Assembly: GCF_005405185.1 (NCBI RefSeq)
Contig: NZ_BJDO01000001.1
Coordinates: 60,139 to 124,138, forward strand
Length of the DNA: 64,000 nt
Source of the DNA: Secundilactobacillus hailunensis
GTDB taxonomy: Bacteria; Bacillota; Bacilli; Lactobacillales; Lactobacillaceae
Direction: 5' to 3'
Part shown: positions 1 to 64,000 of the stretch, piece after piece
Layout of the letters: every line of letters begins with the position of its first letter
Numbering within the stretch: position 1 is the stretch's first letter
The notes under the pieces: model-generated
What the model was told of the DNA's origin: nothing
Database searches by the model: none
Seen by the model: the letters and a program-made list of their open reading frames with translations, nothing else
Translations under genes and position numbers: made by a program

Positions 1-3000
1 TACGTCGTCACTGTACTCGCCGGAATCGCTCTGGTAATTACTATTATCATTGCTCAACTGCGTACTGTCGCTGTTGACAGCCGTTTGCTGATCCGAAGTT
101 ACGTTGGAACCCAGATCACTCTTTTCCTTCGTATTATCCGAAGTCAATTTACTGTTATCATCACTGAAGTTGCTCAGATCATTGCTCGTCTTGTTCTCAT
201 CGCTGGTCAAGGTGCCCGAGGTGGTATTGCTATCACTTAAGTCCGAAGCCACGTTGCTCTGATCACTCTGGAACTTATTCGAGTCGCTGTTGACCTTCGT
301 CTGATCACTGTTGATCGCGCGCTGGTCATTGCTCAACGCATTCGACTTCGCACTGGCGGCACTCGTGACGTCGTCACTGTACTCGCCGGAATCGCTCTGG
401 TAATTACTATTATCATTGCTCAACTGCGTACTGTCGCTGTTGACAGCCGTTTGCTGATCCGAAGTTACGTTGGAACCCAGATCACTCTTTTCCTTCGTAT
501 TATCCGAAGTCAATTTACTGTTATCATCACTGAAGTTGCTCAGATCATTGCTCGTCTTGTTCTCATCGCTGGTCAAGGTGCCCGAGGTGGTATTGCTATC
601 ACTTAAGTCCGAAGCCACGTTGCTCTGATCACTCTGGAACTTATTCGAGTCGCTGTTGACCTTCGTCTGATCACTGTTGATCGCGCGCTGGTCATTGCTC
701 AACGCGTTCGACTTAACCATAGCTTGATCACTAGCGTATGCATTTTTATCATTATTGTTGGGAACATAGACTGCATTATAATCACTAGTGAACTGTGCAG
801 CATTAGTAACAGTAAGTGCTGATCCAAGACCGTTTTCTTCCTTGCCGACATCACTAACTACGGTACTTTCATTAGTACCCACTCCACCTAAGTCACTATT
901 TAAATTACTTAAATCATTCGAAACCGTCCCAGATGTTGTATCCGAAACCGCAATGTCGCTCATAAACTTCGTTTGATCCGAGGTGAAATCGCTCTGGTTA
1001 GGAGTGAAATTGCTTAAATCACTGTTAAGTTGGGCATCATCACTCTTCAGTACCCCGTCATTAACATAGGTGCTGTGACCATTAGAGGCATTAGCACTAT
1101 CCGTATTGAATATAGTCGTATCACTAGTTAACTTGGCAACTTCATCAGAGGTCCCATTTGAGCCAACGTCTGACTTCTCATTACTCAAATCAGAACTAAC
1201 TGTACCCAAATCAGAATTCATATTGTTAACATCGCTAAGAACATTAGCTATATCACTGGAAAGGCCAGCTGAATCGTAGTTGCTTTTAACTAAATCTGAA
1301 ACAAAGTCAGATTGATCATTTGTTAATTTATCAGAAACACCATTAAAGATACCGGCATCTGAAGCTAAAGCGGAGGAATCCTTGGACTGGTTGTTAGTAT
1401 ACGCAACAACTATGCCAGCCTTACCATTATTCGCACTATCAAGAAGCGCATTATCATATGTCAAACTCGTTGCTGGTGTGACTGTTGGCTGCTCAGTACC
1501 AGTTGCATAATTTGAAATTGTTAACGTCTGTCCTAAATCAAGAGTCAACCCATTAGCAGAAGCTGTACCATACGCTACTTTGCTTCCTTGTGAAACAGTC
1601 GCACCATCACTATTAGTAATGGTATAGTCAAAGGTTTGACCTGCAGGTACATTAGTTGCTGTAACTGAAACCGCCTGGGTCTGTCCCTCTTTAATTTTCT
1701 GGGAGCCATAAATAATCTTAATAACCCCACCATTTTCTGGAACAGCATACGTACTTAAATCTGCTGGTTTAGAAATAGGCTTACCATCAAATGTCAAACT
1801 TGCAGGTAAATTGGAAGTATCAATACTGCCACCATATACGCCAGTCAAAGCAGCACCACTAACATTAGTGGTAATTGGTTTGCTGAGATTTGTATCAGTC
1901 GTACTGATAACATCGCCATCACTGTTCGTTAATGTTGTCCGATATATAGGCTGTTCTGAATAAGCCAGTGCGTTAGCCTTCACTGCAGCATTATAAAAAC
2001 TCGTGAAGTATGCTTTAGACTGTGGGCTGACATAGTTTGCCTGCTCATGAGGGTTAGTTTCTGATGTATCAACGCTAGCATCAGGAGTTAAAGTAAGCGC
2101 TTGACCAGCACTATCTGTAAGTGTTTGGCCACCCTTAGCTGGATTAGTGACCCGATCCCAAACAGCATCCTCTGTTGCTTGCGGAGTATCACCTGTTACT
2201 TTTCCAGTTGCTAAATCTTTTAGAGCAGCATCATAAAATGGCTTGATGTAGTGGTAAACATCCCAAGCACCTTGTTGGAATGTCTCTACCTGAGTCTCTT
2301 TAGTTGTATCAATAGTTGAATCTAGATTTGCAACTTTAATGTCCTTGGGTGCCGTAGTTGCAGTAATTCCAAGCGCTGTCCACGCAGCATCAGGATCAGC
2401 TGCATTTTCTGAGTACATAATTGAAAGCGCCTTATATTTCCCGAGCATAGCTGAACCATACAGCGTACTTACAAGTGCTTTTGAATAAGCATAATAAATA
2501 TCATTAAAAGCAGAAAAGTTACTGAATGCTTTCATATTCCCAGTTTCAGTCTGAGCGTTCCAATCACTAACTGAGCCGGGAGCTGCAGCCCCAACGTATT
2601 CTGCCAGCGTTTCTGTATCATTTACGCCAGCAATACCTTCCATAATACCTAAGCCAGACAAAGCTTTTTTTGCATTCTGATACATTGCTTCTAGGTGAGG
2701 CAAAATAGTTGTCAATGAATAAGAGCCATCAATCGTCATTAATGAATGTACCAACGGATAAAGGTTAGCATCTACTTCACCCTGAACCCCAGTATCCGTT
2801 GTTGAAGTCACTCCACTAAGATCAGAAATCGTATTAACAGCGGGCATTATCTGATTCAGCACATATTTTTCAGCAGAAGGCACAATCGCATCTATATACG
2901 TTGCAAAAATACTATCGATAAACTGACTAAAAACACTGTCATAAAAGTCTTGACTCATTCCTGCAGGCAATTTAAAGGTACCAAGTGACCCCTTTAAATC

Positions 3001-4455
3001 ATCAGCAGTAGCTTGCGGATTTTTATAATCCGTTGAGTGTAAAATGTTTTTTAATGAAAAAGCATGCACATCCTGTTCAAGGGATTGCAAGACACCTGTT
3101 CCGGAATCGTCCATACCAGTTTGGGCCATCGCAGCTTTTTGCTGAGGTGACATGCCGTCAATAGCTTTATTCAACTGGCTAACATAACTATCAGAAGCAC
3201 CATCAAAGTAATAGTAGATTTCCGATAAGTAATTCATATAGGTTCCGAAAGTGGTCGCGTCATTTTTAACTGGCTTCAAGAAGTTACTAAACCTCAATGC
3301 ATCAGTCGAACCGGAACTATACTCAGTTTCAAGTTCGTTATAATAATTCTGCAATTGAGAAACACTCGCGTTAGTCACAACTTGCTTGGTAGTTAAATCC
3401 GTATATGATCCAGTTCCAGCAGCACCCATCAGTGCAATATCACCCATTGTTACAGGAGTTGAAAAAACAGTTTGAACCGAACGCGCTTGTTCATCAGATA
3501 CCGTACTTGTAGAATACGTCCGCCAAGTTTCTCCTGCCGCTGAAACCGTTAAATTAACCGACTTAAAACCGGCAGTTACCAGTCTCGATTGGATCGAGGT
3601 AATTGTCGTTTCGTCAGTAGCTGAGTTCAAGGCTATCGTTAAGGTACCATCTGTGCCAACCTTATAAGTGGATCCAGTTGGTAGACTGGTCAATACCGCA
3701 GTTTGAGCAGCAGTTAAATCAACAGGAGCTGTTTTAGCTGCATCACTAGTGGCTGTTTTAGAAGCACCTTGACCCAACTTAACTGAATTTTGAGTTAAAT
3801 CTAGGGTTGTCGTATCTGAATCAGATGAAGTCTGTCCTGTTTTTACGTTATCACTGCTGTCTGTTGTAGTAGTCTTGCTGGTTGTATCAGCTGTAGCGTT
3901 ACTGTTATCAGGCAGTGTCTTCGCATCGGACAAGGTACTAGTACCAGATAAAGCGCTGGAATCAGTACTGTTGGTCCCATTGGAAGCAGGCGTGACCGCA
4001 GTTTTAGCTGATGTCACATTACCGCTACTGGCATCAGATGCGCCAGAGTTTGTAGCCTTGGTGGCAGTTTTATCCGTGTTCGTTTTTGTTGAGTCAGTAG
4101 TTGCTGTATCAGCCGTACTCGTTTTTGTTGAATTGGAAGTTGCTGTATCGGCTGTTGTCGGCGTATTAGCTGCAACATCGCTACCGCTAGATTCATTGGA
4201 ACTAGACCGTAAAACAGCCGTTGTCGATGATTGGTCAGCTGCTGACACCGTTCCAGTAGATTCTGTTTCTGCATCCTGTTGCGTATCGGCGCGAACAGTA
4301 TTTGGTGAAAATGTCGCTAACACCGCTGAAAAGCCTAAAGTTAACAAGCTGGCAAATACAAAATTCTTACCAACTTTATACATCTTGTAATGTAATTTTT
4401 CATCCGTTAAATCATGAACTAATTGTCGTTCTTTGCGTTGATTTTTTTGCATCAT
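1..4455 (-). CDS. Large exported repeat surface protein with KxYKxGKxW-type signal peptide (C-terminus outside window)
   Basis: Open on the minus strand from the ATG at 4455 (preceded by a GGGGGGA ribosome site) to the window edge: 1485 codons with no stop. The N-terminus has a short basic stretch and then KMYKVGKNF followed by a hydrophobic core and an Ala-rich cleavage area ending near VRADTQ. This matches the KxYKxGKxW signal class used for long surface proteins, but with Phe where Trp is usual. Residues about 45-250 are Ser/Thr/Asp/Ala-rich and low complexity. A less repetitive body follows to about residue 1020. From there to the window edge the protein is dominated by Ser-Asp pairs about every seven residues (NSDQTKV, NSDSNKF, QSDQSNV). 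The last part is a near-identical 122-residue repeat. No anchor is visible because the C-terminus is off the window. Function is unknown; adhesion or biofilm is a family-level guess. The gene is divergent from a TetR-family regulator. Confidence 0.88.
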   Translation of the reverse strand, partial: MMQKNQRKERQLVHDLTDEKLHYKMYKVGKNFVFASLLTLGFSAVLATFSPNTVRADTQQDAETESTGTVSAADQSSTTAVLRSSSNESSGSDVAANTPTTADTATSNSTKTSTADTATTDSTKTNTDKTATKATNSGASDASSGNVTSAKTAVTPASNGTNSTDSSALSGTSTLSDAKTLPDNSNATADTTSKTTTTDSSDNVKTGQTSSDSDTTTLDLTQNSVKLGQGASKTATSDAAKTAPVDLTAAQTAVLTSLPTGSTYKVGTDGTLTIALNSATDETTITSIQSRLVTAGFKSVNLTVSAAGETWRTYSTSTVSDEQARSVQTVFSTPVTMGDIALMGAAGTGSYTDLTTKQVVTNASVSQLQNYYNELETEYSSGSTDALRFSNFLKPVKNDATTFGTYMNYLSEIYYYFDGASDSYVSQLNKAIDGMSPQQKAAMAQTGMDDSGTGVLQSLEQDVHAFSLKNILHSTDYKNPQATADDLKGSLGTFKLPAGMSQDFYDSVFSQFIDSIFATYIDAIVPSAEKYVLNQIMPAVNTISDLSGVTSTTDTGVQGEVDANLYPLVHSLMTIDGSYSLTTILPHLEAMYQNAKKALSGLGIMEGIAGVNDTETLAEYVGAAAPGSVSDWNAQTETGNMKAFSNFSAFNDIYYAYSKALVSTLYGSAMLGKYKALSIMYSENAADPDAAWTALGITATTAPKDIKVANLDSTIDTTKETQVETFQQGAWDVYHYIKPFYDAALKDLATGKVTGDTPQATEDAVWDRVTNPAKGGQTLTDSAGQALTLTPDASVDTSETNPHEQANYVSPQSKAYFTSFYNAAVKANALAYSEQPIYRTTLTNSDGDVISTTDTNLSKPITTNVSGAALTGVYGGSIDTSNLPASLTFDGKPISKPADLSTYAVPENGGVIKIIYGSQKIKEGQTQAVSVTATNVPAGQTFDYTITNSDGATVSQGSKVAYGTASANGLTLDLGQTLTISNYATGTEQPTVTPATSLTYDNALLDSANNGKAGIVVAYTNNQSKDSSALASDAGIFNGVSDKLTNDQSDFVSDLVKSNYDSAGLSSDIANVLSDVNNMNSDLGTVSSDLSNEKSDVGSNGTSDEVAKLTSDTTIFNTDSANASNGHSTYVNDGVLKSDDAQLNSDLSNFTPNQSDFTSDQTKFMSDIAVSDTTSGTVSNDLSNLNSDLGGVGTNESTVVSDVGKEENGLGSALTVTNAAQFTSDYNAVYVPNNNDKNAYASDQAMVKSNALSNDQRAINSDQTKVNSDSNKFQSDQSNVASDLSDSNTTSGTLTSDENKTSNDLSNFSDDNSKLTSDNTKEKSDLGSNVTSDQQTAVNSDSTQLSNDNSNYQSDSGEYSDDVTSAASAKSNALSNDQRAINSDQTKVNSDSNKFQSDQSNVASDLSDSNTTSGTLTSDENKTSNDLSNFSDDNSKLTSDNTKEKSDLGSNVTSDQQTAVNSDSTQLSNDNSNYQSDSGEYSDDV
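2..714 (-). repeat. 366-bp tandem repeat (two near-identical copies, more may lie outside)
   Basis: Positions 2-348 and 368-714 match over 347 bases with a single mismatch (340 A versus 706 G), giving a period of 366 bases or 122 codons. The linker between copies (349-367) encodes an Ala/Ser-rich spacer. Each unit encodes a run of Ser-Asp (or Ser-Asn-Asp) heptads. The copy at the window edge is probably followed by others. Codons here are more GC-rich (AGC, TCG, GAC) than in the related but diverged heptads at about 720-1330. Confidence 0.95.
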
Positions 4456-4600
4456 AAAATTCCCCCCAATTCTAAAATTCAGGACCGGCAACTAACTACA
4501 CTAATAGTTGCAAAATCGGGCATCCGTTTGGCCCCACTCCTCCAAGAAAGGGACTTCTACTCGAAATTAACGATCCATATCATACACTTACCTGACATTG

Positions 4601-4624
4601 TACATTATTTATACTTAATGTATA
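4601..4624. promoter_or_regulatory. Candidate TetR operator palindrome
   Basis: TACATTA (4601-4607) and TAATGTA (4616-4622) form an inverted repeat. The overlapping TATAC-TTAAT-GTATA (4610-4624) is a second, 15-bp palindrome. Both sit in the gap between the divergent surface gene and tetR, where a TetR-family repressor would be expected to bind. No biochemical support is visible. Confidence 0.4.
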
Positions 4625-4810
4625 TAAACACTTCGGCTAAAAGTGTCTATTTTTACTAATTTTTTAATAGTAAATTATTATGTTTTAAAAATAGCGTATC
4701 TAACAAGTTGATTGTAAAAAAGGTCTTCTCTTACATAGCTATCGAATTTAATGAAAGCATGATTAACCAGTGTTTTAGCCCAATGAATGCTTACTAAAAG
4801 TAATATAAAG

Positions 4811-4819
4811 TGGTATAAT
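4811..4819 (+). promoter_or_regulatory. Extended -10 promoter of tetR
   Basis: TGGTATAAT is an extended -10 (TGn plus a perfect TATAAT at 4814-4819); no good -35 is visible. The ATG at 4818 lies inside this -10, so it cannot be the start on this transcript. This favours the ATG at 4866. Confidence 0.65.
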
Positions 4820-4865
4820 GCTGACATTGAACACTGAAGCATCACTTAAAAAGGCGGCGAACAAT

Positions 4866-5468
4866 ATGGCTGACAATTCCTTATCAAGTAATCATCAATC
4901 ACATCGAACCACTGAACAACTGATTGTTCAATCATTCATTAATTTGTTAAATAAGACACCCAATCACCCACTGAAAGTGACTGATATTTGTCGGGAGGCT
5001 TCCATAAATAGAGGCACTTTTTATCATTATTTTGAAAGTGAAGCGGAACTAATTGAAGCCTGTGAAGACCATTTAGTTAATAAATTTTTTTTATTCGGAC
5101 AACAGATTTTTAAACACCAAACCCTGACTTCCTTTACAAAGCAGCTATCAACTATTCATCTTAATTTTTTCAAACAATTTGTTGATGAACTGCCGCTAAT
5201 CGATGTATTGTTGCATAAATCACCCAGATCTCACCTAACCGATAAATTAATCGAAGTCATTGAAAATAGCGGCACTGCAGGTTTAGCAATGTTAGCGCCG
5301 CACTCAAATAAACAGCTTAGAACCCTGATTGCAGTCGATAGTGCTGCAGAGGTAGTCGGTCTGCTTTCATATTGGAGTATGCATCCCGATATAAAACCTA
5401 ACGTGCTAGCTGATTTATTATCACTTAGCGAAAAAGGTCAATTTACCCTGCTTCAAGCTAAAAATTAA
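4866..5468 (+). CDS. TetR/AcrR-family transcriptional regulator
   Basis: 200 residues, usual for TetR regulators. Residues about 37-66 hold the helix-turn-helix, with KVTDICREASINRGTFYHYF followed by an acidic ESEAELIEA helix, the signature of the TetR N-terminal domain. The C-terminal ligand/dimer domain is not recognisable and gives no ligand. Start chosen at 4866 because AAGGCGG lies about 8 bases upstream and the in-frame ATG at 4818 overlaps the -10. It is divergent from the large surface protein gene and may control it and itself; that is inferred from position only. Confidence 0.85.
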   Translation: MADNSLSSNHQSHRTTEQLIVQSFINLLNKTPNHPLKVTDICREASINRGTFYHYFESEAELIEACEDHLVNKFFLFGQQIFKHQTLTSFTKQLSTIHLNFFKQFVDELPLIDVLLHKSPRSHLTDKLIEVIENSGTAGLAMLAPHSNKQLRTLIAVDSAAEVVGLLSYWSMHPDIKPNVLADLLSLSEKGQFTLLQAKN

Positions 5469-5485
5469 TGTGCTACATAGAAACT

Positions 5486-5524
5486 AAAAACTGGTATTGG
5501 TGAATAACCAATGCCAGTTTTTTT
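5486..5524 (+). terminator. Intrinsic terminator of tetR
   Basis: Stem AAAAACTGGTATTGGT / ACCAATGCCAGTTTTT with a short loop, followed by a T run, 17 bases after the tetR stop. Confidence 0.85.
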
Positions 5525-5536
5525 AACATATATAGA

Positions 5537-5570
5537 AAAAGTACAGCCACAAAATTGTGACTGTACTTTT
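5537..5570 (-). terminator. Intrinsic terminator of glpK
   Basis: Stem AAAAGTACAG...CTGTACTTTT with inner CACAA/TTGTG and one mismatch. On the minus strand it ends in TTTTTCTAT. It lies downstream of glpK and next to the tetR terminator. Confidence 0.75.
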
Positions 5571-5629
5571 AAGACACCATCAATATGATTTGATAATAAC
5601 CCAATTAATATTCAATGTTCATTTAAATT

Positions 5630-7171
<1,542 letters not shown>

Positions 7172-7189
7172 GATAGTTAATCAACCTAT

Positions 7190-7218
7190 AGTATACCGAA
7201 GAACGGCGAATTAGCCAA
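7190..7218 (-). promoter_or_regulatory. Promoter of glpK
   Basis: Minus strand TTGGCT (7213-7218), 17-base spacer, TATACT (7190-7195), about 50 bases upstream of the glpK start. Confidence 0.65.
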
Positions 7219-7278
7219 CTAAATTTCATTTAAAAGGGGTGATATCAGCACTGTAATCGGTTACACAAAGCCCATCAA

Positions 7279-7310
7279 AAAAGGGTTAACGCAGTTTCGT
7301 TAACCCTTTT
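7279..7310 (-). terminator. Terminator after tautomerase gene
   Basis: Perfect 13-bp stem AAAAGGGTTAACG / CGTTAACCCTTTT with a 6-base loop, followed on the minus strand by further Ts, immediately after the tautomerase stop. Confidence 0.88.
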
Positions 7311-7313
7311 GAA

Positions 7314-7502
7314 TTACTTTTCATCGCTTTTAAGAACACCGGCAACACCGTAACGGTTCTTGGCCATTTCTCTCAAAATAACGTGAACGTGTTCAGCGGG
7401 TGCACCCGTATCTTTAACAACTGCATCCGTCACGTCTTTAACTAAGTCTTTAAGCTGTTCTTGTGAACGGCCTGCGATTAAATCAATGTTTACGATTGGC
7501 AT
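7314..7502 (-). CDS. 4-oxalocrotonate tautomerase family protein
   Basis: 62 residues, the typical small-subunit size. It starts MPIVNIDLIAG, so removal of Met leaves the catalytic N-terminal Pro1 of this family. Start is the ATG at 7502 with AAGGGAG nine bases upstream; a TTG two codons earlier would hide the proline and is rejected. The family catalyses keto-enol tautomerisation through Pro1; the physiological substrate in lactobacilli is not known. It is monocistronic, with promoter and terminator both visible. Confidence 0.9.
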   Translation of the reverse strand: MPIVNIDLIAGRSQEQLKDLVKDVTDAVVKDTGAPAEHVHVILREMAKNRYGVAGVLKSDEK

Positions 7503-7533
7503 GTGCAATGTCTCCCTTGTTTAAGATGTTAAA

Positions 7534-7562
7534 AGTATACCCTGTTTCCAGTTTTCAGGCAA
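7534..7562 (-). promoter_or_regulatory. Promoter of the tautomerase gene
   Basis: Minus strand TTGCCT (7557-7562), 17-base spacer, TATACT (7534-7539). The -35 abuts the stop of the upstream yitT-like gene. Confidence 0.65.
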
Positions 7563-7566
7563 GTTT

Positions 7567-8457
7567 CTAAGATTGTTCCTGCCGTGCCTTTAACTGCTCC
7601 GTTTCATCGTAGAAGTTACCCTCAATATCCACGGTGCTGACGAGGTTCACAAACGATTCCGGATCCACCGTTTTGACCACGTGTTCCAGTTCGTACAGTT
7701 CATAGCGGGAAATAACCACCATTAAAACTGCTCCTGGCCGCCGCTTATACGCCCCTTGAGCTGGCAGGATCGTCACCCCGCGGATCAGCGTGGCTTTTAG
7801 CCCATCGATGACATCATCCGGCTTAGTAGTCACAATAAACGCGGTCAGTTTTTGGTGCCGGGTATGAATGGCATCCACTACCCGCGACATGCCATACAGC
7901 GAAATAATCGTGTACATGGCATTTTCCCAGCCAACCAGTGTGCCGGCAACCAAAACAATCACCATATTAATGGCGATCATCAACGTCCCAATAGTTTTAC
8001 CCGTGGTCTTCTCCAGGATCACCGCGATAATATCCATCCCACCAGTAGAGAAGCCATACTTGAGTGGATAAGCTACCCCGACACCGGTCAAAATACCACC
8101 AAACAGCGCACTTAGCAGCGGATTATGTGACAGAGTCTGAATCGGCAGTACCACGGCTAGAATAGAAGTGAGAAATGAGGTCAAGAAACTGTAAATCGTA
8201 AATCCCCGGCCAACTTTTAACCAGCCTAGGATGCCAATCGGCACGTTAAATAACAGGATCAGCCAACCGGTATTAATATGGAAATGAAACCACTGCAGCG
8301 CCAAAATGGATAGAATTTGCGAAACCCCATTGATCCCCGCGCTAAAAATATTACCTGGAATCAGAAAAAAGTTCAGCGCAATGGCGTTGATCAACGCTGA
8401 TCCAACGATCAAAGCACATTTAATTGCGAAGTCTTTACGGTCGATAATTGCCTGCAT
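7567..8457 (-). CDS. YitT-family membrane protein (DUF161/DUF2179)
   Basis: 296 residues from the ATG at 8457, which has GAAAGG nine bases upstream; a GTG at 8466 sits directly on that ribosome site. The N-terminal two thirds carry five or six hydrophobic segments (for example ALIVGSALINAIALNFFLIP). The motif YPLKYGFSTGGMDIIA is typical of YitT/YczE-like proteins. The last about 80 residues are a soluble domain (TLIRGVTILPAQGAYKRRPG) of the DUF2179 type. Transport function is unknown for the family. Confidence 0.85.
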   Translation of the reverse strand: MQAIIDRKDFAIKCALIVGSALINAIALNFFLIPGNIFSAGINGVSQILSILALQWFHFHINTGWLILLFNVPIGILGWLKVGRGFTIYSFLTSFLTSILAVVLPIQTLSHNPLLSALFGGILTGVGVAYPLKYGFSTGGMDIIAVILEKTTGKTIGTLMIAINMVIVLVAGTLVGWENAMYTIISLYGMSRVVDAIHTRHQKLTAFIVTTKPDDVIDGLKATLIRGVTILPAQGAYKRRPGAVLMVVISRYELYELEHVVKTVDPESFVNLVSTVDIEGNFYDETEQLKARQEQS

Positions 8458-8538
8458 ATCAAGCACCCTTTCAACTAATTTGAGTCACAGCATTTATTTA
8501 ATCACATTTTAGTGGCTTTGCCTATATCAATTAGCCGC

Positions 8539-8598
8539 TTGGCTTACTTTTAGACTGGTTTATGATACCATGCTTTGGACTGATCTATGATAGAATGC
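8539..8598 (+). promoter_or_regulatory. pepDA promoter region with 25-bp spaced direct repeat
   Basis: TTGGCT (8539-8544), 16-base spacer, TATGAT (8561-8566) is a plausible promoter. The -10 lies inside the first of two direct repeats, GACTGGTTTATGATACCATG at 8553 and GACTGATCTATGATAGAATG at 8578, with period 25. The duplicated block may be a doubled promoter or a regulator site. Confidence 0.45.
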
Positions 8599-8628
8599 AC
8601 TTAGCAATCAAGCATTGGAGGAATTCAC

Positions 8629-10050
8629 ATGACAGTTACACCTTATTCAGCCTGTACCAGTATTTTAATCGGTAAACAGGCCTCGGTTGATGGCTCAGTA
8701 ATGATTGGCCGAAATGAAGATTCACGTCCGGCCTGGCCGAAACGCTTTCTGGTTCATCCGGCTGCCACGACCAGTCAAGCTAATTTTGAATCAACGGATA
8801 ACGGTTTTAAAATGCCGTTACCGGATACCGCTTATAAATACACCGCTACTCCTGAATGGACCGATAAATACGGGTTGTTTGAAGAAGATGGCATCAACGA
8901 ATACGGCGTGGCAATGAGTGCCACCGAAAGTACGTATGCCAACGACCGGGTATTAGCTGCCGACCCCTTAGTCAAAGATGGCATTGGTGAAGAAGCCATG
9001 GTCACGGTTACCTTGCCCTACGTCAAAACCGCCCGTGAAGGCGTTAAACGACTGGGTGCCATCGTAGCGCATTACGGCACGTCTGAGTCCAACGGCATTT
9101 TGTTTGCTGACCGTGATGAGGCTTGGTATTTTGAAACGGGTTCCGGTCACTACTGGGTCGCCCAGCGGATCCCGGATGACAGTTACGCGGTGGTAGCCAA
9201 TCAAATGGCGATTCAAGAGGTTGATTTTGACGACCCTGAGCACTTTATGTGGCAGCGTCACATTAGTGATTTTGTCCGTGAAAACACACTGAATCCGCAC
9301 CGTAACAGTTTTAATTTCCGGGAAATCTTCGGTACTAACAGCCAAATGGATGCCTACTATAATCTGCCACGGGTCTGGTACGGTCAAAAAATGTTCAATC
9401 CAAGTAGTGAACAAGCGACCAACAGCCATCAGTTACCCTTCATCCGCCAAGCAGAAAAATTATTATCGGTGGACGATGCCAAAGCGTTCTTGAGTTCTCA
9501 CTTCCAAGAAACCCCCTATGATCCAATTGGTGCGGGCTCTGAAGCGGATAAGAAACGTTTCCGGCCAGTTAGTCTCGCTACGACACAGGAATCCCACATC
9601 CTGCAACTACGACAATTTAATCAACCTGGATTGTCTGGCATTCAGTGGCTGTCTATGGGGCTTACCGCTCAAAGCGTCTACGTGCCGTTCTACGCCGGTA
9701 TTACGGAAACGCCGGCCGAATACCAGCGTGGTCTGGAAACGTACAGTCCAGACAGCGCCTACTGGGTCTTCAAACAAGCTGGCGTTTTGGTTGATGCGCA
9801 CTACGACCAATTTGGTGACCTATTAAAACAAACGCAAAAAGAGTTGAACCAGCAATTTGGACGTTCAGTATTACAGACGGATCAAAAAGCGCAGCACTTA
9901 AATGGGATTGAACTGAGTGCATTACTCACACAAGAAAGTATGGCAAATGCGGCACTCGCTTTAAAAAAATACCGTGAGTTAACCGCCGAATTAATTACCC
10001 AAGCCACTGCTTTTTCACCATTAAGTTATAAACATGATGCGAATTTGTAA
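8629..10050 (+). CDS. C69-family dipeptidase (PepDA type)
   Basis: 473 residues, matching the family. These are N-terminal nucleophile hydrolases that cleave dipeptides in the cytosol. The segment ACTSILIGKQASVDGSVMIG places Cys9 as the expected nucleophile, exposed after loss of a short propeptide, and GRNEDSRPAWPK follows as in PepD enzymes. A GGAGG ribosome site lies nine bases before the ATG. It is monocistronic, between its own promoter and a terminator shared with the convergent gene. Lactobacilli often carry several paralogues, so the exact pepD letter is left open. Confidence 0.93.
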   Translation: MTVTPYSACTSILIGKQASVDGSVMIGRNEDSRPAWPKRFLVHPAATTSQANFESTDNGFKMPLPDTAYKYTATPEWTDKYGLFEEDGINEYGVAMSATESTYANDRVLAADPLVKDGIGEEAMVTVTLPYVKTAREGVKRLGAIVAHYGTSESNGILFADRDEAWYFETGSGHYWVAQRIPDDSYAVVANQMAIQEVDFDDPEHFMWQRHISDFVRENTLNPHRNSFNFREIFGTNSQMDAYYNLPRVWYGQKMFNPSSEQATNSHQLPFIRQAEKLLSVDDAKAFLSSHFQETPYDPIGAGSEADKKRFRPVSLATTQESHILQLRQFNQPGLSGIQWLSMGLTAQSVYVPFYAGITETPAEYQRGLETYSPDSAYWVFKQAGVLVDAHYDQFGDLLKQTQKELNQQFGRSVLQTDQKAQHLNGIELSALLTQESMANAALALKKYRELTAELITQATAFSPLSYKHDANL

Positions 10051-10051
10051 C

Positions 10052-10085
10052 AAAAAGGCACCCACCTTTGAGTGGATGCCTTTTT
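10052..10085. terminator. Bidirectional terminator between pepDA and the 106-aa gene
   Basis: AAAAAGGCACCCAC / GTGGATGCCTTTTT with one mismatch and a 6-base loop, flanked by A and T runs on both sides between two convergent genes. Confidence 0.85.
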
Positions 10086-10092
10086 GATTACC

Positions 10093-10413
10093 TTAAACTT
10101 GAGATAAGAAGTAAATGCCTAGGATCAGAAACAGCGCTGCTTCAAAACTCATGGCAAGTTTTGGCAGCCAATTTCGACTGACTTTAGTGATTTTTCCAGC
10201 CCGTTTTTGTGCACTGGCAATCACTGCGCCTAATCCCCACTGCATCAGTATGATCACCAACATTGCTATTAATACGCTACCAGTCAGAAATTGAAAATGA
10301 GAATCAACCATTTTAAATAACAGCGTGACCAGTGCCACCAATGCGCTGCCCTGAACCACTAATTGCGTGCTGAAAAGGTGGCGCTGCCGCGGTGTAAATT
10401 GATTACCAGACAT
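10093..10413 (-). CDS. Small membrane protein of unknown function
   Basis: 106 residues from the ATG at 10413, with AAAGGAAG about 8 bases upstream; the GTG three codons earlier overlaps that site. Three hydrophobic segments are visible: about residues 18-35, 44-65 and 86-104. The basic loop between the second and third (QKRAGKITKVSRNWLPK) is probably cytoplasmic. No family was recognised. Confidence 0.65.
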   Translation of the reverse strand: MSGNQFTPRQRHLFSTQLVVQGSALVALVTLLFKMVDSHFQFLTGSVLIAMLVIILMQWGLGAVIASAQKRAGKITKVSRNWLPKLAMSFEAALFLILGIYFLSQV

Positions 10414-10492
10414 CTCTGTCACTTCCTTTAGTTAAACCTGTTAACCTCAGAATACAGGTTCAAGTGACAGAACTCAAGAATTTCAATGACAC

Positions 10493-10537
10493 AAAAAAGC
10501 GTTCACGTCAGCTAACTGCTAACATGAACGCTTTTTT
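10493..10537 (-). terminator. Terminator of rplS
   Basis: AAAAAAGCGTTCA... / TGAACGCTTTTTT, with a 12-pair stem on the minus strand including wobble pairs and a T6 tail, 16 bases after rplS. Confidence 0.88.
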
Positions 10538-10552
10538 AACAGAAACGGTCGA

Positions 10553-10915
10553 CTACTTACGAGGACGACGAGCTTCTGGGATACGAGCTGCTTTACCGTT
10601 TAATGCACGGATGTAGTAAAGTTTAGCACGACGTACACGGCCGTAACGGATAACTTCCACTTGGGCAACACGTGGTGAGTGAACGGGGAAAGTCCGTTCA
10701 ACACCAACACCGTTAGAAATCTTACGAACAGTATACATTGATTGGATACCAGTACCGTGACGTTTAATCACGACACCTTCAAACAATTGGATACGTTCGT
10801 GAGTTCCTTCAACAACCTTGGCGTGAACACGAATGGTATCCCCAGGGCGGAAGTCAGGAATATCTGTCCGTAATTGATCCTTGTTGATCTTTTCGATTAA
10901 TTGGTTTTGGCGCAT
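10553..10915 (-). CDS. rplS: 50S ribosomal protein L19
   Basis: 120 residues from the ATG at 10915, which has AAGGAG nine bases upstream; an upstream in-frame TTG contains that site and is rejected. L19 motifs are visible: [40 protein letters not shown] and a basic tail. It sits at the 30S-50S interface. It follows trmD as in most Firmicutes but has its own promoter and a leader hairpin. Confidence 0.98.
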
Positions 10916-10934
10916 ATTGTTTCTCTCCTTCAAT

Positions 10935-10969
10935 CAACATTCATACTCATTCTCGACAGCGGAATGTTG
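10935..10969 (-). promoter_or_regulatory. rplS leader hairpin (possible L19 leader)
   Basis: In the 5' untranslated region of rplS, CAACATTC (10935-10942) pairs with GAATGTTG (10962-10969). Position and shape suit an autoregulatory r-protein leader such as the L19 leader of Firmicutes, but no covariance model could be run. Confidence 0.4.
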
Positions 10970-10996
10970 TTAATTGTGGCTAAACAGCCAGTTACT

Positions 10997-11025
10997 AGAA
11001 TATCATATCTAAATACCTGAGTAAA
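10997..11025 (-). promoter_or_regulatory. Promoter of rplS
   Basis: Minus strand TTTACT (11020-11025), 17-base spacer, TATTCT (10997-11002), just downstream of trmD, so rplS can be expressed apart from the rpsP operon. Confidence 0.55.
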
Positions 11026-11041
11026 GGTTTATTTATAATTA

Positions 11042-11794
11042 CTACTGGTTATCATCTAAATCAATCTGAATATCGCGTAATTTGCGCTTTTGATCGCCAG
11101 TCAGGTCTAATTTCTCCAATAGATCTGGCCGTCTGAGCAGCGTGCGTTTCAGCGACTGAATCTCCCGCCATTCATCGATTTTCTGATGGTTGCCGGAGAT
11201 CAGCACATCGGGTACCTTCATGCCCCGAAAATCAGCTGGCCGCGTGTATTGCGGGTATTCCAGCAAACCAGTCGAAAACGAGTCGCCGGGAGCAGATTCT
11301 TCGTTGCCTAATACTCCGGGTAACAACCGGGAAATGGCATCGATCATCACCATGGCCGGCAACTCCCCGCCAGTTAAGACGTAATCGCCCATGGAAATCT
11401 CATCCGTAACTAAGGTTCGAATCCGTTCATCGTAGCCTTCATAATGGCCGCAAATAAACGTCAGGTGGTCTTCATGAGCAAAGTTTTCGGCAACCTTTTG
11501 CGTAAAGGGTACCCCAGCTGGGTCCATTAAAATAACCCGGCCTTTTTCATGGCCTAAGTCTTGCGCCTTTTTCTGCGTTGCTGCCATGGCATCAAACAGC
11601 GGTTGGGCTTGCAATAGCATTCCCGCGCCGCCACCGAAGGGATAGTCATCTACGTTGCCATGCTTGTTGGTAGAATATTGACGAAAATCAGTTACTTCAA
11701 CTTCCAGCTCATCGCGATCCAAGGCCTTGCCGACAATCGAGTCGTGCAGCGGACCGAACATATCTGGAAATAAACTAAGTACATCGATTCGCAT
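11042..11794 (-). CDS. trmD: tRNA (guanine-37-N1) methyltransferase
   Basis: 250 residues, the usual TrmD length. It methylates G37 of tRNAs with a G36 to prevent +1 slippage. The SPOUT trefoil-knot motifs are clear: [12 protein letters not shown] near residue 54, [11 protein letters not shown] near 115 and [19 protein letters not shown] near 135, then [11 protein letters not shown]. The start overlaps the rimM stop (TAATG), implying translational coupling within rpsP-khpA-rimM-trmD. Confidence 0.98.
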
Positions 11795-12315
11795 TACTCC
11801 AAGCCCTCCATCAGTTCGACAATCACCTGTCCAGCTGACAGATCGATTTTTTTAACCACTTGGTCGATCACGGGTAACAGCAGATCATCCTTACCAGGTC
11901 GGGCCACCACCCAAACATCGTTAGCACCAGGTGCCATAATTTCTTTAATGGTACCGATTTTCTTGCCGTCTTCAGTGACCACGTTGAGGCCAATTATCTG
12001 ATGATAGTAATATTGACCATCATCTAAATCCTTATCACTAAGATCTTCTTCTGCAACTTTCAAAATCAGACCCTTATACTTTAAAACATCGTTGATATTG
12101 TCATAGCCGGCCAGCGTAATGAGGATAAACCCCTTGTGCTGACGCGCACTGTTGATCGTAATCGTGCCAATTGGTTTTTGATCCTGGTCGTTTTTAAAGA
12201 GCGCTAACTGGCTGCCCTTCTTAAACCGCTGTTTGGGAAAATCGGTTTCGGCAACCACGCGCAGTTCACCACGAATGCCGTGGGTGTTAACAATGGTTCC
12301 AACTTTATAGTACAT
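11794..12315 (-). CDS. rimM: Ribosome maturation factor RimM
   Basis: 173 residues. The N-terminal half has the RimM barrel start ([18 protein letters not shown]) and the C-terminal half the PRC-barrel with [17 protein letters not shown] and [15 protein letters not shown]. It assists 30S head maturation with S19. Its stop overlaps the trmD start. Confidence 0.97.
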
Positions 12316-12366
12316 TTAGGCACCTGCCTTCCACTTGATAATTTATCTACGAGAATAAAGAGTAAC

Positions 12367-12405
12367 AAAAAAGCCCCCGAGACATGAGTCTCATTTGGGA
12401 GCTTT
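12367..12405 (-). terminator. Terminator/attenuator overlapping the khpA 3' end
   Basis: On the minus strand AAAGCTCCC...GAGAC-TCAT-GTCTC-GGGGGCTTTTTT. The left arm contains the last codons and TGA stop (12391-12393) of khpA. It lies inside the rpsP-khpA-rimM-trmD run, so it probably lowers rather than abolishes downstream transcription. Confidence 0.7.
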
Positions 12406-12648
12406 AGACTCATCGTTAATGACAAGTCGCACACGCTTGGGATCATTGATCCGTACGCTATATACGATTGTGCGAATTGCAGAAGCAACGTGCCCCCGCT
12501 TACCAATTACACGACCCACATCGTCACCGGCAACCGTTAAGTGATACTCGTAAAACCGATCAGTTTCAACGCGCTTGATCTCAATGGCTTCTGGATGTTC
12601 AACTAGGGGTGTTACAATCGTGGTAATTAATTTTTTAAAGTCAGTCAT
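12391..12648 (-). CDS. khpA: KH-domain RNA-binding protein KhpA (YlqC)
   Basis: 85 residues, close to the 75-85 typical of KhpA. A single KH domain with GRVIGKRGHVASAIRTIV carries the GxxG RNA-binding loop (GKRG). KhpA pairs with KhpB/EloR in Gram-positive bacteria and affects elongation and cell size. It follows rpsP by 9 bases, the normal position. Its stop lies inside a terminator-like stem. Confidence 0.92.
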   Translation of the reverse strand: MTDFKKLITTIVTPLVEHPEAIEIKRVETDRFYEYHLTVAGDDVGRVIGKRGHVASAIRTIVYSVRINDPKRVRLVINDESKAPK

Positions 12649-12657
12649 GACTGATCA

Positions 12658-12933
12658 CTACTTTTTTGAAAACTTAGCTTCGTGATACTTCTTCATGATA
12701 CCTGCTTGGGAAAGTAATGTCCGAACAGTATCTGAAGGTTGGGCACCGTTGTTTAACCAGTTCATGATACTCTCTTCTTCAAGTTCAACTTGAGCTGGTT
12801 CTACAAGTGGGTTATAAGTCCCAACTTTTTCGATGAAACGGCCATCACGAGGACTCCGTGAGTCCGCAACAACAATACGGTAGAATGGGCGCTTCTTAGA
12901 ACCCATTCGCTTTAAACGAATCTTTACTGACAT
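12658..12933 (-). CDS. rpsP: 30S ribosomal protein S16
   Basis: 91 residues from the ATG at 12933, which has AGGAGG eight bases upstream; the GTG at 12942 abuts the ribosome site. [20 protein letters not shown] and [20 protein letters not shown] are diagnostic. First gene of the rpsP-khpA-rimM-trmD operon, with a good promoter upstream. Confidence 0.98.
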
Positions 12934-12969
12934 GCATGACACCTCCTGTTAATTCTTTCAACGATAAAT

Positions 12970-12998
12970 AATATACCAGTTATCTAGTGGGTTGTAAA
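12970..12998 (-). promoter_or_regulatory. Promoter of the rpsP operon
   Basis: Minus strand TTTACA (12993-12998), 17-base spacer ending in TGG, TATATT (12970-12975). It separates rpsP from the upstream MoxR-VWA operon. Confidence 0.7.
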
Positions 12999-13076
12999 GG
13001 TTTTTTTCTTTACACCTTGAAACAATGTGGCTGTAAGCCTGAATAACCTTTTTAAATTTAATCACGCAAAATAATT

Positions 13077-13364
13077 TCACTTAAAGGGTTGCAGTAAAAA
13101 TTCCCGGCTGCCCGGCGCAAAATCAGCTTGATGCTGATGAATAAATGCCATGACACTGCCATAATCGCTGGGATCCGCAAACTGGTGATCAGTTTGAACG
13201 GCCTGCAGCGACAGTGCAAATTGTAAATCGTCAACCGTCATGAACTGTCTGGCTAACGGGTTTTCGTCGTTTACGCGCTGCCAGTCATTTTTCAAAATAC
13301 TTTGTGCCCGCTTAAACGGCAGATCTTGCTGGATCACGGCACGTAATTGCTGTCCTGTCAGCAT
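13077..13364 (-). CDS. 95-residue protein of unknown function in the MoxR-VWA operon
   Basis: Starts MLTGQQLRAV at 13364 with GAAAGGAAG upstream, 3 bases after the VWA gene, so it is co-transcribed and probably coupled. It is soluble and looks mainly helical, with no membrane segment, Cys cluster or recognised motif. Residues about 41-50 (FMTVDDLQFA) and 66-76 resemble amphipathic helices. The gene is probably real because of spacing, ribosome site and codon use. A role as partner of the ATPase or VWA protein is inference from position. Confidence 0.7.
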   Translation of the reverse strand: MLTGQQLRAVIQQDLPFKRAQSILKNDWQRVNDENPLARQFMTVDDLQFALSLQAVQTDHQFADPSDYGSVMAFIHQHQADFAPGSREFLLQPFK

Positions 13365-13367
13365 AAG

Positions 13368-14618
13368 CTACTTCCTTTCACGAATCACGGTGACCATTCC
13401 AATGGCTTTTTTAACCGACAGATCAGCCTTGGTGGTCGTTAAACCCCAGATCAAATTGGTTAATCCATGCGTATCCACCGCATCTTCACCATGCCCATCG
13501 GTTAGAATCAGTACCAGCGCATTACTATCGTTAGCACCCCGTTTAAGTAACCAATCAAAAATCGGCTGGTAAGCAGTCCCGCCGCCAGCAACCCGCTGAA
13601 AGATCACTTGGTTGCCGTGCGAAACGGATTGCTGCCGGTCATCATACACAACCGCGTCAAACGGAATTATCGTTATTTTATCACGATAGCGCTTTAATAG
13701 CTGGACAATCTGTCCGAGAATGTTTTGGACTTCATCATCCGTCATGGAACCGGATTGGTCCACAAATAAAAACAACTGGCGGGTCGCCGCTCTAGTCACC
13801 CCTGGTAATTCCAGTCGGTATGGCTGCCGGCGGTTAAACCGGTTAAACGCCGGTTCCTGTAATTTTCGCGGTCCGTTTAGACCAACCATGACGAGTTTGC
13901 GCCAGTCCAAGCCCAATTTTATTGGTCGCCGATTCAGCCGGTGTTGTAATCGAGTCGGTATTAAGCCCCGCTGCTTGGTCGGGGTCTCCTGCCAAGAACT
14001 CACTACCAGTTGATCTAACTGTAATTGCGCCTCTTGATCCAGTTTCTGCCAACCAACGTGAGTTTCCGGTGACTGGCCCAGCATTTTTTTGACCTGTTGT
14101 ACCTTGGTTCCATCTTGATCTTTTTTTAAGACTAGTTTCAATTGCGCCAAATATTCTGCCGATCCCAGATCAGCCGCTAAATGCAACCCTAATTTAAAAT
14201 TAACCTGCTGGCGCGTGACAGCCCCTGGATATAGCGGATGCAGGTGGTCGTTGATCGCCATATCCGTTGCTAATTGAACCAGCTGGTCCGCACCTTGTCC
14301 TGCGTAACGCTGAGGGTGCTGCCAAGCTAAATGGCTCACCACGTGTTCCACTAGACTCAACAGGTCTTCGTCCGAACGCACCATCTCATTTAAGCGCTGT
14401 GGGTTAATTAACAAGGCTGGCCGCTTAGCTGTGGTAAGCGCAATGGCTACTGGCAGCTGCGGATCAACCCGTTTATCTAGACGTAGCAGTAACTCACCGT
14501 AAAAGCGCTGAGAATTTAGCAGCTGACTGGTAACAGCTGCAAACAGTCTTTGAGTCTGCTGCTGGGTTTTTTTCGGCTCTTTTTGGGTCGCCAAGTCGTT
14601 TAACTGCGAATGAAACAT
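13368..14618 (-). CDS. VWA-domain protein with DUF2201-like metallopeptidase-derived N-terminus
   Basis: 416 residues from the ATG at 14618 (AGAAGG eight bases upstream). The C-terminal about 130 residues are a von Willebrand A domain with MIDAS motif DQSGSM and ILTDGHGED. The N-terminal part resembles the DUF2201 zincin-like domain found before VWA domains, with EHVVSHLAWQHP at 91-102 and QLATDMAINDHL after it. The zincin HExxH would be at 92-96, but here it reads HVVSH: the two His are kept and the catalytic Glu is Val, so proteolysis is unlikely. It lies 15 bases after the MoxR ATPase gene, a known functional pairing in which the ATPase remodels or loads metal through a VWA protein. Confidence 0.85.
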   Translation of the reverse strand: MFHSQLNDLATQKEPKKTQQQTQRLFAAVTSQLLNSQRFYGELLLRLDKRVDPQLPVAIALTTAKRPALLINPQRLNEMVRSDEDLLSLVEHVVSHLAWQHPQRYAGQGADQLVQLATDMAINDHLHPLYPGAVTRQQVNFKLGLHLAADLGSAEYLAQLKLVLKKDQDGTKVQQVKKMLGQSPETHVGWQKLDQEAQLQLDQLVVSSWQETPTKQRGLIPTRLQHRLNRRPIKLGLDWRKLVMVGLNGPRKLQEPAFNRFNRRQPYRLELPGVTRAATRQLFLFVDQSGSMTDDEVQNILGQIVQLLKRYRDKITIIPFDAVVYDDRQQSVSHGNQVIFQRVAGGGTAYQPIFDWLLKRGANDSNALVLILTDGHGEDAVDTHGLTNLIWGLTTTKADLSVKKAIGMVTVIRERK

Positions 14619-14633
14619 CAACTAGGCCTTCTT

Positions 14634-15791
14634 TTAGTTAACGTCATTTTTCAATCCAATCGCCGTCAGCTGATCGTACAGCTGCTTAACGACCGGATGC
14701 TGCTGAGCTGCCTCATAAAGCTGTTCCAACAAATTAGGCACTTCGGCGAGTTTCAGTGCCACCGCAAACTGACCGTCCACCGGCATCAAATTTAACAGCG
14801 TGGTAAACCGCGCGGCATAGGTTTCCTTAGTCAGTGGAAATTCACCGGCCTGCTGAATCAAACTGTTCATGATCGACTGCTGCTGGTCAATGCCAGCTTC
14901 ATTAAAAATCTGGGTCACTGTCGGGTCTAATAGATCGCCAGTATAGATTTCTTGTGCGCTGAGGCCCACCTGCTGCTGACGGACGAACTGTTCGAAGCTG
15001 CGAGCCACCGTGACCCCAAGATCACCTTGAAGCAGGTCTAAGCGCAATTTTGACTGCTGATCAGCAGGTAATTGATTAAGTTCTTGTAAGTTACGCGACA
15101 CGCGCTGCCAAGCTCGAGGTGTGGGATAGAGATCATCATCGTGGTCAGCCGGAGCCAGTTGCTGTGGATTTTCTTCAATATACCGGCGCACGCTTTTAAC
15201 GATGTTGCCCGGACCTTGCGCCCACTGCAGCCAATCCGCTGTATCAGCCCGCATCACTAGGCGCACGGTCCGGTCATTAATGGCGGCGTCTCCCACCGTC
15301 ACACCATAGTCGCTGGTTTCAAACCCCGTCATGGTCGCGTCAGGATTTTCAGCTAACACCATGCGGACTTGATCAGGCAGCCGCAAGGAATTGATCTGCC
15401 GCTGAAGTACCAGGTTCATTAACTCACTTTGCACCGCCTGCGTACCGCGATTAAACTCATCCAAAAACCAAATGATCGACTGCTGCGGATGCGCTTCGGC
15501 CCACTGAATAATTTCAATCAGGGTATGGGTATAACCAAACTTAACGTCGGCTAATTCACCATACTGCGAAGTTTTCACAAATGCCGCATCCGTCATGGGC
15601 GGTACTGGGATGGCCAGATCACCTTTTTCAGATAGGCTGACCACAGTTGTAAACAGTTTGGCATTCATTTTCGCCGCAACCGTTTGAATTAATGCTGACT
15701 TGCCAATTCCGGCCTCACCAACCACGGCTGGTACGTTACCAGCTTTGATCACCACCGGAATGGCTGTTACTAATTCTTGAAACGATAACAT
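14634..15791 (-). CDS. MoxR-family AAA+ ATPase
   Basis: 385 residues. Walker A is GEAGIGKSA (25-33), Walker B WFLDEFNR (109-116), and a sensor-like TPRAWQRVSRNL follows near residue 195, all as in MoxR-type AAA+ chaperones. These ATPases act with VWA proteins to mature or insert cofactors into targets; the target here is unknown. First gene of a three-gene operon inserted between ffh and rpsP, which are neighbours in many Firmicutes. Confidence 0.88.
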   Translation of the reverse strand: MLSFQELVTAIPVVIKAGNVPAVVGEAGIGKSALIQTVAAKMNAKLFTTVVSLSEKGDLAIPVPPMTDAAFVKTSQYGELADVKFGYTHTLIEIIQWAEAHPQQSIIWFLDEFNRGTQAVQSELMNLVLQRQINSLRLPDQVRMVLAENPDATMTGFETSDYGVTVGDAAINDRTVRLVMRADTADWLQWAQGPGNIVKSVRRYIEENPQQLAPADHDDDLYPTPRAWQRVSRNLQELNQLPADQQSKLRLDLLQGDLGVTVARSFEQFVRQQQVGLSAQEIYTGDLLDPTVTQIFNEAGIDQQQSIMNSLIQQAGEFPLTKETYAARFTTLLNLMPVDGQFAVALKLAEVPNLLEQLYEAAQQHPVVKQLYDQLTAIGLKNDVN

Positions 15792-15814
15792 CTATCCGCC
15801 TTCTTCTTATTTCC

Positions 15815-15846
15815 AAAAAAGAGCCCAGGATATGCACCCCCGACTC
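15815..15846 (-). terminator. Probable terminator after ffh
   Basis: Minus strand GAGTCGGGGG...CCTGGGCTC then TTTTTT. An eight- or nine-pair stem with one mismatch, located between ffh and the MoxR operon. Confidence 0.55.
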
Positions 15847-15856
15847 CATAGCTGAC

Positions 15857-17305
15857 TTATTTACGACGCCGCTTTAATTTGTTACGTCGCTTTTTATTTT
15901 TCTTAATGCGCCGAGACATTGACTTCATTGCCATCTGGCCCATTTTGCCGCCCATGGCGTTACCCATGCCGGCATTGTTCATCATGTTTTGCATTCCGGA
16001 CATATTCCCATTAGAAACTTGATTCATCATCTTTTTCATTTGGTTAAACTGCTTGATCATCCGGTTGACTTCTTGAACTGGCCGACCAGAACCAGCTGCA
16101 ATTCGCCGCCGCCGTGATGGATTCAGCACGTCTGGTTCCGTCCGTTCCTGTTCCGTCATCGAGTAGATGACCGCCTTCACGTGTTCCAGATCTTTAGGAT
16201 CCATTTTGGCATTGGCCAAAGCTGGGTTATTCGCCATTCCAGGAATCATCTTCATGATCTGATCCATGGGCCCCATCTTTTGAATCTGCTGCATTTGATC
16301 CAAGAAATCGTTGAAATCAAACGAGTTTTCCCGCATCTTTTCGGTTAATTCCTGCGCGTGCTTCTCATCAACGTCCTTTTGGGTCTTTTCAATCAGGGAT
16401 AGCATATCCCCCATACCCAGGATTCGTGAAGCCATTCGGTCGGGATGGAAGACGTCCAGATCAGACATCTTTTCACCTTCACCAACAAACTTGATTGGTT
16501 TGCCAGTTACCGCACGAATTGACAGTGCAGCACCACCACGGGTATCACCGTCTAACTTGGTTAAAATGACCCCGGTGACATCGAGTTTCTCATCAAAACC
16601 CTTGGCAGTCGCCACGGCATTTTGACCAGTCATGGCATCCACGACCAGCATAATTTCATCAGGATGGGCTAACTCTTTGATCCGCGCCAGTTCGTCCATC
16701 AGCTGTTCGTCGATCTGCAGCCGACCAGCAGTATCAATAAAGACGTAATCGTTATGGTCAGCTTCGGCTTTAGCCAGCCCTTGACGCACGATTTCCACTG
16801 GGTCAGTGTCCGTTCCCATTTCAAAGACGGGCACGTCGATCTGTTTACCAACGGTCACTAATTGGTCAATAGCGGCTGGCCGGTAAACATCAGCAGCAAT
16901 CATTAACGGACGGGCCTTTTCTTCGGTTTTAAGCCGGTTAGCTAATTTACCGACCGTGGTCGTTTTCCCAGCCCCTTGAAGCCCAGCCATCATAATAACG
17001 GTGGGAATCTTCGGTGACTTATTTAGTGGGACGGCCGTTTCACCCATCGTTTTGGTTAATTCTTCGTCAACGATCTTAACGATTTGCTGGGCGGGGTTTA
17101 AACCTTCCAGTACCTTGGTACCGACTGCTCGGTCACGGACCGTTTTAACGAAATCCTTCACCACGTCAAAGTTAACGTCGGCTTCTAGTAAAGCCAGTCG
17201 AATCTCACGCATGGTGTCGCGTAAGTCGCTTTCAGAAATTTTACCCTTGCCACGAAGTTTCTTCATGGCGTTTTGTAAACGCTCGGTTAGTCCTTCAAAT
17301 GCCAT
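15857..17305 (-). CDS. ffh: Signal recognition particle protein Ffh
   Basis: 482 residues. The GTPase NG domain has GLQGAGKTTTVGKLA (P-loop 108-115), DVYRPAAIDQL, DTAGR and TKLDGDTRGGA. The C-terminal M domain (about 300-482) is Met-rich (MKKMMNQVSNGNMSGM) and ends in a very basic tail. It binds signal peptides on the ribosome with SRP RNA and hands them to FtsY. It follows ylxM by 18 bases. Confidence 0.98.
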   Translation of the reverse strand: MAFEGLTERLQNAMKKLRGKGKISESDLRDTMREIRLALLEADVNFDVVKDFVKTVRDRAVGTKVLEGLNPAQQIVKIVDEELTKTMGETAVPLNKSPKIPTVIMMAGLQGAGKTTTVGKLANRLKTEEKARPLMIAADVYRPAAIDQLVTVGKQIDVPVFEMGTDTDPVEIVRQGLAKAEADHNDYVFIDTAGRLQIDEQLMDELARIKELAHPDEIMLVVDAMTGQNAVATAKGFDEKLDVTGVILTKLDGDTRGGAALSIRAVTGKPIKFVGEGEKMSDLDVFHPDRMASRILGMGDMLSLIEKTQKDVDEKHAQELTEKMRENSFDFNDFLDQMQQIQKMGPMDQIMKMIPGMANNPALANAKMDPKDLEHVKAVIYSMTEQERTEPDVLNPSRRRRIAAGSGRPVQEVNRMIKQFNQMKKMMNQVSNGNMSGMQNMMNNAGMGNAMGGKMGQMAMKSMSRRIKKNKKRRNKLKRRRK

Positions 17306-17323
17306 TTGTTATGCACCTAACTT

Positions 17324-17665
17324 TCATTCTTCTTCAGCCGATTCCAATTGGTGGACCAGCTGGTTAAGTTGTTGATCTTTTGGATAATGTTTTGCGACAT
17401 AGCTCTGAATCTCGTCCGCTAGCTGATTGCGCTGAGTGAACTCTGCCAGCAGATGGAGCTTTTTTTCATAGGTTTCCAGAATTTTTTCAGTCCGTCGAAT
17501 ATTATCATAGACTGCTTGACGGCTGACATTAAAATCCTCCGCAATTTCGCCTAGTGAATAATCATCGCCGTAATAGAGCTGCATGTAATCATTTTGCTTC
17601 TTAGTCAACAGCGGCTGATAAAAGGCAAACAGCGAGTTGATCCGGTTATTTTTTTCAATCTCCAC
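17324..17665 (-). CDS. ylxM: YlxM-family SRP-associated regulator
   Basis: 113 residues, with the sigma-factor-like helix-turn-helix [20 protein letters not shown] typical of YlxM/UPF0122. In streptococci YlxM binds SRP RNA components and modulates the GTPases. Position directly before ffh is the conserved one. Confidence 0.94.
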
Positions 17666-17797
17666 GTTGCCACCTCCATTCGCCTGCAGATAAGTTTAAT
17701 CTAGCCTATTCATTATACCAAATTCTAACTATTACGATAGGGTTTCCTTGGAAAAGTCAAAAAGTCGTTAAGTCCCGATAGACTAACGACCTCTTGT

Positions 17798-19285
17798 CTA
17801 TTTAACATCGATCAACCCTTTGAACAGGCCATAGACAAATTCACTTGGTTCAAATGGCCGGAGATCATCCACTTGTTCACCTAAGCCCACGTACTTAACT
17901 GGTAAATGCAGCTCGTTTCTAATGGCCAAAACGATCCCGCCTCGCGCGGTCCCATCCAGTTTGGTCAGGACAATGCCGGAGACGTTGGTCGCTTCCTGAA
18001 ACAGCTTGGCTTGGTTCAAGGCGTTTTGACCAGTAGTTGCGTCCAGCACCAGTAAGACTTCGTGAGGGGCATCCGGAATTTCGCGGGTGATCACGCGCTT
18101 CATCTTCTCCAATTCGTTCATCAAATTGGTTTTGTTCTGCAGCCGGCCAGCCGTATCCACAAATAAAATGTCGTAGTTTTCGCTCTTGGCTTTTTTGAGG
18201 GCGTCATAGACCACGGCAGACGGGTCACTTTGCTCTGGCTTTTTAACAATGTCCACGCCATCCCGCTGCGCCCAAACATTCAATTGCTCGATTGCACCGG
18301 CACGGAAGGTATCTGCTGCGGCTAACAGCACTTTTTTACCCTGCTGTTTGAACAGGTTGGCCATCTTACCGATCGTAGTGGTCTTCCCGACACCGTTAAC
18401 GCCGACAAAAAGAATCACGGTTGGCCCCTCTTTAGCAAAGTTCAACCCATTATTTTCGTTGGTGCCAGCCTGATCGTAAAGTTCAATCAGTTTTTTAACC
18501 ACCACGTTTTGAACGTCTTTAGACTTCTTCACGTTTTTAAGCTTCACTTCTTCACGCAGCTCATCGCTGATCTTCATGGCCATATCGTAGCCAACATCCG
18601 CGCCAATCAGCGTTTCTTCCAGATCATCGAAGAAGTTCTCATCAACGGAACGGAAATTAGCCAGCAAATGATTCAACCGCTGACCAAACGTTAGCCGCGA
18701 TTTTTCTAGACCTTTGTCGTAGCGCTCAGCATCGGTTGTTGCCGGCTGTTCGTCATCGCTAGATTCAGCATTGTTGGTTCCAGTATTGTCAGCAGCTAGT
18801 GTCGGTTGTTCGACGTCAGTTTCAGCTTGTTTTTTTTCTGGTTCAGCCGATTCCGCTTGCTGCGATTCAGGCTCCTGAGATTCAGATTTTTGTGACTCAG
18901 GTTCTTGATCAGTACTGGTTTCAGGTGTTTCAACTGTTTCTGTCTGCTGCTCGTCTTGATCAGCAGGCGTTGCTGACTCTGCTGGTTTTTCTGGAGTCGC
19001 TTCAGTCGCTTTAACCGTTTGTGGTTCTACTGGTGATTCAGCTTCATCAGACTGATTTTCATTAGTAGGTGTTTCAGCAATTTGAGCTGGCTTTTCCGCT
19101 GCTGGTACATCTGATATAGTGACAGTCTTAGCAGCCGATTCATCCGTTTTAGGCGTTTCTTTTACTGTTTCTGCTGTTTCTGTTGAATTGTCGGTTTTTG
19201 GTGTTTCCACTTTTGGTGCTTGTTCGTCAGTTTTTTTCGACTTATCCTGCTTGGCACGGCGTTTGAAAAAATCAAATAATCCCAC
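17798..19285 (-). CDS. ftsY: SRP receptor FtsY with a long acidic N-terminal region
   Basis: 495 residues. Residues 1-190 are a Glu/Thr/Ala/Pro-rich acidic stretch with local repeats (ESQKSESQEPESQQAES near 130-146). After that comes the NG domain with GVNGVGKTTTIGKMA (P-loop 295-302), DTFRAGAIEQL, DTAGR and TKLDGTARGG. The short start MGLFDFFKRR can act as a membrane-binding amphipathic helix. It receives SRP-ribosome complexes at the membrane. The gene follows smc by 21 bases. Confidence 0.98.
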   Translation of the reverse strand: MGLFDFFKRRAKQDKSKKTDEQAPKVETPKTDNSTETAETVKETPKTDESAAKTVTISDVPAAEKPAQIAETPTNENQSDEAESPVEPQTVKATEATPEKPAESATPADQDEQQTETVETPETSTDQEPESQKSESQEPESQQAESAEPEKKQAETDVEQPTLAADNTGTNNAESSDDEQPATTDAERYDKGLEKSRLTFGQRLNHLLANFRSVDENFFDDLEETLIGADVGYDMAMKISDELREEVKLKNVKKSKDVQNVVVKKLIELYDQAGTNENNGLNFAKEGPTVILFVGVNGVGKTTTIGKMANLFKQQGKKVLLAAADTFRAGAIEQLNVWAQRDGVDIVKKPEQSDPSAVVYDALKKAKSENYDILFVDTAGRLQNKTNLMNELEKMKRVITREIPDAPHEVLLVLDATTGQNALNQAKLFQEATNVSGIVLTKLDGTARGGIVLAIRNELHLPVKYVGLGEQVDDLRPFEPSEFVYGLFKGLIDVK

Positions 19286-19306
19286 AAGATCACATCCTTT
19301 ATCACA

Positions 19307-22300
19307 TTATTTTGAGGCTGGTACTTGATCTAGATCTACGGAAACCAGTTTAGACACACCGGATTCCTGCATCGTGATGCCGTATAGACGATCAGCTTGA
19401 ACCATGGTTTCCTTCCGGTGAGTGATCACAATAAACTGTGTATCATCGTTAAAATTATTCAAGAAACTTGCAAATCGAGCGGTATTAGCTGGATCCAAAG
19501 CCGCTTCTGCCTCATCCAGCACGCAAAATGGCGCTGGCTGAACTTGCAAAACCGCAAACAAAAGCGTAATGGCCGTTAATGCCCGCTCACCGCCAGAGAG
19601 CAGCCGCATATTTTGCAGGCGTTTGCCAGGTGGTTCAGCCATGATTTCAATGCCGGTCGTCAGTAAGTTCTTGGGTTCGGTCAAAACTAGCTTGGCTTCA
19701 CCGCCACCAAACATTTTAATAAAGGTTTCCTGAAACTTCTGATTTAAGACTTTAAACGTTGTATCAAAGCGTTCGATCACTTGCTGATCCATTTCAGTCA
19801 TCGTTTCTAACAAATTATCTTTTGAGGCGCTGAGATCTTCTTTTTGCTGGGTCAAAAAATCATAACGAGTCTTGACTTGGTCATACTGATCAATGCTGCC
19901 AACGTTCACGTCTCCTAAATCAGCCAAGCCGCGCTTAAGTAGCTTCAACTTTTCTTGGATCTTAGCCAATGGTAACGCCACTTGATGCTGCCTGGCAAAG
20001 GCCAAACTCACGTGGTAAGTTTCGGCCAGTGTTGTTTGGTGCTGATCGACTTGCGAACTGAGCTGTGAACAAGCCACGTCTAATTTCTGGACTGCTAACT
20101 GTTCGTTATTTAGCGTGGCCGTCGCCAATTGGTTGGATCGTTCCAAAGTGGCCTGCTGGTCATTTGCAGTACCCAGGTCCAAATTCAGCTGTTTTAAAGT
20201 GGCCTGCAAATGTTGCTCCTTGTCAGTCAGCTGCTTCAAAGTGGCTTCGTGCGTCTGAGTCGACTCGCCAGTCTGAGACTGGGCCGCGTTCAGCGTATCA
20301 ATGCGTTGCTGCAGCGTCTCAATCTCATCTTTCAGCGTCTTGACACGCTGGGCTTGTTCCGTGGTCTCTTTACTTAGTTGTTTGGCTTGCACCGACTTGG
20401 TAGTCACGACTGCCCGCTGATCTTGATACTGCGTACTCAGTTGCTGAACCGATTCACTGCGTTGATCCTGCTGCTGTTTTAGCGTCGCCATTTGGGCTTT
20501 TAACGCTGCTAGTTTTTGTTCAGCAGTCGCTGTGTCTTGCTGGTTATGTTTTAACTGACCAGCAAAATCTTCACCATCCTGGTCAAGGCCCCACTGCGCT
20601 TGGTGAGTCGCAATTTGTTTTTTAATTGAGGCCACGCGATCCGACAGTAATTTAACCTGATTTTCGGCTTGCTGACGCGTTGCGTTTAACACATTGAGCT
20701 GGTCTTGATAATCACTGGGATCCGCTTTTTCTTGGACAGCTTTCAGCTGCTTTAATTCGGTCTGTTTAGCTGCCAGTTGACTGGTCATTTGCGTAATGTT
20801 GGCCTGCAACTTAGTCAGTTCTTGTCTCTGACTCAAAATGCCATGGTGTTCGTGTTTATCCTTACCGCCAGACATGGCCCCGCTAGTCGAGATCACTTCC
20901 CCAGCTAGTGTAATGATGCGATAACGGTGGTGAATCAGGTTAGCTAAAGCCACGGCATGGTCTAAATCAGCCGCAAAAATCACGTTACCCAGTAAATGAT
21001 CCACAACTGGTTTTAACTGTGTCTCGCTGACCTGCACTAAATCTGCAGCCACGCCTAAGAACCCAGGCGCCTGCTGACATTTGGCTAACACATTCTCGGC
21101 CACGTAAGTGATCTTCAGTTTATTCAGTGGCAAAAAGGTGCTACGGCCAAGCTGATGTTTGGTCAAATACCTAATCGCCGCCTTACCAGCCGTTTCATCG
21201 CTGACCACCACGTGTTGCTGCTGAGCCCCAATGGCCGCTTCAACCGCCTTGGTGTACTTTGCTGGCACATTTAAGATCTCCGCTACGGGACCGATGATGC
21301 CAGTCAGCTGGCCAGCAGCTTTTAACACCGCTTTAGTTCCTTGATAAAAGCCGGTGTAATTTTGCGCTAATTCCTGCAGACTTTTCAAGCGGGCCTTAGC
21401 CTGCTGGCTGATCTCCAGAGCAGACAGCCACTGCTCATTTAACTGATCAATTTGCTGCTGCCGTTTTTGGTGCTGTTCTTTAAGCTGCTGACAATTAGCT
21501 TGCAGGTCGTCAAATTGCTGCTGCTGTGTCTGCAATTGCTGCTTAGCTGTGTTTAATTTAGCCTCCTGCTGGGACCGCTCAGTCTGCAATTCACGCAGTC
21601 GCTGATTGGCTTGCTCACTGGCAGAAGTTGCCCGTTGCTGATTCTTTTCTAAAAACTGTTTTTGATTATGCAGCGTCGTTAGCGTCTGTAGCTGATCAAT
21701 GTAATCGTTTTGCAGTTGGTCAGCTTCATCCGCCAATTTTTGCTCATCCAAGGCCGCCAGCTGAGTCTTCAACTGACTAGCACTGCTACGATCAGTTTTC
21801 AAAGCTTGTTTTAACGTTTGCAACTGCATCTCAGTTGCCGTTAGTTTAGCCTGAACCTGTTTCAGGTTCGTTTGGGCAGCGTTAACCCGTGTACTTAACT
21901 CACTTAAGGTTTGCTGCTGGTGTTTTTGGCGTTCTGAATCAACCGCCTGCGCGCCAGCCATTTGCTGTCTGCGCGACGTGATATCCAGTAACTGCTGGTT
22001 AGTGTCGTCCTTTTGCTTGGTGAGTGACTGTGTGGCTTGACGGGCCTGCTCTAACTGCGCAGAGTTGTCGGCCAGCTGTTTTTTAGTGTCCGTTACTCGT
22101 GACTGCTTTTCCTTTAGTTCAGCTCGTTGATCTTTCAAACGTGTCTGTAAGTCATCACTCTCAAGAACAAGCCGCGTCTGGTCCAGTTCATCAAACTGCT
22201 TTTTTTGCGCTACGTATTCCTTAGCTAAACTAGCTTGCTGCGCTAGAGGTTCAATTTGACCCCCTAGTTCTGTCATGAGATCGTCGACCCGATCAATGTA

Positions 22301-22858
22301 CCCCGCTGTTTGGTCCAGTTCGCGCTTGGCTTTTTCCTTACCCAACCGGTACTTAGAGACGCCAATCAGTTCTTCAACGATAAACCGCCGTTCTTCGGGT
22401 TTACTGTTAAAAATCGCTTCCACGCGACCTTGTGAGATCATTGAAAAGGCATTATCGCCAATCCCTGAGTCCATAAACAGGTTCAAAATATCTTTTAACC
22501 GGCAGTCTTGGCCGTTGAGCTGATAACTGCTGTCGCCATTGCGAAACAGTTTTCGAGTGACGTTGATTTCACTGTATTCTGACTTTAAATACTGGTCAGA
22601 ATTATCCAAAACCATGGTGACGCGGGCCCGATTCAACGGCTTGCGCTTGGCAGAGCCATTAAAAATCACGTCTGGCATCCGGCTGCCACGCAGATTCTTG
22701 GCGGATTGTTCGCCCAGCACCCAGCGAATCGCTTCACTGATATTGGATTTACCACTCCCATTGGGGCCCACGATGCCAGTAACGCCATCCTCAAATTCGA
22801 TTTTGGTATCGTCCGCAAACGACTTGAAACCACTAATTTCTAGCGATTTTAGTTTCAT
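19307..22858 (-). CDS. smc: Chromosome segregation ATPase SMC
   Basis: 1183 residues, full length. Walker A GPNGSGKSN begins at residue 31, and the C-terminal ABC half has LSGGE at 1087 and Walker B CVLDEAEAALD. Between them run two long Gln-rich coiled coils separated by a hinge (about 510-670) with GIIGPVAEIL and GVISTSGAMSGG-like segments. With ScpA/ScpB it compacts and separates chromosomes. Order rnc-smc-ftsY is conserved. Confidence 0.98.
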   Translation of the reverse strand: MKLKSLEISGFKSFADDTKIEFEDGVTGIVGPNGSGKSNISEAIRWVLGEQSAKNLRGSRMPDVIFNGSAKRKPLNRARVTMVLDNSDQYLKSEYSEINVTRKLFRNGDSSYQLNGQDCRLKDILNLFMDSGIGDNAFSMISQGRVEAIFNSKPEERRFIVEELIGVSKYRLGKEKAKRELDQTAGYIDRVDDLMTELGGQIEPLAQQASLAKEYVAQKKQFDELDQTRLVLESDDLQTRLKDQRAELKEKQSRVTDTKKQLADNSAQLEQARQATQSLTKQKDDTNQQLLDITSRRQQMAGAQAVDSERQKHQQQTLSELSTRVNAAQTNLKQVQAKLTATEMQLQTLKQALKTDRSSASQLKTQLAALDEQKLADEADQLQNDYIDQLQTLTTLHNQKQFLEKNQQRATSASEQANQRLRELQTERSQQEAKLNTAKQQLQTQQQQFDDLQANCQQLKEQHQKRQQQIDQLNEQWLSALEISQQAKARLKSLQELAQNYTGFYQGTKAVLKAAGQLTGIIGPVAEILNVPAKYTKAVEAAIGAQQQHVVVSDETAGKAAIRYLTKHQLGRSTFLPLNKLKITYVAENVLAKCQQAPGFLGVAADLVQVSETQLKPVVDHLLGNVIFAADLDHAVALANLIHHRYRIITLAGEVISTSGAMSGGKDKHEHHGILSQRQELTKLQANITQMTSQLAAKQTELKQLKAVQEKADPSDYQDQLNVLNATRQQAENQVKLLSDRVASIKKQIATHQAQWGLDQDGEDFAGQLKHNQQDTATAEQKLAALKAQMATLKQQQDQRSESVQQLSTQYQDQRAVVTTKSVQAKQLSKETTEQAQRVKTLKDEIETLQQRIDTLNAAQSQTGESTQTHEATLKQLTDKEQHLQATLKQLNLDLGTANDQQATLERSNQLATATLNNEQLAVQKLDVACSQLSSQVDQHQTTLAETYHVSLAFARQHQVALPLAKIQEKLKLLKRGLADLGDVNVGSIDQYDQVKTRYDFLTQQKEDLSASKDNLLETMTEMDQQVIERFDTTFKVLNQKFQETFIKMFGGGEAKLVLTEPKNLLTTGIEIMAEPPGKRLQNMRLLSGGERALTAITLLFAVLQVQPAPFCVLDEAEAALDPANTARFASFLNNFNDDTQFIVITHRKETMVQADRLYGITMQESGVSKLVSVDLDQVPASK

Positions 22859-22882
22859 AGCTGTTCCCCACTAACTTCAATA

Positions 22883-23587
22883 TTAGACTTCGTGATCCGG
22901 TTCAAGTTTAAACAAGGCCTGCTTGGCAGCACCCTGTTCCGCGTTCTTCTTGGAATGGCCAACGCCGACACCCAGTTCTTTACCGTCAATTTTGACGGCC
23001 ACTTTAAAGGCCCGGTCATTATCCGGTCCATTTTCAGACAGTAATTCGTAATCGATTACCGCAGGACCGTTCTTTTGCGCAACTTCCTGCAGTTCCGTCT
23101 TGTGGTCAAAGAATTCATCAAACCGACCCTCATCAAGTTTTGGAAAAATGACCTGGTCAGAAAATTTACGGACTGGTTCCACTCCTTGATCAAGGTATAA
23201 AGCGCCAATAAAGGATTCAAAAATATCGCAAAGTAATGAATCCCGTTCCCGAGCGTGCGCCTTCTCTTCACCCTTGCCTAACCGGATGTACTGGTCAAAG
23301 TGGCATTCCCGAGCGAAGCTGGCAAAACTGTCTTCGTTGACCATGGCTGCCCGCAGACGGGTCAAGCGGCCCTGCGGCATTTTGGTGTAACGCTTATAAA
23401 TGTAGTCGGAAACAACTAACTGCATGACCGCGTCACCTAAAAATTCGATCCGTTCGTAAAACTTTAAATTCTGATTAGGATGTTCGTTGACGTAAGACGC
23501 CTGAGTAAATGCCTCGTCCAGCAAACTCTTATTTTTTATTACAATATTAAAATTAGTTTTAAGTAACTCATCTAATCCCTTAATCAA
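22883..23587 (-). CDS. rnc: Ribonuclease III
   Basis: 234 residues. The catalytic signature ERIEFLGDAVMQLVVSDYIY (near 45-64) and the second acidic cluster CDIFESFIGALYLDQG are present, then a double-stranded RNA-binding domain to the end (GVGHSKKNAEQGAAKQAL). It processes rRNA precursors and other double-stranded RNA. The start is a TTG with AAGGAG about 11 bases upstream. Confidence 0.98.
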   Translation of the reverse strand: MIKGLDELLKTNFNIVIKNKSLLDEAFTQASYVNEHPNQNLKFYERIEFLGDAVMQLVVSDYIYKRYTKMPQGRLTRLRAAMVNEDSFASFARECHFDQYIRLGKGEEKAHARERDSLLCDIFESFIGALYLDQGVEPVRKFSDQVIFPKLDEGRFDEFFDHKTELQEVAQKNGPAVIDYELLSENGPDNDRAFKVAVKIDGKELGVGVGHSKKNAEQGAAKQALFKLEPDHEV

Positions 23588-23626
23588 GATTCGTAACGCT
23601 CCTTTTTAATTTAATTTGATACAAGG

Positions 23627-23667
23627 AAAAAGGCTGTGACAAAACAAATCGTTTCACCGCAACCTTT
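23627..23667 (-). terminator. Terminator between acpP and rnc
   Basis: Minus strand AAAGG...CCTTTTTCC with a long, wobble-containing stem, 20 bases after the acpP stop; it may separate plsX-acpP from rnc-smc. Confidence 0.65.
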
Positions 23668-23687
23668 CCGTTTATTAATCGATACTG

Positions 23688-23936
23688 CTATTTCTTAGCA
23701 CTGTTAGACGCAATGTAATCAACAGCTTCACCAACAGTGTTCAAGCTTTCGGCCGCATCGTCCGAAATCTCCGCACCAAAGGTATCTTCCAGTTCCAAAA
23801 TAAATTCCACAAAATCAATGGAATCCGCATCAAGGTCGGTCTTAAAGTTTAAGTCTAACGTGATCTTGTCACGGTCAACTTCAAACCGGTCCGCAATGAT
23901 GTCAGCTATTTTATTAAAAATTTCATCTTTAGACAT
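23688..23936 (-). CDS. acpP: Acyl carrier protein (plsX-linked copy)
   Basis: 82 residues. The Ser of DADSIDFVEF (near residue 38) carries the phosphopantetheine arm. The acidic helix II (FVEFILELEDTFG) follows. It is one of two ACPs in the window; this one sits after plsX as in most Firmicutes, and the other is in the fab operon. Good GAGGT ribosome site. Confidence 0.95.
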   Translation of the reverse strand: MSKDEIFNKIADIIADRFEVDRDKITLDLNFKTDLDADSIDFVEFILELEDTFGAEISDDAAESLNTVGEAVDYIASNSAKK

Positions 23937-24007
23937 AATTTACCTCACCCTAATTTAGTTCAACAATCAGTTTAGCACAAACCATTCAGAAACGGTAGAA
24001 CTACTGC

Positions 24008-25045
24008 TTACTTCTGCATGTCAGCCTTGGCCTGCGCCATCTCTTCACTGTGGGCGTTAAAGTACTCGACCACGTTATCAACGGAATGGTTTTTAAGCAT
24101 AGTCTGGATCTGACCGATCGTGTTGGCAATAGTTTCAGCCTTAGCTGAGCCATGGGTTTTAATGACCGGGGCCTTCACCCCCAGCAAAACGGCGCCACCA
24201 TACTTTGAATAGTCCATTTTAGACTGAATATCTTTAAAGACCGGTTTCAGCATGGCTGCTCCCAGCTTACTGGAGATTCCGCCAGCCATAATGCTGCTCT
24301 TGATCAATTTTAGCATGGACAGTGCAGTGCCTTCAGTGTTCTTAAGCACGGCGTTGCCAGTAAACCCATCCGTAACCACCACGTCAGCTGCTCCGTTTAA
24401 AAGTTCACGCGACTCCACGTTACCGATAAAGTTAAGGTCTTTGGCAGTCGCCAAAACTTCATGAACGGCCTTGTGGACCATATCGCCCTTATCCGCTTCG
24501 GTCCCGTTATTGAGCAGGCCAATGCGAGGATTTTTAACGCCCATGACGGTCTGGGCATAATACTTGCCTAAAATAGCGTACTGGTACAAATTAAACGGTT
24601 TAGAATCGGCGTTAGCACCTACGTCCAGCATCAAAAACTGATTCTGATCTGGATTATTCAACACGGGTAGTGTCGTAGTCAATCCGGGACGGTCGATCCC
24701 TTTGATCCGGCCAATGATCAGCAGACCGGCTGCTAACAAAGCCCCGGTATTTCCTGCTGAAAAGAAGGCGTCATCCTTCCCATCACGAACCGCCTGCGCA
24801 GCCAGCACGATACTGGACTGCTTTTTACGCCGAATGGCACGGACGGGTTCGTCTTCCATCGCAATCACTTCATCCGCCTGAACGAGATTGATATGATCCG
24901 CGTTGTTCAAAAACGGTTTGACTTTGTCAGTTTGACCGTAGAGATCAAACTCAATTTCTGGATAGCGGTCACGGGCAAGTTCAATCCCCGCAACAACTTC
25001 TTTAGGGGCGTAATCACCGCCCATTGCATCAACAGCAATTTTCAA
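24008..25045 (-). CDS. plsX: Phosphate acyltransferase PlsX
   Basis: 345 residues, beginning MKIAVDAMGGDYAPKEVV, the family hallmark. It converts acyl-ACP to acyl-phosphate, the substrate for PlsY in phospholipid synthesis, and acts peripherally at the membrane. Lies between recG and acpP in the conserved order. Confidence 0.97.
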   Translation of the reverse strand: MKIAVDAMGGDYAPKEVVAGIELARDRYPEIEFDLYGQTDKVKPFLNNADHINLVQADEVIAMEDEPVRAIRRKKQSSIVLAAQAVRDGKDDAFFSAGNTGALLAAGLLIIGRIKGIDRPGLTTTLPVLNNPDQNQFLMLDVGANADSKPFNLYQYAILGKYYAQTVMGVKNPRIGLLNNGTEADKGDMVHKAVHEVLATAKDLNFIGNVESRELLNGAADVVVTDGFTGNAVLKNTEGTALSMLKLIKSSIMAGGISSKLGAAMLKPVFKDIQSKMDYSKYGGAVLLGVKAPVIKTHGSAKAETIANTIGQIQTMLKNHSVDNVVEYFNAHSEEMAQAKADMQK

Positions 25046-25061
25046 TGTTATTCATCCTCTC

Positions 25062-27095
25062 TTAATCAAACATATAAGCGTGTTCTTCAGCTTGCTTGAG
25101 ATAATTGACCAAGACTGCGTTTTCTGGTTGATCCTGCCAGCCAGGCGTACTGGTCAATTTTTTAGCTTCATCTTGGGCCACACTCAGCATGGTTAGATCA
25201 GCAATCGGATCACCAACCTTAAAATCAGGCAATCCGGACTGCTTTTTACCTAACACATCACCTGAGCCTCGCAACTCCAAATCTTTTTGTGACACGACAA
25301 ACCCGTCGTTGGTCTCGGTCATGACCCGCATTCGGTCGACGCCGTTTTTATTCTTGGGATCAGCAATCAAAATACAGTAAGACTGCTGATCAGACCGGCC
25401 GACCCGACCACGAAGCTGATGCAGCTGCGCCAGCCCAAAGTGGTCGGCATCATAGATCATCATCACAGTGGCGTTTTTCACGTCCACCCCAACTTCAATC
25501 ACCGTCGTGGCAACGAGTACTTGGTATTGGTTATCCTTGAACGCCTGCATGACCGCTTCTTTTTCATCGTTTTTCATCCGGCCGTGCAGTAAACCGACCT
25601 GATAATGCTGCGGGGCGAAGTAAGCGGAAAACCGTTCGTAAATCGCTTGGGCGTTCTTCATGTCCACTGCTTCGGATTCTTCAATCAGCGGAGTAACCAC
25701 GTAAGCTTGATGCCCAGCGGCTAACTCCCGTAAAACAAACTGAATGGCGGAATCGATTTGAGCATTCTTGATCCAATGCGTGGTAATCGGCTTTCTGCCA
25801 GCTGGTAGCTCATCAATCACTGAAATGTCCATTTCACCATAGCTGGTAATCGCCAACGTTCTGGGAATCGGTGTCGCGGTCATCGCTAGGACATCCGGAT
25901 TATCACCCTTTTGCCGTAGTGCTTGCCGCTGAGCCACGCCAAACCGGTGCTGCTCATCAATGACCACTAACCCCAGACGGTGATAGTCAACGCCCTCTTG
26001 AATCAGGGCGTGCGTGCCAATAATCAGGTTGATCTCACCAGACGCTAACCGGGGTAAAATTTCTTTGCGCACGGCTGGCTTGGTAGAGCCGGTCAATAAC
26101 ACGATATTCACCGGCAAACCTTCAAATAACGCCTGTAAGTTATTGGCGTGCTGTTCTGCCAAAATTTCGGTTGGCGCCATCAAGGCCGCCTGGTAACCGC
26201 CAGTAATGGCCGCATACATACAAATTGCTGCCACAACGGTTTTTCCACTGCCAACGTCCCCCTGTAAGAGCCGGTTCATGTGAATCGGCCGTTTTAAGTC
26301 AGCACAGATTTCATTGACCACCCGTTTTTGGGCAGCCGTCAGTTCATAAGGCAGCGCTTGAACGAAGCGCTTTAGTCGCTGATTATCATAGTCAATGGCG
26401 ATGCCAGCCTGAGTTTCGTCACGGCGTTTCAGCAGTTGCAGCTGCATTTGAAAGCGAAAGAACTCTTCGAATTTTGCTGATCGCCGGGCCGCCTTAGCTG
26501 CCTTTAAATCTTTTGGAAAATGCATGTCGTGAATCATCTGCGCCCGGTCAAGCAGGCGGTAGTGCGTTTTAATCGTAATTGGAATTAAATCGTGAATCTC
26601 CGTGTGGTATTTGTCCCAGGCCGCAACGACTAATTGTTGAATGGTCTTTTGGCGAATCCCCTGATTAGACGGGTACACGGAGGCCATGGGGTCAGCTTTG
26701 CCACTGCTAAGGATCTTCATACCGTTAAGCTGCTTACGGTTAGCATCAAATCGGCCGTAGACCATAATCGGTGATTCAACTTCAATACTCTTCTTTAACC
26801 ATGGTTGGTTGAAGAAAGTCACGGGGACCACGTCTTGACCAATCAGCAGCCGAAAATTCAGTCGGCTTTTTTTGCGGCCAAAACGACTTAAGGTCGGCGG
26901 TGCGGCCACAATGCCCTTTAAGGTCACTTGCTCCTGATCGCCGATTTCGTTTAACGCCTTCACCCGCAAATCTTCGTAGCGAAACGGATAGTAAGTCAGT
27001 AACGATTCGATTGTCGTAATACCCAGATCTGCCAGTGCCGCAACCCGCTTCGGTCCAACGCCTGGCAATACCGTTACGGAATCAGATAACCCCAC
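25062..27095 (-). CDS. recG: ATP-dependent DNA helicase RecG
   Basis: 677 residues from the GTG at 27095, which has AGGAGGG six bases upstream; the longer frame to 27125 starts before the ribosome site. An N-terminal wedge/OB domain precedes the helicase core with GDVGSGKTVVAA (Walker A), DEQHRFGVAQR, TATPIPRTLA and GRVGRSDQQSYCIL. It remodels stalled forks and recombination intermediates. Confidence 0.97.
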   Translation of the reverse strand: MGLSDSVTVLPGVGPKRVAALADLGITTIESLLTYYPFRYEDLRVKALNEIGDQEQVTLKGIVAAPPTLSRFGRKKSRLNFRLLIGQDVVPVTFFNQPWLKKSIEVESPIMVYGRFDANRKQLNGMKILSSGKADPMASVYPSNQGIRQKTIQQLVVAAWDKYHTEIHDLIPITIKTHYRLLDRAQMIHDMHFPKDLKAAKAARRSAKFEEFFRFQMQLQLLKRRDETQAGIAIDYDNQRLKRFVQALPYELTAAQKRVVNEICADLKRPIHMNRLLQGDVGSGKTVVAAICMYAAITGGYQAALMAPTEILAEQHANNLQALFEGLPVNIVLLTGSTKPAVRKEILPRLASGEINLIIGTHALIQEGVDYHRLGLVVIDEQHRFGVAQRQALRQKGDNPDVLAMTATPIPRTLAITSYGEMDISVIDELPAGRKPITTHWIKNAQIDSAIQFVLRELAAGHQAYVVTPLIEESEAVDMKNAQAIYERFSAYFAPQHYQVGLLHGRMKNDEKEAVMQAFKDNQYQVLVATTVIEVGVDVKNATVMMIYDADHFGLAQLHQLRGRVGRSDQQSYCILIADPKNKNGVDRMRVMTETNDGFVVSQKDLELRGSGDVLGKKQSGLPDFKVGDPIADLTMLSVAQDEAKKLTSTPGWQDQPENAVLVNYLKQAEEHAYMFD

Positions 27096-27597
27096 GAAAC
27101 TCCCTCCTAACCTAACAATTAACAAACAAAGTGCCGGTTCTATTGAGCCGCCACTTGATGAAGCTGAATGACTTTAATTATTCGACACCGTTTGTGGCGT
27201 TCGAAGTTTAAATTATCAAACAATATTTTAGTTTACAACGTCCTACATTATAATCGAAATAAACCGAAAAAACCAGCCGGCCATCGCATGACTCTGGGGA
27301 TGGTTCACTGATTTAATCACACAAATGGTCAAAATAACTTAACGTTAATTACTTGACTAACGCCCTCTTTTTCTACTAAGTTCCGTTGGCAGAAAAACTA
27401 TCTTGACATGTACTTTGTTCTAAGCAATGTAATACTTCCGTTTTCAAAACTAGTTTTCTCAATTTCATCTTCTTTTACTATTTGTAATAGAGTATAGTAT
27501 TCTAAGATTAGTAAAACACCTGCAAATATAAACACATAAATCAGATAATATTACTGATCGTAATAATACAATTTGATTTGAAAGGAGAATTCAAATT
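27096..27597. other. AT-rich intergenic region upstream of the broken repressor
   Basis: About 500 bases without a credible gene. It contains weak promoter-like elements (TTGACA at 27403-27408 with a long spacer to TGTAAT) and ACTAT/ATAGT inverted half-sites near 27478-27500 that could be operator remnants. Confidence 0.4.
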
Positions 27598-27996
27598 ATG
27601 AACACAAGCCTACAAATTGAAAAATTACGAACATCACTTGGATGGCCATAGCCACAGTTGACCGACCAAGTGTCAGTAAGTCAAAGTACAGTTGCAATGT
27701 GGGAATCTAATAAACGTAAAGTTAACACTGAGAATTTATTAAAAACATCTCAATTGTTCATTGTCTCTACTGACTATCTGCTTGGCAATAATTCCAAGCC
27801 CAACAGTGCTAATAAAAATACCAACGATTTGTATAAGTTTCTGAAAACCAATTTCAGCTCAATAACTTGCCAAGGTGAGATCATCACCCAAGAAGAAAAA
27901 ATTAAAACTTGCTATAACATTGATTTTCTGAGAACGACATGACAAGCATTAGAAATTATGATTTATGACAAATGGCTAAATCAAACAGTTGTTTAA
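27598..27996 (+). pseudogene. Broken Cro/CI-type HTH repressor gene
   Basis: Starts ATG at 27598 with AAAGGAG upstream, reads MNTSLQIEKLRTSLGWP and hits TAG at 27649. The same frame continues with LTDQVSVSQSTVAMWES, the recognition half of an HTH_3 domain, to TGA at 27940, then on in frame to TAA at 27994 through ALEIMIYDKWLNQ. The TGA probably replaces a Trp codon. An internal start at 27658 would lack half of the DNA-binding domain. Two in-frame stops make this a decayed phage-type or plasmid-type regulator unless suppressed. Confidence 0.75.
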
Positions 27997-28088
27997 TCTC
28001 AAAAATTTAATTTATCTAACCCATACACAATGATTAATGTATTCCAAAACAACACACTAAGTGAAAAACAAAAATGGAGATATTTCAA

Positions 28089-28604
28089 ATGAAATTAAAA
28101 CAATATGCGTTCGGAGCAATCACAGTGCTATCACTAGAAATTGGTTTTCAAATTAATCTGCAACATGCTAAGGCGGATACATATTACGCAACAACTGGAG
28201 TAAAACATTATATGCCTAAAAGTTGGCGTGGAACATATTACACTACTGCAGGTGACGTAATGAAAGTAAGCACCTACTCTATTTCGCAAAATGGCAAAAA
28301 TGTTTACAAAAGCAGTTGGCATGGTTGGCGGAAACTCGCTTTTGGCCGAATTAACCCTTTATACGCAACTACTCGTAAACATAAAGTTTACACACTTAAT
28401 GCATCAGCAAAATATGGCTACGAAACTAGTCACGAATGGAGACTGACTCGGAAAAATGGTAAAGCAGAATTAATTCACTATGGTGCTATGGGCTCTTTAT
28501 CAATCTGGCATAAATATTATGCAAAAAGATCGTCAAAATCAAGAACCACAATTGTAAATACTGATAGCTACAACTTAAATTATACTACCGCAAAAAATCT
28601 TTGA
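28089..28604 (+). CDS. Small secreted protein of unknown function (possibly 5' part of a frameshifted gene)
   Basis: 171 residues from the ATG at 28089 with GGAGA eight bases upstream. An N-terminal signal peptide (MKLKQYAFGAITVLSL to about HAKA) precedes a mature chain starting DTYYATTG. The motif MPKSWRGTYYT resembles a PK-x-x-RGTWY-type opening seen in small secreted lactobacillar proteins; that is a recollection, not a search. The rest is rich in Tyr, Lys, Ser and Trp and basic. Its stop follows an A6 run after which the -1 frame stays open for a further 146 codons. Confidence 0.65.
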   Translation: MKLKQYAFGAITVLSLEIGFQINLQHAKADTYYATTGVKHYMPKSWRGTYYTTAGDVMKVSTYSISQNGKNVYKSSWHGWRKLAFGRINPLYATTRKHKVYTLNASAKYGYETSHEWRLTRKNGKAELIHYGAMGSLSIWHKYYAKRSSKSRTTIVNTDSYNLNYTTAKNL

Positions 28605-29041
28605 ATCGATGCGTAGGTGGCACAGTATTTACTAGAATAACTGCTTCCCCTAATCATCGGTTTGGACTGTCAAACACGTTAGATGATTTTGAAAGTGATG
28701 TTTTTGCAGTCCGTTTGATTCATGGTGGTATACCACTAAAACTCAACCGCTTATCCCGTGAAGATAATTATATGTATCAAGGAGTCTACGTCACATACAA
28801 CGGACAGCAATATGTAACCAACGGTGAACCTGACTATGGCGACATAGTACCCTACAACACAACTGTATCGAATGGAGTAGTAAATTCTGGATGTAAACCA
28901 ACAGACACTAACTCAATTCTAGTTCAACATGATTACAGCATTAATGTATCCGACCTGTGGACATACACTAATCCACAAACAGGAAGTCAGACCAATTATA
29001 AATTCTCTCTTAAACAAAATAAGTGGCTTGTAACTGACTGA
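28601..29041 (+). pseudogene. Downstream ORF fragment, probably the 3' part of the preceding secreted protein gene
   Basis: Open for 146 codons, but the first possible start is a TTG without a ribosome site, and the frame is open back to 28568. It is in the -1 frame relative to the preceding ORF. Content such as MYQGVYVTYNGQQYVTNG and SLKQNKWLVTD reads like the folded end of an extracellular protein. No family was recognised. The most economical view is one ancestral gene of about 320 codons split by loss of one A from the run at 28592-28597. Confidence 0.5.
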
Positions 29042-29501
29042 TAAATTGATTTACTTATAAAAACCAAATAAAGCCAAAGAAAATTATTATTAGGTATTAC
29101 TTTGGGGCAATGCTAGGAACCTGTATTCCTTACAGACACTAGCAAACATATCACCTTGAATTCCAGCTTTACTCGGAGCCATTATGCTGTCTGACTATTG
29201 TAAAAACTGACTAATGAGTAGAATATCACGAAAAGAATTCAACAAGACTAATCGTGATTACGTGTAATTATAGTGCATATTTAGCTTATAATATTTATGT
29301 CAATTTCACTTCAAACAATAGATTTATCGTTCAGTTAAACTAATTCAATATGCCCAAAATAGAATCAAAGTTAGCGAACTTATTATGATGTTTCTAAATC
29401 TTAGTGCTATTACTATCTACATCACTAACAAAAGCCTGCATTTAGTTATTTTGGTGTATGCGAGATTTCACCAGCATGGCATAAAAACATTGAATAACAT
29501 A
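29042..29501. other. AT-rich gap with no recognisable gene
   Basis: No ORF with a ribosome site on either strand. A TATAAT-like box is near 29287. It may be debris of the same accessory insertion or hold a small RNA; nothing can be claimed from sequence alone. Confidence 0.4.
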
Positions 29502-29560
29502 TGAACTGGAATAAAATGGAGACACTCGCTAAACGAGTGTCTCCATTTTATTCCAGTTCA
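29502..29560 (-). terminator. 27-bp perfect inverted repeat downstream of fakA
   Basis: Arms 29502-29528 and 29534-29560 are perfect 27-base complements around the loop CTAAA. On the minus strand the core AAAATGGAGACACTCG / CGAGTGTCTCCATTTT ends in a short T run, as an intrinsic terminator of asp23-fakA. The stem is unusually long and extends beyond the T run. Confidence 0.85.
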
Positions 29561-29589
29561 ATTTAATTTAACTATATTGATTCTGGATA

Positions 29590-31293
29590 CTATTCCACCG
29601 AGATCACAAACGGATAAACCGGTTGGTCACCCTCGTGAATCTCAACTTCCAGCTCATCATCGATCTTTTCAACGGCTTCCTGAACGTGTTCAGCAGTTTG
29701 CTTATCCGTATCAGCGCCGTAAATAATCGTCACAATTTCACTGTCTTCATCGACCATCTTAGTGACCATTTGAATGGCAGCTTTTTCGGTGTTATCAGTT
29801 ACGACCGAAATCTTACCGTCAATGATGCCCATGAAGTTGCCCTTCTTGATATCAAAGCCATCGACTTGGGTATCACGGATGGCGTGCGTTACCTCACCGC
29901 TCTTAACAGTCGACAGGTTGTCTTCCATGGCGGACTGGTTTTCTTCAAGGGTATGATCCGGTTCAAAGCCCAACATTGCGGTCATGCCTTGAGAGATCGT
30001 CTTGCTGTGCACGATCACTGCCGGAACATCAACGACCTTAACTGCTTGTTCAGCAGCTAAGAAAATATTGCCGTTGTTCGGCACAATGATGGCTTGCTTA
30101 GCGTGGCTTTCTTGAATCGCATCCGCAATGTCTTGGGTACTTGGATTCATGGTCTGACCGCCAGAAATAACGGTAGTGGCACCTAAACTCTTAAACAGGG
30201 TCTGCATCCCCTTACCGGCAGCAATCGTAATGATGGCCGTTTCAGGGGCTTCAGCTGGCGCTTCGGCAGTGGCAACTGGTGCTTCATTAGCAGCTTGTTC
30301 TTCATCATTTTCAATGATGGTTTCCTGCTGCAGCCGCATATTATCCACTTTGACTTTAGCCAGGTCACCAAATGATTGACCCCAAGCCATCACCTTACCT
30401 GGATGTTCAGTATGAACGTGAACTTTCACAATTTCATCATCATTAACCACTAATAATGAATCGCCCAGCTTAGCCAGATAATTGTAGAAGGTATCGTAGT
30501 CAAACTTGTGTTCAACTTGCTTCCCCTTACCAATGCGAACCATGATTTCGGTGCAGTACCCATAAACAATGTCGTCAGGGTTCAATTTACCCTGCACACT
30601 GCGATGGTGTTCAGCATCGACCATTTCATCCATTTCAGTTGGATTAGGCTGGTGAGCGCCCTTTTGAGCCGTTTCACGGCCATTTAAGACATCATCAAAC
30701 GCTTGGAACACAAAAGTTAGCCCTTGGCCACCAGAATCCACCACACCAACCTGCTTTAAAACAGGTAATAGATCAGGCGTGGTTTTTAAAGCAGCCGCAG
30801 CAGCATCATAAGTGGCATCCATCACGGCCACGATATCATCTTCACGAGCCACCGTCTTGCGAGCCGCCTTAGCAGCTTCCCGAATAACCGTCAGGATGGT
30901 GCCTTCAGTTGGCTTCATAACCGCTTTATAGGCGGTTTGAGCACCAGCAGCAATGCCATCGACCAAGTCAGAAGCTGACAGGGTATCTTTGTCCGCAATG
31001 GCCTTTGAAAAGCCCCTAAAAATCTGCGATAAAATAACACCAGAGTTACCACGGGCACCCATTAACAGTCCCTTTGCGAGGGCTTGGGCTAATTCACCGA
31101 CTTTGGTGCTACTTGATTCGTTAACGTACTTTAAGCCGCTATCCAACGACAAACTCATGTTAGTCCCAGTGTCACCATCGGGCACCGGAAACACATTTAA
31201 TGAATTAATGAATTCAGCGTTTTGATCCAGTGCTGCTGAGGCAGCCTCAATCATTTTGATGAACTCATGATTCGTTATTTCTTTCGTTTGCAA
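29590..31293 (-). CDS. fakA: Fatty acid kinase catalytic subunit FakA (DAK phosphatase/YloV family)
   Basis: About 567 residues from a TTG near 31293, which has GGAGG nine bases upstream; a GTG at 31320 lies before that site. The N-terminal DhaL-like kinase domain has NVFPVPDGDTGTNMSLSLDSG and GARGNSGVILSQI; the C-terminal half is the FakA-specific domain (IVPNNGNIFLAAEQ). With a FakB lipid-binding protein it phosphorylates exogenous or recycled fatty acids to acyl-phosphate, the same pool PlsX makes. It follows an Asp23-family gene, the standard order. Confidence 0.93.
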   Translation of the reverse strand: MQTKEITNHEFIKMIEAASAALDQNAEFINSLNVFPVPDGDTGTNMSLSLDSGLKYVNESSSTKVGELAQALAKGLLMGARGNSGVILSQIFRGFSKAIADKDTLSASDLVDGIAAGAQTAYKAVMKPTEGTILTVIREAAKAARKTVAREDDIVAVMDATYDAAAAALKTTPDLLPVLKQVGVVDSGGQGLTFVFQAFDDVLNGRETAQKGAHQPNPTEMDEMVDAEHHRSVQGKLNPDDIVYGYCTEIMVRIGKGKQVEHKFDYDTFYNYLAKLGDSLLVVNDDEIVKVHVHTEHPGKVMAWGQSFGDLAKVKVDNMRLQQETIIENDEEQAANEAPVATAEAPAEAPETAIITIAAGKGMQTLFKSLGATTVISGGQTMNPSTQDIADAIQESHAKQAIIVPNNGNIFLAAEQAVKVVDVPAVIVHSKTISQGMTAMLGFEPDHTLEENQSAMEDNLSTVKSGEVTHAIRDTQVDGFDIKKGNFMGIIDGKISVVTDNTEKAAIQMVTKMVDEDSEIVTIIYGADTDKQTAEHVQEAVEKIDDELEVEIHEGDQPVYPFVISVE

Positions 31294-31312
31294 CAACTTT
31301 ATCCTCCGCTTC

Positions 31313-31675
31313 TTACTCACTTAATACTTGAACGCCTTGAACTGTAATGTTAACAGCATTGGCATTAATTCCAAGCATGGTTTCCAAATTATATTTCACT
31401 TTTGATTGAACGGTTCGGGAAACTTCTGAAATCTTCGTTCCGTAGCTGACAATAATATTGACATCAACTGCAACCCCGTTATCTTCTTGACGGACGACAA
31501 CGCCCTTGGCATAATTATTGCGATTCAAAATAACATTTACGTTATCCCGGATCTGGTTCTTGCTGGCCATGCCTACAACACCGTATGAATCAGTGGCAGC
31601 ACCACCAACGACTGTAGCAATGACATCATTATCAATATCGATCAAGCCATGTTTTGTTTTAATTTTTACGGCCAT
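31313..31675 (-). CDS. Asp23/Gls24 family protein (YloU type)
   Basis: 120 residues from the ATG at 31675 with AAGGAGG upstream. The Asp23 family pattern is clear: DVIATVVGGAATDSYGVVGM, VDVNIIVSYGTKISEV and VNITVQGVQVLSE. Family members are alkaline-shock or envelope-associated proteins. It lies directly before fakA and is divergent from rpmB. A second Asp23-family gene is at 51913. Confidence 0.93.
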   Translation of the reverse strand: MAVKIKTKHGLIDIDNDVIATVVGGAATDSYGVVGMASKNQIRDNVNVILNRNNYAKGVVVRQEDNGVAVDVNIIVSYGTKISEVSRTVQSKVKYNLETMLGINANAVNITVQGVQVLSE

Positions 31676-31743
31676 CAAAAGTAGCCTCCTTGCATACTAG
31701 TCTTCACGATAATTTATATTACCACAAATTGGGCATTACCGTT

Positions 31744-31773
31744 ATGATAATTAATCGGATTGATTGCTGTCAA
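31744..31773 (-). promoter_or_regulatory. Promoter of asp23-fakA
   Basis: Minus strand TTGACA (31768-31773), 18-base spacer, TATCAT (31744-31749). The -35 is perfect and is overlapped by the palindrome at 31770-31787. Confidence 0.5.
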
Positions 31774-31787
31774 GTAAAATTACTTGA
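31770..31787. promoter_or_regulatory. 18-bp perfect palindrome in the rpmB/asp23 divergent promoter region
   Basis: TCAAGTAAAATTACTTGA, 8-bp arms around AA, overlaps the -35 of the asp23-fakA promoter and lies just upstream of the rpmB promoter. Suitable as a binding site for a dimeric regulator; which one is unknown. Confidence 0.5.
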
Positions 31788-31797
31788 AAGAAAACTA

Positions 31798-31826
31798 TTG
31801 CATTCCACCGGGGGTTATGCTAAATT
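31798..31826 (+). promoter_or_regulatory. Promoter of rpmB
   Basis: TTGCAT (31798-31803), 17-base spacer, TAAATT (31821-31826), upstream of rpmB and its AAAAGGAGG ribosome site. Confidence 0.65.
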
Positions 31827-31883
31827 ATTTTAGTGAGCTAAAAAGCAACGTTTTTTAGATAAGTCTAAAAGGAGGTAGTTCCC

Positions 31884-32069
31884 ATGGCAAAAGATTTCAT
31901 CAACGGCAAGCGCACTCGTTTCGGTAACAAGCGCTCCCACGCCTTGAACTCATCACGGCGTACTTGGAAGCCAAACTTGCAAAAAGTTCAGATTTTAGTA
32001 GATGGCAAGCCTAAAAAGGTTTGGATTTCTGCACGGACTTTGAAGTCAGGTAAAGTGACTCGAGTTTAG
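31884..32069 (+). CDS. rpmB: 50S ribosomal protein L28
   Basis: 61 residues with the L28 pattern [20 protein letters not shown] and [13 protein letters not shown]. The Cys pairs found in zinc-binding L28 forms are absent. Plus strand, monocistronic, divergent from asp23-fakA, the common Firmicutes arrangement. Confidence 0.98.
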
Positions 32070-32075
32070 TTAAGA

Positions 32076-32104
32076 AAGTTTGGCACGGTAGCCAAGCTTT
32101 TTTT
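32076..32104 (+). terminator. Terminator of rpmB
   Basis: AAGTTTGGC acggta GCCAAGCTT followed by T5, seven bases after the stop. Confidence 0.85.
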
Positions 32105-32137
32105 GTGAATTTTTAAAATCTTTCTTTCAACCAAAAG

Positions 32138-32178
32138 AACCACTGCTAACGATCAATTTCGTTAACGGTGGTTTTTTT
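32138..32178 (+). terminator. Second hairpin downstream of rpmB
   Basis: AACCACTGCTAACG / CGTTAACGGTGGTT with a T7 tail on the plus strand. A back-up terminator, possibly also acting on the convergent thiN transcript. Confidence 0.65.
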
Positions 32179-32186
32179 GTGCAACT

Positions 32187-32217
32187 AAAAAAGATCAGGT
32201 GCGATCAATCAGCACCT
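32187..32217 (-). terminator. Terminator of thiN
   Basis: Minus strand AGGTGC / GCACCT stem followed by GATCTTTTTT, 18 bases after the thiN stop. Confidence 0.7.
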
Positions 32218-32234
32218 AACCTCTTTAAAAACGA

Positions 32235-32882
32235 TTAATCTTTACTTTGAATAACAGCCACCATGCCGCTATCAAATGAAAAATGGTTCGTCTCACCGAT
32301 AAATTCATTACTAGCGTAAGAAATTGGTCGGGTCACGTTGGCATTTTTCAAATTATACTTTTCATCAGGCAAAGTCAAATTATTGACCGGTTCCATGGTC
32401 ACGAAAGCCAGATATTTTTTATCGGGTTCCTTAGTGATCTCGTAGGCCCCTGGTACATAAAACGTAATGGTATTTTGTTTATCAATGAAGCGAATATGCG
32501 GTGCAAATTTCCGGTACCGCGGTTCCAAAACCATCCAAAGATTGGCCAAAAAATGGTCTAAGCGACCACCAGTCGCCCCGTAAATGTCTAACCGGTCGTA
32601 GTGGAATTCATGTAGTGCCACGGTCACAGCTAGCTGCGTATCGGTTTCGTCTTTTTCCGGCTTGGCCTGCCGAATATCAGCAACCGCACCTTTGACGCGC
32701 TTCAGTTCATCAGCAGTCAGCGAATCAAAATCGCCAATGGCCACTAATGGCGTGATACCCAGCTTTAATAAGCGCAGGGTTCCGCGGTCAGCACCGATCC
32801 AGTCACCGCTCACCTTACCGGCAGTTAGCTGGTCAGGCCATTGACTGGTAGGACCACCTACCAGTAAGTTAAGATGTGTCAT
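32235..32882 (-). CDS. thiN: Thiamine diphosphokinase
   Basis: 215 residues. GADRGTLRLLKLGITPLVAI and GDFDS, then EKDETDTQLAV and GATGGRLDHFLANLW are signatures of the family. It makes thiamine diphosphate from thiamine and ATP. The order rsgA-rpe-thiN opposite rpmB is standard; rpe ends one base before it. Confidence 0.96.
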   Translation of the reverse strand: MTHLNLLVGGPTSQWPDQLTAGKVSGDWIGADRGTLRLLKLGITPLVAIGDFDSLTADELKRVKGAVADIRQAKPEKDETDTQLAVTVALHEFHYDRLDIYGATGGRLDHFLANLWMVLEPRYRKFAPHIRFIDKQNTITFYVPGAYEITKEPDKKYLAFVTMEPVNNLTLPDEKYNLKNANVTRPISYASNEFIGETNHFSFDSGMVAVIQSKD

Positions 32883-33533
32883 TTACTTGGTCGCATCCTT
32901 CAAAGCTTTAACTTTAGCAGCAGGATCAACCCCATCAAAGACGTATGAGCCAGCAACAGCAACGGTTGCACCAGCTTTTTGGCAATCCACGATGGTCGTG
33001 TTCTTAACACCGCCATCAACTTCGATGTCAAAGTCATAGCCTTCAGTTTGTTTCAACTGATCCAATTGGGTAATCTTCTTTAACGTTTCAGGCAGGAATT
33101 TTTGACCACCGAAACCGGGGTTAACCGTCATGACAAGCACTTGGTCAACCATGTACAGTACTGGCTTGATTGCTTCCACGGGAGTCCCTGGGTTGATGAC
33201 CACTTCAGCCTTAGCACCAGCGTTTTTGATCAACTGCAGTGCCCGGTGAATGTGTGGCGTTGATTCAACGTGCACACCAATGATGTCAGCACCGTTTTCA
33301 GCAAACTGTTCAACGAACCGTTCTGGATTTTGAACCATCATGTGAACATCCAAAGTCATGTTAGTAATTGGGCGAATGGCCTTTAACCAACCTGGACCAT
33401 AGGAAATAGCGGGTACAAATGAGCCGTCCATAACATCAATATGGAGGTATTCAGCACCGGCCTTGTCCACTTTTTCAATATCTCTTTGAAGATTAACATA
33501 ATCAGCACTTAAAATTGATGGTGCGATTTTCAT
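32883..33533 (-). CDS. rpe: Ribulose-phosphate 3-epimerase
   Basis: 216 residues. A TIM barrel with APSILSADYVNLQRDIE, HIDVMDGSFVP, VMTVNPGFGGQKF and DGGV motifs that carry the metal ligands. It interconverts ribulose 5-phosphate and xylulose 5-phosphate, feeding the pentose phosphate and phosphoketolase routes. Ten bases after rsgA. Confidence 0.98.
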   Translation of the reverse strand: MKIAPSILSADYVNLQRDIEKVDKAGAEYLHIDVMDGSFVPAISYGPGWLKAIRPITNMTLDVHMMVQNPERFVEQFAENGADIIGVHVESTPHIHRALQLIKNAGAKAEVVINPGTPVEAIKPVLYMVDQVLVMTVNPGFGGQKFLPETLKKITQLDQLKQTEGYDFDIEVDGGVKNTTIVDCQKAGATVAVAGSYVFDGVDPAAKVKALKDATK

Positions 33534-33543
33534 ACATAATCCC

Positions 33544-34446
33544 TCATTTCTCAGATTTGCGATAATTTGGTTTTTGATTCTTCAGAGTCTGATACAGCTG
33601 CAGGTAATTGTCATAACGCGATTGTAAAATATCTCCTGACTCAACTAATGCCTTCACAGCACAGCCGGGTTCATTGACGTGGACACAGCCCCGAAAACGA
33701 CAATCGACAGAAGCGCGCCGGAACTCCCGGAAATACTTACCTAATGATCTGGCGTCCATTGAAAACGTATCGTACGACGAAAACCCCGGGGTATCAGCGA
33801 TCAAGCCACCAGCTACTGCTAATAATTGAACGCGCCGGGTCGTATGCTTCCCACGATTCAGGGCAGCAGAAATCTCGCCGGTAGCCAACTTTAAATCAGG
33901 GGCCACGTGGTTCAGCAGGGTCGATTTACCAGCCCCAGTCTGCCCCATGATGACACTGACCTTACCGGTTAACAGGTCGTCCACTTCTTTTAGTGCCACC
34001 GCTGAAAATGGTTCGGCCGTATACACGACCTGATAGCCAATTTTACGGTAAGCAGCTGCAATACCAGCAAATTCAGTCTGTTCCGCTGCCGTCAGCAGAT
34101 CGGTCTTGGTCAGATAGATCACCGGTTCAATATCAGCGATCTCCAGTGCCAATAATTGCCGATCAAGCAGATTAGTTGAAAAGGCTGGCTGGCGCACAGC
34201 TGTTGCCACGATTGCCTGATCAACGTTGGCCACCGGTGGTCTGACCAGTGAATTACGCCTGGGCTTAACCTCTAAAATATAGCCTTCGTGATCGTTAGGC
34301 GCATCGATCACAACACGATCCCCTACTAACGGCGTAATTTTCCGGTTTCGAAAATTGCCGCGAGCACGGGTCCGTACCAGTCTTCCTGAGTCCGTCATGA
34401 CATCATAGAAGCCACTTAATGATTGTCGAATTTGGCCTTCCGCCAC
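33544..34446 (-). CDS. rsgA: Ribosome small subunit-dependent GTPase RsgA
   Basis: 300 residues from the GTG at 34446 with AAAGGTGG seven bases upstream; an earlier ATG at 34464 contains that site. OB fold, then circularly permuted GTPase with TKTD (G4), [12 protein letters not shown] (G1) and DTPG (G3), and the zinc knuckle [14 protein letters not shown]. It checks late 30S maturation. Confidence 0.96.
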
Positions 34447-34478
34447 ATCAACGCCACCTTTCATAATTCTGGATAATT

Positions 34479-34515
34479 AAAACCAGTTCTCTTATATTAT
34501 AAAAGAACTGGTTTT
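34479..34515 (-). terminator. Terminator between prkC and rsgA
   Basis: AAAACCAGTTCT / AGAACTGGTTTT, 12-bp stem with T run, 16 bases after the prkC stop. Confidence 0.85.
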
Positions 34516-34530
34516 AAAATGCAGTAATTA

Positions 34531-36528
34531 TTAATGAGAATTTTTAGTTACGTTGTTATCGGATAAAATAACCTTACCATCCCGAATGATCTTATAGCCA
34601 CCATTCTTGCCAGAAGCCACCGCAAACGGAATCGAGACTTGGGTATCCTGAGCAATAGTTAATTGCTTATAAACCGTCTTGTAGTCGTGATCGTGATCCC
34701 GAATGTAGATTTGAACGGTATTCACGTCATCGCTGGACGATGAACTGTTGCTCGTACTTGAATCACTCGAGCTAGAAGAACTGGCTTCAAAGGGAATATC
34801 CACGTCAACGTTAAAGTCTTCAATTTTGGGCTCAGACTTAGAGACTGGCTTTTTCCCTCTGGATAAAGTAACGACAACGGTTGAGCCTTCCCTGACCGTA
34901 CTGCCGGCCCCGGGAGTTTGGTCAATGGCCGTATCTTTAGCCCGATTATTATATTTGTATCTATAGGAGATATTGATCGATTCACGTGTGGCATACCGCT
35001 GAATCTGGGCCTTGCTTTTACCAGTTAAATCAGCCAATTGCAATTGCCGCTGACCAGCTGAAACCGTTAAAGTCACCGTCGTATTCTTCGGATCGATGCG
35101 CTGCCCATTTTCGATACTCTGCTGCAGCACGTTGCCGATTGGCACTTCATTAGACGACTCATTTTGCCGCCTAACGGTCACACCCTTGGCCTTTAATAGG
35201 GCTTCCGATCGCGTATAGGATTGACCCACATAGTTGCCAACTTTGACTAACCGGGGTCCCGTACTGACATAGAGACTGACCTTAGCGTTCTTTTTAGCCG
35301 TTTGTTCCGCTGCCGGTGACGTTTTAATGATCAGGTTCTTCTTAATATCCACACTGGATTGCCGCTTAATTGACCCAGTATTTAAATTATTATCGGATAA
35401 TTTTTGCTGCGCCTCATTCACCGTCAGACCACTCACATCCGGTACCGTTACCGATTGGGGACGGCCCAACCAAAACGCCAGGCCCACCGCTGCCAGCAAA
35501 ATAACCGCTAACCCCAGTAAAATGTAGCGTAAGCGCCGTCGATGCCGACGCTTTTTTTTCGGTTTAACCGGTGGCGTGTCATCTTTTTTCTGTGTCAACG
35601 GGTCCTCATCTTGCGCCACTTGCGAATGTAACGCAGCCGGATCAAGTACCTTAGTTTCACCATCATCAATTTCTGAATTAGGGACAAACTTGGGTTCTGA
35701 TGCCCGTCTCGGCGATAACGACGTCTCCAGATCATTGGCCATATCGGTTACCGTTTCATAGCGGTCAGCTGGCCGTTTGGAGGAGGCTTTTAAGACCACG
35801 TTTTCTAACGCCTGGGGAATCCGCGGGTCAAATTCACGGACAGAAGGAATATCGGATTGAAAATGCTTAATAGCAATTGAAATCGCGGTTTCACCCTTAA
35901 AGGGCACCGTTCCCGTCAAAAGCTCATAGAGAATGATCCCTAACGAGTAAATATCGGACTGCTTAGTGGCCATGCCGCCACGGACCTGTTCAGGAGATAA
36001 ATAGTGAACTGAACCCAAAACCGTGTTCGTTTGGGTCAGCGCGTTCTCTGATAGGGCCACTGCGATTCCAAAATCGGTAATCTTGGTAACCCCATTTTCA
36101 TCGATCAGAATGTTTTGCGGCTTCAGGTCTCGGTGAATAATATTATGTTCGTGCGCGACTGCCACGGCGGACAGCACCTGTTCCATAATGTTGATGACTT
36201 CTTGATACGGAATGGGAAAGTGTTTTTTGATGTAAGCTTTTAAGTCCATCCCCTTCACGTATTCCATCACCATGTACTGCATGCCGTTTTCTTCACCCAC
36301 GTCATACACACTCACGATGTTTGGGTGAACCAGCTCAGTTGCCGCTAGTCCTTCCCGCTGAAACCGCTTGATGGTATGGGGATCATCGCGTAGATCAAGT
36401 CTCAATAGCTTCACGGAAACGTCCCGGTCTAAAATGAGGTCATGGGCTAAATAAACGTTTGCCATGCCACCTTCACCCAAGGCCTTAACGATTCGGTATC
36501 GGCCACCTAAAACGTAATTTGGTCGCAT
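34531..36528 (-). CDS. prkC: Membrane Ser/Thr protein kinase with PASTA repeats
   Basis: 665 residues. The kinase domain (about 10-275) has GEGGMANVYLA, a Lys at 40, HRDLKPQN at 132-139, DFG at 152-154 and SPEQVRGG. A basic stretch and one transmembrane segment (335-355) follow, then PASTA repeats (TVPDVSGLTVNEAQQKL and two further units to about 560) that sense peptidoglycan or lipid II. A Ser-rich linker (about 575-600) leads to a C-terminal segment of about 60 residues outside the PASTA pattern. Paired with the phosphatase gene; the stop of that gene overlaps this start. It controls cell wall and division. Confidence 0.96.
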   Translation of the reverse strand: MRPNYVLGGRYRIVKALGEGGMANVYLAHDLILDRDVSVKLLRLDLRDDPHTIKRFQREGLAATELVHPNIVSVYDVGEENGMQYMVMEYVKGMDLKAYIKKHFPIPYQEVINIMEQVLSAVAVAHEHNIIHRDLKPQNILIDENGVTKITDFGIAVALSENALTQTNTVLGSVHYLSPEQVRGGMATKQSDIYSLGIILYELLTGTVPFKGETAISIAIKHFQSDIPSVREFDPRIPQALENVVLKASSKRPADRYETVTDMANDLETSLSPRRASEPKFVPNSEIDDGETKVLDPAALHSQVAQDEDPLTQKKDDTPPVKPKKKRRHRRRLRYILLGLAVILLAAVGLAFWLGRPQSVTVPDVSGLTVNEAQQKLSDNNLNTGSIKRQSSVDIKKNLIIKTSPAAEQTAKKNAKVSLYVSTGPRLVKVGNYVGQSYTRSEALLKAKGVTVRRQNESSNEVPIGNVLQQSIENGQRIDPKNTTVTLTVSAGQRQLQLADLTGKSKAQIQRYATRESINISYRYKYNNRAKDTAIDQTPGAGSTVREGSTVVVTLSRGKKPVSKSEPKIEDFNVDVDIPFEASSSSSSDSSTSNSSSSSDDVNTVQIYIRDHDHDYKTVYKQLTIAQDTQVSIPFAVASGKNGGYKIIRDGKVILSDNNVTKNSH

Positions 36529-37271
36529 TAGTCAGCCACCTCCGATTGGTCATCGATCAAGATCACACTAATATTATCCAAACCGCCAGCATCGTTAGCT
36601 AACTTAATGAGTTCATCACATTTTGCCTGCAACGCTGCGTCGGATTCAAGGACGGCTTGAATCCGATCATCATTGACCATATCGCTTAATCCATCTGAAC
36701 AAAGCAGAAGCATATCGTTATCCGTCAATTCTAAGTAATGCATGTCAATTTGGACCGCTTTTTCAATCCCTAAAGACCGGGTAATGACGTTTTTCTTAGG
36801 GTGCACCCGGGCCGCCTGTTTTGACAGTTCGCCCCGTTTGACCAGTTCATTGACCAGCGAATGGTCTTCCGTCACTTGAGAAAAAACGTGATCACGCAAC
36901 AGGTAAGCCCGGCTATCACCAATGTTTCCAATCAGCACCGTCTGATCAAAGATCACCGTTAGCACCACGGTCGTACCCATTCCCTTTAGATCAAGATACT
37001 GTTCAGACCGATCGCGAATGTCCTGATTTTCAGACGAGATCTGGTTTTGCAGCCAGTCTTTGGTTTCATCGATCGTTTTAACCTTGGTCGGCTGAAACGA
37101 ATGGCCCATGTGCGCTACCGCCATTTCAGAAGCCACATCGCCACCTTGATTGCCGCCAATACCATCCGCAATGATGGCCAGTGTCACGCCACTCTGGTTG
37201 GTAAATATGCCAATGCTATCTTCGTTATCTTGTCGGCGCTTCCCTATTGCTGTTCGATAAGCAATCTGCAT
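36528..37271 (-). CDS. stp: PP2C-family protein phosphatase (partner of PrkC)
   Basis: 247 residues with the PP2C metal motifs: DGIGG near residue 37, LIGNIGDSRAYL, SDGLSDMV and DNISVILI. It dephosphorylates PrkC and its targets. It overlaps prkC by one base and follows rsmB by 12 bases, the conserved rsmB-stp-prkC-rsgA order. Confidence 0.96.
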   Translation of the reverse strand: MQIAYRTAIGKRRQDNEDSIGIFTNQSGVTLAIIADGIGGNQGGDVASEMAVAHMGHSFQPTKVKTIDETKDWLQNQISSENQDIRDRSEQYLDLKGMGTTVVLTVIFDQTVLIGNIGDSRAYLLRDHVFSQVTEDHSLVNELVKRGELSKQAARVHPKKNVITRSLGIEKAVQIDMHYLELTDNDMLLLCSDGLSDMVNDDRIQAVLESDAALQAKCDELIKLANDAGGLDNISVILIDDQSEVAD

Positions 37272-37283
37272 GAATTTCCTCCA

Positions 37284-38630
37284 CTAACGTACCCGCTTAA
37301 ACTGACCGATAAAGAAACCGTCAGAATCAAAATCATCCGGGTAAATTTCAAGATAATCAGTTGTCCGGTCCGCCTTTAAATCACGGGCAGTTTCCACCCG
37401 CTGTGATTCAAAATCAGGGTTTGCAGCCAAGAAGGCCTTCACCACGTCCCGGTTTTCCTGATTAAGTATCGTACAAGTACTGTAAGTAATTATACCGTTA
37501 ATTTTCACTTTTTGAGCAACGGCGTTTAAAATATCCAGTTGAATTTTGGCCAAGGATGTGACGTCTTTCAGCTGTTTTTCATAGCGAATTTCGGGCTTAC
37601 GCCGAACTAGGCCAATTCCTGAACAGGGCGCATCCACTAAAATTTCGTCAAAGGTCTGATCTTTAAAGACATCCTGGATCTTACGGGCATCAATAGCCTG
37701 AGTAACGACCCGATCACTCACGTTCATCCGGCGAGCGTTTTGCTTGACCAAATGAACTTTGTGTTCGTGAATGTCCAAAGCCACGACCTGGCCCCGCTGA
37801 TCAGCTGACAGCTGTCCGGCGATCTGAACCGTTTTACCGCCAGGTGCTGAACAGGCATCAAGGATCATCATGTCCGGCTGAATCTGCATACTTTCTGCGG
37901 GCAGCATGGCACTTTCATCTTGAATCGTCACTTGACCGGATTTAAAGAGCTTCGCCTGATTAGCGGGCTTACCGCTAAGTACAAATCCCTGAATGGCCAC
38001 TTGACTGTCCGCCACTTTGTAGCCTTCTTCTTCCAAGGCCGCCTTCGCATCCGCCATGGAAAGCTGTTCCGTAGCGACCCGAATGGACTGGTTAGCCGGG
38101 TGATTGATACTCTTCAAAATACTGGTAGTTTTATCGGTCCCCAGCTGGTCAGTTAACTCACTGATCAGCCATTCTGGCACGGAATAGACAAGGCTTTGCC
38201 GTTTGATTGGATCATCAATGTCAGCAGGATCCTTGATCCCTACTCGGTCCATTTGGTGTAGCACACCGGTCACAAACCGGCGAATACCCTCATGGCCACG
38301 GGTTTTGGCAATTTCAATCGATTCATCAAAGATCGCCCGCTTGGGAACCCGTTCCAGATATTGCATCTGATAAACGGCCGTCTCTAGTAAGATCATGACC
38401 CAGTCAGCAACCCGCTTTTGGTTTTTGATGAAGGGTTCTAGCTGGTAATCGATAGTCATACGGTGTTGAATAACGCCGTACACGATGGTGGTCATTAAGC
38501 CAGCATCACGTTGGGAAATATTGGAATCATCGATCATTTGATTCAGTTGCAGGTTAGAATAGGCGCCATTTTTGACGCGGGTCAGTGCTGTAACGGCCAT
38601 TGACCGCGGATTGTTATCAACTTTACTCAT
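37284..38630 (-). CDS. rsmB: 16S rRNA (cytosine-967-C5) methyltransferase
   Basis: 448 residues. N-terminal NusB-like RNA-binding domain, then the methyltransferase with DACSAPGGKTVQIA (SAM site), DAPCSGIGLVRR and YSTCTI, whose two Cys are the catalytic pair of m5C enzymes. Overlaps fmt by four bases (ATGA). Confidence 0.96.
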   Translation of the reverse strand: MSKVDNNPRSMAVTALTRVKNGAYSNLQLNQMIDDSNISQRDAGLMTTIVYGVIQHRMTIDYQLEPFIKNQKRVADWVMILLETAVYQMQYLERVPKRAIFDESIEIAKTRGHEGIRRFVTGVLHQMDRVGIKDPADIDDPIKRQSLVYSVPEWLISELTDQLGTDKTTSILKSINHPANQSIRVATEQLSMADAKAALEEEGYKVADSQVAIQGFVLSGKPANQAKLFKSGQVTIQDESAMLPAESMQIQPDMMILDACSAPGGKTVQIAGQLSADQRGQVVALDIHEHKVHLVKQNARRMNVSDRVVTQAIDARKIQDVFKDQTFDEILVDAPCSGIGLVRRKPEIRYEKQLKDVTSLAKIQLDILNAVAQKVKINGIITYSTCTILNQENRDVVKAFLAANPDFESQRVETARDLKADRTTDYLEIYPDDFDSDGFFIGQFKRVR

Positions 38631-39574
38631 AGTTTAACCACCTGTTCGCCCTCTGTTAGGGCATCCTCAGTTCCGTTTAAAAAGTCAGTAATGCTTTGTT
38701 TTGGTTTTCCTGCCGGCTGCAGCGCATTGATCTGCAGGGTGCCATGGTCGCCCGTGGACAACACTAAGCGGTGCTTTTCATGCACAACCACTTTGCCTGG
38801 TGCTAGATCCGTCTTTTCCGGTAAAACTGTCACGTCCCACAGTTTTGTACGGGTACCTGACAAAATGATATACGACGTTGGAAATGGCCGTAAGCCACGA
38901 ATTTTCGCGTCGACCATTACCGCTGACATACTAAAGTCCACTTCTTCTTCAGCCGGTTTGATGGTTGGTGAAAAGGTCACTTTTTTCTCGTCTTGTGGAA
39001 CTGGATTAACGTCACCGTCGATTAACTTCGGCAGGGTTTCCAGCAGTAGATCACGGCCCAGCACACTTAATTTATCAAACATGCTGCCCACGTCATCGGT
39101 CTTTTCAATGGGGATCGATTTTTGACTAATAATATCGCCAGCGTCCATCTTTTTAACCATGTAAATGATTGAAACACCGGTTTTAGCATCGTTGTTCATC
39201 ACGGCATAGTGCACTGGCGCGCCGCCACGGTACTTAGGCAATAACGAGGCATGCACGTTAATGGCAGCCGTTTTAGCCGACTTTAACAGCTTGGTGGGCA
39301 AGAATTGCCCAAAGGCCGCGGTGACGATAAAGTCCGGTGCCAGTTCAATGGCCCGAGCCATTTCTTCACTGCCGCCAATTTTTTCCGGCTGCAGAACTTC
39401 AATATCGTGTGCCAAAGCCACTTTTTTAACTGGTGAGGCAGTCAGCACGTGTTTGCGGCCAACTGGTCGATCCGGCTGTGTCACAACGGCTTTAACTTCG
39501 TAATGGTGTTGAATCAGCGCTTCTAGAATTGGCGCTGAAAATTCGGGTGTTCCCATGAAGACAATTGATGTCAT
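38627..39574 (-). CDS. fmt: Methionyl-tRNA formyltransferase
   Basis: 315 residues. FMGTPEFSAPILEAL at the start and INVHASLLPKYRGGAPVHYA, holding the catalytic Asn-His set. The C-terminal OB-like domain binds tRNA. It formylates initiator Met-tRNA. Between priA and rsmB in the conserved order. Confidence 0.97.
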   Translation of the reverse strand: MTSIVFMGTPEFSAPILEALIQHHYEVKAVVTQPDRPVGRKHVLTASPVKKVALAHDIEVLQPEKIGGSEEMARAIELAPDFIVTAAFGQFLPTKLLKSAKTAAINVHASLLPKYRGGAPVHYAVMNNDAKTGVSIIYMVKKMDAGDIISQKSIPIEKTDDVGSMFDKLSVLGRDLLLETLPKLIDGDVNPVPQDEKKVTFSPTIKPAEEEVDFSMSAVMVDAKIRGLRPFPTSYIILSGTRTKLWDVTVLPEKTDLAPGKVVVHEKHRLVLSTGDHGTLQINALQPAGKPKQSITDFLNGTEDALTEGEQVVKL

Positions 39575-39592
39575 ACTTGTTCTCCTTTTGGC

Positions 39593-42007
39593 TTACATAA
39601 AGCTCATTGGATTGCGGTCGATTGCAATTTGCAACCCGCCACGAGACTGTTTTTGGGCCTGTCCTAAAATCTTGAACAGAGCCGAATCCAGTTGTGATTC
39701 ACGTTTATATTTGATCACTAATTGATAATAATAGCGTTTGTTCACGCGGGCAATGGCGCCTGGCGTGGGCCCCAGAATGATTGCTTGGGGACTTAAAATC
39801 GTTTTTAACTGGCGCACGATCTTGACCATGGCTTCAGCTGCTTTACGCTCTTCCACGTCACTAACGGTCAACTTAACCGCAAAATAATACGGCGGATAGT
39901 TGCCCCGGTGACGCAGCTGCATTTCCCGACCAAAAAACTGTTCGTAGTTCTGCGTTTTCGCCAGCTGAATCGCGTAGTGGTCCGGATTATAAGTCTGGAT
40001 AAAGACCTGACCGGGTTTGGACGCTCGGCCAGCTCGGCCGCTAACTTGAGTCAGCAGCTGAAAGGTCCGCTCACTGGCACGAAAATCAGGCAGTCCTAAA
40101 GCAGTGTCGGCGTTCAGCACGCCAACTAACGTCACATCGGGAAAATCCAGCCCCTTAGCGATCATTTGCGTCCCTAATAGGATATCTGCCTGGTGGTCGC
40201 CGAAACGTTTCAGCAGGCGCTCGTGAGCACCCTTTCGCCGGGTCGTGTCAACGTCCATCCGAATCACCCGGGCAGTTGGCAATAATTCGGTCAATTCTTG
40301 TTCAACTTTTTGAGTACCCGTGCCGTAATAGCGGATATGGTGCCCATGGCAGTTGGGGCAAACGTGCGGAATCGGTTCTTCATGGCCGCAGTAATGACAC
40401 TTCATCGTTTTGGTATCCATGTGCAGTGTCAACGAAATATCGCAGTTGGGACATTGCAAAACAAACCCGCAGTCCCGACACATCACAAATGACGAATACC
40501 CGCGACGATTTAGCATCAATAGCGACTGTTCCCCACGTTCCAGCCGGGTCTGCAGCGCCTGCAGCAACACACCAGAAAAATTACTTTCCTTGTGGTGCCG
40601 TAATTCCTCAGTCATATCAACGATCGTAACTTGCGGCAACGCCTGGTGATTGACCCGGTTGGGCAACAACAATCTAGTATACACGTTCTTTTCGGCCCGT
40701 GCCCGACTTTCTAGTGACGGCGTGGCACTGCCTAAAACCACTGGGCAATGATGGTACCGCCCACGCCACAGCGCAACGTCGCGGGCGTGGTAGCGGGGAT
40801 TGTCCTCTTGTTTATAGCTGCCTTCATGCTCTTCATCCACAATAATGACACCTAAATGTGTCAGTGGCGCAAACACCGCGGAACGCGCGCCGACTACTAC
40901 TTGAGCCTCGCCACGCTGGATTCTGCGCCATTCATCAAACCGTTCACCGCTGGACAAACCGCTGTGCAACACTGCCACTTGTTTACCGAAACGACCACGA
41001 ACCCGGCCGACAATTTGCGGCGTCAACGAAATTTCGGGCACCAGCATCAAAGCCTGCTTCCCCTGTGACAGCGCGTTAGCCATCGCCTGCAAGTAGACTT
41101 CGGTTTTACCGCTGCCGGTAACTCCCTCTAACAGAAACGTTTCAGACTGTTCATGATCAGTAGCCGAACAAATTGCACTGACCGCTTTATTTTGATCCGG
41201 GTTTAACTTTAAAGGCTTCGTTTTAACCACGGCCGTCTGAAACGGGTCGCGATAAACTTCCACGGCCTTTCGAGTCAGCCAGCCGTTTGCTTCGCCAGTC
41301 TTTAAACTGCTGCTGGAAAGCTTTAATTGATGTTCTAAGTCCGGCTGGCTGATGGTGTCGCGATGGTCAATTAAATAATCGAGCAACGTGGCCTGTTTCA
41401 CCGCCGTTTTTCTCAGTGATGAACGCGCAGCCGTTAATTCGGACACGGTCATCGCCGGTTTGATCATCATCATTTTTTTAACTTTAGACTGGTTACTAAC
41501 TTCATAACGCACAGTAATTAAGTGCTGGCGATTTAGGGCCAGTAACTGTTTGACCGTATCCGTGGATAATGAATCATCCCACAATAGTTCTGATTGGTCG
41601 CCAAATAACTGCTGGCGAATATTGGCAGCCAGCTGCTCAGTGGGACTGACCCACTTTTGATACTTCGCTTTTAAAGCGTTGGGTAACATGGTTTGCAGAC
41701 ACGTAATGGTAAACGCATACGTGGTGTGCGCCAGCCAATCCGAAAGCTGCATCAGTTCGGCATTCACGATGGGTGCCGGATCCATGACGGTGTCAATGGT
41801 CTTCAAAACCACATCCGGATCTGGTTTAGCGTCCGGCTTGACCTGCCAAACAAACCCCTGTACTTTCCGGCTGCCATTGCCAAAGGGAACCACCACCCGC
41901 ATACCGGGCTGCAGCTGGTCCACTAAGGCTGGCGGTATTTCATACGAATAAGGCGTATTGGTCTGCATCGTTGGTACATCCACGATGACCTCAGCGATTT
42001 GCGTCAT
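39593..42007 (-). CDS. priA: Primosomal protein N' (replication restart helicase)
   Basis: 804 residues. Walker A GVTGSGKTEVYLQ, DEEHEGSYKQ, and four Cys pairs binding zinc (CRDCGFVLQCPNC and CHYCGHEEPIPHVCPNC). The C-terminal helicase motif is GRAGRASKPG. It restarts collapsed forks. It follows coaBC with a 2-base gap. Confidence 0.97.
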   Translation of the reverse strand: MTQIAEVIVDVPTMQTNTPYSYEIPPALVDQLQPGMRVVVPFGNGSRKVQGFVWQVKPDAKPDPDVVLKTIDTVMDPAPIVNAELMQLSDWLAHTTYAFTITCLQTMLPNALKAKYQKWVSPTEQLAANIRQQLFGDQSELLWDDSLSTDTVKQLLALNRQHLITVRYEVSNQSKVKKMMMIKPAMTVSELTAARSSLRKTAVKQATLLDYLIDHRDTISQPDLEHQLKLSSSSLKTGEANGWLTRKAVEVYRDPFQTAVVKTKPLKLNPDQNKAVSAICSATDHEQSETFLLEGVTGSGKTEVYLQAMANALSQGKQALMLVPEISLTPQIVGRVRGRFGKQVAVLHSGLSSGERFDEWRRIQRGEAQVVVGARSAVFAPLTHLGVIIVDEEHEGSYKQEDNPRYHARDVALWRGRYHHCPVVLGSATPSLESRARAEKNVYTRLLLPNRVNHQALPQVTIVDMTEELRHHKESNFSGVLLQALQTRLERGEQSLLMLNRRGYSSFVMCRDCGFVLQCPNCDISLTLHMDTKTMKCHYCGHEEPIPHVCPNCHGHHIRYYGTGTQKVEQELTELLPTARVIRMDVDTTRRKGAHERLLKRFGDHQADILLGTQMIAKGLDFPDVTLVGVLNADTALGLPDFRASERTFQLLTQVSGRAGRASKPGQVFIQTYNPDHYAIQLAKTQNYEQFFGREMQLRHRGNYPPYYFAVKLTVSDVEERKAAEAMVKIVRQLKTILSPQAIILGPTPGAIARVNKRYYYQLVIKYKRESQLDSALFKILGQAQKQSRGGLQIAIDRNPMSFM

Positions 42008-42009
42008 GC

Positions 42010-43221
42010 CTACCCCTCTTTTTGTAGCCGTTGGCTGATTTGATCAACCACTTGCTTAGCAATGGTGTGCTTATCCGCCAAGGTGGTTTTAATGGGCGCC
42101 TGATCCGGCTGTAAAATGGTGACTTGATTCGTATCACCATTAAACCCAACCCCTGGTTTGGAAACATCATTAGCAATTAACAGATCAAGCTGTTTGGCAA
42201 TCAACTTTTGATTAGCGTTATCCAGTAAGTTTTGCGTTTCAGCCGCAAAGCCCACAGTGATTTGACCCGGTTGCTTTAACCGCGCCACCTGCTTTAAAAT
42301 ATCGGTCGTTTTGATCAGTTTGATCGTCAGTTGATCATTATCAGCGGACTTTTTAATTTTTTGATTTGACGTATTCACGGGCTTAAAATCAGCGACCGCC
42401 GCGGCCATGACTAAAATGTCGGTTTGTTTAAACGCCTTAGTCACCGCTTCAGCTAAGTCTTCCGTTGTTAGCACTGGAATCAGTGAAACTCCCGCTGGCG
42501 GCGTTAACTTCGTTGGTGCGGAGATCAAGGTCACCGTGGCGCCACGCTGCTGCATTTCTTCGGCAATAGCGTAACCCATCTTGCCCGAAGAATCGTTGGT
42601 TATAAAGCGCACCGGGTCGATTCGTTCACGGGTACCGCCGGCGGTCACCAGGACTTTTTTACCGGTTAACGGCGTCTTCTGTGGGCGTAAGGTTTCAATT
42701 TGCTGCATGATAGCTGCGGGCTCTGGCATTCTGCCGCGACCGCTATAGCCTTCAGCTAAGAACCCTGTCGCTGGTGTCATCACGGTGACGCCATCCTGTT
42801 TTAGTTGCACAATATTACGGCTAGTCGCCGCACTGTCTAACATGTGCTGATTCATTGCCGGCACGACTAACTTAGGTGCCGTAGTGGCCATCAGCGTGAG
42901 ACTGGCCATATCATCCGCAATGCCGTTAGCCAACTTGCCAATGATATCAGCGCTGGCTGGCGCGACAACCGCTAAATCAGTCCAGTCAGCCAGTTCAATA
43001 TGGTCGACTGCCTTAACTTGCGTGCCAGCAAACATATCGGTTGCCACAGCGTTTTTGGATAAGACTTGAAAACTGAGTGGCGTCACAAAGGCTTCAGCCG
43101 CTTTCGTCATGACCACTCGAACTGCTGCACCGGCTTTAACCAGTAGGCGGGTCAAAGCCAGCGCCTTATAAGCCGCAATACTGCCAGTGACATACAGTGC
43201 AACGTGTTGTTGTTTCGCCAT
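42010..43221 (-). CDS. coaBC: Bifunctional phosphopantothenoylcysteine decarboxylase / phosphopantothenate-cysteine ligase
   Basis: 403 residues from the ATG at 43221 (GGGGG eight bases upstream). The N-terminal flavin decarboxylase half has VTGSIAAYKALALTRLL and PAMNQHM; the C-terminal synthase half has VTAGGTRERIDPVRFI and NDSSGKMGYAIA. It performs two steps of coenzyme A synthesis, supplying CoA for ACP activation. Confidence 0.96.
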   Translation of the reverse strand: MAKQQHVALYVTGSIAAYKALALTRLLVKAGAAVRVVMTKAAEAFVTPLSFQVLSKNAVATDMFAGTQVKAVDHIELADWTDLAVVAPASADIIGKLANGIADDMASLTLMATTAPKLVVPAMNQHMLDSAATSRNIVQLKQDGVTVMTPATGFLAEGYSGRGRMPEPAAIMQQIETLRPQKTPLTGKKVLVTAGGTRERIDPVRFITNDSSGKMGYAIAEEMQQRGATVTLISAPTKLTPPAGVSLIPVLTTEDLAEAVTKAFKQTDILVMAAAVADFKPVNTSNQKIKKSADNDQLTIKLIKTTDILKQVARLKQPGQITVGFAAETQNLLDNANQKLIAKQLDLLIANDVSKPGVGFNGDTNQVTILQPDQAPIKTTLADKHTIAKQVVDQISQRLQKEG

Positions 43222-43295
43222 TTTTAATGCCCCCAAACGTTTCGTTAATTAATCTTTATTATTGTACCAGAGTAAATGCCACCTTGCACAAACAA

Positions 43296-43341
43296 AACCG
43301 CCGTCTTAACACCCACTTAATTGGGGGTCAAAACAGCGGTT
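43296..43341 (-). terminator. Hairpin between rpoZ and coaBC
   Basis: Minus strand AACCGC...GCGGTT with an inner ACCCCCAATTAAGTGGGT stem and a TTGTTTG tail. Weak terminator or attenuator inside the gmk-to-rsgA gene run. Confidence 0.5.
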
Positions 43342-43359
43342 CAGTAGTGGTGAAGCTTA

Positions 43360-43572
43360 TTAGATCTGGTCAGTTTCATCTGGGTCGATAATAATTTTAC
43401 CAGCCGCAATTTCTTCCAATGCTTGGCCAATCGTTTTTGGTGATTCATAGTGGTCCAGTAACGGCTTAGCGCCAGCATCTAATTGGTGAGCACGCTTGCT
43501 AGCAAGCATGATCAATGAATAACGGGAATTAACACGTTCAAGTAACTTATCTACTGATGGGTATAATAACAT
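43360..43572 (-). CDS. rpoZ: RNA polymerase omega subunit
   Basis: 70 residues with [20 protein letters not shown] and SKRAHQ, the core omega pattern that clamps the beta-prime tail. It follows gmk, as usual. Confidence 0.96.
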
Positions 43573-43573
43573 T

Positions 43574-44194
43574 CTATTCGTCTCCCTCTAATAACATCTG
43601 TTCATAATCTGGCATCACCCGATTAACTCGTAAGCGCTCTGAACGAATAATCGTCCGAATACGAGCTACCGCGTTTTCAACTTCATCATTCACAACGGCG
43701 TAATCATAGTTACGCATCATTTTAATTTCGCCAACCGCTTTTTTGATTCGAGCGTTGATCACGTTCATCTCTTCAGTCCCACGGTTGATCAGTCGGTGCT
43801 TTAATTCCATTAAATCAGGCGGCGTCAAAAAGACAAAGACGGCATCCGGTACGTTTGCGCGAACCTGCATCGCACCATTGACTTCAATCTCTAGAAAAAC
43901 GTCCTTACCCGAATTTAAAGTCTCATTTACATATTTTAATGGCGTTCCATAGTAGTTGTCAACATATTTGGCGTATTCGAGCATCTCACCATTCTTGATA
44001 TTCTCTTCAAACTGCTCTTTTGACACGAAAAAATAATCAACGCCATCCTTTTCACCTTCGCGCGGCTTACGGGTAGTCATGGAAATGGAGTACTGAAAAT
44101 CAGTGTCGGGCTCGTCAAACAAAGCCTTACGAACAGTCCCTTTACCAACACCGGACGGCCCGGATAACACAATCAACATTCCTCTTTTAGTCAT
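43574..44194 (-). CDS. gmk: Guanylate kinase
   Basis: 206 residues from the ATG at 44194, which has AAGGGGA nine bases upstream; an open extension to 44257 has no ribosome site. P-loop [11 protein letters not shown] near residue 10, [19 protein letters not shown] for GMP binding. It phosphorylates GMP to GDP. Confidence 0.97.
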
Positions 44195-44296
44195 TACTTG
44201 AGATCCCCTTATATAATAATAAAAACCATTATCGCACGCCAGACCGCGGTTTGACAAGCTCTAACTCAGGCTTTTAAGAATAATCGTGATTTAGGC

Positions 44297-44325
44297 TTGC
44301 AAAGACAAACATAGGTTCGTATAAT
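44297..44325 (+). promoter_or_regulatory. Strong promoter of the 111-aa orphan gene
   Basis: TTGCAA (44297-44302), exact 17-base spacer, perfect TATAAT (44320-44325). Confidence 0.75.
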
Positions 44326-44358
44326 AATAAATGCAAACAAATGTTCGAGGTGATTAAA

Positions 44359-44694
44359 ATGTCCAATCAAGTATCTGCAATTAAAAAATTCTCGTCCCAG
44401 TTAAACGACCGTTACCGCCAATTTTTAGTCATTGATCCTACCGAACCGTTAAAAATGCCACAGACACAACGCGATTACTTTTTAGACCAAGCGTTGACCC
44501 GTCACTATCACGTGACCTTACACCTGAATTTGCCAAGTGAACCAGGTGAACCTAGCGAAAATGAAGCGTTGATGTCTGGCTACCTTACTCAAGGTCCTAA
44601 AGACACACTGTTAGTCACTAATGCCAGTCAAAACATCACTCAAGTCGCCCATTTGAATCAAATCAAGTTTGTTGAAAGAAACGATTATCGCTAA
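44359..44694 (+). CDS. Small cytoplasmic protein of unknown function
   Basis: 111 residues from the ATG at 44359 (GAGGTG upstream). No signal or membrane segment. The N-terminal half is basic and helical (QVSAIKKFSSQLNDRYRQF); the C-terminal half is beta-like (GPKDTLLVTNASQNITQVAH). No family was recognised, though the end resembles small YolD-like proteins in style. Own near-consensus promoter and shared terminator; alone on the plus strand between gmk and recN. Confidence 0.75.
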   Translation: MSNQVSAIKKFSSQLNDRYRQFLVIDPTEPLKMPQTQRDYFLDQALTRHYHVTLHLNLPSEPGEPSENEALMSGYLTQGPKDTLLVTNASQNITQVAHLNQIKFVERNDYR

Positions 44695-44747
44695 ATTAAG
44701 TCACATAATAAGCATCATCAACTGAGTTTACATTTAAACAGAATATT

Positions 44748-44795
44748 AATGGCGTGTTAACCCCTCTCAAACGAGAGCTGCTGACACGCCATTTT
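44748..44795. terminator. Bidirectional terminator between the orphan gene and recN
   Basis: AATGGCGTGT (44748-44757) pairs with ACACGCCATT (44784-44793), with an inner CTCTC/GAGAG stem. T4 tail on the plus strand; it ends just after the recN stop. Confidence 0.75.
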
Positions 44796-44798
44796 AGG

Positions 44799-46511
44799 TT
44801 ACCTGCTTGGAGTCCGTTGCTGTTTTTCTTCAGTCGCCATGTCCAATAATTCTTTCGCATGGTCCAGCGTTAATTCCGTCACTGTGGTCCCAGCTAGCAT
44901 CCGTGCCAGTTCTTTGACTCGCGCTGACTGATTCAACCGTTTGATGTGGGTCACCGTTCGATCACCCGTCACCTGCTTATCAATAAAGTAGTGGTGGTCA
45001 CTCATAGCAGCCACTTGCGGTAGATGGGTAATGCAGAGGACTTGCGACTCGTTCGCGATCCCACTGATCTTTTCGGCAATCGCCTGTGCCACACGACCGG
45101 AAACCCCGGTATCGACTTCATCAAAGATGATCGAAGTGACCCCCTGTGATTTCGAAAAAATCGTTTTTAACGCTAACATCAACCGTGACAGTTCCCCACC
45201 GGATGCAATCTTGGCTAAGGGCCGAATCTCTTCACCCGGGTTAGGCTGAATGTAAAACTCAACGTCATCCATCCCCGTGGCAAAATACTGCTGATCATTG
45301 GTTGGCTTAAAGCGCACTTGAAAGACCGTTTTAGCCATGTAAAGGTCCTTTAGTTCGCCCTTGATTGCCGACTCCAGCTTGGTGGCAATTTTTTGTCGCT
45401 CGGCGGTCAGTTGCTGACCATACTTAAGCAATTGCTGTTCTTTTTTAGCCAGCTTTTCATCAAGATCGCCTTCGTCAATTTCAGCAGCTTCCATATCAGC
45501 TAATTCTTTTTTGATTCGTTCCAGATAGCTTAAAATCTGTTTTTCGGAATCGCCATACTTGCGTTTTAGTTGGTGAATCACGTTTAAACGGGCTTCAATC
45601 TCATCTAACTTATTATCGTCCCACTCTAGCTGGTCGACTTGTTTAGAAATCTCGCCAGAGGCATCCTGTAACGCGTAGTAAGCCGACTGCAGCGATTCAA
45701 ACAACTGCTTAAACGCCGGGTCCAGATCCGCAATCGACGACAGTGAATTCATCGCTGTCCCGCTAAGATCCAAAGCACCAGTGGACTCCTCATCACCATT
45801 TAAGGCCAAAAAGCCCTCCTGCAATGACGTGTTGATCTTCTGATAATTCATTAACCGATCGCGCTGCTGACTTAACGCGGTCTCTTCATCCGGCTGCAGC
45901 TGGGCATCCTCAATTTCTTTAACTTGAAACCGCAGCATATCCAGCCGCTGAGCCCACTCTTTTTGGTGGGTATTGCGCGATACCATGGAATGGTGCAGGT
46001 GCTGGTAATCTTGATAAGTGGCTTGGTAACGCGATCTAATTGAAGACAGCTCGTCACCGCCAAATTCATCGAGTAGCCGCAAGTGCTTGTCTGGCTGCAT
46101 CAGTTCCTGGTGTTCATTTTGCCCGTGAATATCAACGATGGTCTCCCCCAGTTGTTTCAGGGTACTGGTGTTCACTAACATCCCGTTGATCCGACAAACA
46201 TTTCTGCCTGAACGATAGATCTCGCGTTGCAAGATCACTGTACCATCATCATGGTCAATGCCCAGCTGATCCAGTTGGCCATAAGTCTGACCGCCCTTAG
46301 GAAAGACGAAGGCACCCTGAATAATAGCTTTATCGGCACCGGTTCTCACGAAATGCTGCGAACCGCGACCACCAGCTAACAGTCCGACAGCATCAATGAT
46401 GATTGACTTGCCGGCACCCGTTTCACCCGTCAGGACCGTCATGCCATCCTCAAATTCAACGTCTAAGCTAGCAATAATCGCAAAATTTTTAATTGAAAGT
46501 TCCTGAAGCAC
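44799..46511 (-). CDS. recN: DNA repair protein RecN
   Basis: 570 residues, an SMC-like ATPase with short coiled coil. Walker A GETGAGKSIIIDAV at residues 30-43, signature ASGGELSRLMLALK and Walker B IIFDEVDTGVSGRVA. Acts early in double-strand break repair. Downstream of argR in the conserved Firmicutes order. Confidence 0.97.
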   Translation of the reverse strand: MLQELSIKNFAIIASLDVEFEDGMTVLTGETGAGKSIIIDAVGLLAGGRGSQHFVRTGADKAIIQGAFVFPKGGQTYGQLDQLGIDHDDGTVILQREIYRSGRNVCRINGMLVNTSTLKQLGETIVDIHGQNEHQELMQPDKHLRLLDEFGGDELSSIRSRYQATYQDYQHLHHSMVSRNTHQKEWAQRLDMLRFQVKEIEDAQLQPDEETALSQQRDRLMNYQKINTSLQEGFLALNGDEESTGALDLSGTAMNSLSSIADLDPAFKQLFESLQSAYYALQDASGEISKQVDQLEWDDNKLDEIEARLNVIHQLKRKYGDSEKQILSYLERIKKELADMEAAEIDEGDLDEKLAKKEQQLLKYGQQLTAERQKIATKLESAIKGELKDLYMAKTVFQVRFKPTNDQQYFATGMDDVEFYIQPNPGEEIRPLAKIASGGELSRLMLALKTIFSKSQGVTSIIFDEVDTGVSGRVAQAIAEKISGIANESQVLCITHLPQVAAMSDHHYFIDKQVTGDRTVTHIKRLNQSARVKELARMLAGTTVTELTLDHAKELLDMATEEKQQRTPSR

Positions 46512-46558
46512 CGGATTACCCCCTGTAAGTTGTCTAGACTAATTATACCCGATAACTT

Positions 46559-46602
46559 AAAAACGAGCTAGACCAGACACTTAAAACTGGCCTAACTCGT
46601 TT
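46559..46602 (-). terminator. Terminator of argR
   Basis: AAACGAG...CTCGTTT with inner CCAG/CTGG, two bases after the argR stop; minus strand ends in T5. Confidence 0.8.
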
Positions 46603-46603
46603 G

Positions 46604-47056
46604 CTATTCTAATAAATCATTAATGGCTGCCTGCAGCTTCTGCGACCCTTCATCATTCGTACAAATCGCCAAAACCGTTTGGTCATCACCAATCGTACCA
46701 AAAACAAAGTCGTAATTCATCTGATCGATCAATGCGGACATGGCCGGACCATTACCAGGTAAAACTTTAATAATAACGTCTTTTCCCTGGGCCGCGATAC
46801 TTACATAAGCATCTTGCAGGGTCCGTTTTAACTTCTTTTTGGTATCCAGCGTTTTTTGAATCGGCATATTGTACCGATAGCCGCCGGAAGCAGCTGGTAC
46901 TTTAACTAACTGCATTTCCTTAATATCTCGTGAAATGGTAGCTTGAGTCACGTGAATATTCTGTTCTTCAAGCAAACGAACAAAATCTTCCTGTCGTTCA
47001 ATGTCTTGTGAACTTAGTAATTGACGAATCAAACGTTGCCGGTCTTGCTTCTTCAC
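46604..47056 (-). CDS. argR: Arginine repressor ArgR/AhrC
   Basis: 150 residues. N-terminal winged helix with QATISRDIKEMQLVKVP and C-terminal hexamerisation/arginine domain with GTIGDDQTVLAIC. No arg genes are nearby; its place between tlyA and recN is the usual one, so targets are elsewhere. Confidence 0.95.
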   Translation of the reverse strand: MKKQDRQRLIRQLLSSQDIERQEDFVRLLEEQNIHVTQATISRDIKEMQLVKVPAASGGYRYNMPIQKTLDTKKKLKRTLQDAYVSIAAQGKDVIIKVLPGNGPAMSALIDQMNYDFVFGTIGDDQTVLAICTNDEGSQKLQAAINDLLE

Positions 47057-47136
47057 GCCGCACCATCTCCAATCGAGAAATTTATTTAGTTACATCATAC
47101 AGCTAAGCCACTGATTTTAAAAGTAAATTGCAGATT

Positions 47137-47952
47137 TTATGCAGTTAATATACGGTGAGCTTTTTCGACCGTGCTAGCTACATCGATTTCTGGTGCCACT
47201 TCAGGCGTCCCAGCAACGGATTTCAAATGAATCAAGAATTCAATGTTGCCTTCGCCACCAGTAATTGGTGAAAAATCAAGGTGGAGGGGACTAAAACCGC
47301 TATCCACAGCCAGTTGAATCACCTTTTGAATCACACCTTCATGAATCTTAGGGTCCTTCACGATGCCGTGCTTACCCACGTGTTCCCGGCCGGCTTCAAA
47401 CTGCGGCTTGATCAGCGCCACGACTTCACCATTGGGTTCAAGGATCTGTTTCAATGGAGGCAAGATCAAACTGAGTGAAATAAACGACACGTCGATCGAT
47501 GAAAAGCTTGGCTGGCCCTTGGTAAAGTCCTCAGCCTTGCTGTAACGAAAATTAGTGTGTTCCATGACGACTACTCGCGGATCCTGACGCAGTTTCCAGA
47601 CCAGCTGATTGCTGCCGACATCTAAGGCATACGACATTTTGGCACCATTTTGCAACATGACATCCGTAAAGCCACCAGTTGACGACCCAATGTCTAAAAC
47701 GATCCGATCAGAAACATCGATCTGGAACACTTTAAGAGCCTTCGCTAACTTGAAGCCGCCGCGACTGACATAGGGAATCGGCTTGCCTTTGATATGTAAA
47801 TCAGTATCGATGGGGATCTTGACCCCCGGTTTATCCAACCGTTCCTCATTTTTACCCAGTACTTCACCCGCCATCACAGCACGCTTAGCCTGTTCACGGG
47901 ATTCAAATAATCCTTGAGTTACTAATAATACATCAACGCGTTGTTTTTCCAT
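47137..47952 (-). CDS. tlyA: TlyA-family rRNA methyltransferase / hemolysin-like protein
   Basis: 271 residues. N-terminal S4 RNA-binding domain (RVDVLLVTQGLFESREQAKR) and FtsJ-like methyltransferase with VLDIGSSTGGFTDVMLQNGA and FISLSLILP. Family members methylate rRNA 2'-OH; the specific target in lactobacilli is not established. Confidence 0.93.
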   Translation of the reverse strand: MEKQRVDVLLVTQGLFESREQAKRAVMAGEVLGKNEERLDKPGVKIPIDTDLHIKGKPIPYVSRGGFKLAKALKVFQIDVSDRIVLDIGSSTGGFTDVMLQNGAKMSYALDVGSNQLVWKLRQDPRVVVMEHTNFRYSKAEDFTKGQPSFSSIDVSFISLSLILPPLKQILEPNGEVVALIKPQFEAGREHVGKHGIVKDPKIHEGVIQKVIQLAVDSGFSPLHLDFSPITGGEGNIEFLIHLKSVAGTPEVAPEIDVASTVEKAHRILTA

Positions 47953-47961
47953 AACGGGCTC

Positions 47962-48864
47962 CTATTCTTTAATCTTAAAATAACTGCAAAAAGCGTTCAG
48001 CAAACTGAAGTCGCGGCCAGTAGCGTGGTTTAAAGCCACTAATTGCGCCTCAGCATCACTTACAACTTGTTTGAGCCGGTCTTTAGTCCCAGCCACCCCA
48101 AATAAGCCTGGATACGTATTCTTTTCCTCATCGGCATCCTTGTGGGTCTTCTTACCCAGTTCCTCGGTGGTCGCCGTCACGTCCAACAAATCATCATAGA
48201 TCTGATAGGCCAGCCCAAACTGGTCTGCAAATTTCAACAGTCCCTGCCGTTCTTCACCATTCACCTCAGCCATAATGCAACCGGCTTCAACGGCGTAATG
48301 CAGCAGCGCACCCGTTTTATGACGGTGCAGATCAGCCAGCTGATCAATGTTCAATTGCAGATGTTCACTGGAAATATCCTGGGCTTGACCAGCATCCATG
48401 CCAGCTGGACCGGCAGCGTGACTTAAGGCTCTGACTAACGCTAACTGCTGCGCATCGGGAATCGCCGCTTTACTGAGCCATTCAAAGGCCAGTGTCAACA
48501 ACCCGTCACCGGCTAAGGTCGCCATGCCAGCACCAAACTTCATGTGATTGGTGGGTACACCGCGACGCAAAGGATCATTGTCCATTGCCGGCAGATCATC
48601 GTGGATCAGTGAATAAGTATGCAGTAACTCCAAAGCACTGGCCGCCATTAACTGACCATCAGTTGGCTGATCATGGTAGGTTCGCAGTACCGCTAACGTC
48701 AATAGTGGCCGCAAGCGTTTACCACCGGCATTGACGGAATAGGTCATTGCGGACTGCAAAATTGGCTGGTCAATCCAGCCATCATTTAACTGCTGCAAGG
48801 TCTGGTTGATCTGCGGCACATATTGGGTTTCGAAATCCTTTAAAATTTGTGACGCATCACTCAT
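47962..48864 (-). CDS. ispA: Polyprenyl (farnesyl-type) diphosphate synthase
   Basis: 300 residues from the ATG at 48864, overlapping the xseB end by 8 bases. First Asp-rich motif [15 protein letters not shown] and second [10 protein letters not shown], the two magnesium-diphosphate sites. It condenses C5 units for undecaprenyl and quinone lipids. Confidence 0.95.
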
Positions 48865-49123
48865 TCTTATCATCCTCGGAAGCTTCAAACGTTTCGGTCT
48901 GATCATCATCGTTCATCATTTCAGCTAACGTTTTTTCCGCATCCGTTAACTTGACCTGTAAATCATGGCTTAAAGAAACCCCTTGCTTAAACTGCGACAA
49001 AGCTTCTTCTAGTGGCACATTGCCCTTTTCAAGCGCCGTCACAATTTCTTCCAGGTGATTTAAATTCTCTTCAAACGTTGGTGTCTCGTTGGAAGTCTGT
49101 TCATTGGTTGGTTTTTCACTCAT
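48857..49123 (-). CDS. xseB: Exodeoxyribonuclease VII small subunit
   Basis: 88 residues. [19 protein letters not shown] and [14 protein letters not shown] form the paired helices of XseB. Overlaps xseA by 4 bases (ATGA) and ispA by 8, a tightly coupled run. Confidence 0.95.
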
Positions 49124-50484
49124 GATTGTCCATCCTTTTTAGTTGATTGAATTGATTGAATTGTCGCTTTGGCCTGGCCATTTGTCAGGTGCATGACCAC
49201 TTCATCACCTTGATGAAGCTGTTTCACATCAGCAATGACTTTTTCATGGCTCGTCACGTAACTGTACCCTCGGCCCATAATTTTCAGCGGACTTAGATAG
49301 TCCAGTGACTGGACCAGTTCAGCTAACCGCTGTTTTTGCTGCTGAAAATCTTGTTGCATACCTCGGTTAAGCCGGTCAGTCAATGCTTGTTGATCCTGCT
49401 TCAATTGGCTGATCTGACTCGCCGGAGAAGCTACTTTTAGCCGCTGGTCAACGGCGTCCACCTGAGCGCGGACCAAACTTAGCTGGTGTGACATAGTCTG
49501 CTGCAACTGGGTGGTGAGCTGATCGACCTTTTGGCTGTACCCTTCATACAGACGCTCAGGCTGCTGGAAGACATAGGCTTCACGCAGTTTCTTCAACTGT
49601 TCTTGATACATCGCCAAATGATGGTGGAAAGCGTGGTAAATTCTAACGCGGTCTTGTTGGATCTCTAGTAAAACATCACTTAAGACCGGCACCGCCAGTT
49701 CAGCAGCAGCTGTTGGGGTCGCTGCCCGGACATCCGCAACCAGATCCGCAATCGTGGTATCCGTTTCATGACCCACTGACGAGATCACCGGAATTTGGCT
49801 GTCAAAAATAGCGCGAGCAACCGATTCCTCATTAAACGGCCAGAGGTCTTCAATTGAACCACCACCCCGACCGATGATCAAAGTATCAAAGTTACCGATC
49901 CGATTGACCCGTTCAATCTGACGCACAATGTCGCCAGCTGCTTCGTTACCTTGAACTAGAGCTGGAAAGAGGATGATCTGAGCAATCGGATAACGGCGCC
50001 GGGTCGTGGTAATAATATCTCTGATCACGGCCCCACTAGGACTGGTCACCACCGCGATTCGTTTAGGAAAACGAGGCAACGGTTTCTTGGGTGCTGAAAA
50101 AACACCCTCTTGACTTAACTTCCGTTTTAACTGCTCGTAGGCCTGATAGAGCTGACCTACGCCATCCGGTTCCATATGATCCACGTAGATCTGGTAGCTG
50201 CCGCTGGGTTCATAAAGGGAGATTCGACCAGTGACGAGAACCTTCATCCCCTCTTCCGGCGTGAACTTCACCCGCGAAAAAGCTGATTTAAACATAATGG
50301 CACTGATCTTAGCGTGATCATCCTTGAGGCTAAAATACTGGTGCGCACTGGGACGCAGCCGGAAGTTAGAGATTTCACCCGTCAGATAGACTTTGCCCAA
50401 ATACGGATCCACATCAAATTTGCGTTTAATATAACTCGTCAGCGCACTGACGGTTAAATAGTCGCTAGGTTCCAAATTATTCAC
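49120..50484 (-). CDS. xseA: Exodeoxyribonuclease VII large subunit
   Basis: 454 residues. N-terminal OB fold ([20 protein letters not shown]), catalytic region with [16 protein letters not shown] and [12 protein letters not shown], then a coiled coil and the C-terminal GYSYV segment. It degrades single-stranded DNA with XseB. Overlaps folD by 8 bases. Confidence 0.96.
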
Positions 50485-51328
50485 TCCATTTTGCTAATTC
50501 AACGGTCTGCTGCATCAGAGTGGCAATGGTCATGGGACCAACCCCACCGGGTACCGGCGTAATCTTACCAGCTACCGGCTGGGCGCTGTCAAAATCAACG
50601 TCACCCGTTAAATGATTATTTTCATCCCGGTTCATGCCCACATCAATGACAGTGGCACCCGGCTTAATAGCGTCACCCTTAATCAAATTAGCGATTCCCG
50701 TTGCCACCACTAAAATATCCGCATTCCGCGTATAGGTTGCCATATCCTTAGTATGGCTATGAACCACCGTGACGGTTGCGCTAGCGTTTAATAACAGTGC
50801 TGCCATTGGCCGGCCAACGATGTTAGAACGGCCAACGATGACGGCATTTACCCCCGCCAGTTTCACCTGATAGGCCCTTAACATGGTCATGATGCCCTTA
50901 GGCGTACACGAAACCGGATAGTTTTGATCCGAGTTGGTGTAGAGTTTGCCAACATTTTCTGGGTTGAACCCGTCCACATCCTTCGCGGGTAAAATCGCCC
51001 GCGTAATGGCTGCTTCATCAATTTGTTCAGGCAATGGTGACTGAACCATGATGCCATGAACCGTTTTATCCTGATTATATTGATCGATCAGGGTCAAAAT
51101 TTCTGCTTGCGTGGTGTCTTTAGGTAACCGCTTGGTCTCAGAAATTATGCCGATCTGAACGGCCTTACGGTGCTTATTACGCACGTAAATTTCACTGGCT
51201 TCATCGTCGCCAACGATGATCACGACTAATTTAGGATCGATACCCTGTGCTTTTAATGTCGTTACTGATACTTTAGTTTGTTCATTGATCTTTTTTGCTA
51301 ACTGTTTGCCATCAATTAATTCTGCCAT
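50477..51328 (-). CDS. folD: Methylenetetrahydrofolate dehydrogenase / cyclohydrolase
   Basis: 283 residues from the ATG at 51328; a longer frame exists to 51373 but MAELIDGKQLAKKIN is the family start. GIMVQSPLPEQ and GRSNIVGRPMAALL, then PVPGGVGPMTIA, are diagnostic. It supplies 10-formyl-THF, used by Fmt. Confidence 0.96.
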   Translation of the reverse strand: MAELIDGKQLAKKINEQTKVSVTTLKAQGIDPKLVVIIVGDDEASEIYVRNKHRKAVQIGIISETKRLPKDTTQAEILTLIDQYNQDKTVHGIMVQSPLPEQIDEAAITRAILPAKDVDGFNPENVGKLYTNSDQNYPVSCTPKGIMTMLRAYQVKLAGVNAVIVGRSNIVGRPMAALLLNASATVTVVHSHTKDMATYTRNADILVVATGIANLIKGDAIKPGATVIDVGMNRDENNHLTGDVDFDSAQPVAGKITPVPGGVGPMTIATLMQQTVELAKWSE

Positions 51329-51446
51329 ACTTTCACACTCACTATCTTCGTTAATTTGATGGCTGCCCATCACAATTCATAAATCTACTGCATTTTATTT
51401 TATCACATTTCAATTCGTTAGGCGCTATGAGCCGATAATTAGCAAA

Positions 51447-51483
51447 AAGGCATGAAATAATCACTAGGATTATTTCATGCCTT
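51447..51483 (-). terminator. Terminator between nusB and folD
   Basis: Perfect 16-bp stem AAGGCATGAAATAATC / GATTATTTCATGCCTT with loop ACTAG and a minus-strand T5 tail. Confidence 0.92.
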
Positions 51484-51493
51484 CTTCAAATAC

Positions 51494-51916
51494 TTATTTA
51501 TCTGGTTCAATTTCGTGTGATAGCACACCGTTAACAAACCGGCGTGAACGGTCATCACTAAATTGTTTAGCTAACTCCAAAGCTTCGTTAACGGCAACTC
51601 GCTTAGGAATATCAGCTTGATAATCAAGTTCATAAAACGCAATTCGCAAAATTACCAAATCAGTTTTCGCAATTCGCTGTAGCGTCCAGTTAGTCGTCAG
51701 ATACTTTTTAATTTGGGCATCCAGCTCATCTTGTTTATCCAAGACGCCGTCGACCAAAGTCTCCAAGTATGCTGGGACCGCTGCTGCTTGCCCATCCTCA
51801 TCAGCCAATAGCTGCTGGTAGATCACGTGCCGATCAGCTTCTGGATTAGCATTCATGGCAAATAACGTTTGAAAGGCACGAATGCGGATCTGGTGTCGAG
51901 TTAATTCTTCAGTCAC
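51494..51916 (-). CDS. nusB: Transcription antitermination factor NusB
   Basis: 140 residues. HQIRIRAFQTLFAM at the start and DRSRRFVNGVLSHE at the end fit the family; it binds boxA with S10 for rRNA antitermination. Overlaps yqhY by 4 bases. Confidence 0.96.
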   Translation of the reverse strand: MTEELTRHQIRIRAFQTLFAMNANPEADRHVIYQQLLADEDGQAAAVPAYLETLVDGVLDKQDELDAQIKKYLTTNWTLQRIAKTDLVILRIAFYELDYQADIPKRVAVNEALELAKQFSDDRSRRFVNGVLSHEIEPDK

Positions 51917-52362
51917 TTATCCTCACCATTTTCACTTTCGTCATTATCGTCAAAAAGATTATTAGGATCAACAGCCTGCGTCGTCTTTTCAGGGATCACA
52001 CCTTGAATGTGAACGTTAACTTCACTCACACGTAGATCAGTCATGAACAAAAGCTGCTGTTTGACCTGTTCTTGAATGGCCAAAGCAACCTTGGGTACTG
52101 ACACGCCGTAGTTCAGATAAACATACACATCAACGTTCAGCGCATCACCAGTTACGGATAATTTAACACCTTTACCGCGTTCTTTTTTGCCGAACAGCTC
52201 GTTGACACTATTGGCGATAGAACCGCGCATTCGAGCCACGCCGTCCACGTCACTGGCAGCAATGCCGGCAACGATTTCAAGGACTTGCGGTGCAACTTCA
52301 ATTTTACCCAGAGTAGGCTCGCTCGCTTTTAAAACAATGTTTGTATCTTCAGCCAATTTCAA
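51913..52362 (-). CDS. Asp23/Gls24 family protein (YqhY type)
   Basis: 149 residues. APQVLEIVAGIAASDVDGVARM, VDVYVYLNYGVSVPKVA and VNVHIQGVIPE fit Asp23. It lies between efp and nusB, where YqhY is found, and YqhY has been linked to control of acetyl-CoA carboxylase activity; the acc genes are 4 kb away. Acidic C-tail. Confidence 0.9.
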   Translation of the reverse strand: MKLAEDTNIVLKASEPTLGKIEVAPQVLEIVAGIAASDVDGVARMRGSIANSVNELFGKKERGKGVKLSVTGDALNVDVYVYLNYGVSVPKVALAIQEQVKQQLLFMTDLRVSEVNVHIQGVIPEKTTQAVDPNNLFDDNDESENGEDK

Positions 52363-52386
52363 GCCTCCGTTTCAAGAAGTCAGTTG

Positions 52387-52953
52387 TTAGTTAGCACGTG
52401 AGATGTATGAACCGCCGTCTTGCGTGTTGATTGAAAGTTTGTCACCTTCGTTAACGAAGAATGGCACTTGAATCACCAAACCAGTATCCATAGTAGCTGG
52501 CTTGGAACCACCTGAAGCCGTGTTCCCTTTAATACCGGGTTCAGTCGACTTAACCGTCAAAACAACGGTGTTAGGGACTTCGATGTTGATGGTTTCTGAA
52601 CCGTATTGCATCAAGTTAACTTCCATATTTTCTTGCAGGAATGGGAGTTGATCCTTAATGTTTTCATCCGGCACTTCGATTTGTTCGTAGTTGTCAGAAT
52701 CCATGAAGACCCGTGAATCGCCATTGGCGTACAGATACTGCATCTTACGCGTGTTGATTGGTGCTTGTTCCATCTTAGCGCCAGAACGGAAAGTTTTTTC
52801 TTGAACGGCACCAGTCCGTAAGTTCTTTAATTTTGAACGAACGAAAGCGCCACCCTTACCAGGCTTAACGTGCTGGAATTCAACGATCCGCCAAATTGCG
52901 CCGTCAACCTCGATGGTTAAGCCGTTTTTAAAATCTGCTGTAGAAATTGCCAT
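52387..52953 (-). CDS. efp: Elongation factor P
   Basis: 188 residues. [14 protein letters not shown], then [12 protein letters not shown], whose loop lysine enters the peptidyl-transferase centre. C-terminal [17 protein letters not shown] is typical. It relieves stalling at polyproline. Confidence 0.98.
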
Positions 52954-53038
52954 ATTATGTTTCCTCCTAAATAATTCTTACTAATAATACCAATTAAGTG
53001 CGTGCAATTGCAAGCTACACCCGTAAATAATTGGCGAA

Positions 53039-54094
53039 TCACAAACTGATCAGGTCGGTTGGACCGGCCGTTAAAATGCGATGACCCGTTTGAGTGACCA
53101 AAATATCGTCCTCGATGCGAATTCCACCAAGCTCTGGTAAATAGATCCCGGGCTCTACGGTAATGACGTTATTGGCCATCATTTGGTCATCTGACCGGGT
53201 AGATAACGCTGGTCCCTCGTGAATATCAAGACCGATGCCATGACCGGTACCATGATTAAAGTACGGTCCGTAACCGGCAGCTGAAATCAGGTTACGGCCA
53301 ATCTCATCCAACCGCTGGCCTGACACCCCTGGCTTCACCGCATCAATAATTGCCCGCTGAGCTCGTTGTACGATACCATAAACTTGTCTGAGTTTTTCGC
53401 CCGGATCGCCTAAAGCCACCGTACGTGTCATATCAGAGGTATAGCCCTCAAAATAATAACCGAAATCGATCGTGATCAGTTCACCGTTTTGAACCTGCTT
53501 AGCAGTGGCCGCACCGTGGGGCAAAGCAGCTCGCTTACCACTGGCGACAATGGTGTCAAAACTGGCTTTTTCCGCGCCCAAATCGCGCATGATCGCATCA
53601 AGCCGATTAGCTAGGTAACGTTCTGTTACACCAGGCTTGATCAACGGTAAAAGCGTATTAAAGCCCTTAATCGTCATCTGGCAGGCATGTTCTAGGGTCT
53701 GAATTTCTTCGCTTGACTTAAGTTCGCGCATCTGCTCGATCAAATTAGTCATGGGAACAATGTCTGAACTCATGAGTTCGTCAATTCGGTCATATTCGTG
53801 AAACGGAATACTGTCTTCAAACCCCAGAACTGTAATGTGCTGTTTTTCGACCTGCTGAGCCGCAGCTTCGAGGTAGTAACGAGTAATGATCACCTTAAAA
53901 TCATGGTCAGTTCGGGCCAATGCTGTTTCATACCTCGAATCAGTAATAACATAAGTTTGGTCTGCCGTCACTAAAATCACGCCATCACCATCAAAATCAG
54001 TCAGATATTGTTTGTTGACCGTGTCCGTCACTAAAAACGCGTCGATCCGCAATGAATCAAATTGCGCCTGAAATTTTTGAAGCCGATTATTCAC
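53039..54094 (-). CDS. pepP: M24-family Xaa-Pro peptidase
   Basis: 351 residues, shorter than proteobacterial PepP but normal for Firmicutes. Metal ligands lie in DFGYYFEGYTSDMTRT, HGTGHGIGLDIHEGP, VEPGIYLPELGG and IRIEDD. It cleaves Xaa-Pro N-termini or Xaa-Pro dipeptides (aminopeptidase P versus prolidase is not settled by sequence). Directly upstream of efp, a common pairing. Confidence 0.9.
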   Translation of the reverse strand: MNNRLQKFQAQFDSLRIDAFLVTDTVNKQYLTDFDGDGVILVTADQTYVITDSRYETALARTDHDFKVIITRYYLEAAAQQVEKQHITVLGFEDSIPFHEYDRIDELMSSDIVPMTNLIEQMRELKSSEEIQTLEHACQMTIKGFNTLLPLIKPGVTERYLANRLDAIMRDLGAEKASFDTIVASGKRAALPHGAATAKQVQNGELITIDFGYYFEGYTSDMTRTVALGDPGEKLRQVYGIVQRAQRAIIDAVKPGVSGQRLDEIGRNLISAAGYGPYFNHGTGHGIGLDIHEGPALSTRSDDQMMANNVITVEPGIYLPELGGIRIEDDILVTQTGHRILTAGPTDLISL

Positions 54095-54131
54095 GATGAG
54101 CCTCCTTTATAAACACCAAATTAAGTCAAAT

Positions 54132-54158
54132 AAAAAAGGCCCCTAAGGGCCCTTTTTT
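54132..54158 (-). terminator. Terminator of rplU-prp-rpmA
   Basis: AAAAAAGG...CCTTTTTT stem just after the rpmA stop with a long T tail on the minus strand. Confidence 0.85.
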
Positions 54159-54159
54159 A

Positions 54160-54456
54160 TTATCTAGCTGCAGCTTCTGTCACAGGATAAACGGAAACTT
54201 GGCGCTTATCACGGCCTTTACGTTCGAAGCGAACAACACCGTCGACCTTTGAGAACAAAGTATCGTCGTTGCCACGCAAAACGTTAGCACCTGGAAAAAT
54301 ATGCGTACCACGTTGACGGTAAATGATTGAACCACTGGTTACAGTAGAACCGTCAGCAGCCTTCGTACCGAGACGACGTCCGGCAGAATTACGACCGTTG
54401 GCAGTAGAACCGCCCCCCTTATGGTGAGAGAAGAATTGTAAATTCATTTCTAACAT
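54160..54456 (-). CDS. rpmA: 50S ribosomal protein L27 (with cleaved leader)
   Basis: 98 residues from the ATG at 54456 with GGAGGTG upstream. It starts [17 protein letters not shown]; the first nine residues are the Firmicutes leader removed by Prp after the FF. Mature N-terminus reaches the peptidyl-transferase centre. Last gene of rplU-prp-rpmA. Confidence 0.98.
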
Positions 54457-54477
54457 GAGTTTCACCTCCATAAAAGA

Positions 54478-54807
54478 TTAGTTAATTCGAATGTACTTCG
54501 AATATTGTTTTTCGACATCTAAAAGTCCATTTTGAAAACTTTGCAATAACGCTTGACTGATTCGATCCTGAATATAGTCATCCACCGGCGGCATCCGGAG
54601 GCTTAAAAAGCCACCCTCTGCCTGTTTAGCAACCACTATGGGCTCGATAGAAGCCACGGCTGCTAAACCGTTCACGGTGCTGATCGATAGTGCTGAAACC
54701 GCCGAACAAACGATATCACTACCGTAAGGGCCGCTATCAGCATGACCAGTCAGCTTAAACCCGATGATCCGATCATCATTATCGTAGTCAAATGCTGCTT
54801 GAATCAT
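54478..54807 (-). CDS. prp: Ribosomal-processing cysteine protease Prp
   Basis: 109 residues. GHADSGPYGSDIVCSAVSAL holds the catalytic His and Cys. It removes the leader of L27, whose gene is next. Start at the ATG (54807) rather than the upstream GTG. Confidence 0.94.
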   Translation of the reverse strand: MIQAAFDYDNDDRIIGFKLTGHADSGPYGSDIVCSAVSALSISTVNGLAAVASIEPIVVAKQAEGGFLSLRMPPVDDYIQDRISQALLQSFQNGLLDVEKQYSKYIRIN

Positions 54808-54824
54808 AAGATCACCCACAGATA

Positions 54825-55133
54825 TTAAGCGTTGATAGCATCAATAACAACCTTGGTGTATGGTTGACGATGACCAACTTTAGTGTGTTGACCCTTCTTA
54901 GGCTTGTACTTGAAGGTAACAACCTTCTTTTCTTGGCCTTGCTTTTCAACAGTTCCAGTTACTGAAGCACCTGAAACTAATGGCGTACCAACCTTAGTTG
55001 AGTCGCCACCAACAAAGACAACTTGGTCAAAAGTAACCTTGTCGCCAGCATTGGCATTCAGCTTTTCAACGTAGACTGCTTCGCCTTGTTGAACGCGGTA
55101 TTGCTTACCGCCAGTTACGATAATTGCGTACAT
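54825..55133 (-). CDS. rplU: 50S ribosomal protein L21
   Basis: 102 residues. [24 protein letters not shown] and [19 protein letters not shown] are L21 signatures. First gene of the operon, with a strong ribosome site and a structured leader. Confidence 0.98.
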
Positions 55134-55252
55134 GTATGTGCACCTCCTTTTTATATATCACTTAGACTCGCCGAGAACAAGCGCTGCATAGCAGACTTAA
55201 GACTTGGCCCGTGCGGTTGCAGCTGTGGAAGCCCACAAATACAACAAACTGT
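55134..55252 (-). promoter_or_regulatory. Leader of rplU (probable L21 leader)
   Basis: About 120 transcribed bases between the promoter and rplU contain several GC-rich complementary blocks, such as GCAGACTTAAGACTTGG and GCACGGGCC elements on the minus strand. This is the place and size of the autoregulatory L21 leader of Firmicutes. Structure not modelled. Confidence 0.5.
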
Positions 55253-55281
55253 ATTTTACAAAACATCCAGCCATCCGTCAA
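55253..55281 (-). promoter_or_regulatory. Promoter of rplU-prp-rpmA
   Basis: Minus strand TTGACG (55276-55281), 17-base spacer, TAAAAT (55253-55258), 20 bases after the accA stop. It makes the ribosomal operon independent of the fab operon, for which no clear terminator was found. Confidence 0.72.
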
Positions 55282-55301
55282 CCCTTAAAACCAATAAGCC
55301 G

Positions 55302-56060
55302 TTAAAACTTTCGAAAAAAAGCGGCCCGTTTGGCCAGTCTAGTTGCACTATCCTGCTGACAAAGTTCACCAATGGCACTGGTCAAAGCCGTTTTCAGCGA
55401 TCCATCCGTCAGCATTCTTTCGGGAATAATTCGGTGAATGGCGTGCTGCTTTAATAGCCAGTCTGGAGTCAAACGCATCAATTCAGCGGCTTTATCTGCT
55501 AAATGCGCGTCCTTCCACATGATCGACGCAAACCCTTCTGGGGACAGTACTGAATACATACTGTTTTCAAGCATCCAGATCTGATCTGAGCAGGCCAGTG
55601 CCAGTGCGCCGCCAGACCCAGCTTCACCCACGATCAGGGTTAAAATTGGCACCCTTAACTTGAGCATTTCGCTAATGTTTTTAGCAATCATCTGCCCCTG
55701 TCCGGCGGCTTCAGCATCGGCTCCCGGATAGGCACCGGGAGTATTAACTAACGTAATAATAGGAAAGTTTAATTTTTCAGCTAATCGCATGACCCGTAAC
55801 GATTTACGATAGCCGGCCGGTTCCGGGCTGCCGAAGTGCGTCGCCATTCGGTCTTCCAAATTATTGCCCTTTTGCGTGGCAATTACAGCAATTGGCCGAT
55901 CAGCTAATTTAGCTAGGCCAGCCACAATTGCGGGGTCATCACTGGCAATTTGATCCCCGTGCAGCTCAAAAAAATCGGTAAATAATTGATCAATCATGGC
56001 ATAAACGTTTGCTTTACGGTCACTTCGAGCGCCGGCAATCACTGCTTGGGTATCGGTCAC
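55302..56060 (-). CDS. accA: Acetyl-CoA carboxylase carboxyltransferase subunit alpha
   Basis: 252 residues, the compact Firmicutes form. Contains FFELHGDQIASDDPAIVAGL, TPGAYPGADAEAAGQGQMIA and VGEAGSGGALALACSD, a crotonase-like fold. With AccD it transfers CO2 from biotin to acetyl-CoA. Starts with GTG overlapping the accD TGA (GTGA). Last gene of the fab operon. Confidence 0.96.
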   Translation of the reverse strand: MTDTQAVIAGARSDRKANVYAMIDQLFTDFFELHGDQIASDDPAIVAGLAKLADRPIAVIATQKGNNLEDRMATHFGSPEPAGYRKSLRVMRLAEKLNFPIITLVNTPGAYPGADAEAAGQGQMIAKNISEMLKLRVPILTLIVGEAGSGGALALACSDQIWMLENSMYSVLSPEGFASIMWKDAHLADKAAELMRLTPDWLLKQHAIHRIIPERMLTDGSLKTALTSAIGELCQQDSATRLAKRAAFFRKF

Positions 56061-56917
56061 GTCATTTCACCCCACTTTTTGGCTTCTAAAATACTCAGTA
56101 ACTGGCTCAATCGTTGGGCCAGTTGTTCTCGAGGCACGATCTCATCGATCAACCCCCGCTGATAACCGTTCTCCACACTTTGAAAATCATTGGGCAGCTG
56201 TTTGTTGATGGTCTGCTCAATGACCCGTTTACCCGTAAACCCGTATAACGCTTTGGGTTCGGCTAGCGTCACGTCCGCCTGACTGGCAAAACTTGCCGTG
56301 ACCCCGCCAGTCGTTGGATCCATAATCACTGAAATATAAGCTAACCCAGCTTTTCCGTGGTCGTTAACCGCCTGGCTGATCTTAGCCATCTGCATCAATG
56401 AATAGATACCTTCTTGCATACGTGCGCCACCAGAAGCCGTCAGTACGATCACTGGCAGCTGCTGCTCAGTGGCTTTTTCAAATAACCGGGTCAGCCGTTC
56501 GCCGTTGGCAGTACCCAAGCTGCCCATGATAAACAGCGGATCCATAATGCCTAAGGCAACCGGATAATCGTCGATCAGTGCTTTACCCGTCAAAACGCCA
56601 TCCTTAAGGTGCGTTGCAGACTGTGCTTTTTTAATTTTCCGCTGGTAGTCTGGAAATTCGGTGGGATTGCGCGTTTCTAAATCACTATCCCATTCATCAA
56701 AATGCTTCGTCAGCATCTTCAAACGCCGACGAGCCGTGACCCGAAAACCATAACCGCATTCCGGACAGACTCGATATTGACCGGCCTTCTTAAAGTAAAA
56801 CCCAGCATGACAGTGGGGACACTCCTGCCAAATACCGCTGGGTACCTTGGCTTGATCACGTTTTAACTTCGGCACGGAACGCGATGAAAAGCGTTTAACG
56901 TGTTCACCAAACAGCAT
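56057..56917 (-). CDS. accD: Acetyl-CoA carboxylase carboxyltransferase subunit beta
   Basis: 286 residues. N-terminal four-Cys zinc finger (CPHCHAGFYF and CPECGYGF) and the carboxyltransferase core with SGGARMQEGIYSLMQMAK and GKRVIEQTI. Partner of AccA. Confidence 0.97.
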   Translation of the reverse strand: MLFGEHVKRFSSRSVPKLKRDQAKVPSGIWQECPHCHAGFYFKKAGQYRVCPECGYGFRVTARRRLKMLTKHFDEWDSDLETRNPTEFPDYQRKIKKAQSATHLKDGVLTGKALIDDYPVALGIMDPLFIMGSLGTANGERLTRLFEKATEQQLPVIVLTASGGARMQEGIYSLMQMAKISQAVNDHGKAGLAYISVIMDPTTGGVTASFASQADVTLAEPKALYGFTGKRVIEQTINKQLPNDFQSVENGYQRGLIDEIVPREQLAQRLSQLLSILEAKKWGEMT

Positions 56918-56920
56918 CGG

Positions 56921-58297
56921 CTACGACACCTCCTGAACATTGTGTTCCATAAATATTGGCATGAATCGCTTCGTCACGTAGGCCGTGGTGGCAGTTCCTT
57001 GCTGCACAATGGAATCGGCTAGTAAGGCCTGCAAGAAGTTTTGGTTAGTTGCAATCCCCACTAGTTCAAATTCAGCCAGCGCTTCACTGAGCTTCTTCAG
57101 TGCTTCTTGATAAGTGGGTGCATGCGCAATAATTTTGACGATCATTGAATCATAGAATGGTGAAATCATATCACCAGCCTGAATCCCGTTATCAACTCGG
57201 ATGCCTGGTCCACCAGGTAGTTTAAGCTGCTTAATGACCCCAGCTTGCGGCATAAAGTTCAGCGCAGGATCTTCCGCGTTGACCCGGGCTTCAACCGCAA
57301 AGCCCTGAACTTTTAGATCTGCCTGGCCAAATGACAGCGGTGCGCCTGCTGCTACCCGCACCTGTTCCTTCACGAGATCAATGCCGGTTACCGCTTCAGT
57401 AATTGGGTGTTCCACCTGAATACGGGTGTTCATTTCCATAAAGTAAAACTGATGCCTGGCATCCATCAAAAATTCAATCGTCCCCGTATTCAAATAGTTA
57501 ATGGTTTTCGTTGCCCGAATCGCAATTTGCTGCAGTTGCTGTCTTTCCTGTGCCGTCATCTCCGGACAAGGGCTCAATTCCAAGACTTTCTGCTGCCGGC
57601 GCTGCAAGGAACAGTCCCGCTCTGGAAAAGCCGTCACGTGTCCAAATTGATCAGCGAACACTTGAACCTCAATGTGTTTTGCCGGTGAGATGATCTTTTC
57701 TAAGTACATCCGCTGGTCACCGAAGGACAACTGGGCTTCTTTAGTGGCGGACTGATAAGCAGCCCGCATTTCATGTTCGTTTTCAACTTGTCGAATGCCC
57801 TTACCGCCACCACCAGAGGCAGCTTTCAGCATGACGGGATAGCCAACTTCACTGGCCACCCTGACCGCATCAGACTCATCCTTTAAAAAGCCGGTGCTGC
57901 CAGGAATCACCGGTACCTTCCCAGCCTGCATTTGAATCCGGGCGTTAGCTTTATTACCCATTAACGAAATGGTTTTAGGTTTTGGCCCAATAAAGGTGAT
58001 TTGACAGGACTCACAAAGTTCCGCAAATTCCGCGTTTTCAGACAAAAAGCCATATCCCGGATGAATCGCTTCAGCACCTGTTAAAACCGCCGCACTGACA
58101 ATATTTTGCATATTCAAGTATGAATCAGCCGGCTGCGGGCCACCCACACAGATGGCTTCATCGGCTAATTTAACGTACTGCGCATCCGCATCTGCCGTGG
58201 AATAGATCGCCACTGACTGAATATTTAACTCCCGCAGTGCCCGAATGATGCGTACCGCAATCTCGCCACGGTTAGCAATCAAAACCTTTTTAAACAT
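56921..58297 (-). CDS. accC: Biotin carboxylase subunit of acetyl-CoA carboxylase
   Basis: 458 residues from the ATG at 58297. VLIANRGEIAVRIIRAL at the start, ATP-grasp loop SGGGGKGIRQV near residue 165, ERDCSLQRR and EMNTRIQVEHP. It carboxylates the biotin on AccB. Confidence 0.97.
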   Translation of the reverse strand: MFKKVLIANRGEIAVRIIRALRELNIQSVAIYSTADADAQYVKLADEAICVGGPQPADSYLNMQNIVSAAVLTGAEAIHPGYGFLSENAEFAELCESCQITFIGPKPKTISLMGNKANARIQMQAGKVPVIPGSTGFLKDESDAVRVASEVGYPVMLKAASGGGGKGIRQVENEHEMRAAYQSATKEAQLSFGDQRMYLEKIISPAKHIEVQVFADQFGHVTAFPERDCSLQRRQQKVLELSPCPEMTAQERQQLQQIAIRATKTINYLNTGTIEFLMDARHQFYFMEMNTRIQVEHPITEAVTGIDLVKEQVRVAAGAPLSFGQADLKVQGFAVEARVNAEDPALNFMPQAGVIKQLKLPGGPGIRVDNGIQAGDMISPFYDSMIVKIIAHAPTYQEALKKLSEALAEFELVGIATNQNFLQALLADSIVQQGTATTAYVTKRFMPIFMEHNVQEVS

Positions 58298-58306
58298 CTT
58301 ATTCAC

Positions 58307-58756
58307 CTACCCAATCATAAAGGTGAGCTCTCCTGAACAAACTTTTTTATCCTCAACGTAGGCTTCACCGTGTCCTAATCCCGCGTGACCGCGAATCTTT
58401 TCCAGGGTCACAACGAGTTTCAACGTATCCCCCGGTTTGACCATCTGCCGAAACTTGACTTTATTCATCCCGCCAAAATACGCGGTCTTGCCCTTAAATT
58501 CTGGCATCGTTAATAACGCAATCGCACCCGCCTGGGCCATTGCTTCAACAATTAAAACACCAGGCATCACGGGATTACCCGGAAAGTGTCCCTGGAAAAA
58601 GGCTTCGTTTACCGACACGTTTTTTCTGGCGATCATTTTTTCTCCCGGAACGTAATCCAACACCCGGTCAACCAAGAGCATCGGGTATCTGTGCGGTAAA
58701 ATCTTCTGGATCTCAACCACGTCTAATTCATGTGTTGCTGCTGTTTCTTCTCCCAA
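58307..58756 (-). CDS. fabZ: 3-hydroxyacyl-ACP dehydratase FabZ
   Basis: 149 residues. Catalytic His in LPHRYPMLLVDRV and Glu in IVEAMAQAGAIA, with GHFPGNPVMPGV between. It dehydrates 3-hydroxyacyl-ACP. The start is a TTG with GAGGTG upstream. Confidence 0.96.
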   Translation of the reverse strand: MGEETAATHELDVVEIQKILPHRYPMLLVDRVLDYVPGEKMIARKNVSVNEAFFQGHFPGNPVMPGVLIVEAMAQAGAIALLTMPEFKGKTAYFGGMNKVKFRQMVKPGDTLKLVVTLEKIRGHAGLGHGEAYVEDKKVCSGELTFMIG

Positions 58757-58767
58757 ATTTCATCACC

Positions 58768-59235
58768 TCATTGCGTTACTTCAAACAGCGGCTGATCAAA
58801 CTCAACCACTTCTTCATTGTCTACTAAAATCTTCGAAATCGTGCCGGTCACCTTACTCTTGATCTCCGTCATCATCTTCATGGCTTCGATCACGCACACC
58901 ACTTCACCGGCGTTAACGTGGTCACCCACTTTTTTATAGGCGGGCTTATCAGGCGTTGGCTGCAGGTAGATCACCCCAACCAGCGGCGCTTTGATCGTCG
59001 CTGGTTTTTGCGCTGGCTGTGAGGTCTTCAACTTAGCTGGCTGATCGGACTTAACTTCTTTTATGCCCTTAACTACTTCAGCTGATATTGGTTTTTGATT
59101 GGCTGTCACGACCGGCTGATGACTGGTTTTATTTTTGTTTAAGTAAAGGTGCATCCCTTGATAATCCAGCTCAATTTCACGAATATTACTATCACTAATC
59201 TGTTGAATAATCGTTTGTAGCTCGTCAAATGTCAT
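58768..59235 (-). CDS. accB: Biotin carboxyl carrier protein
   Basis: 155 residues. The C-terminal biotinyl domain has VIEAMKMMTEIKS with Lys in MKM as biotin site; the middle is a flexible Lys/Pro/Thr-rich linker. The start overlaps the fabF stop (TAATG), showing coupling. Confidence 0.96.
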   Translation of the reverse strand: MTFDELQTIIQQISDSNIREIELDYQGMHLYLNKNKTSHQPVVTANQKPISAEVVKGIKEVKSDQPAKLKTSQPAQKPATIKAPLVGVIYLQPTPDKPAYKKVGDHVNAGEVVCVIEAMKMMTEIKSKVTGTISKILVDNEEVVEFDQPLFEVTQ

Positions 59236-60467
59236 TATTCCGCCCACTTTCTAAATGCGAGAACGGCATTATGACCCCCAAAGCCAAATGAATTACTAAT
59301 GGCATATTCAGTTTGACGGTCACGGTTATCAGCATTCACCAAGTTCACCTGACAAGCTGGATCTTGTTGAACTACACCGACGTTTTCCGGTAATTGGCCG
59401 GATTGCAGTGCGTCGACTGTCGCTACGGCTTCAATGGCCCCAGCCGCGCCCAACAGATGACCCGTCATGGATTTCGTACTGGAGACCAGGACATCGCTAT
59501 CACTGCCAAAGACGCTGTTGATGGCCTTTGATTCAGCGCTATCGTTCCCCATGGTCGCGGTACCGTGCGCGTTAATATAACCAACATCTGTCGACTTAAC
59601 TCCCGCTTCATCGATAGCCAATTGCATCGCACGGGCAGCCTGAGTTCCTGCTGGATCCGGTGACGTGATGTGATAGGCATCAGCAGTTGCCCCATAACCA
59701 ACGATTTCTCCCAAGATTTGCGCACCACGAGCTTGCGCGTGAGTCAACGATTCCAGCACTAAAGTCCCGGCACCTTCACCCATCACGAAACCTAGCCGAT
59801 CTGCATCAAACGGCAGTGAAGCCCGCTTAGGATCAGTTGCTTTAGACAGGGTCGATAACGCTGCAAATCCGGCGATCCCAATTTCGTTAACTGAGGCTTC
59901 TGCGCCCCCCGTCAGCATCACCTGAGCACGGCCTTCCTTAATTTGCCGAAAAGCTTCGCCAATGGCGTTCGTTCCAGAAGCACAGGCCGTTACGATGGTC
60001 GTACAGATATTTTTAGCATGGTAGCGAATGGCCATGTTGCCAGAAGCCATGTTGGAAATGGCCGTTGGTACAAACATCGGCGAGACCCGCTGTGGTCCCT
60101 TATTAGCCATTTTTATCACTTGCTCTTGAATGGTGGTCAAGCCGCCAATCCCTGACCCGTAAATGACTCCCATAGTCTCAGGTTCAGTATTCGCTTCATC
60201 GATTCCGGCTTGTTCAACCGCCTCTGCTGTCGCATACATTGCGTATTGACTAAAGGCATCCATTCGTCGCAAGTCCCGTTTACCGAGTCGTTTTAACGGC
60301 TCAAAATCGTGTAATTCACCAGCTAAAGTAATGCCGGTTTCACTGGCATCAAAATGGGTGATGGGTTGAAAGCCAACTTTTGAGGCGCGTAAACCCGCTT
60401 CAAACTCCGGTACGCTATTGCCAATCGGTGTTAAGGCACCCATTCCCGTAATTACCACTCTAGTCAT
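59235..60467 (-). CDS. fabF: 3-oxoacyl-ACP synthase II
   Basis: 410 residues. Nucleophile in TACASGTNAIGEA (near 164), His in NAHGTATM (near 303) and KSMTGHLLGAAGAIEA (near 340). It elongates acyl-ACP with malonyl-ACP. Confidence 0.97.
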   Translation of the reverse strand: MTRVVITGMGALTPIGNSVPEFEAGLRASKVGFQPITHFDASETGITLAGELHDFEPLKRLGKRDLRRMDAFSQYAMYATAEAVEQAGIDEANTEPETMGVIYGSGIGGLTTIQEQVIKMANKGPQRVSPMFVPTAISNMASGNMAIRYHAKNICTTIVTACASGTNAIGEAFRQIKEGRAQVMLTGGAEASVNEIGIAGFAALSTLSKATDPKRASLPFDADRLGFVMGEGAGTLVLESLTHAQARGAQILGEIVGYGATADAYHITSPDPAGTQAARAMQLAIDEAGVKSTDVGYINAHGTATMGNDSAESKAINSVFGSDSDVLVSSTKSMTGHLLGAAGAIEAVATVDALQSGQLPENVGVVQQDPACQVNLVNADNRDRQTEYAISNSFGFGGHNAVLAFRKWAE

Positions 60468-60478
60468 ACTTTTCCTCC

Positions 60479-61213
60479 TTACTGCATGGTCAAACCGCCA
60501 TCAACGGTGATGGTCTGACCCGTAATATAGTCGTTTTCGGCTAAAAATACCGCTGTCTGGGCGACCTCGGCCGTCGATCCCAACCGTTTAAGTGGGATCT
60601 GCTGCAAAATGCCAGCCTTGACTTTATCCGCCAGCTGAGCCGTCATGGCCGTGTCGATCATCCCAGGCGCAATCGCATTGCACCGGATACCGCGCATAGC
60701 AGCTTCTTTGGCTACTGATTTAGTCAGGCCAATAATGCCAGCTTTACTGGCCGCGTAATTCGCCTGACCGATGTTACCGGTAAGCCCGACCACACTGGTC
60801 ATGTTGATAAAAGCGCCGCTGCGAGCTTTGTACATTGGCCGTAAACAGGCCTTGATCACGTTAAACGTCCCGGTCAGATTCGTATTGACCACCTGACTAA
60901 AGTCCGTTTCACTCATCCGGTTCAGTAGTCTGTCATTCACGATACCGGCATTATTCACCACAACGTCTAGATGCCCCGCCTTTTCGTAAACAGCGTCAAT
61001 CATTGCTTGAACCGCATCAGGGTCAGTAATATCTGCCGAGAGATCCCAGCAGGACACATTTTCAGCCTGAATCGAATCGATCACCGTCTGTGGGGCAGCG
61101 TGGCGGCCGTTGACCACTACGTTAGCGCCCTGTTTGGCAAACGCCTGCGCAATGGCCAGTCCAATGCCCTGCGTACTGCCCGTAACTAAAACCGTTTTAT
61201 CCGTTAATCTCAA
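60479..61213 (-). CDS. fabG: 3-oxoacyl-ACP reductase
   Basis: 244 residues, a short-chain dehydrogenase with TGSTQGIGLAIA (NADPH), NNAG, and catalytic Ser, Tyr and Lys (NMTSVVGL and YAASKAG). The start is a TTG. Confidence 0.96.
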   Translation of the reverse strand: MRLTDKTVLVTGSTQGIGLAIAQAFAKQGANVVVNGRHAAPQTVIDSIQAENVSCWDLSADITDPDAVQAMIDAVYEKAGHLDVVVNNAGIVNDRLLNRMSETDFSQVVNTNLTGTFNVIKACLRPMYKARSGAFINMTSVVGLTGNIGQANYAASKAGIIGLTKSVAKEAAMRGIRCNAIAPGMIDTAMTAQLADKVKAGILQQIPLKRLGSTAEVAQTAVFLAENDYITGQTITVDGGLTMQ

Positions 61214-61218
61214 CTTAA

Positions 61219-62151
61219 TTATTCACTCCTTAATGCCGTTAGCGTTTTATCAAGGGAAGCCAGATCATCAATGTGATAATAATCAATCCCCTTAACCGTT
61301 TTGCGAGCAAAACCCATCAGCGTTTTACCAGGACCCAGCTCGATGACTGCATCAACCTTACCTTTCAGCTGTTGAATCGCATCCGTAAACCGGGTGGTAG
61401 AAACCAGTTGTTGTGTGAGCGTCGCTGTCAGTTCATTAGGATCAAACGGTGCCCCAGTGGTCGTACTGATCACCGGAAATGCTCCTTGCGACCAGGTGAC
61501 CTTAGCTAAAGCGGCCTGCAGGCTTTCCTGGGCCGGCTGCATCAGTGGCGTATGAAAGGCCCCACTGACGTTTAGTGGCACCATTCGTCTTACCCCTTGT
61601 GATTGAAGGTCAGCAATCGCTGCGTCCACAGCAGCAGTCTCACCGCCGATCACGACTTGTTTGGGCGTATTGATATTCGCAATCGTCACGATTCCTTTTT
61701 CAGCGGCAACATCACAAGCCGCCTGAATCACTGACACCGGCGTGTTCATGATAGCCACCATTTTGCTGGGTTTAGCATCACTAGCCTGCTGCATCAATTC
61801 ACCACGTAATTTAACTAGTCGCAAGGCATCATCAATGTCAACCAAGCCACTAGCAGCTAACGCACTATACTCACCTAAACTTAGCCCGATGCCCGCCACA
61901 ACGGTTGGTAACTGTGGCTGAACCGTTTTATAAAGCGCCCAGCTCATCGCCACAATGGCCGCTTGAGCATACCGGGTTTCAGACAATTGTTCAGCACGAT
62001 CAGCATCAAAGTAAAGTTTGGGCAGATCCAGTTTCAGTGTTTGGCTAGCCTGGTCAATGGCCACCTTGTAAGTCTGATTTTGCTGATATAAATCCATACC
62101 CATACCGGTCTTTTGTGACCCTTGGCCGCTAAATAGTAACCCAATTTTCAA
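61219..62151 (-). CDS. fabD: Malonyl-CoA-ACP transacylase
   Basis: 310 residues taking the TTG at 62151 as start (KIGLLFSGQGSQKTGMG); in-frame GTGs at 62163 and 62160 would overlap the fabK end. Active-site Ser in GLSLGEYSALA, plus an SGAFHTPLM segment with the catalytic His. It loads malonyl onto ACP. Confidence 0.94.
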   Translation of the reverse strand: MKIGLLFSGQGSQKTGMGMDLYQQNQTYKVAIDQASQTLKLDLPKLYFDADRAEQLSETRYAQAAIVAMSWALYKTVQPQLPTVVAGIGLSLGEYSALAASGLVDIDDALRLVKLRGELMQQASDAKPSKMVAIMNTPVSVIQAACDVAAEKGIVTIANINTPKQVVIGGETAAVDAAIADLQSQGVRRMVPLNVSGAFHTPLMQPAQESLQAALAKVTWSQGAFPVISTTTGAPFDPNELTATLTQQLVSTTRFTDAIQQLKGKVDAVIELGPGKTLMGFARKTVKGIDYYHIDDLASLDKTLTALRSE

Positions 62152-62152
62152 G

Positions 62153-63106
62153 TTAGACACCACCCATCAATTGTGCTGCTTGGCGATAAACGTCAGCTAA
62201 AATCTCTGCTGCTGGCTGGGCTTGTCTGACCATGCCGGCCACCTGACCCGCCATGTACGCTCCATTCTCGCGGTCACCAGTTAACACGGCGTTGCGTAAA
62301 GCACCGTTACCGATTTCCTCAACTTCGCTAAAGTCCGGGTCAGCCTTGGCTGCTTCCGTCCTCTCAAGCCTAACAAACCGTTTGGCCATGGGATTTTTTA
62401 ACACCCGGGCTGGGTGCCCAGCAAACTCACCCGTGATCATGGTATCGATGTCCTTAGCTTTGAGCACCGCTTTTTTATAGGTCGGATGGACTTTGGATTC
62501 AGTGGCCACTAAAAACCGCGTGCCCATTTGAACCCCGATAGCCCCCAGCATAAACGCGGCTGCCAGGCCACGGCCATCACCAATGCCGCCAGCAGCAATC
62601 ACTGGAATGTTAATGGCATCAACTACTTGTGGTACTAACGCCATGGTGGTGAGCTTGCCAATATGCCCCCCCGACTCCATGCCTTCAGCAACCACTGCAT
62701 CAGCCCCCACTCGAGCCATCCGTTTCGCTAAAGCAACTGAACCGACAACGGGAATCACTTTAATGCTGGCTGCTTTGAATTCGGGCAGGTACTTGGACGG
62801 ATCACCGGCACCCGTTGTCACCACTGTAATACTGTCATGGGCCTTTAAAATAACTTTTACGACATCTTCTACGTGCGGTGATAACAGCATAACGTTCACA
62901 CCAAACGGCCGATCAGTTAATGACTTGGCACGTTTAATTTCTCCTTCGACCACTTCACCGGAGGCATGGCCGGCACCAATGATGCCTAATCCACCAGCGT
63001 TTGATACCGCTGCTGCCAACCGACCATCTGCGACCCATGCCATACCGCCCTGAAAAATGGGATATTTTAATCCTAATGACTGCATAAATGGATCTAAAGA
63101 TCTCAA
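62153..63106 (-). CDS. fabK: FMN-dependent enoyl-ACP reductase II
   Basis: 317 residues. PIFQGGMAWVADGRLAAAVS and GGLGIIGAG, then AEGMESGGHIGKLTTMALV and AAGGIGDGRGLAAAF, are FabK/nitronate-monooxygenase barrel motifs. The FAS-II context makes FabK the call. It reduces enoyl-ACP and is the only enoyl reductase in this cluster. It starts with TTG directly after the acpP stop, with AGGAG nine bases upstream inside acpP. Confidence 0.93.
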   Translation of the reverse strand: MRSLDPFMQSLGLKYPIFQGGMAWVADGRLAAAVSNAGGLGIIGAGHASGEVVEGEIKRAKSLTDRPFGVNVMLLSPHVEDVVKVILKAHDSITVVTTGAGDPSKYLPEFKAASIKVIPVVGSVALAKRMARVGADAVVAEGMESGGHIGKLTTMALVPQVVDAINIPVIAAGGIGDGRGLAAAFMLGAIGVQMGTRFLVATESKVHPTYKKAVLKAKDIDTMITGEFAGHPARVLKNPMAKRFVRLERTEAAKADPDFSEVEEIGNGALRNAVLTGDRENGAYMAGQVAGMVRQAQPAAEILADVYRQAAQLMGGV

Positions 63107-63355
63107 CTATTCTTTCTCCTGAGCTAATTGCTTTTCAACGAAGGTCACCAGATCAGAGACGGTTTCGATACCTTCTTCAGTTTCGATCTTGATATCAAAC
63201 TCGTCTTCAATTTCGTTAATGACTTCAAAAATATCTAAACTATCAGCATCTAAGTCCTGCTTGATGTTGGTAGTCAACGTGACCTTTTCCTTATCTTCAC
63301 CCGTTTGATCCACAATAATTGCCTGTACTTTAGAAAAAATTTCGTCGTTAGTCAT
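63107..63355 (-). CDS. Acyl carrier protein (fab operon copy)
   Basis: 82 residues from the ATG at 63355 (AAGGAG upstream). The phosphopantetheine site is [11 protein letters not shown]. Differs from the plsX-linked ACP (DADSIDFVEFI). Second gene of the visible fab operon. Confidence 0.95.
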
Positions 63356-63384
63356 GATATTAAACTCCTTCATTGTCATTTATT

Positions 63385-64000
63385 TTAGTATTTGATTACT
63401 TGCGTGCCGACGGTCAACCCGCCGCCAAAACCACTTAGCACAATCGTTTGACCGCGCTTGATCACCCCAGCTTGAATCGCCTCAGCTAGTAAAATGGGCA
63501 CGCTGGCTGCCGAAGTATTGCCAAAGTCAGCCACGTTTGTTAAAAATTTATCCTTGGGTTGGTCCAGCCGCTTAGCGATTTGGTCAATGATGCGTTGATT
63601 CGCTTGATGCAAGATAAAATAGTCAATGCCATGAACTAATGGGCCAGCTTTTTGGAGCGCCCGTTGAATCGATGCCGGGACCTCGTGAGTAGCAAATTTA
63701 TAAACCGCCCGGCCATCCATTTCAAAATATTTCTGATGGGCAGCCGTCGTATCCGTTGCAAAAACCGAATTCACTGGCTGATAACCAGCCGTCAGCCGGT
63801 CACTAAGCTCCCCAAAGGTCTGCAGATCAGTTGCCAGAAAAGCCGATGTCTGTGACGGCTCATTTTTCAGCAAAACCCCTGCGGCACCGTCGCCGAACAA
63901 AACCGCCGTTGAGCGTTCGTGCCAGTCGACCAGTTTGGATAATACTTCACCACCGATCAGCATACCGCGGTTACCGGAAACTTGCAGCAGTCCCTCGGCA
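63385..64000 (-). CDS. fabH: 3-oxoacyl-ACP synthase III, C-terminal part (N-terminus outside window)
   Basis: Open to the window edge in frame, so the gene is partial. Visible: STAVLFGDGAAGVLL, catalytic His in FILHQANQRIIDQIA and Asn in FGNTSAASVPILLAEA, then the Gly-rich end SGFGGGLT. FabH starts chains from acetyl-CoA and malonyl-ACP; its active-site Cys lies outside the window. A fabT or fapR regulator gene may be upstream, not seen. Confidence 0.95.
   Translation of the reverse strand, partial: AEGLLQVSGNRGMLIGGEVLSKLVDWHERSTAVLFGDGAAGVLLKNEPSQTSAFLATDLQTFGELSDRLTAGYQPVNSVFATDTTAAHQKYFEMDGRAVYKFATHEVPASIQRALQKAGPLVHGIDYFILHQANQRIIDQIAKRLDQPKDKFLTNVADFGNTSAASVPILLAEAIQAGVIKRGQTIVLSGFGGGLTVGTQVIKY

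Follow-up and report, generated by a model that had tools for sequence, protein, structure and literature searches.

Bacterial surface-protein stalks that are glycosylated on serine are usually regarded as extended or disordered. In the staphylococcal Clf/Sdr proteins, a wall-anchored stalk made of Ser-Asp (SD) runs is accompanied by a pair of glycosyltransferases (GTs), SdgA and SdgB, encoded beside the gene. SdgB alone glycosylates DSD peptides, as described in PMC8561734, and deletion of SdgA/SdgB is reported in PMC3794999 to expose SDR proteins to cathepsin G. In the accessory-Sec serine-rich repeat proteins, a KxYKxGKxW signal peptide and a Ser-rich stalk occur with two GT4 genes nearby. 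The Gtf1/Gtf2 pair of L. plantarum serves general protein O-glycosylation with several targets, both GTs together being described as required for HexNAc addition (PMC5796085).

Here we describe a surface-protein gene with an SD stalk at one edge of a 64,000-nucleotide stretch of DNA (the window) from Secundilactobacillus hailunensis, a genome of 154 contigs (G000); the genus also holds S. silagei (G011) and S. angelensis (G001). The gene is located on the minus strand, and its frame, 1497 aa within the window, is open at the window edge, where it is truncated by a 98-N assembly gap. Its features are listed in Table 1. With the Clf/Sdr proteins it has in common the Ser-Asp stalk, the wall anchor, the GT pair beside the gene and SdgB as the best PDB match of that pair; with the accessory-Sec serine-rich repeat proteins it shares the signal type, the Ser-rich stalk and the two GT4 genes nearby. 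The protein appears to work like an Sdr or serine-rich-repeat adhesin, yet it is a member of neither family as tested. We propose that its wall-anchored stalk is probably a helix whose outer face is O-glycosylated by the adjacent GT pair.

Table 1. Features of the SD-stalk locus of S. hailunensis. Positions are those of the window, except where L008 is given.
Feature	Position	Strand	Remarks
Surface-protein gene	1..4491	-	start codon probably the ATG at 4455 or that at 4452
C-terminus of surface protein	left of window, across 98-N gap (L008:10041-10138)	-	
KxYKxGKxW signal peptide	4288..4404, aa 30-68	-	Pfam PF19258 2e-11; TIGR03715 5.6e-8
Ser/Thr-rich linker	3601..4284, about aa 70-297	-	
Head region, 740 residues	1381..3600, aa 298-1037	-	without Pfam family; occurs also with other stalks
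SD heptad stalk	1..1377, aa 1039-1497 (part inside window, so at least 459 residues)	-	Ser = f, Asp = g
122-residue repeat unit, head-proximal copy	368..714	-	
122-residue repeat unit, second copy	2..348	-	ends at scaffold gap
Older, diverged SD heptads	715..1377	-	GC3 0.31
TetR-family regulator, divergent	4818..5468	+	kept beside stalk gene in 3/3 species
First GT4 gene	L008:7645-9189	same strand as stalk gene	NCBIfam best SdgA 3.2e-67
Second GT4 gene	L008:6110-7645	same strand as stalk gene	NCBIfam best SdgB 1.6e-76

The signal peptide is the sole Pfam match on the surface protein. Across the gap, a Ser/Asn-rich tail leads to the wall anchor LPQTNE, after which the protein ends with a hydrophobic segment and a basic tail; the anchor, for which the initial annotation had proposed to look, passes the cut-off of TIGR01167 (25.4 bits; cut-off 15.9), while Pfam PF00746 scores it at 16.7 bits, under its cut-off of 20. 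LPQTxE is the sortase motif of L. plantarum. The reading frame differs beyond the gap, as expected from its arbitrary length. The whole surface protein matches 12 of the 15 genus genomes, mostly via signal and linker only.

The head region is without a family in Pfam and NCBIfam, and no A domain as in the Clf/Sdr proteins was recognised; the best match of a PDB profile search had an E value of 0.22. When the head model (mean pLDDT 65) was compared with the PDB by Foldseek, there were 245 matches at E<=10, the best at 0.22 and none at E<=0.001, and with VIA-align against 978 chains the best Z score was 4.1, none being 5 or more. The head matches 11 of the 301 family genomes, in three genera; these relatives share the homologous head, the KxYKxGKxW signal and, where seen, an LPQT-type anchor.

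Within the window, the stalk (aa 1039-1497) contains 47 SD per 459 residues, with nearest spacings of 7 (14 times), 8 (9) and 14 (4), which agrees with the seven-residue spacing read in the initial annotation: there are 14 SD pairs at lag 7, whereas 2000 shuffles averaged 5.1 and never exceeded 12. Taken by itself, the diverged part (219 aa) shows only a moderate excess (6 pairs; mean 2.0, maximum 8). For the diverged part plus one copy, the fraction of helical spacings (3, 4, 7, 8, 11, 14, 15, 18) is 0.73 versus a null of 0.42, a value that 0/1000 shuffles reach. Windowed SD spectra peak at 7.1-7.2 in S. hailunensis and at 3.6 in S. angelensis; for the C-terminal piece of the latter, the SD spectrum is weak (67/500 shuffles reach it) and the helical spacing fraction is 0.68 versus 0.44 (9/1000). 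The contrast with staphylococcal SD runs drawn in the annotation stands for the spacing, since SD comes every seven residues here and long uninterrupted runs are lacking, but the adjoining enzymes are of the staphylococcal system's kind.

Hydrophobic residues occur at -5, -2, +2 and +5 relative to SD, a 3-4-3 pattern; if these are taken as a and d, then Ser falls on f and Asp on g, that is, on outer positions. The pooled a/d hydrophobic fraction is 0.42 versus 0.09 elsewhere (-1 and +1 being outside the comparison), where the maximum difference in 1000 shuffles was 0.065. A hydrophobic period of 3.5-3.67 was reached by 0-2 of 500 shuffles in each of the five stalk segments, versus 431/500 for the N-terminal linker (aa 70-300) and 38/500 for the head. 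The a/d share of about 42% pooled, which is weak for a stable coiled coil, is 57% in the diverged part. In an alignment with S. silagei that covers 260 residues at 64% identity, a hydrophobic residue is retained at 39 of 41 hydrophobic a/d positions; identity is 22/26 for SD Ser, 24/26 for SD Asp and 66/134 for the remaining positions. A special constraint on the SD serines is only suggested by this alignment, because other serines are kept equally well in one direction (18/21; in the reverse direction 20/32, versus 20/26 for SD Ser).

A single-chain AlphaFold2 model of the stalk is helical almost throughout, with low to moderate confidence (mean pLDDT 58, best ten-residue block 84; 4 aligned sequences only). 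The helical rod with one modifiable face that the initial annotation had suggested gains support from the SD-phased hydrophobics, their period of 3.5-3.6, the a/d conservation and this predicted all-helix model. Nothing in the analysis pointed to the phosphorylation mentioned there or to an oligomeric coiled coil; calcium binding by Asp was considered as well, with nothing for or against it. Alternatively, the stalk might be glycosylated but disordered, an extended, sugar-stiffened chain as in Sdr and serine-rich-repeat adhesins, in which the spacing of seven merely reflects the repeat unit. The low AlphaFold2 confidence, the composition rich in Ser, Asp and Asn and the Sdr precedent (as presented in PMC3794999) would agree with such a chain; we nevertheless judge it quite unlikely, as the 3-4 spacing of hydrophobics is in phase with SD and is kept as a class in S. 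silagei, and the same register is found, with alanine, in a stalk of another genus (g14; see below).

Two GT4 genes lie directly downstream of the stalk gene, on the same strand; in contrast to Gtf1/Gtf2 of L. plantarum with their several targets, the pair is beside one stalk gene. They score 227 and 258 bits with the SdgA/SdgB models, where the NCBIfam cut-off of 800 bits is not reached, and the GtfA/GtfB models of NCBIfam fit them worse, which sets them apart from the enzymes of the accessory-Sec systems. The best PDB chain for both is 7ec7_A (8e-49 and 3e-59), identical in sequence to 7vfo, which is named an SdgB complex in PMC8561734; identity to SdgB is 27-31%. All six donor and catalytic residues G15, R329, K334, E406, G407 and E414 (roles as given in PMC8561734) are present in each GT, whereas in the positive SD-acceptor tract each retains only three of the nine SdgB residues (R43, R224 and Y265). 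The altered tract fits a sparser acceptor, and could also point to a different substrate. All nine lactobacillar GTs scanned, including one beside SecA2, score best to SdgA or SdgB, so that this name says little about the substrate, and we have rejected the GT family name as proof of it. As far as can be judged from sequence, the adjoining SdgA/SdgB-like pair speaks for the glycosylatable face foreseen in the annotation. Elsewhere in the S. hailunensis genome (G000:C2:19953-22588) we found two more ORFs (688 and 244 aa) related to the GT pair; similar pairs occur in S. angelensis, S. silagei and G007.

The stalk matches four of the 301 family genomes: those of S. hailunensis, S. angelensis and S. 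silagei and, weakly (E 3.5e-4), that of G206 from another genus. Stalk, GT pair and divergent TetR gene recur in S. silagei and S. angelensis. In either species, the head and the first part of the stalk are at one contig end, while the end of the stalk, the anchor and the GT pair are at another; these split pieces presumably represent one gene each. The GT pair adjoining the C-terminal stalk piece is 90-94% identical to that of S. hailunensis. For the second GT, identity is 94% in S. silagei and 90% in S. angelensis, and the next best match by score among the 15 genus genomes is 35% identical. The TetR gene is 68% identical to its counterpart in S. angelensis and may regulate the stalk locus, given that it is kept beside the stalk gene there while other neighbours differ.

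The pattern of recurrence bears on a second alternative: that the stalk is a bare helical spacer, an acidic unmodified rod, and that the GTs act on other surface proteins, like Gtf1/Gtf2, or on wall teichoic acid, like TarM. The poorly kept SD-tract residues would suit this reading, as would the presence of TarM among the PDB matches of the pair, albeit far below SdgB (1.5e-20 versus 3e-59). In 3/3 species, however, the pair accompanies the stalk, and the other 12 of the 15 genus genomes lack the second GT at 90-94% identity. Furthermore, the head relatives have other stalks, without SD heptads (Muc_B2 repeats by Pfam in L041, the one scanned), and no GT was seen in any of the eight such loci examined, four of which (L043, L108, L109 and L110) end inside the gene, the others showing 667, 754, 1073 and 3352 bases downstream.

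Relatives of the first GT occur at E<=1e-50 in 199 of 397 family genomes. We have surveyed the 40 GT loci next in rank after the four known ones; in two (L120 and L156) the upstream side is off the contig, leaving 38 observable. A Ser-rich ORF on the same strand lies directly upstream of the GT in eight of these, which belong to three genera only (four in g24, three in g14 and one in g5). Its absence from the other 30 is a point for the unmodified rod, a reading that we consider doubtful on the whole; we keep to the glycosylated helix. In G004 and G003 (C55), the GT pair adjoins Ser-Ala-rich KxYK-type proteins on the upstream side.

In all 13 Ser-rich stalks of GT loci taken for the comparison, Ser has a period of 3.4-3.8 that 0/200 shuffles reach; these stalks are not independent of each other, S. 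silagei was left out for its short fragments, and S. angelensis is represented only by the piece without GTs. None of 24 other surface ORFs had a Ser period reached by two or fewer of 200 shuffles (the nearest, by three), a comparison confounded with composition, since the controls hold less Ser (4-12%). The GT-adjacent locus L087 of G005 is outside the 13 and counted among the 24, and L107 is in both control sets. At L087 (G005:C2; 6185-13481), a GT adjoins a surface protein (KxYK-type, LPQTNE) whose SD pairs lie within GTDPNKTDTDGDGVTDG-type repeats; a helical Ser period is not clear in its densest-Ser window (17/200 shuffles reach it).

In G206 (g14; C44), a different surface protein with ASDASKA heptads and a DUF5776 end (L111 3358-9729) has its own GT pair directly downstream (L111 9900-11474 and 11478-12983), and a KxYKxGKxW signal is found in the preceding ORF, in another frame (L111 2295-3359). 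With Ala counted as core, its stalk has the same register as that of S. hailunensis (0.79 versus 0.26), the core being less sharply defined because Ala is common at -1 and +6 too. Similar loci are present in G325, G315 and G335. It is possible, although we put it forward only tentatively, that the Lactobacillaceae hold a class of glycoprotein stalks with Ser decorated by a GT4 pair along one face of a helix and not along an extended Ser-x chain, and that such stalks arose on different proteins, each with its own adjacent pair. Proposed members have SD heptads with an aliphatic core (Secundilactobacillus) or an alanine core (g14), position f being Ser and g Asp in either case; putative Ser-Ala helices in g1, g5 and g24 would join them.

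The SecA2 model TIGR03714 has a single match in S. hailunensis, at 919.4 bits under a cut-off of 930, which we take for the housekeeping SecA, in line with the one SecA of other genus genomes. The cut-off is passed in one of the 15 genus genomes (G007), and G013 has a second, split SecA-type match. With only one SecA-type protein in the genome, accessory Sec export as in the serine-rich repeat proteins was rejected for S. hailunensis on the SecA2 criterion, and the general Sec route appears likely. In G007 (C10), the locus L086 combines a SecA2 over the cut-off, GT relatives and a KxYK-type ORF and is accessory-Sec-like.

The initial annotation had also reported a recently duplicated 122-residue unit with 347 of 348 identical bases. 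This is essentially right: window 2-348 and 368-714 are identical at 346 of 347 bases, differing at window 340 (base 1 differs too), and the repeat period is 366 bp, that is, 122 codons. Such identity supports the recent expansion or conversion that had been postulated. The neighbouring heptads are diverged and AT-richer, as stated there (GC 0.391 versus 0.474-0.480 in the copies). The copies have a GC3 of 0.65, compared with 0.31 for the diverged heptads, 0.30 for the head and a median of 0.51 over 32 long ORFs of the window, stalk gene included. In S. silagei, too, GC3 jumps within the gene, from 0.29 to 0.67 (the higher value covering 39 codons), and S. angelensis shows a weaker jump; GC-biased conversion would fit, and so would an old import.

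Immediately left of the gap, 101 bases (L008 from 9940) are identical to window 1-101, an exact suffix-prefix overlap of the gap edges; in S. silagei and S. angelensis, no overlap exists between the gene-piece ends. The shared 101 bases could either close a third copy or belong to overlapping contig ends left unmerged, so the number of units is two or more; if the ends were simply unmerged, the gap may not be real and the units may be just two. None of the three species has an assembly that runs unbroken through the array: S. hailunensis has the gap, the other two have contig ends at both pieces, and copy number is therefore unreadable from these assemblies. These breaks, and a copy that abuts a gap with edges overlapping just as unmerged contig ends would, might suggest that the near-identical duplication itself is an assembly artefact. 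We hold this to be very improbable, as both copies are in one gap-free stretch, differ from each other at one position and have different flanks. Moreover, S. angelensis has several diverged units, spaced from start to start by 114, 117, 118, 119 and 128 residues, with a single interval of 231; tandem units hence exist in the family, and as an account of their existence an artefact is unlikely.

For the glycosylated helix, we envisage the following course. The stalk would fold as one long helix of amphipathic character, possibly in a coiled coil, where SD occupies the outward-facing heptad positions f and g. Before the protein leaves the cytoplasm, HexNAc-type sugars would be attached to the SD serines there by the two SdgA/SdgB-like GT4 enzymes, and the glycosylated protein would then be exported by the general Sec route and anchored by sortase at LPQTNE. 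The sugar coat may make the stalk stiffer, protect it and keep the head clear of the wall, and stalk length may change by exchange between the near-identical 122-residue units.

Among the open-access papers searched, judged by title and the opening of the abstract, none describes a helical SD stalk of such kind, and what is probably new is a helical acceptor of fixed register; from the Clf/Sdr proteins the present one differs in its predicted helix with a hydrophobic core as well as in its signal. If true, lactobacilli would have a different mechanical design, a helix bearing sugars along its outer register and with built-in acceptor spacing. The stalk and the two GTs are encoded by three neighbouring genes, which makes it a testable design.
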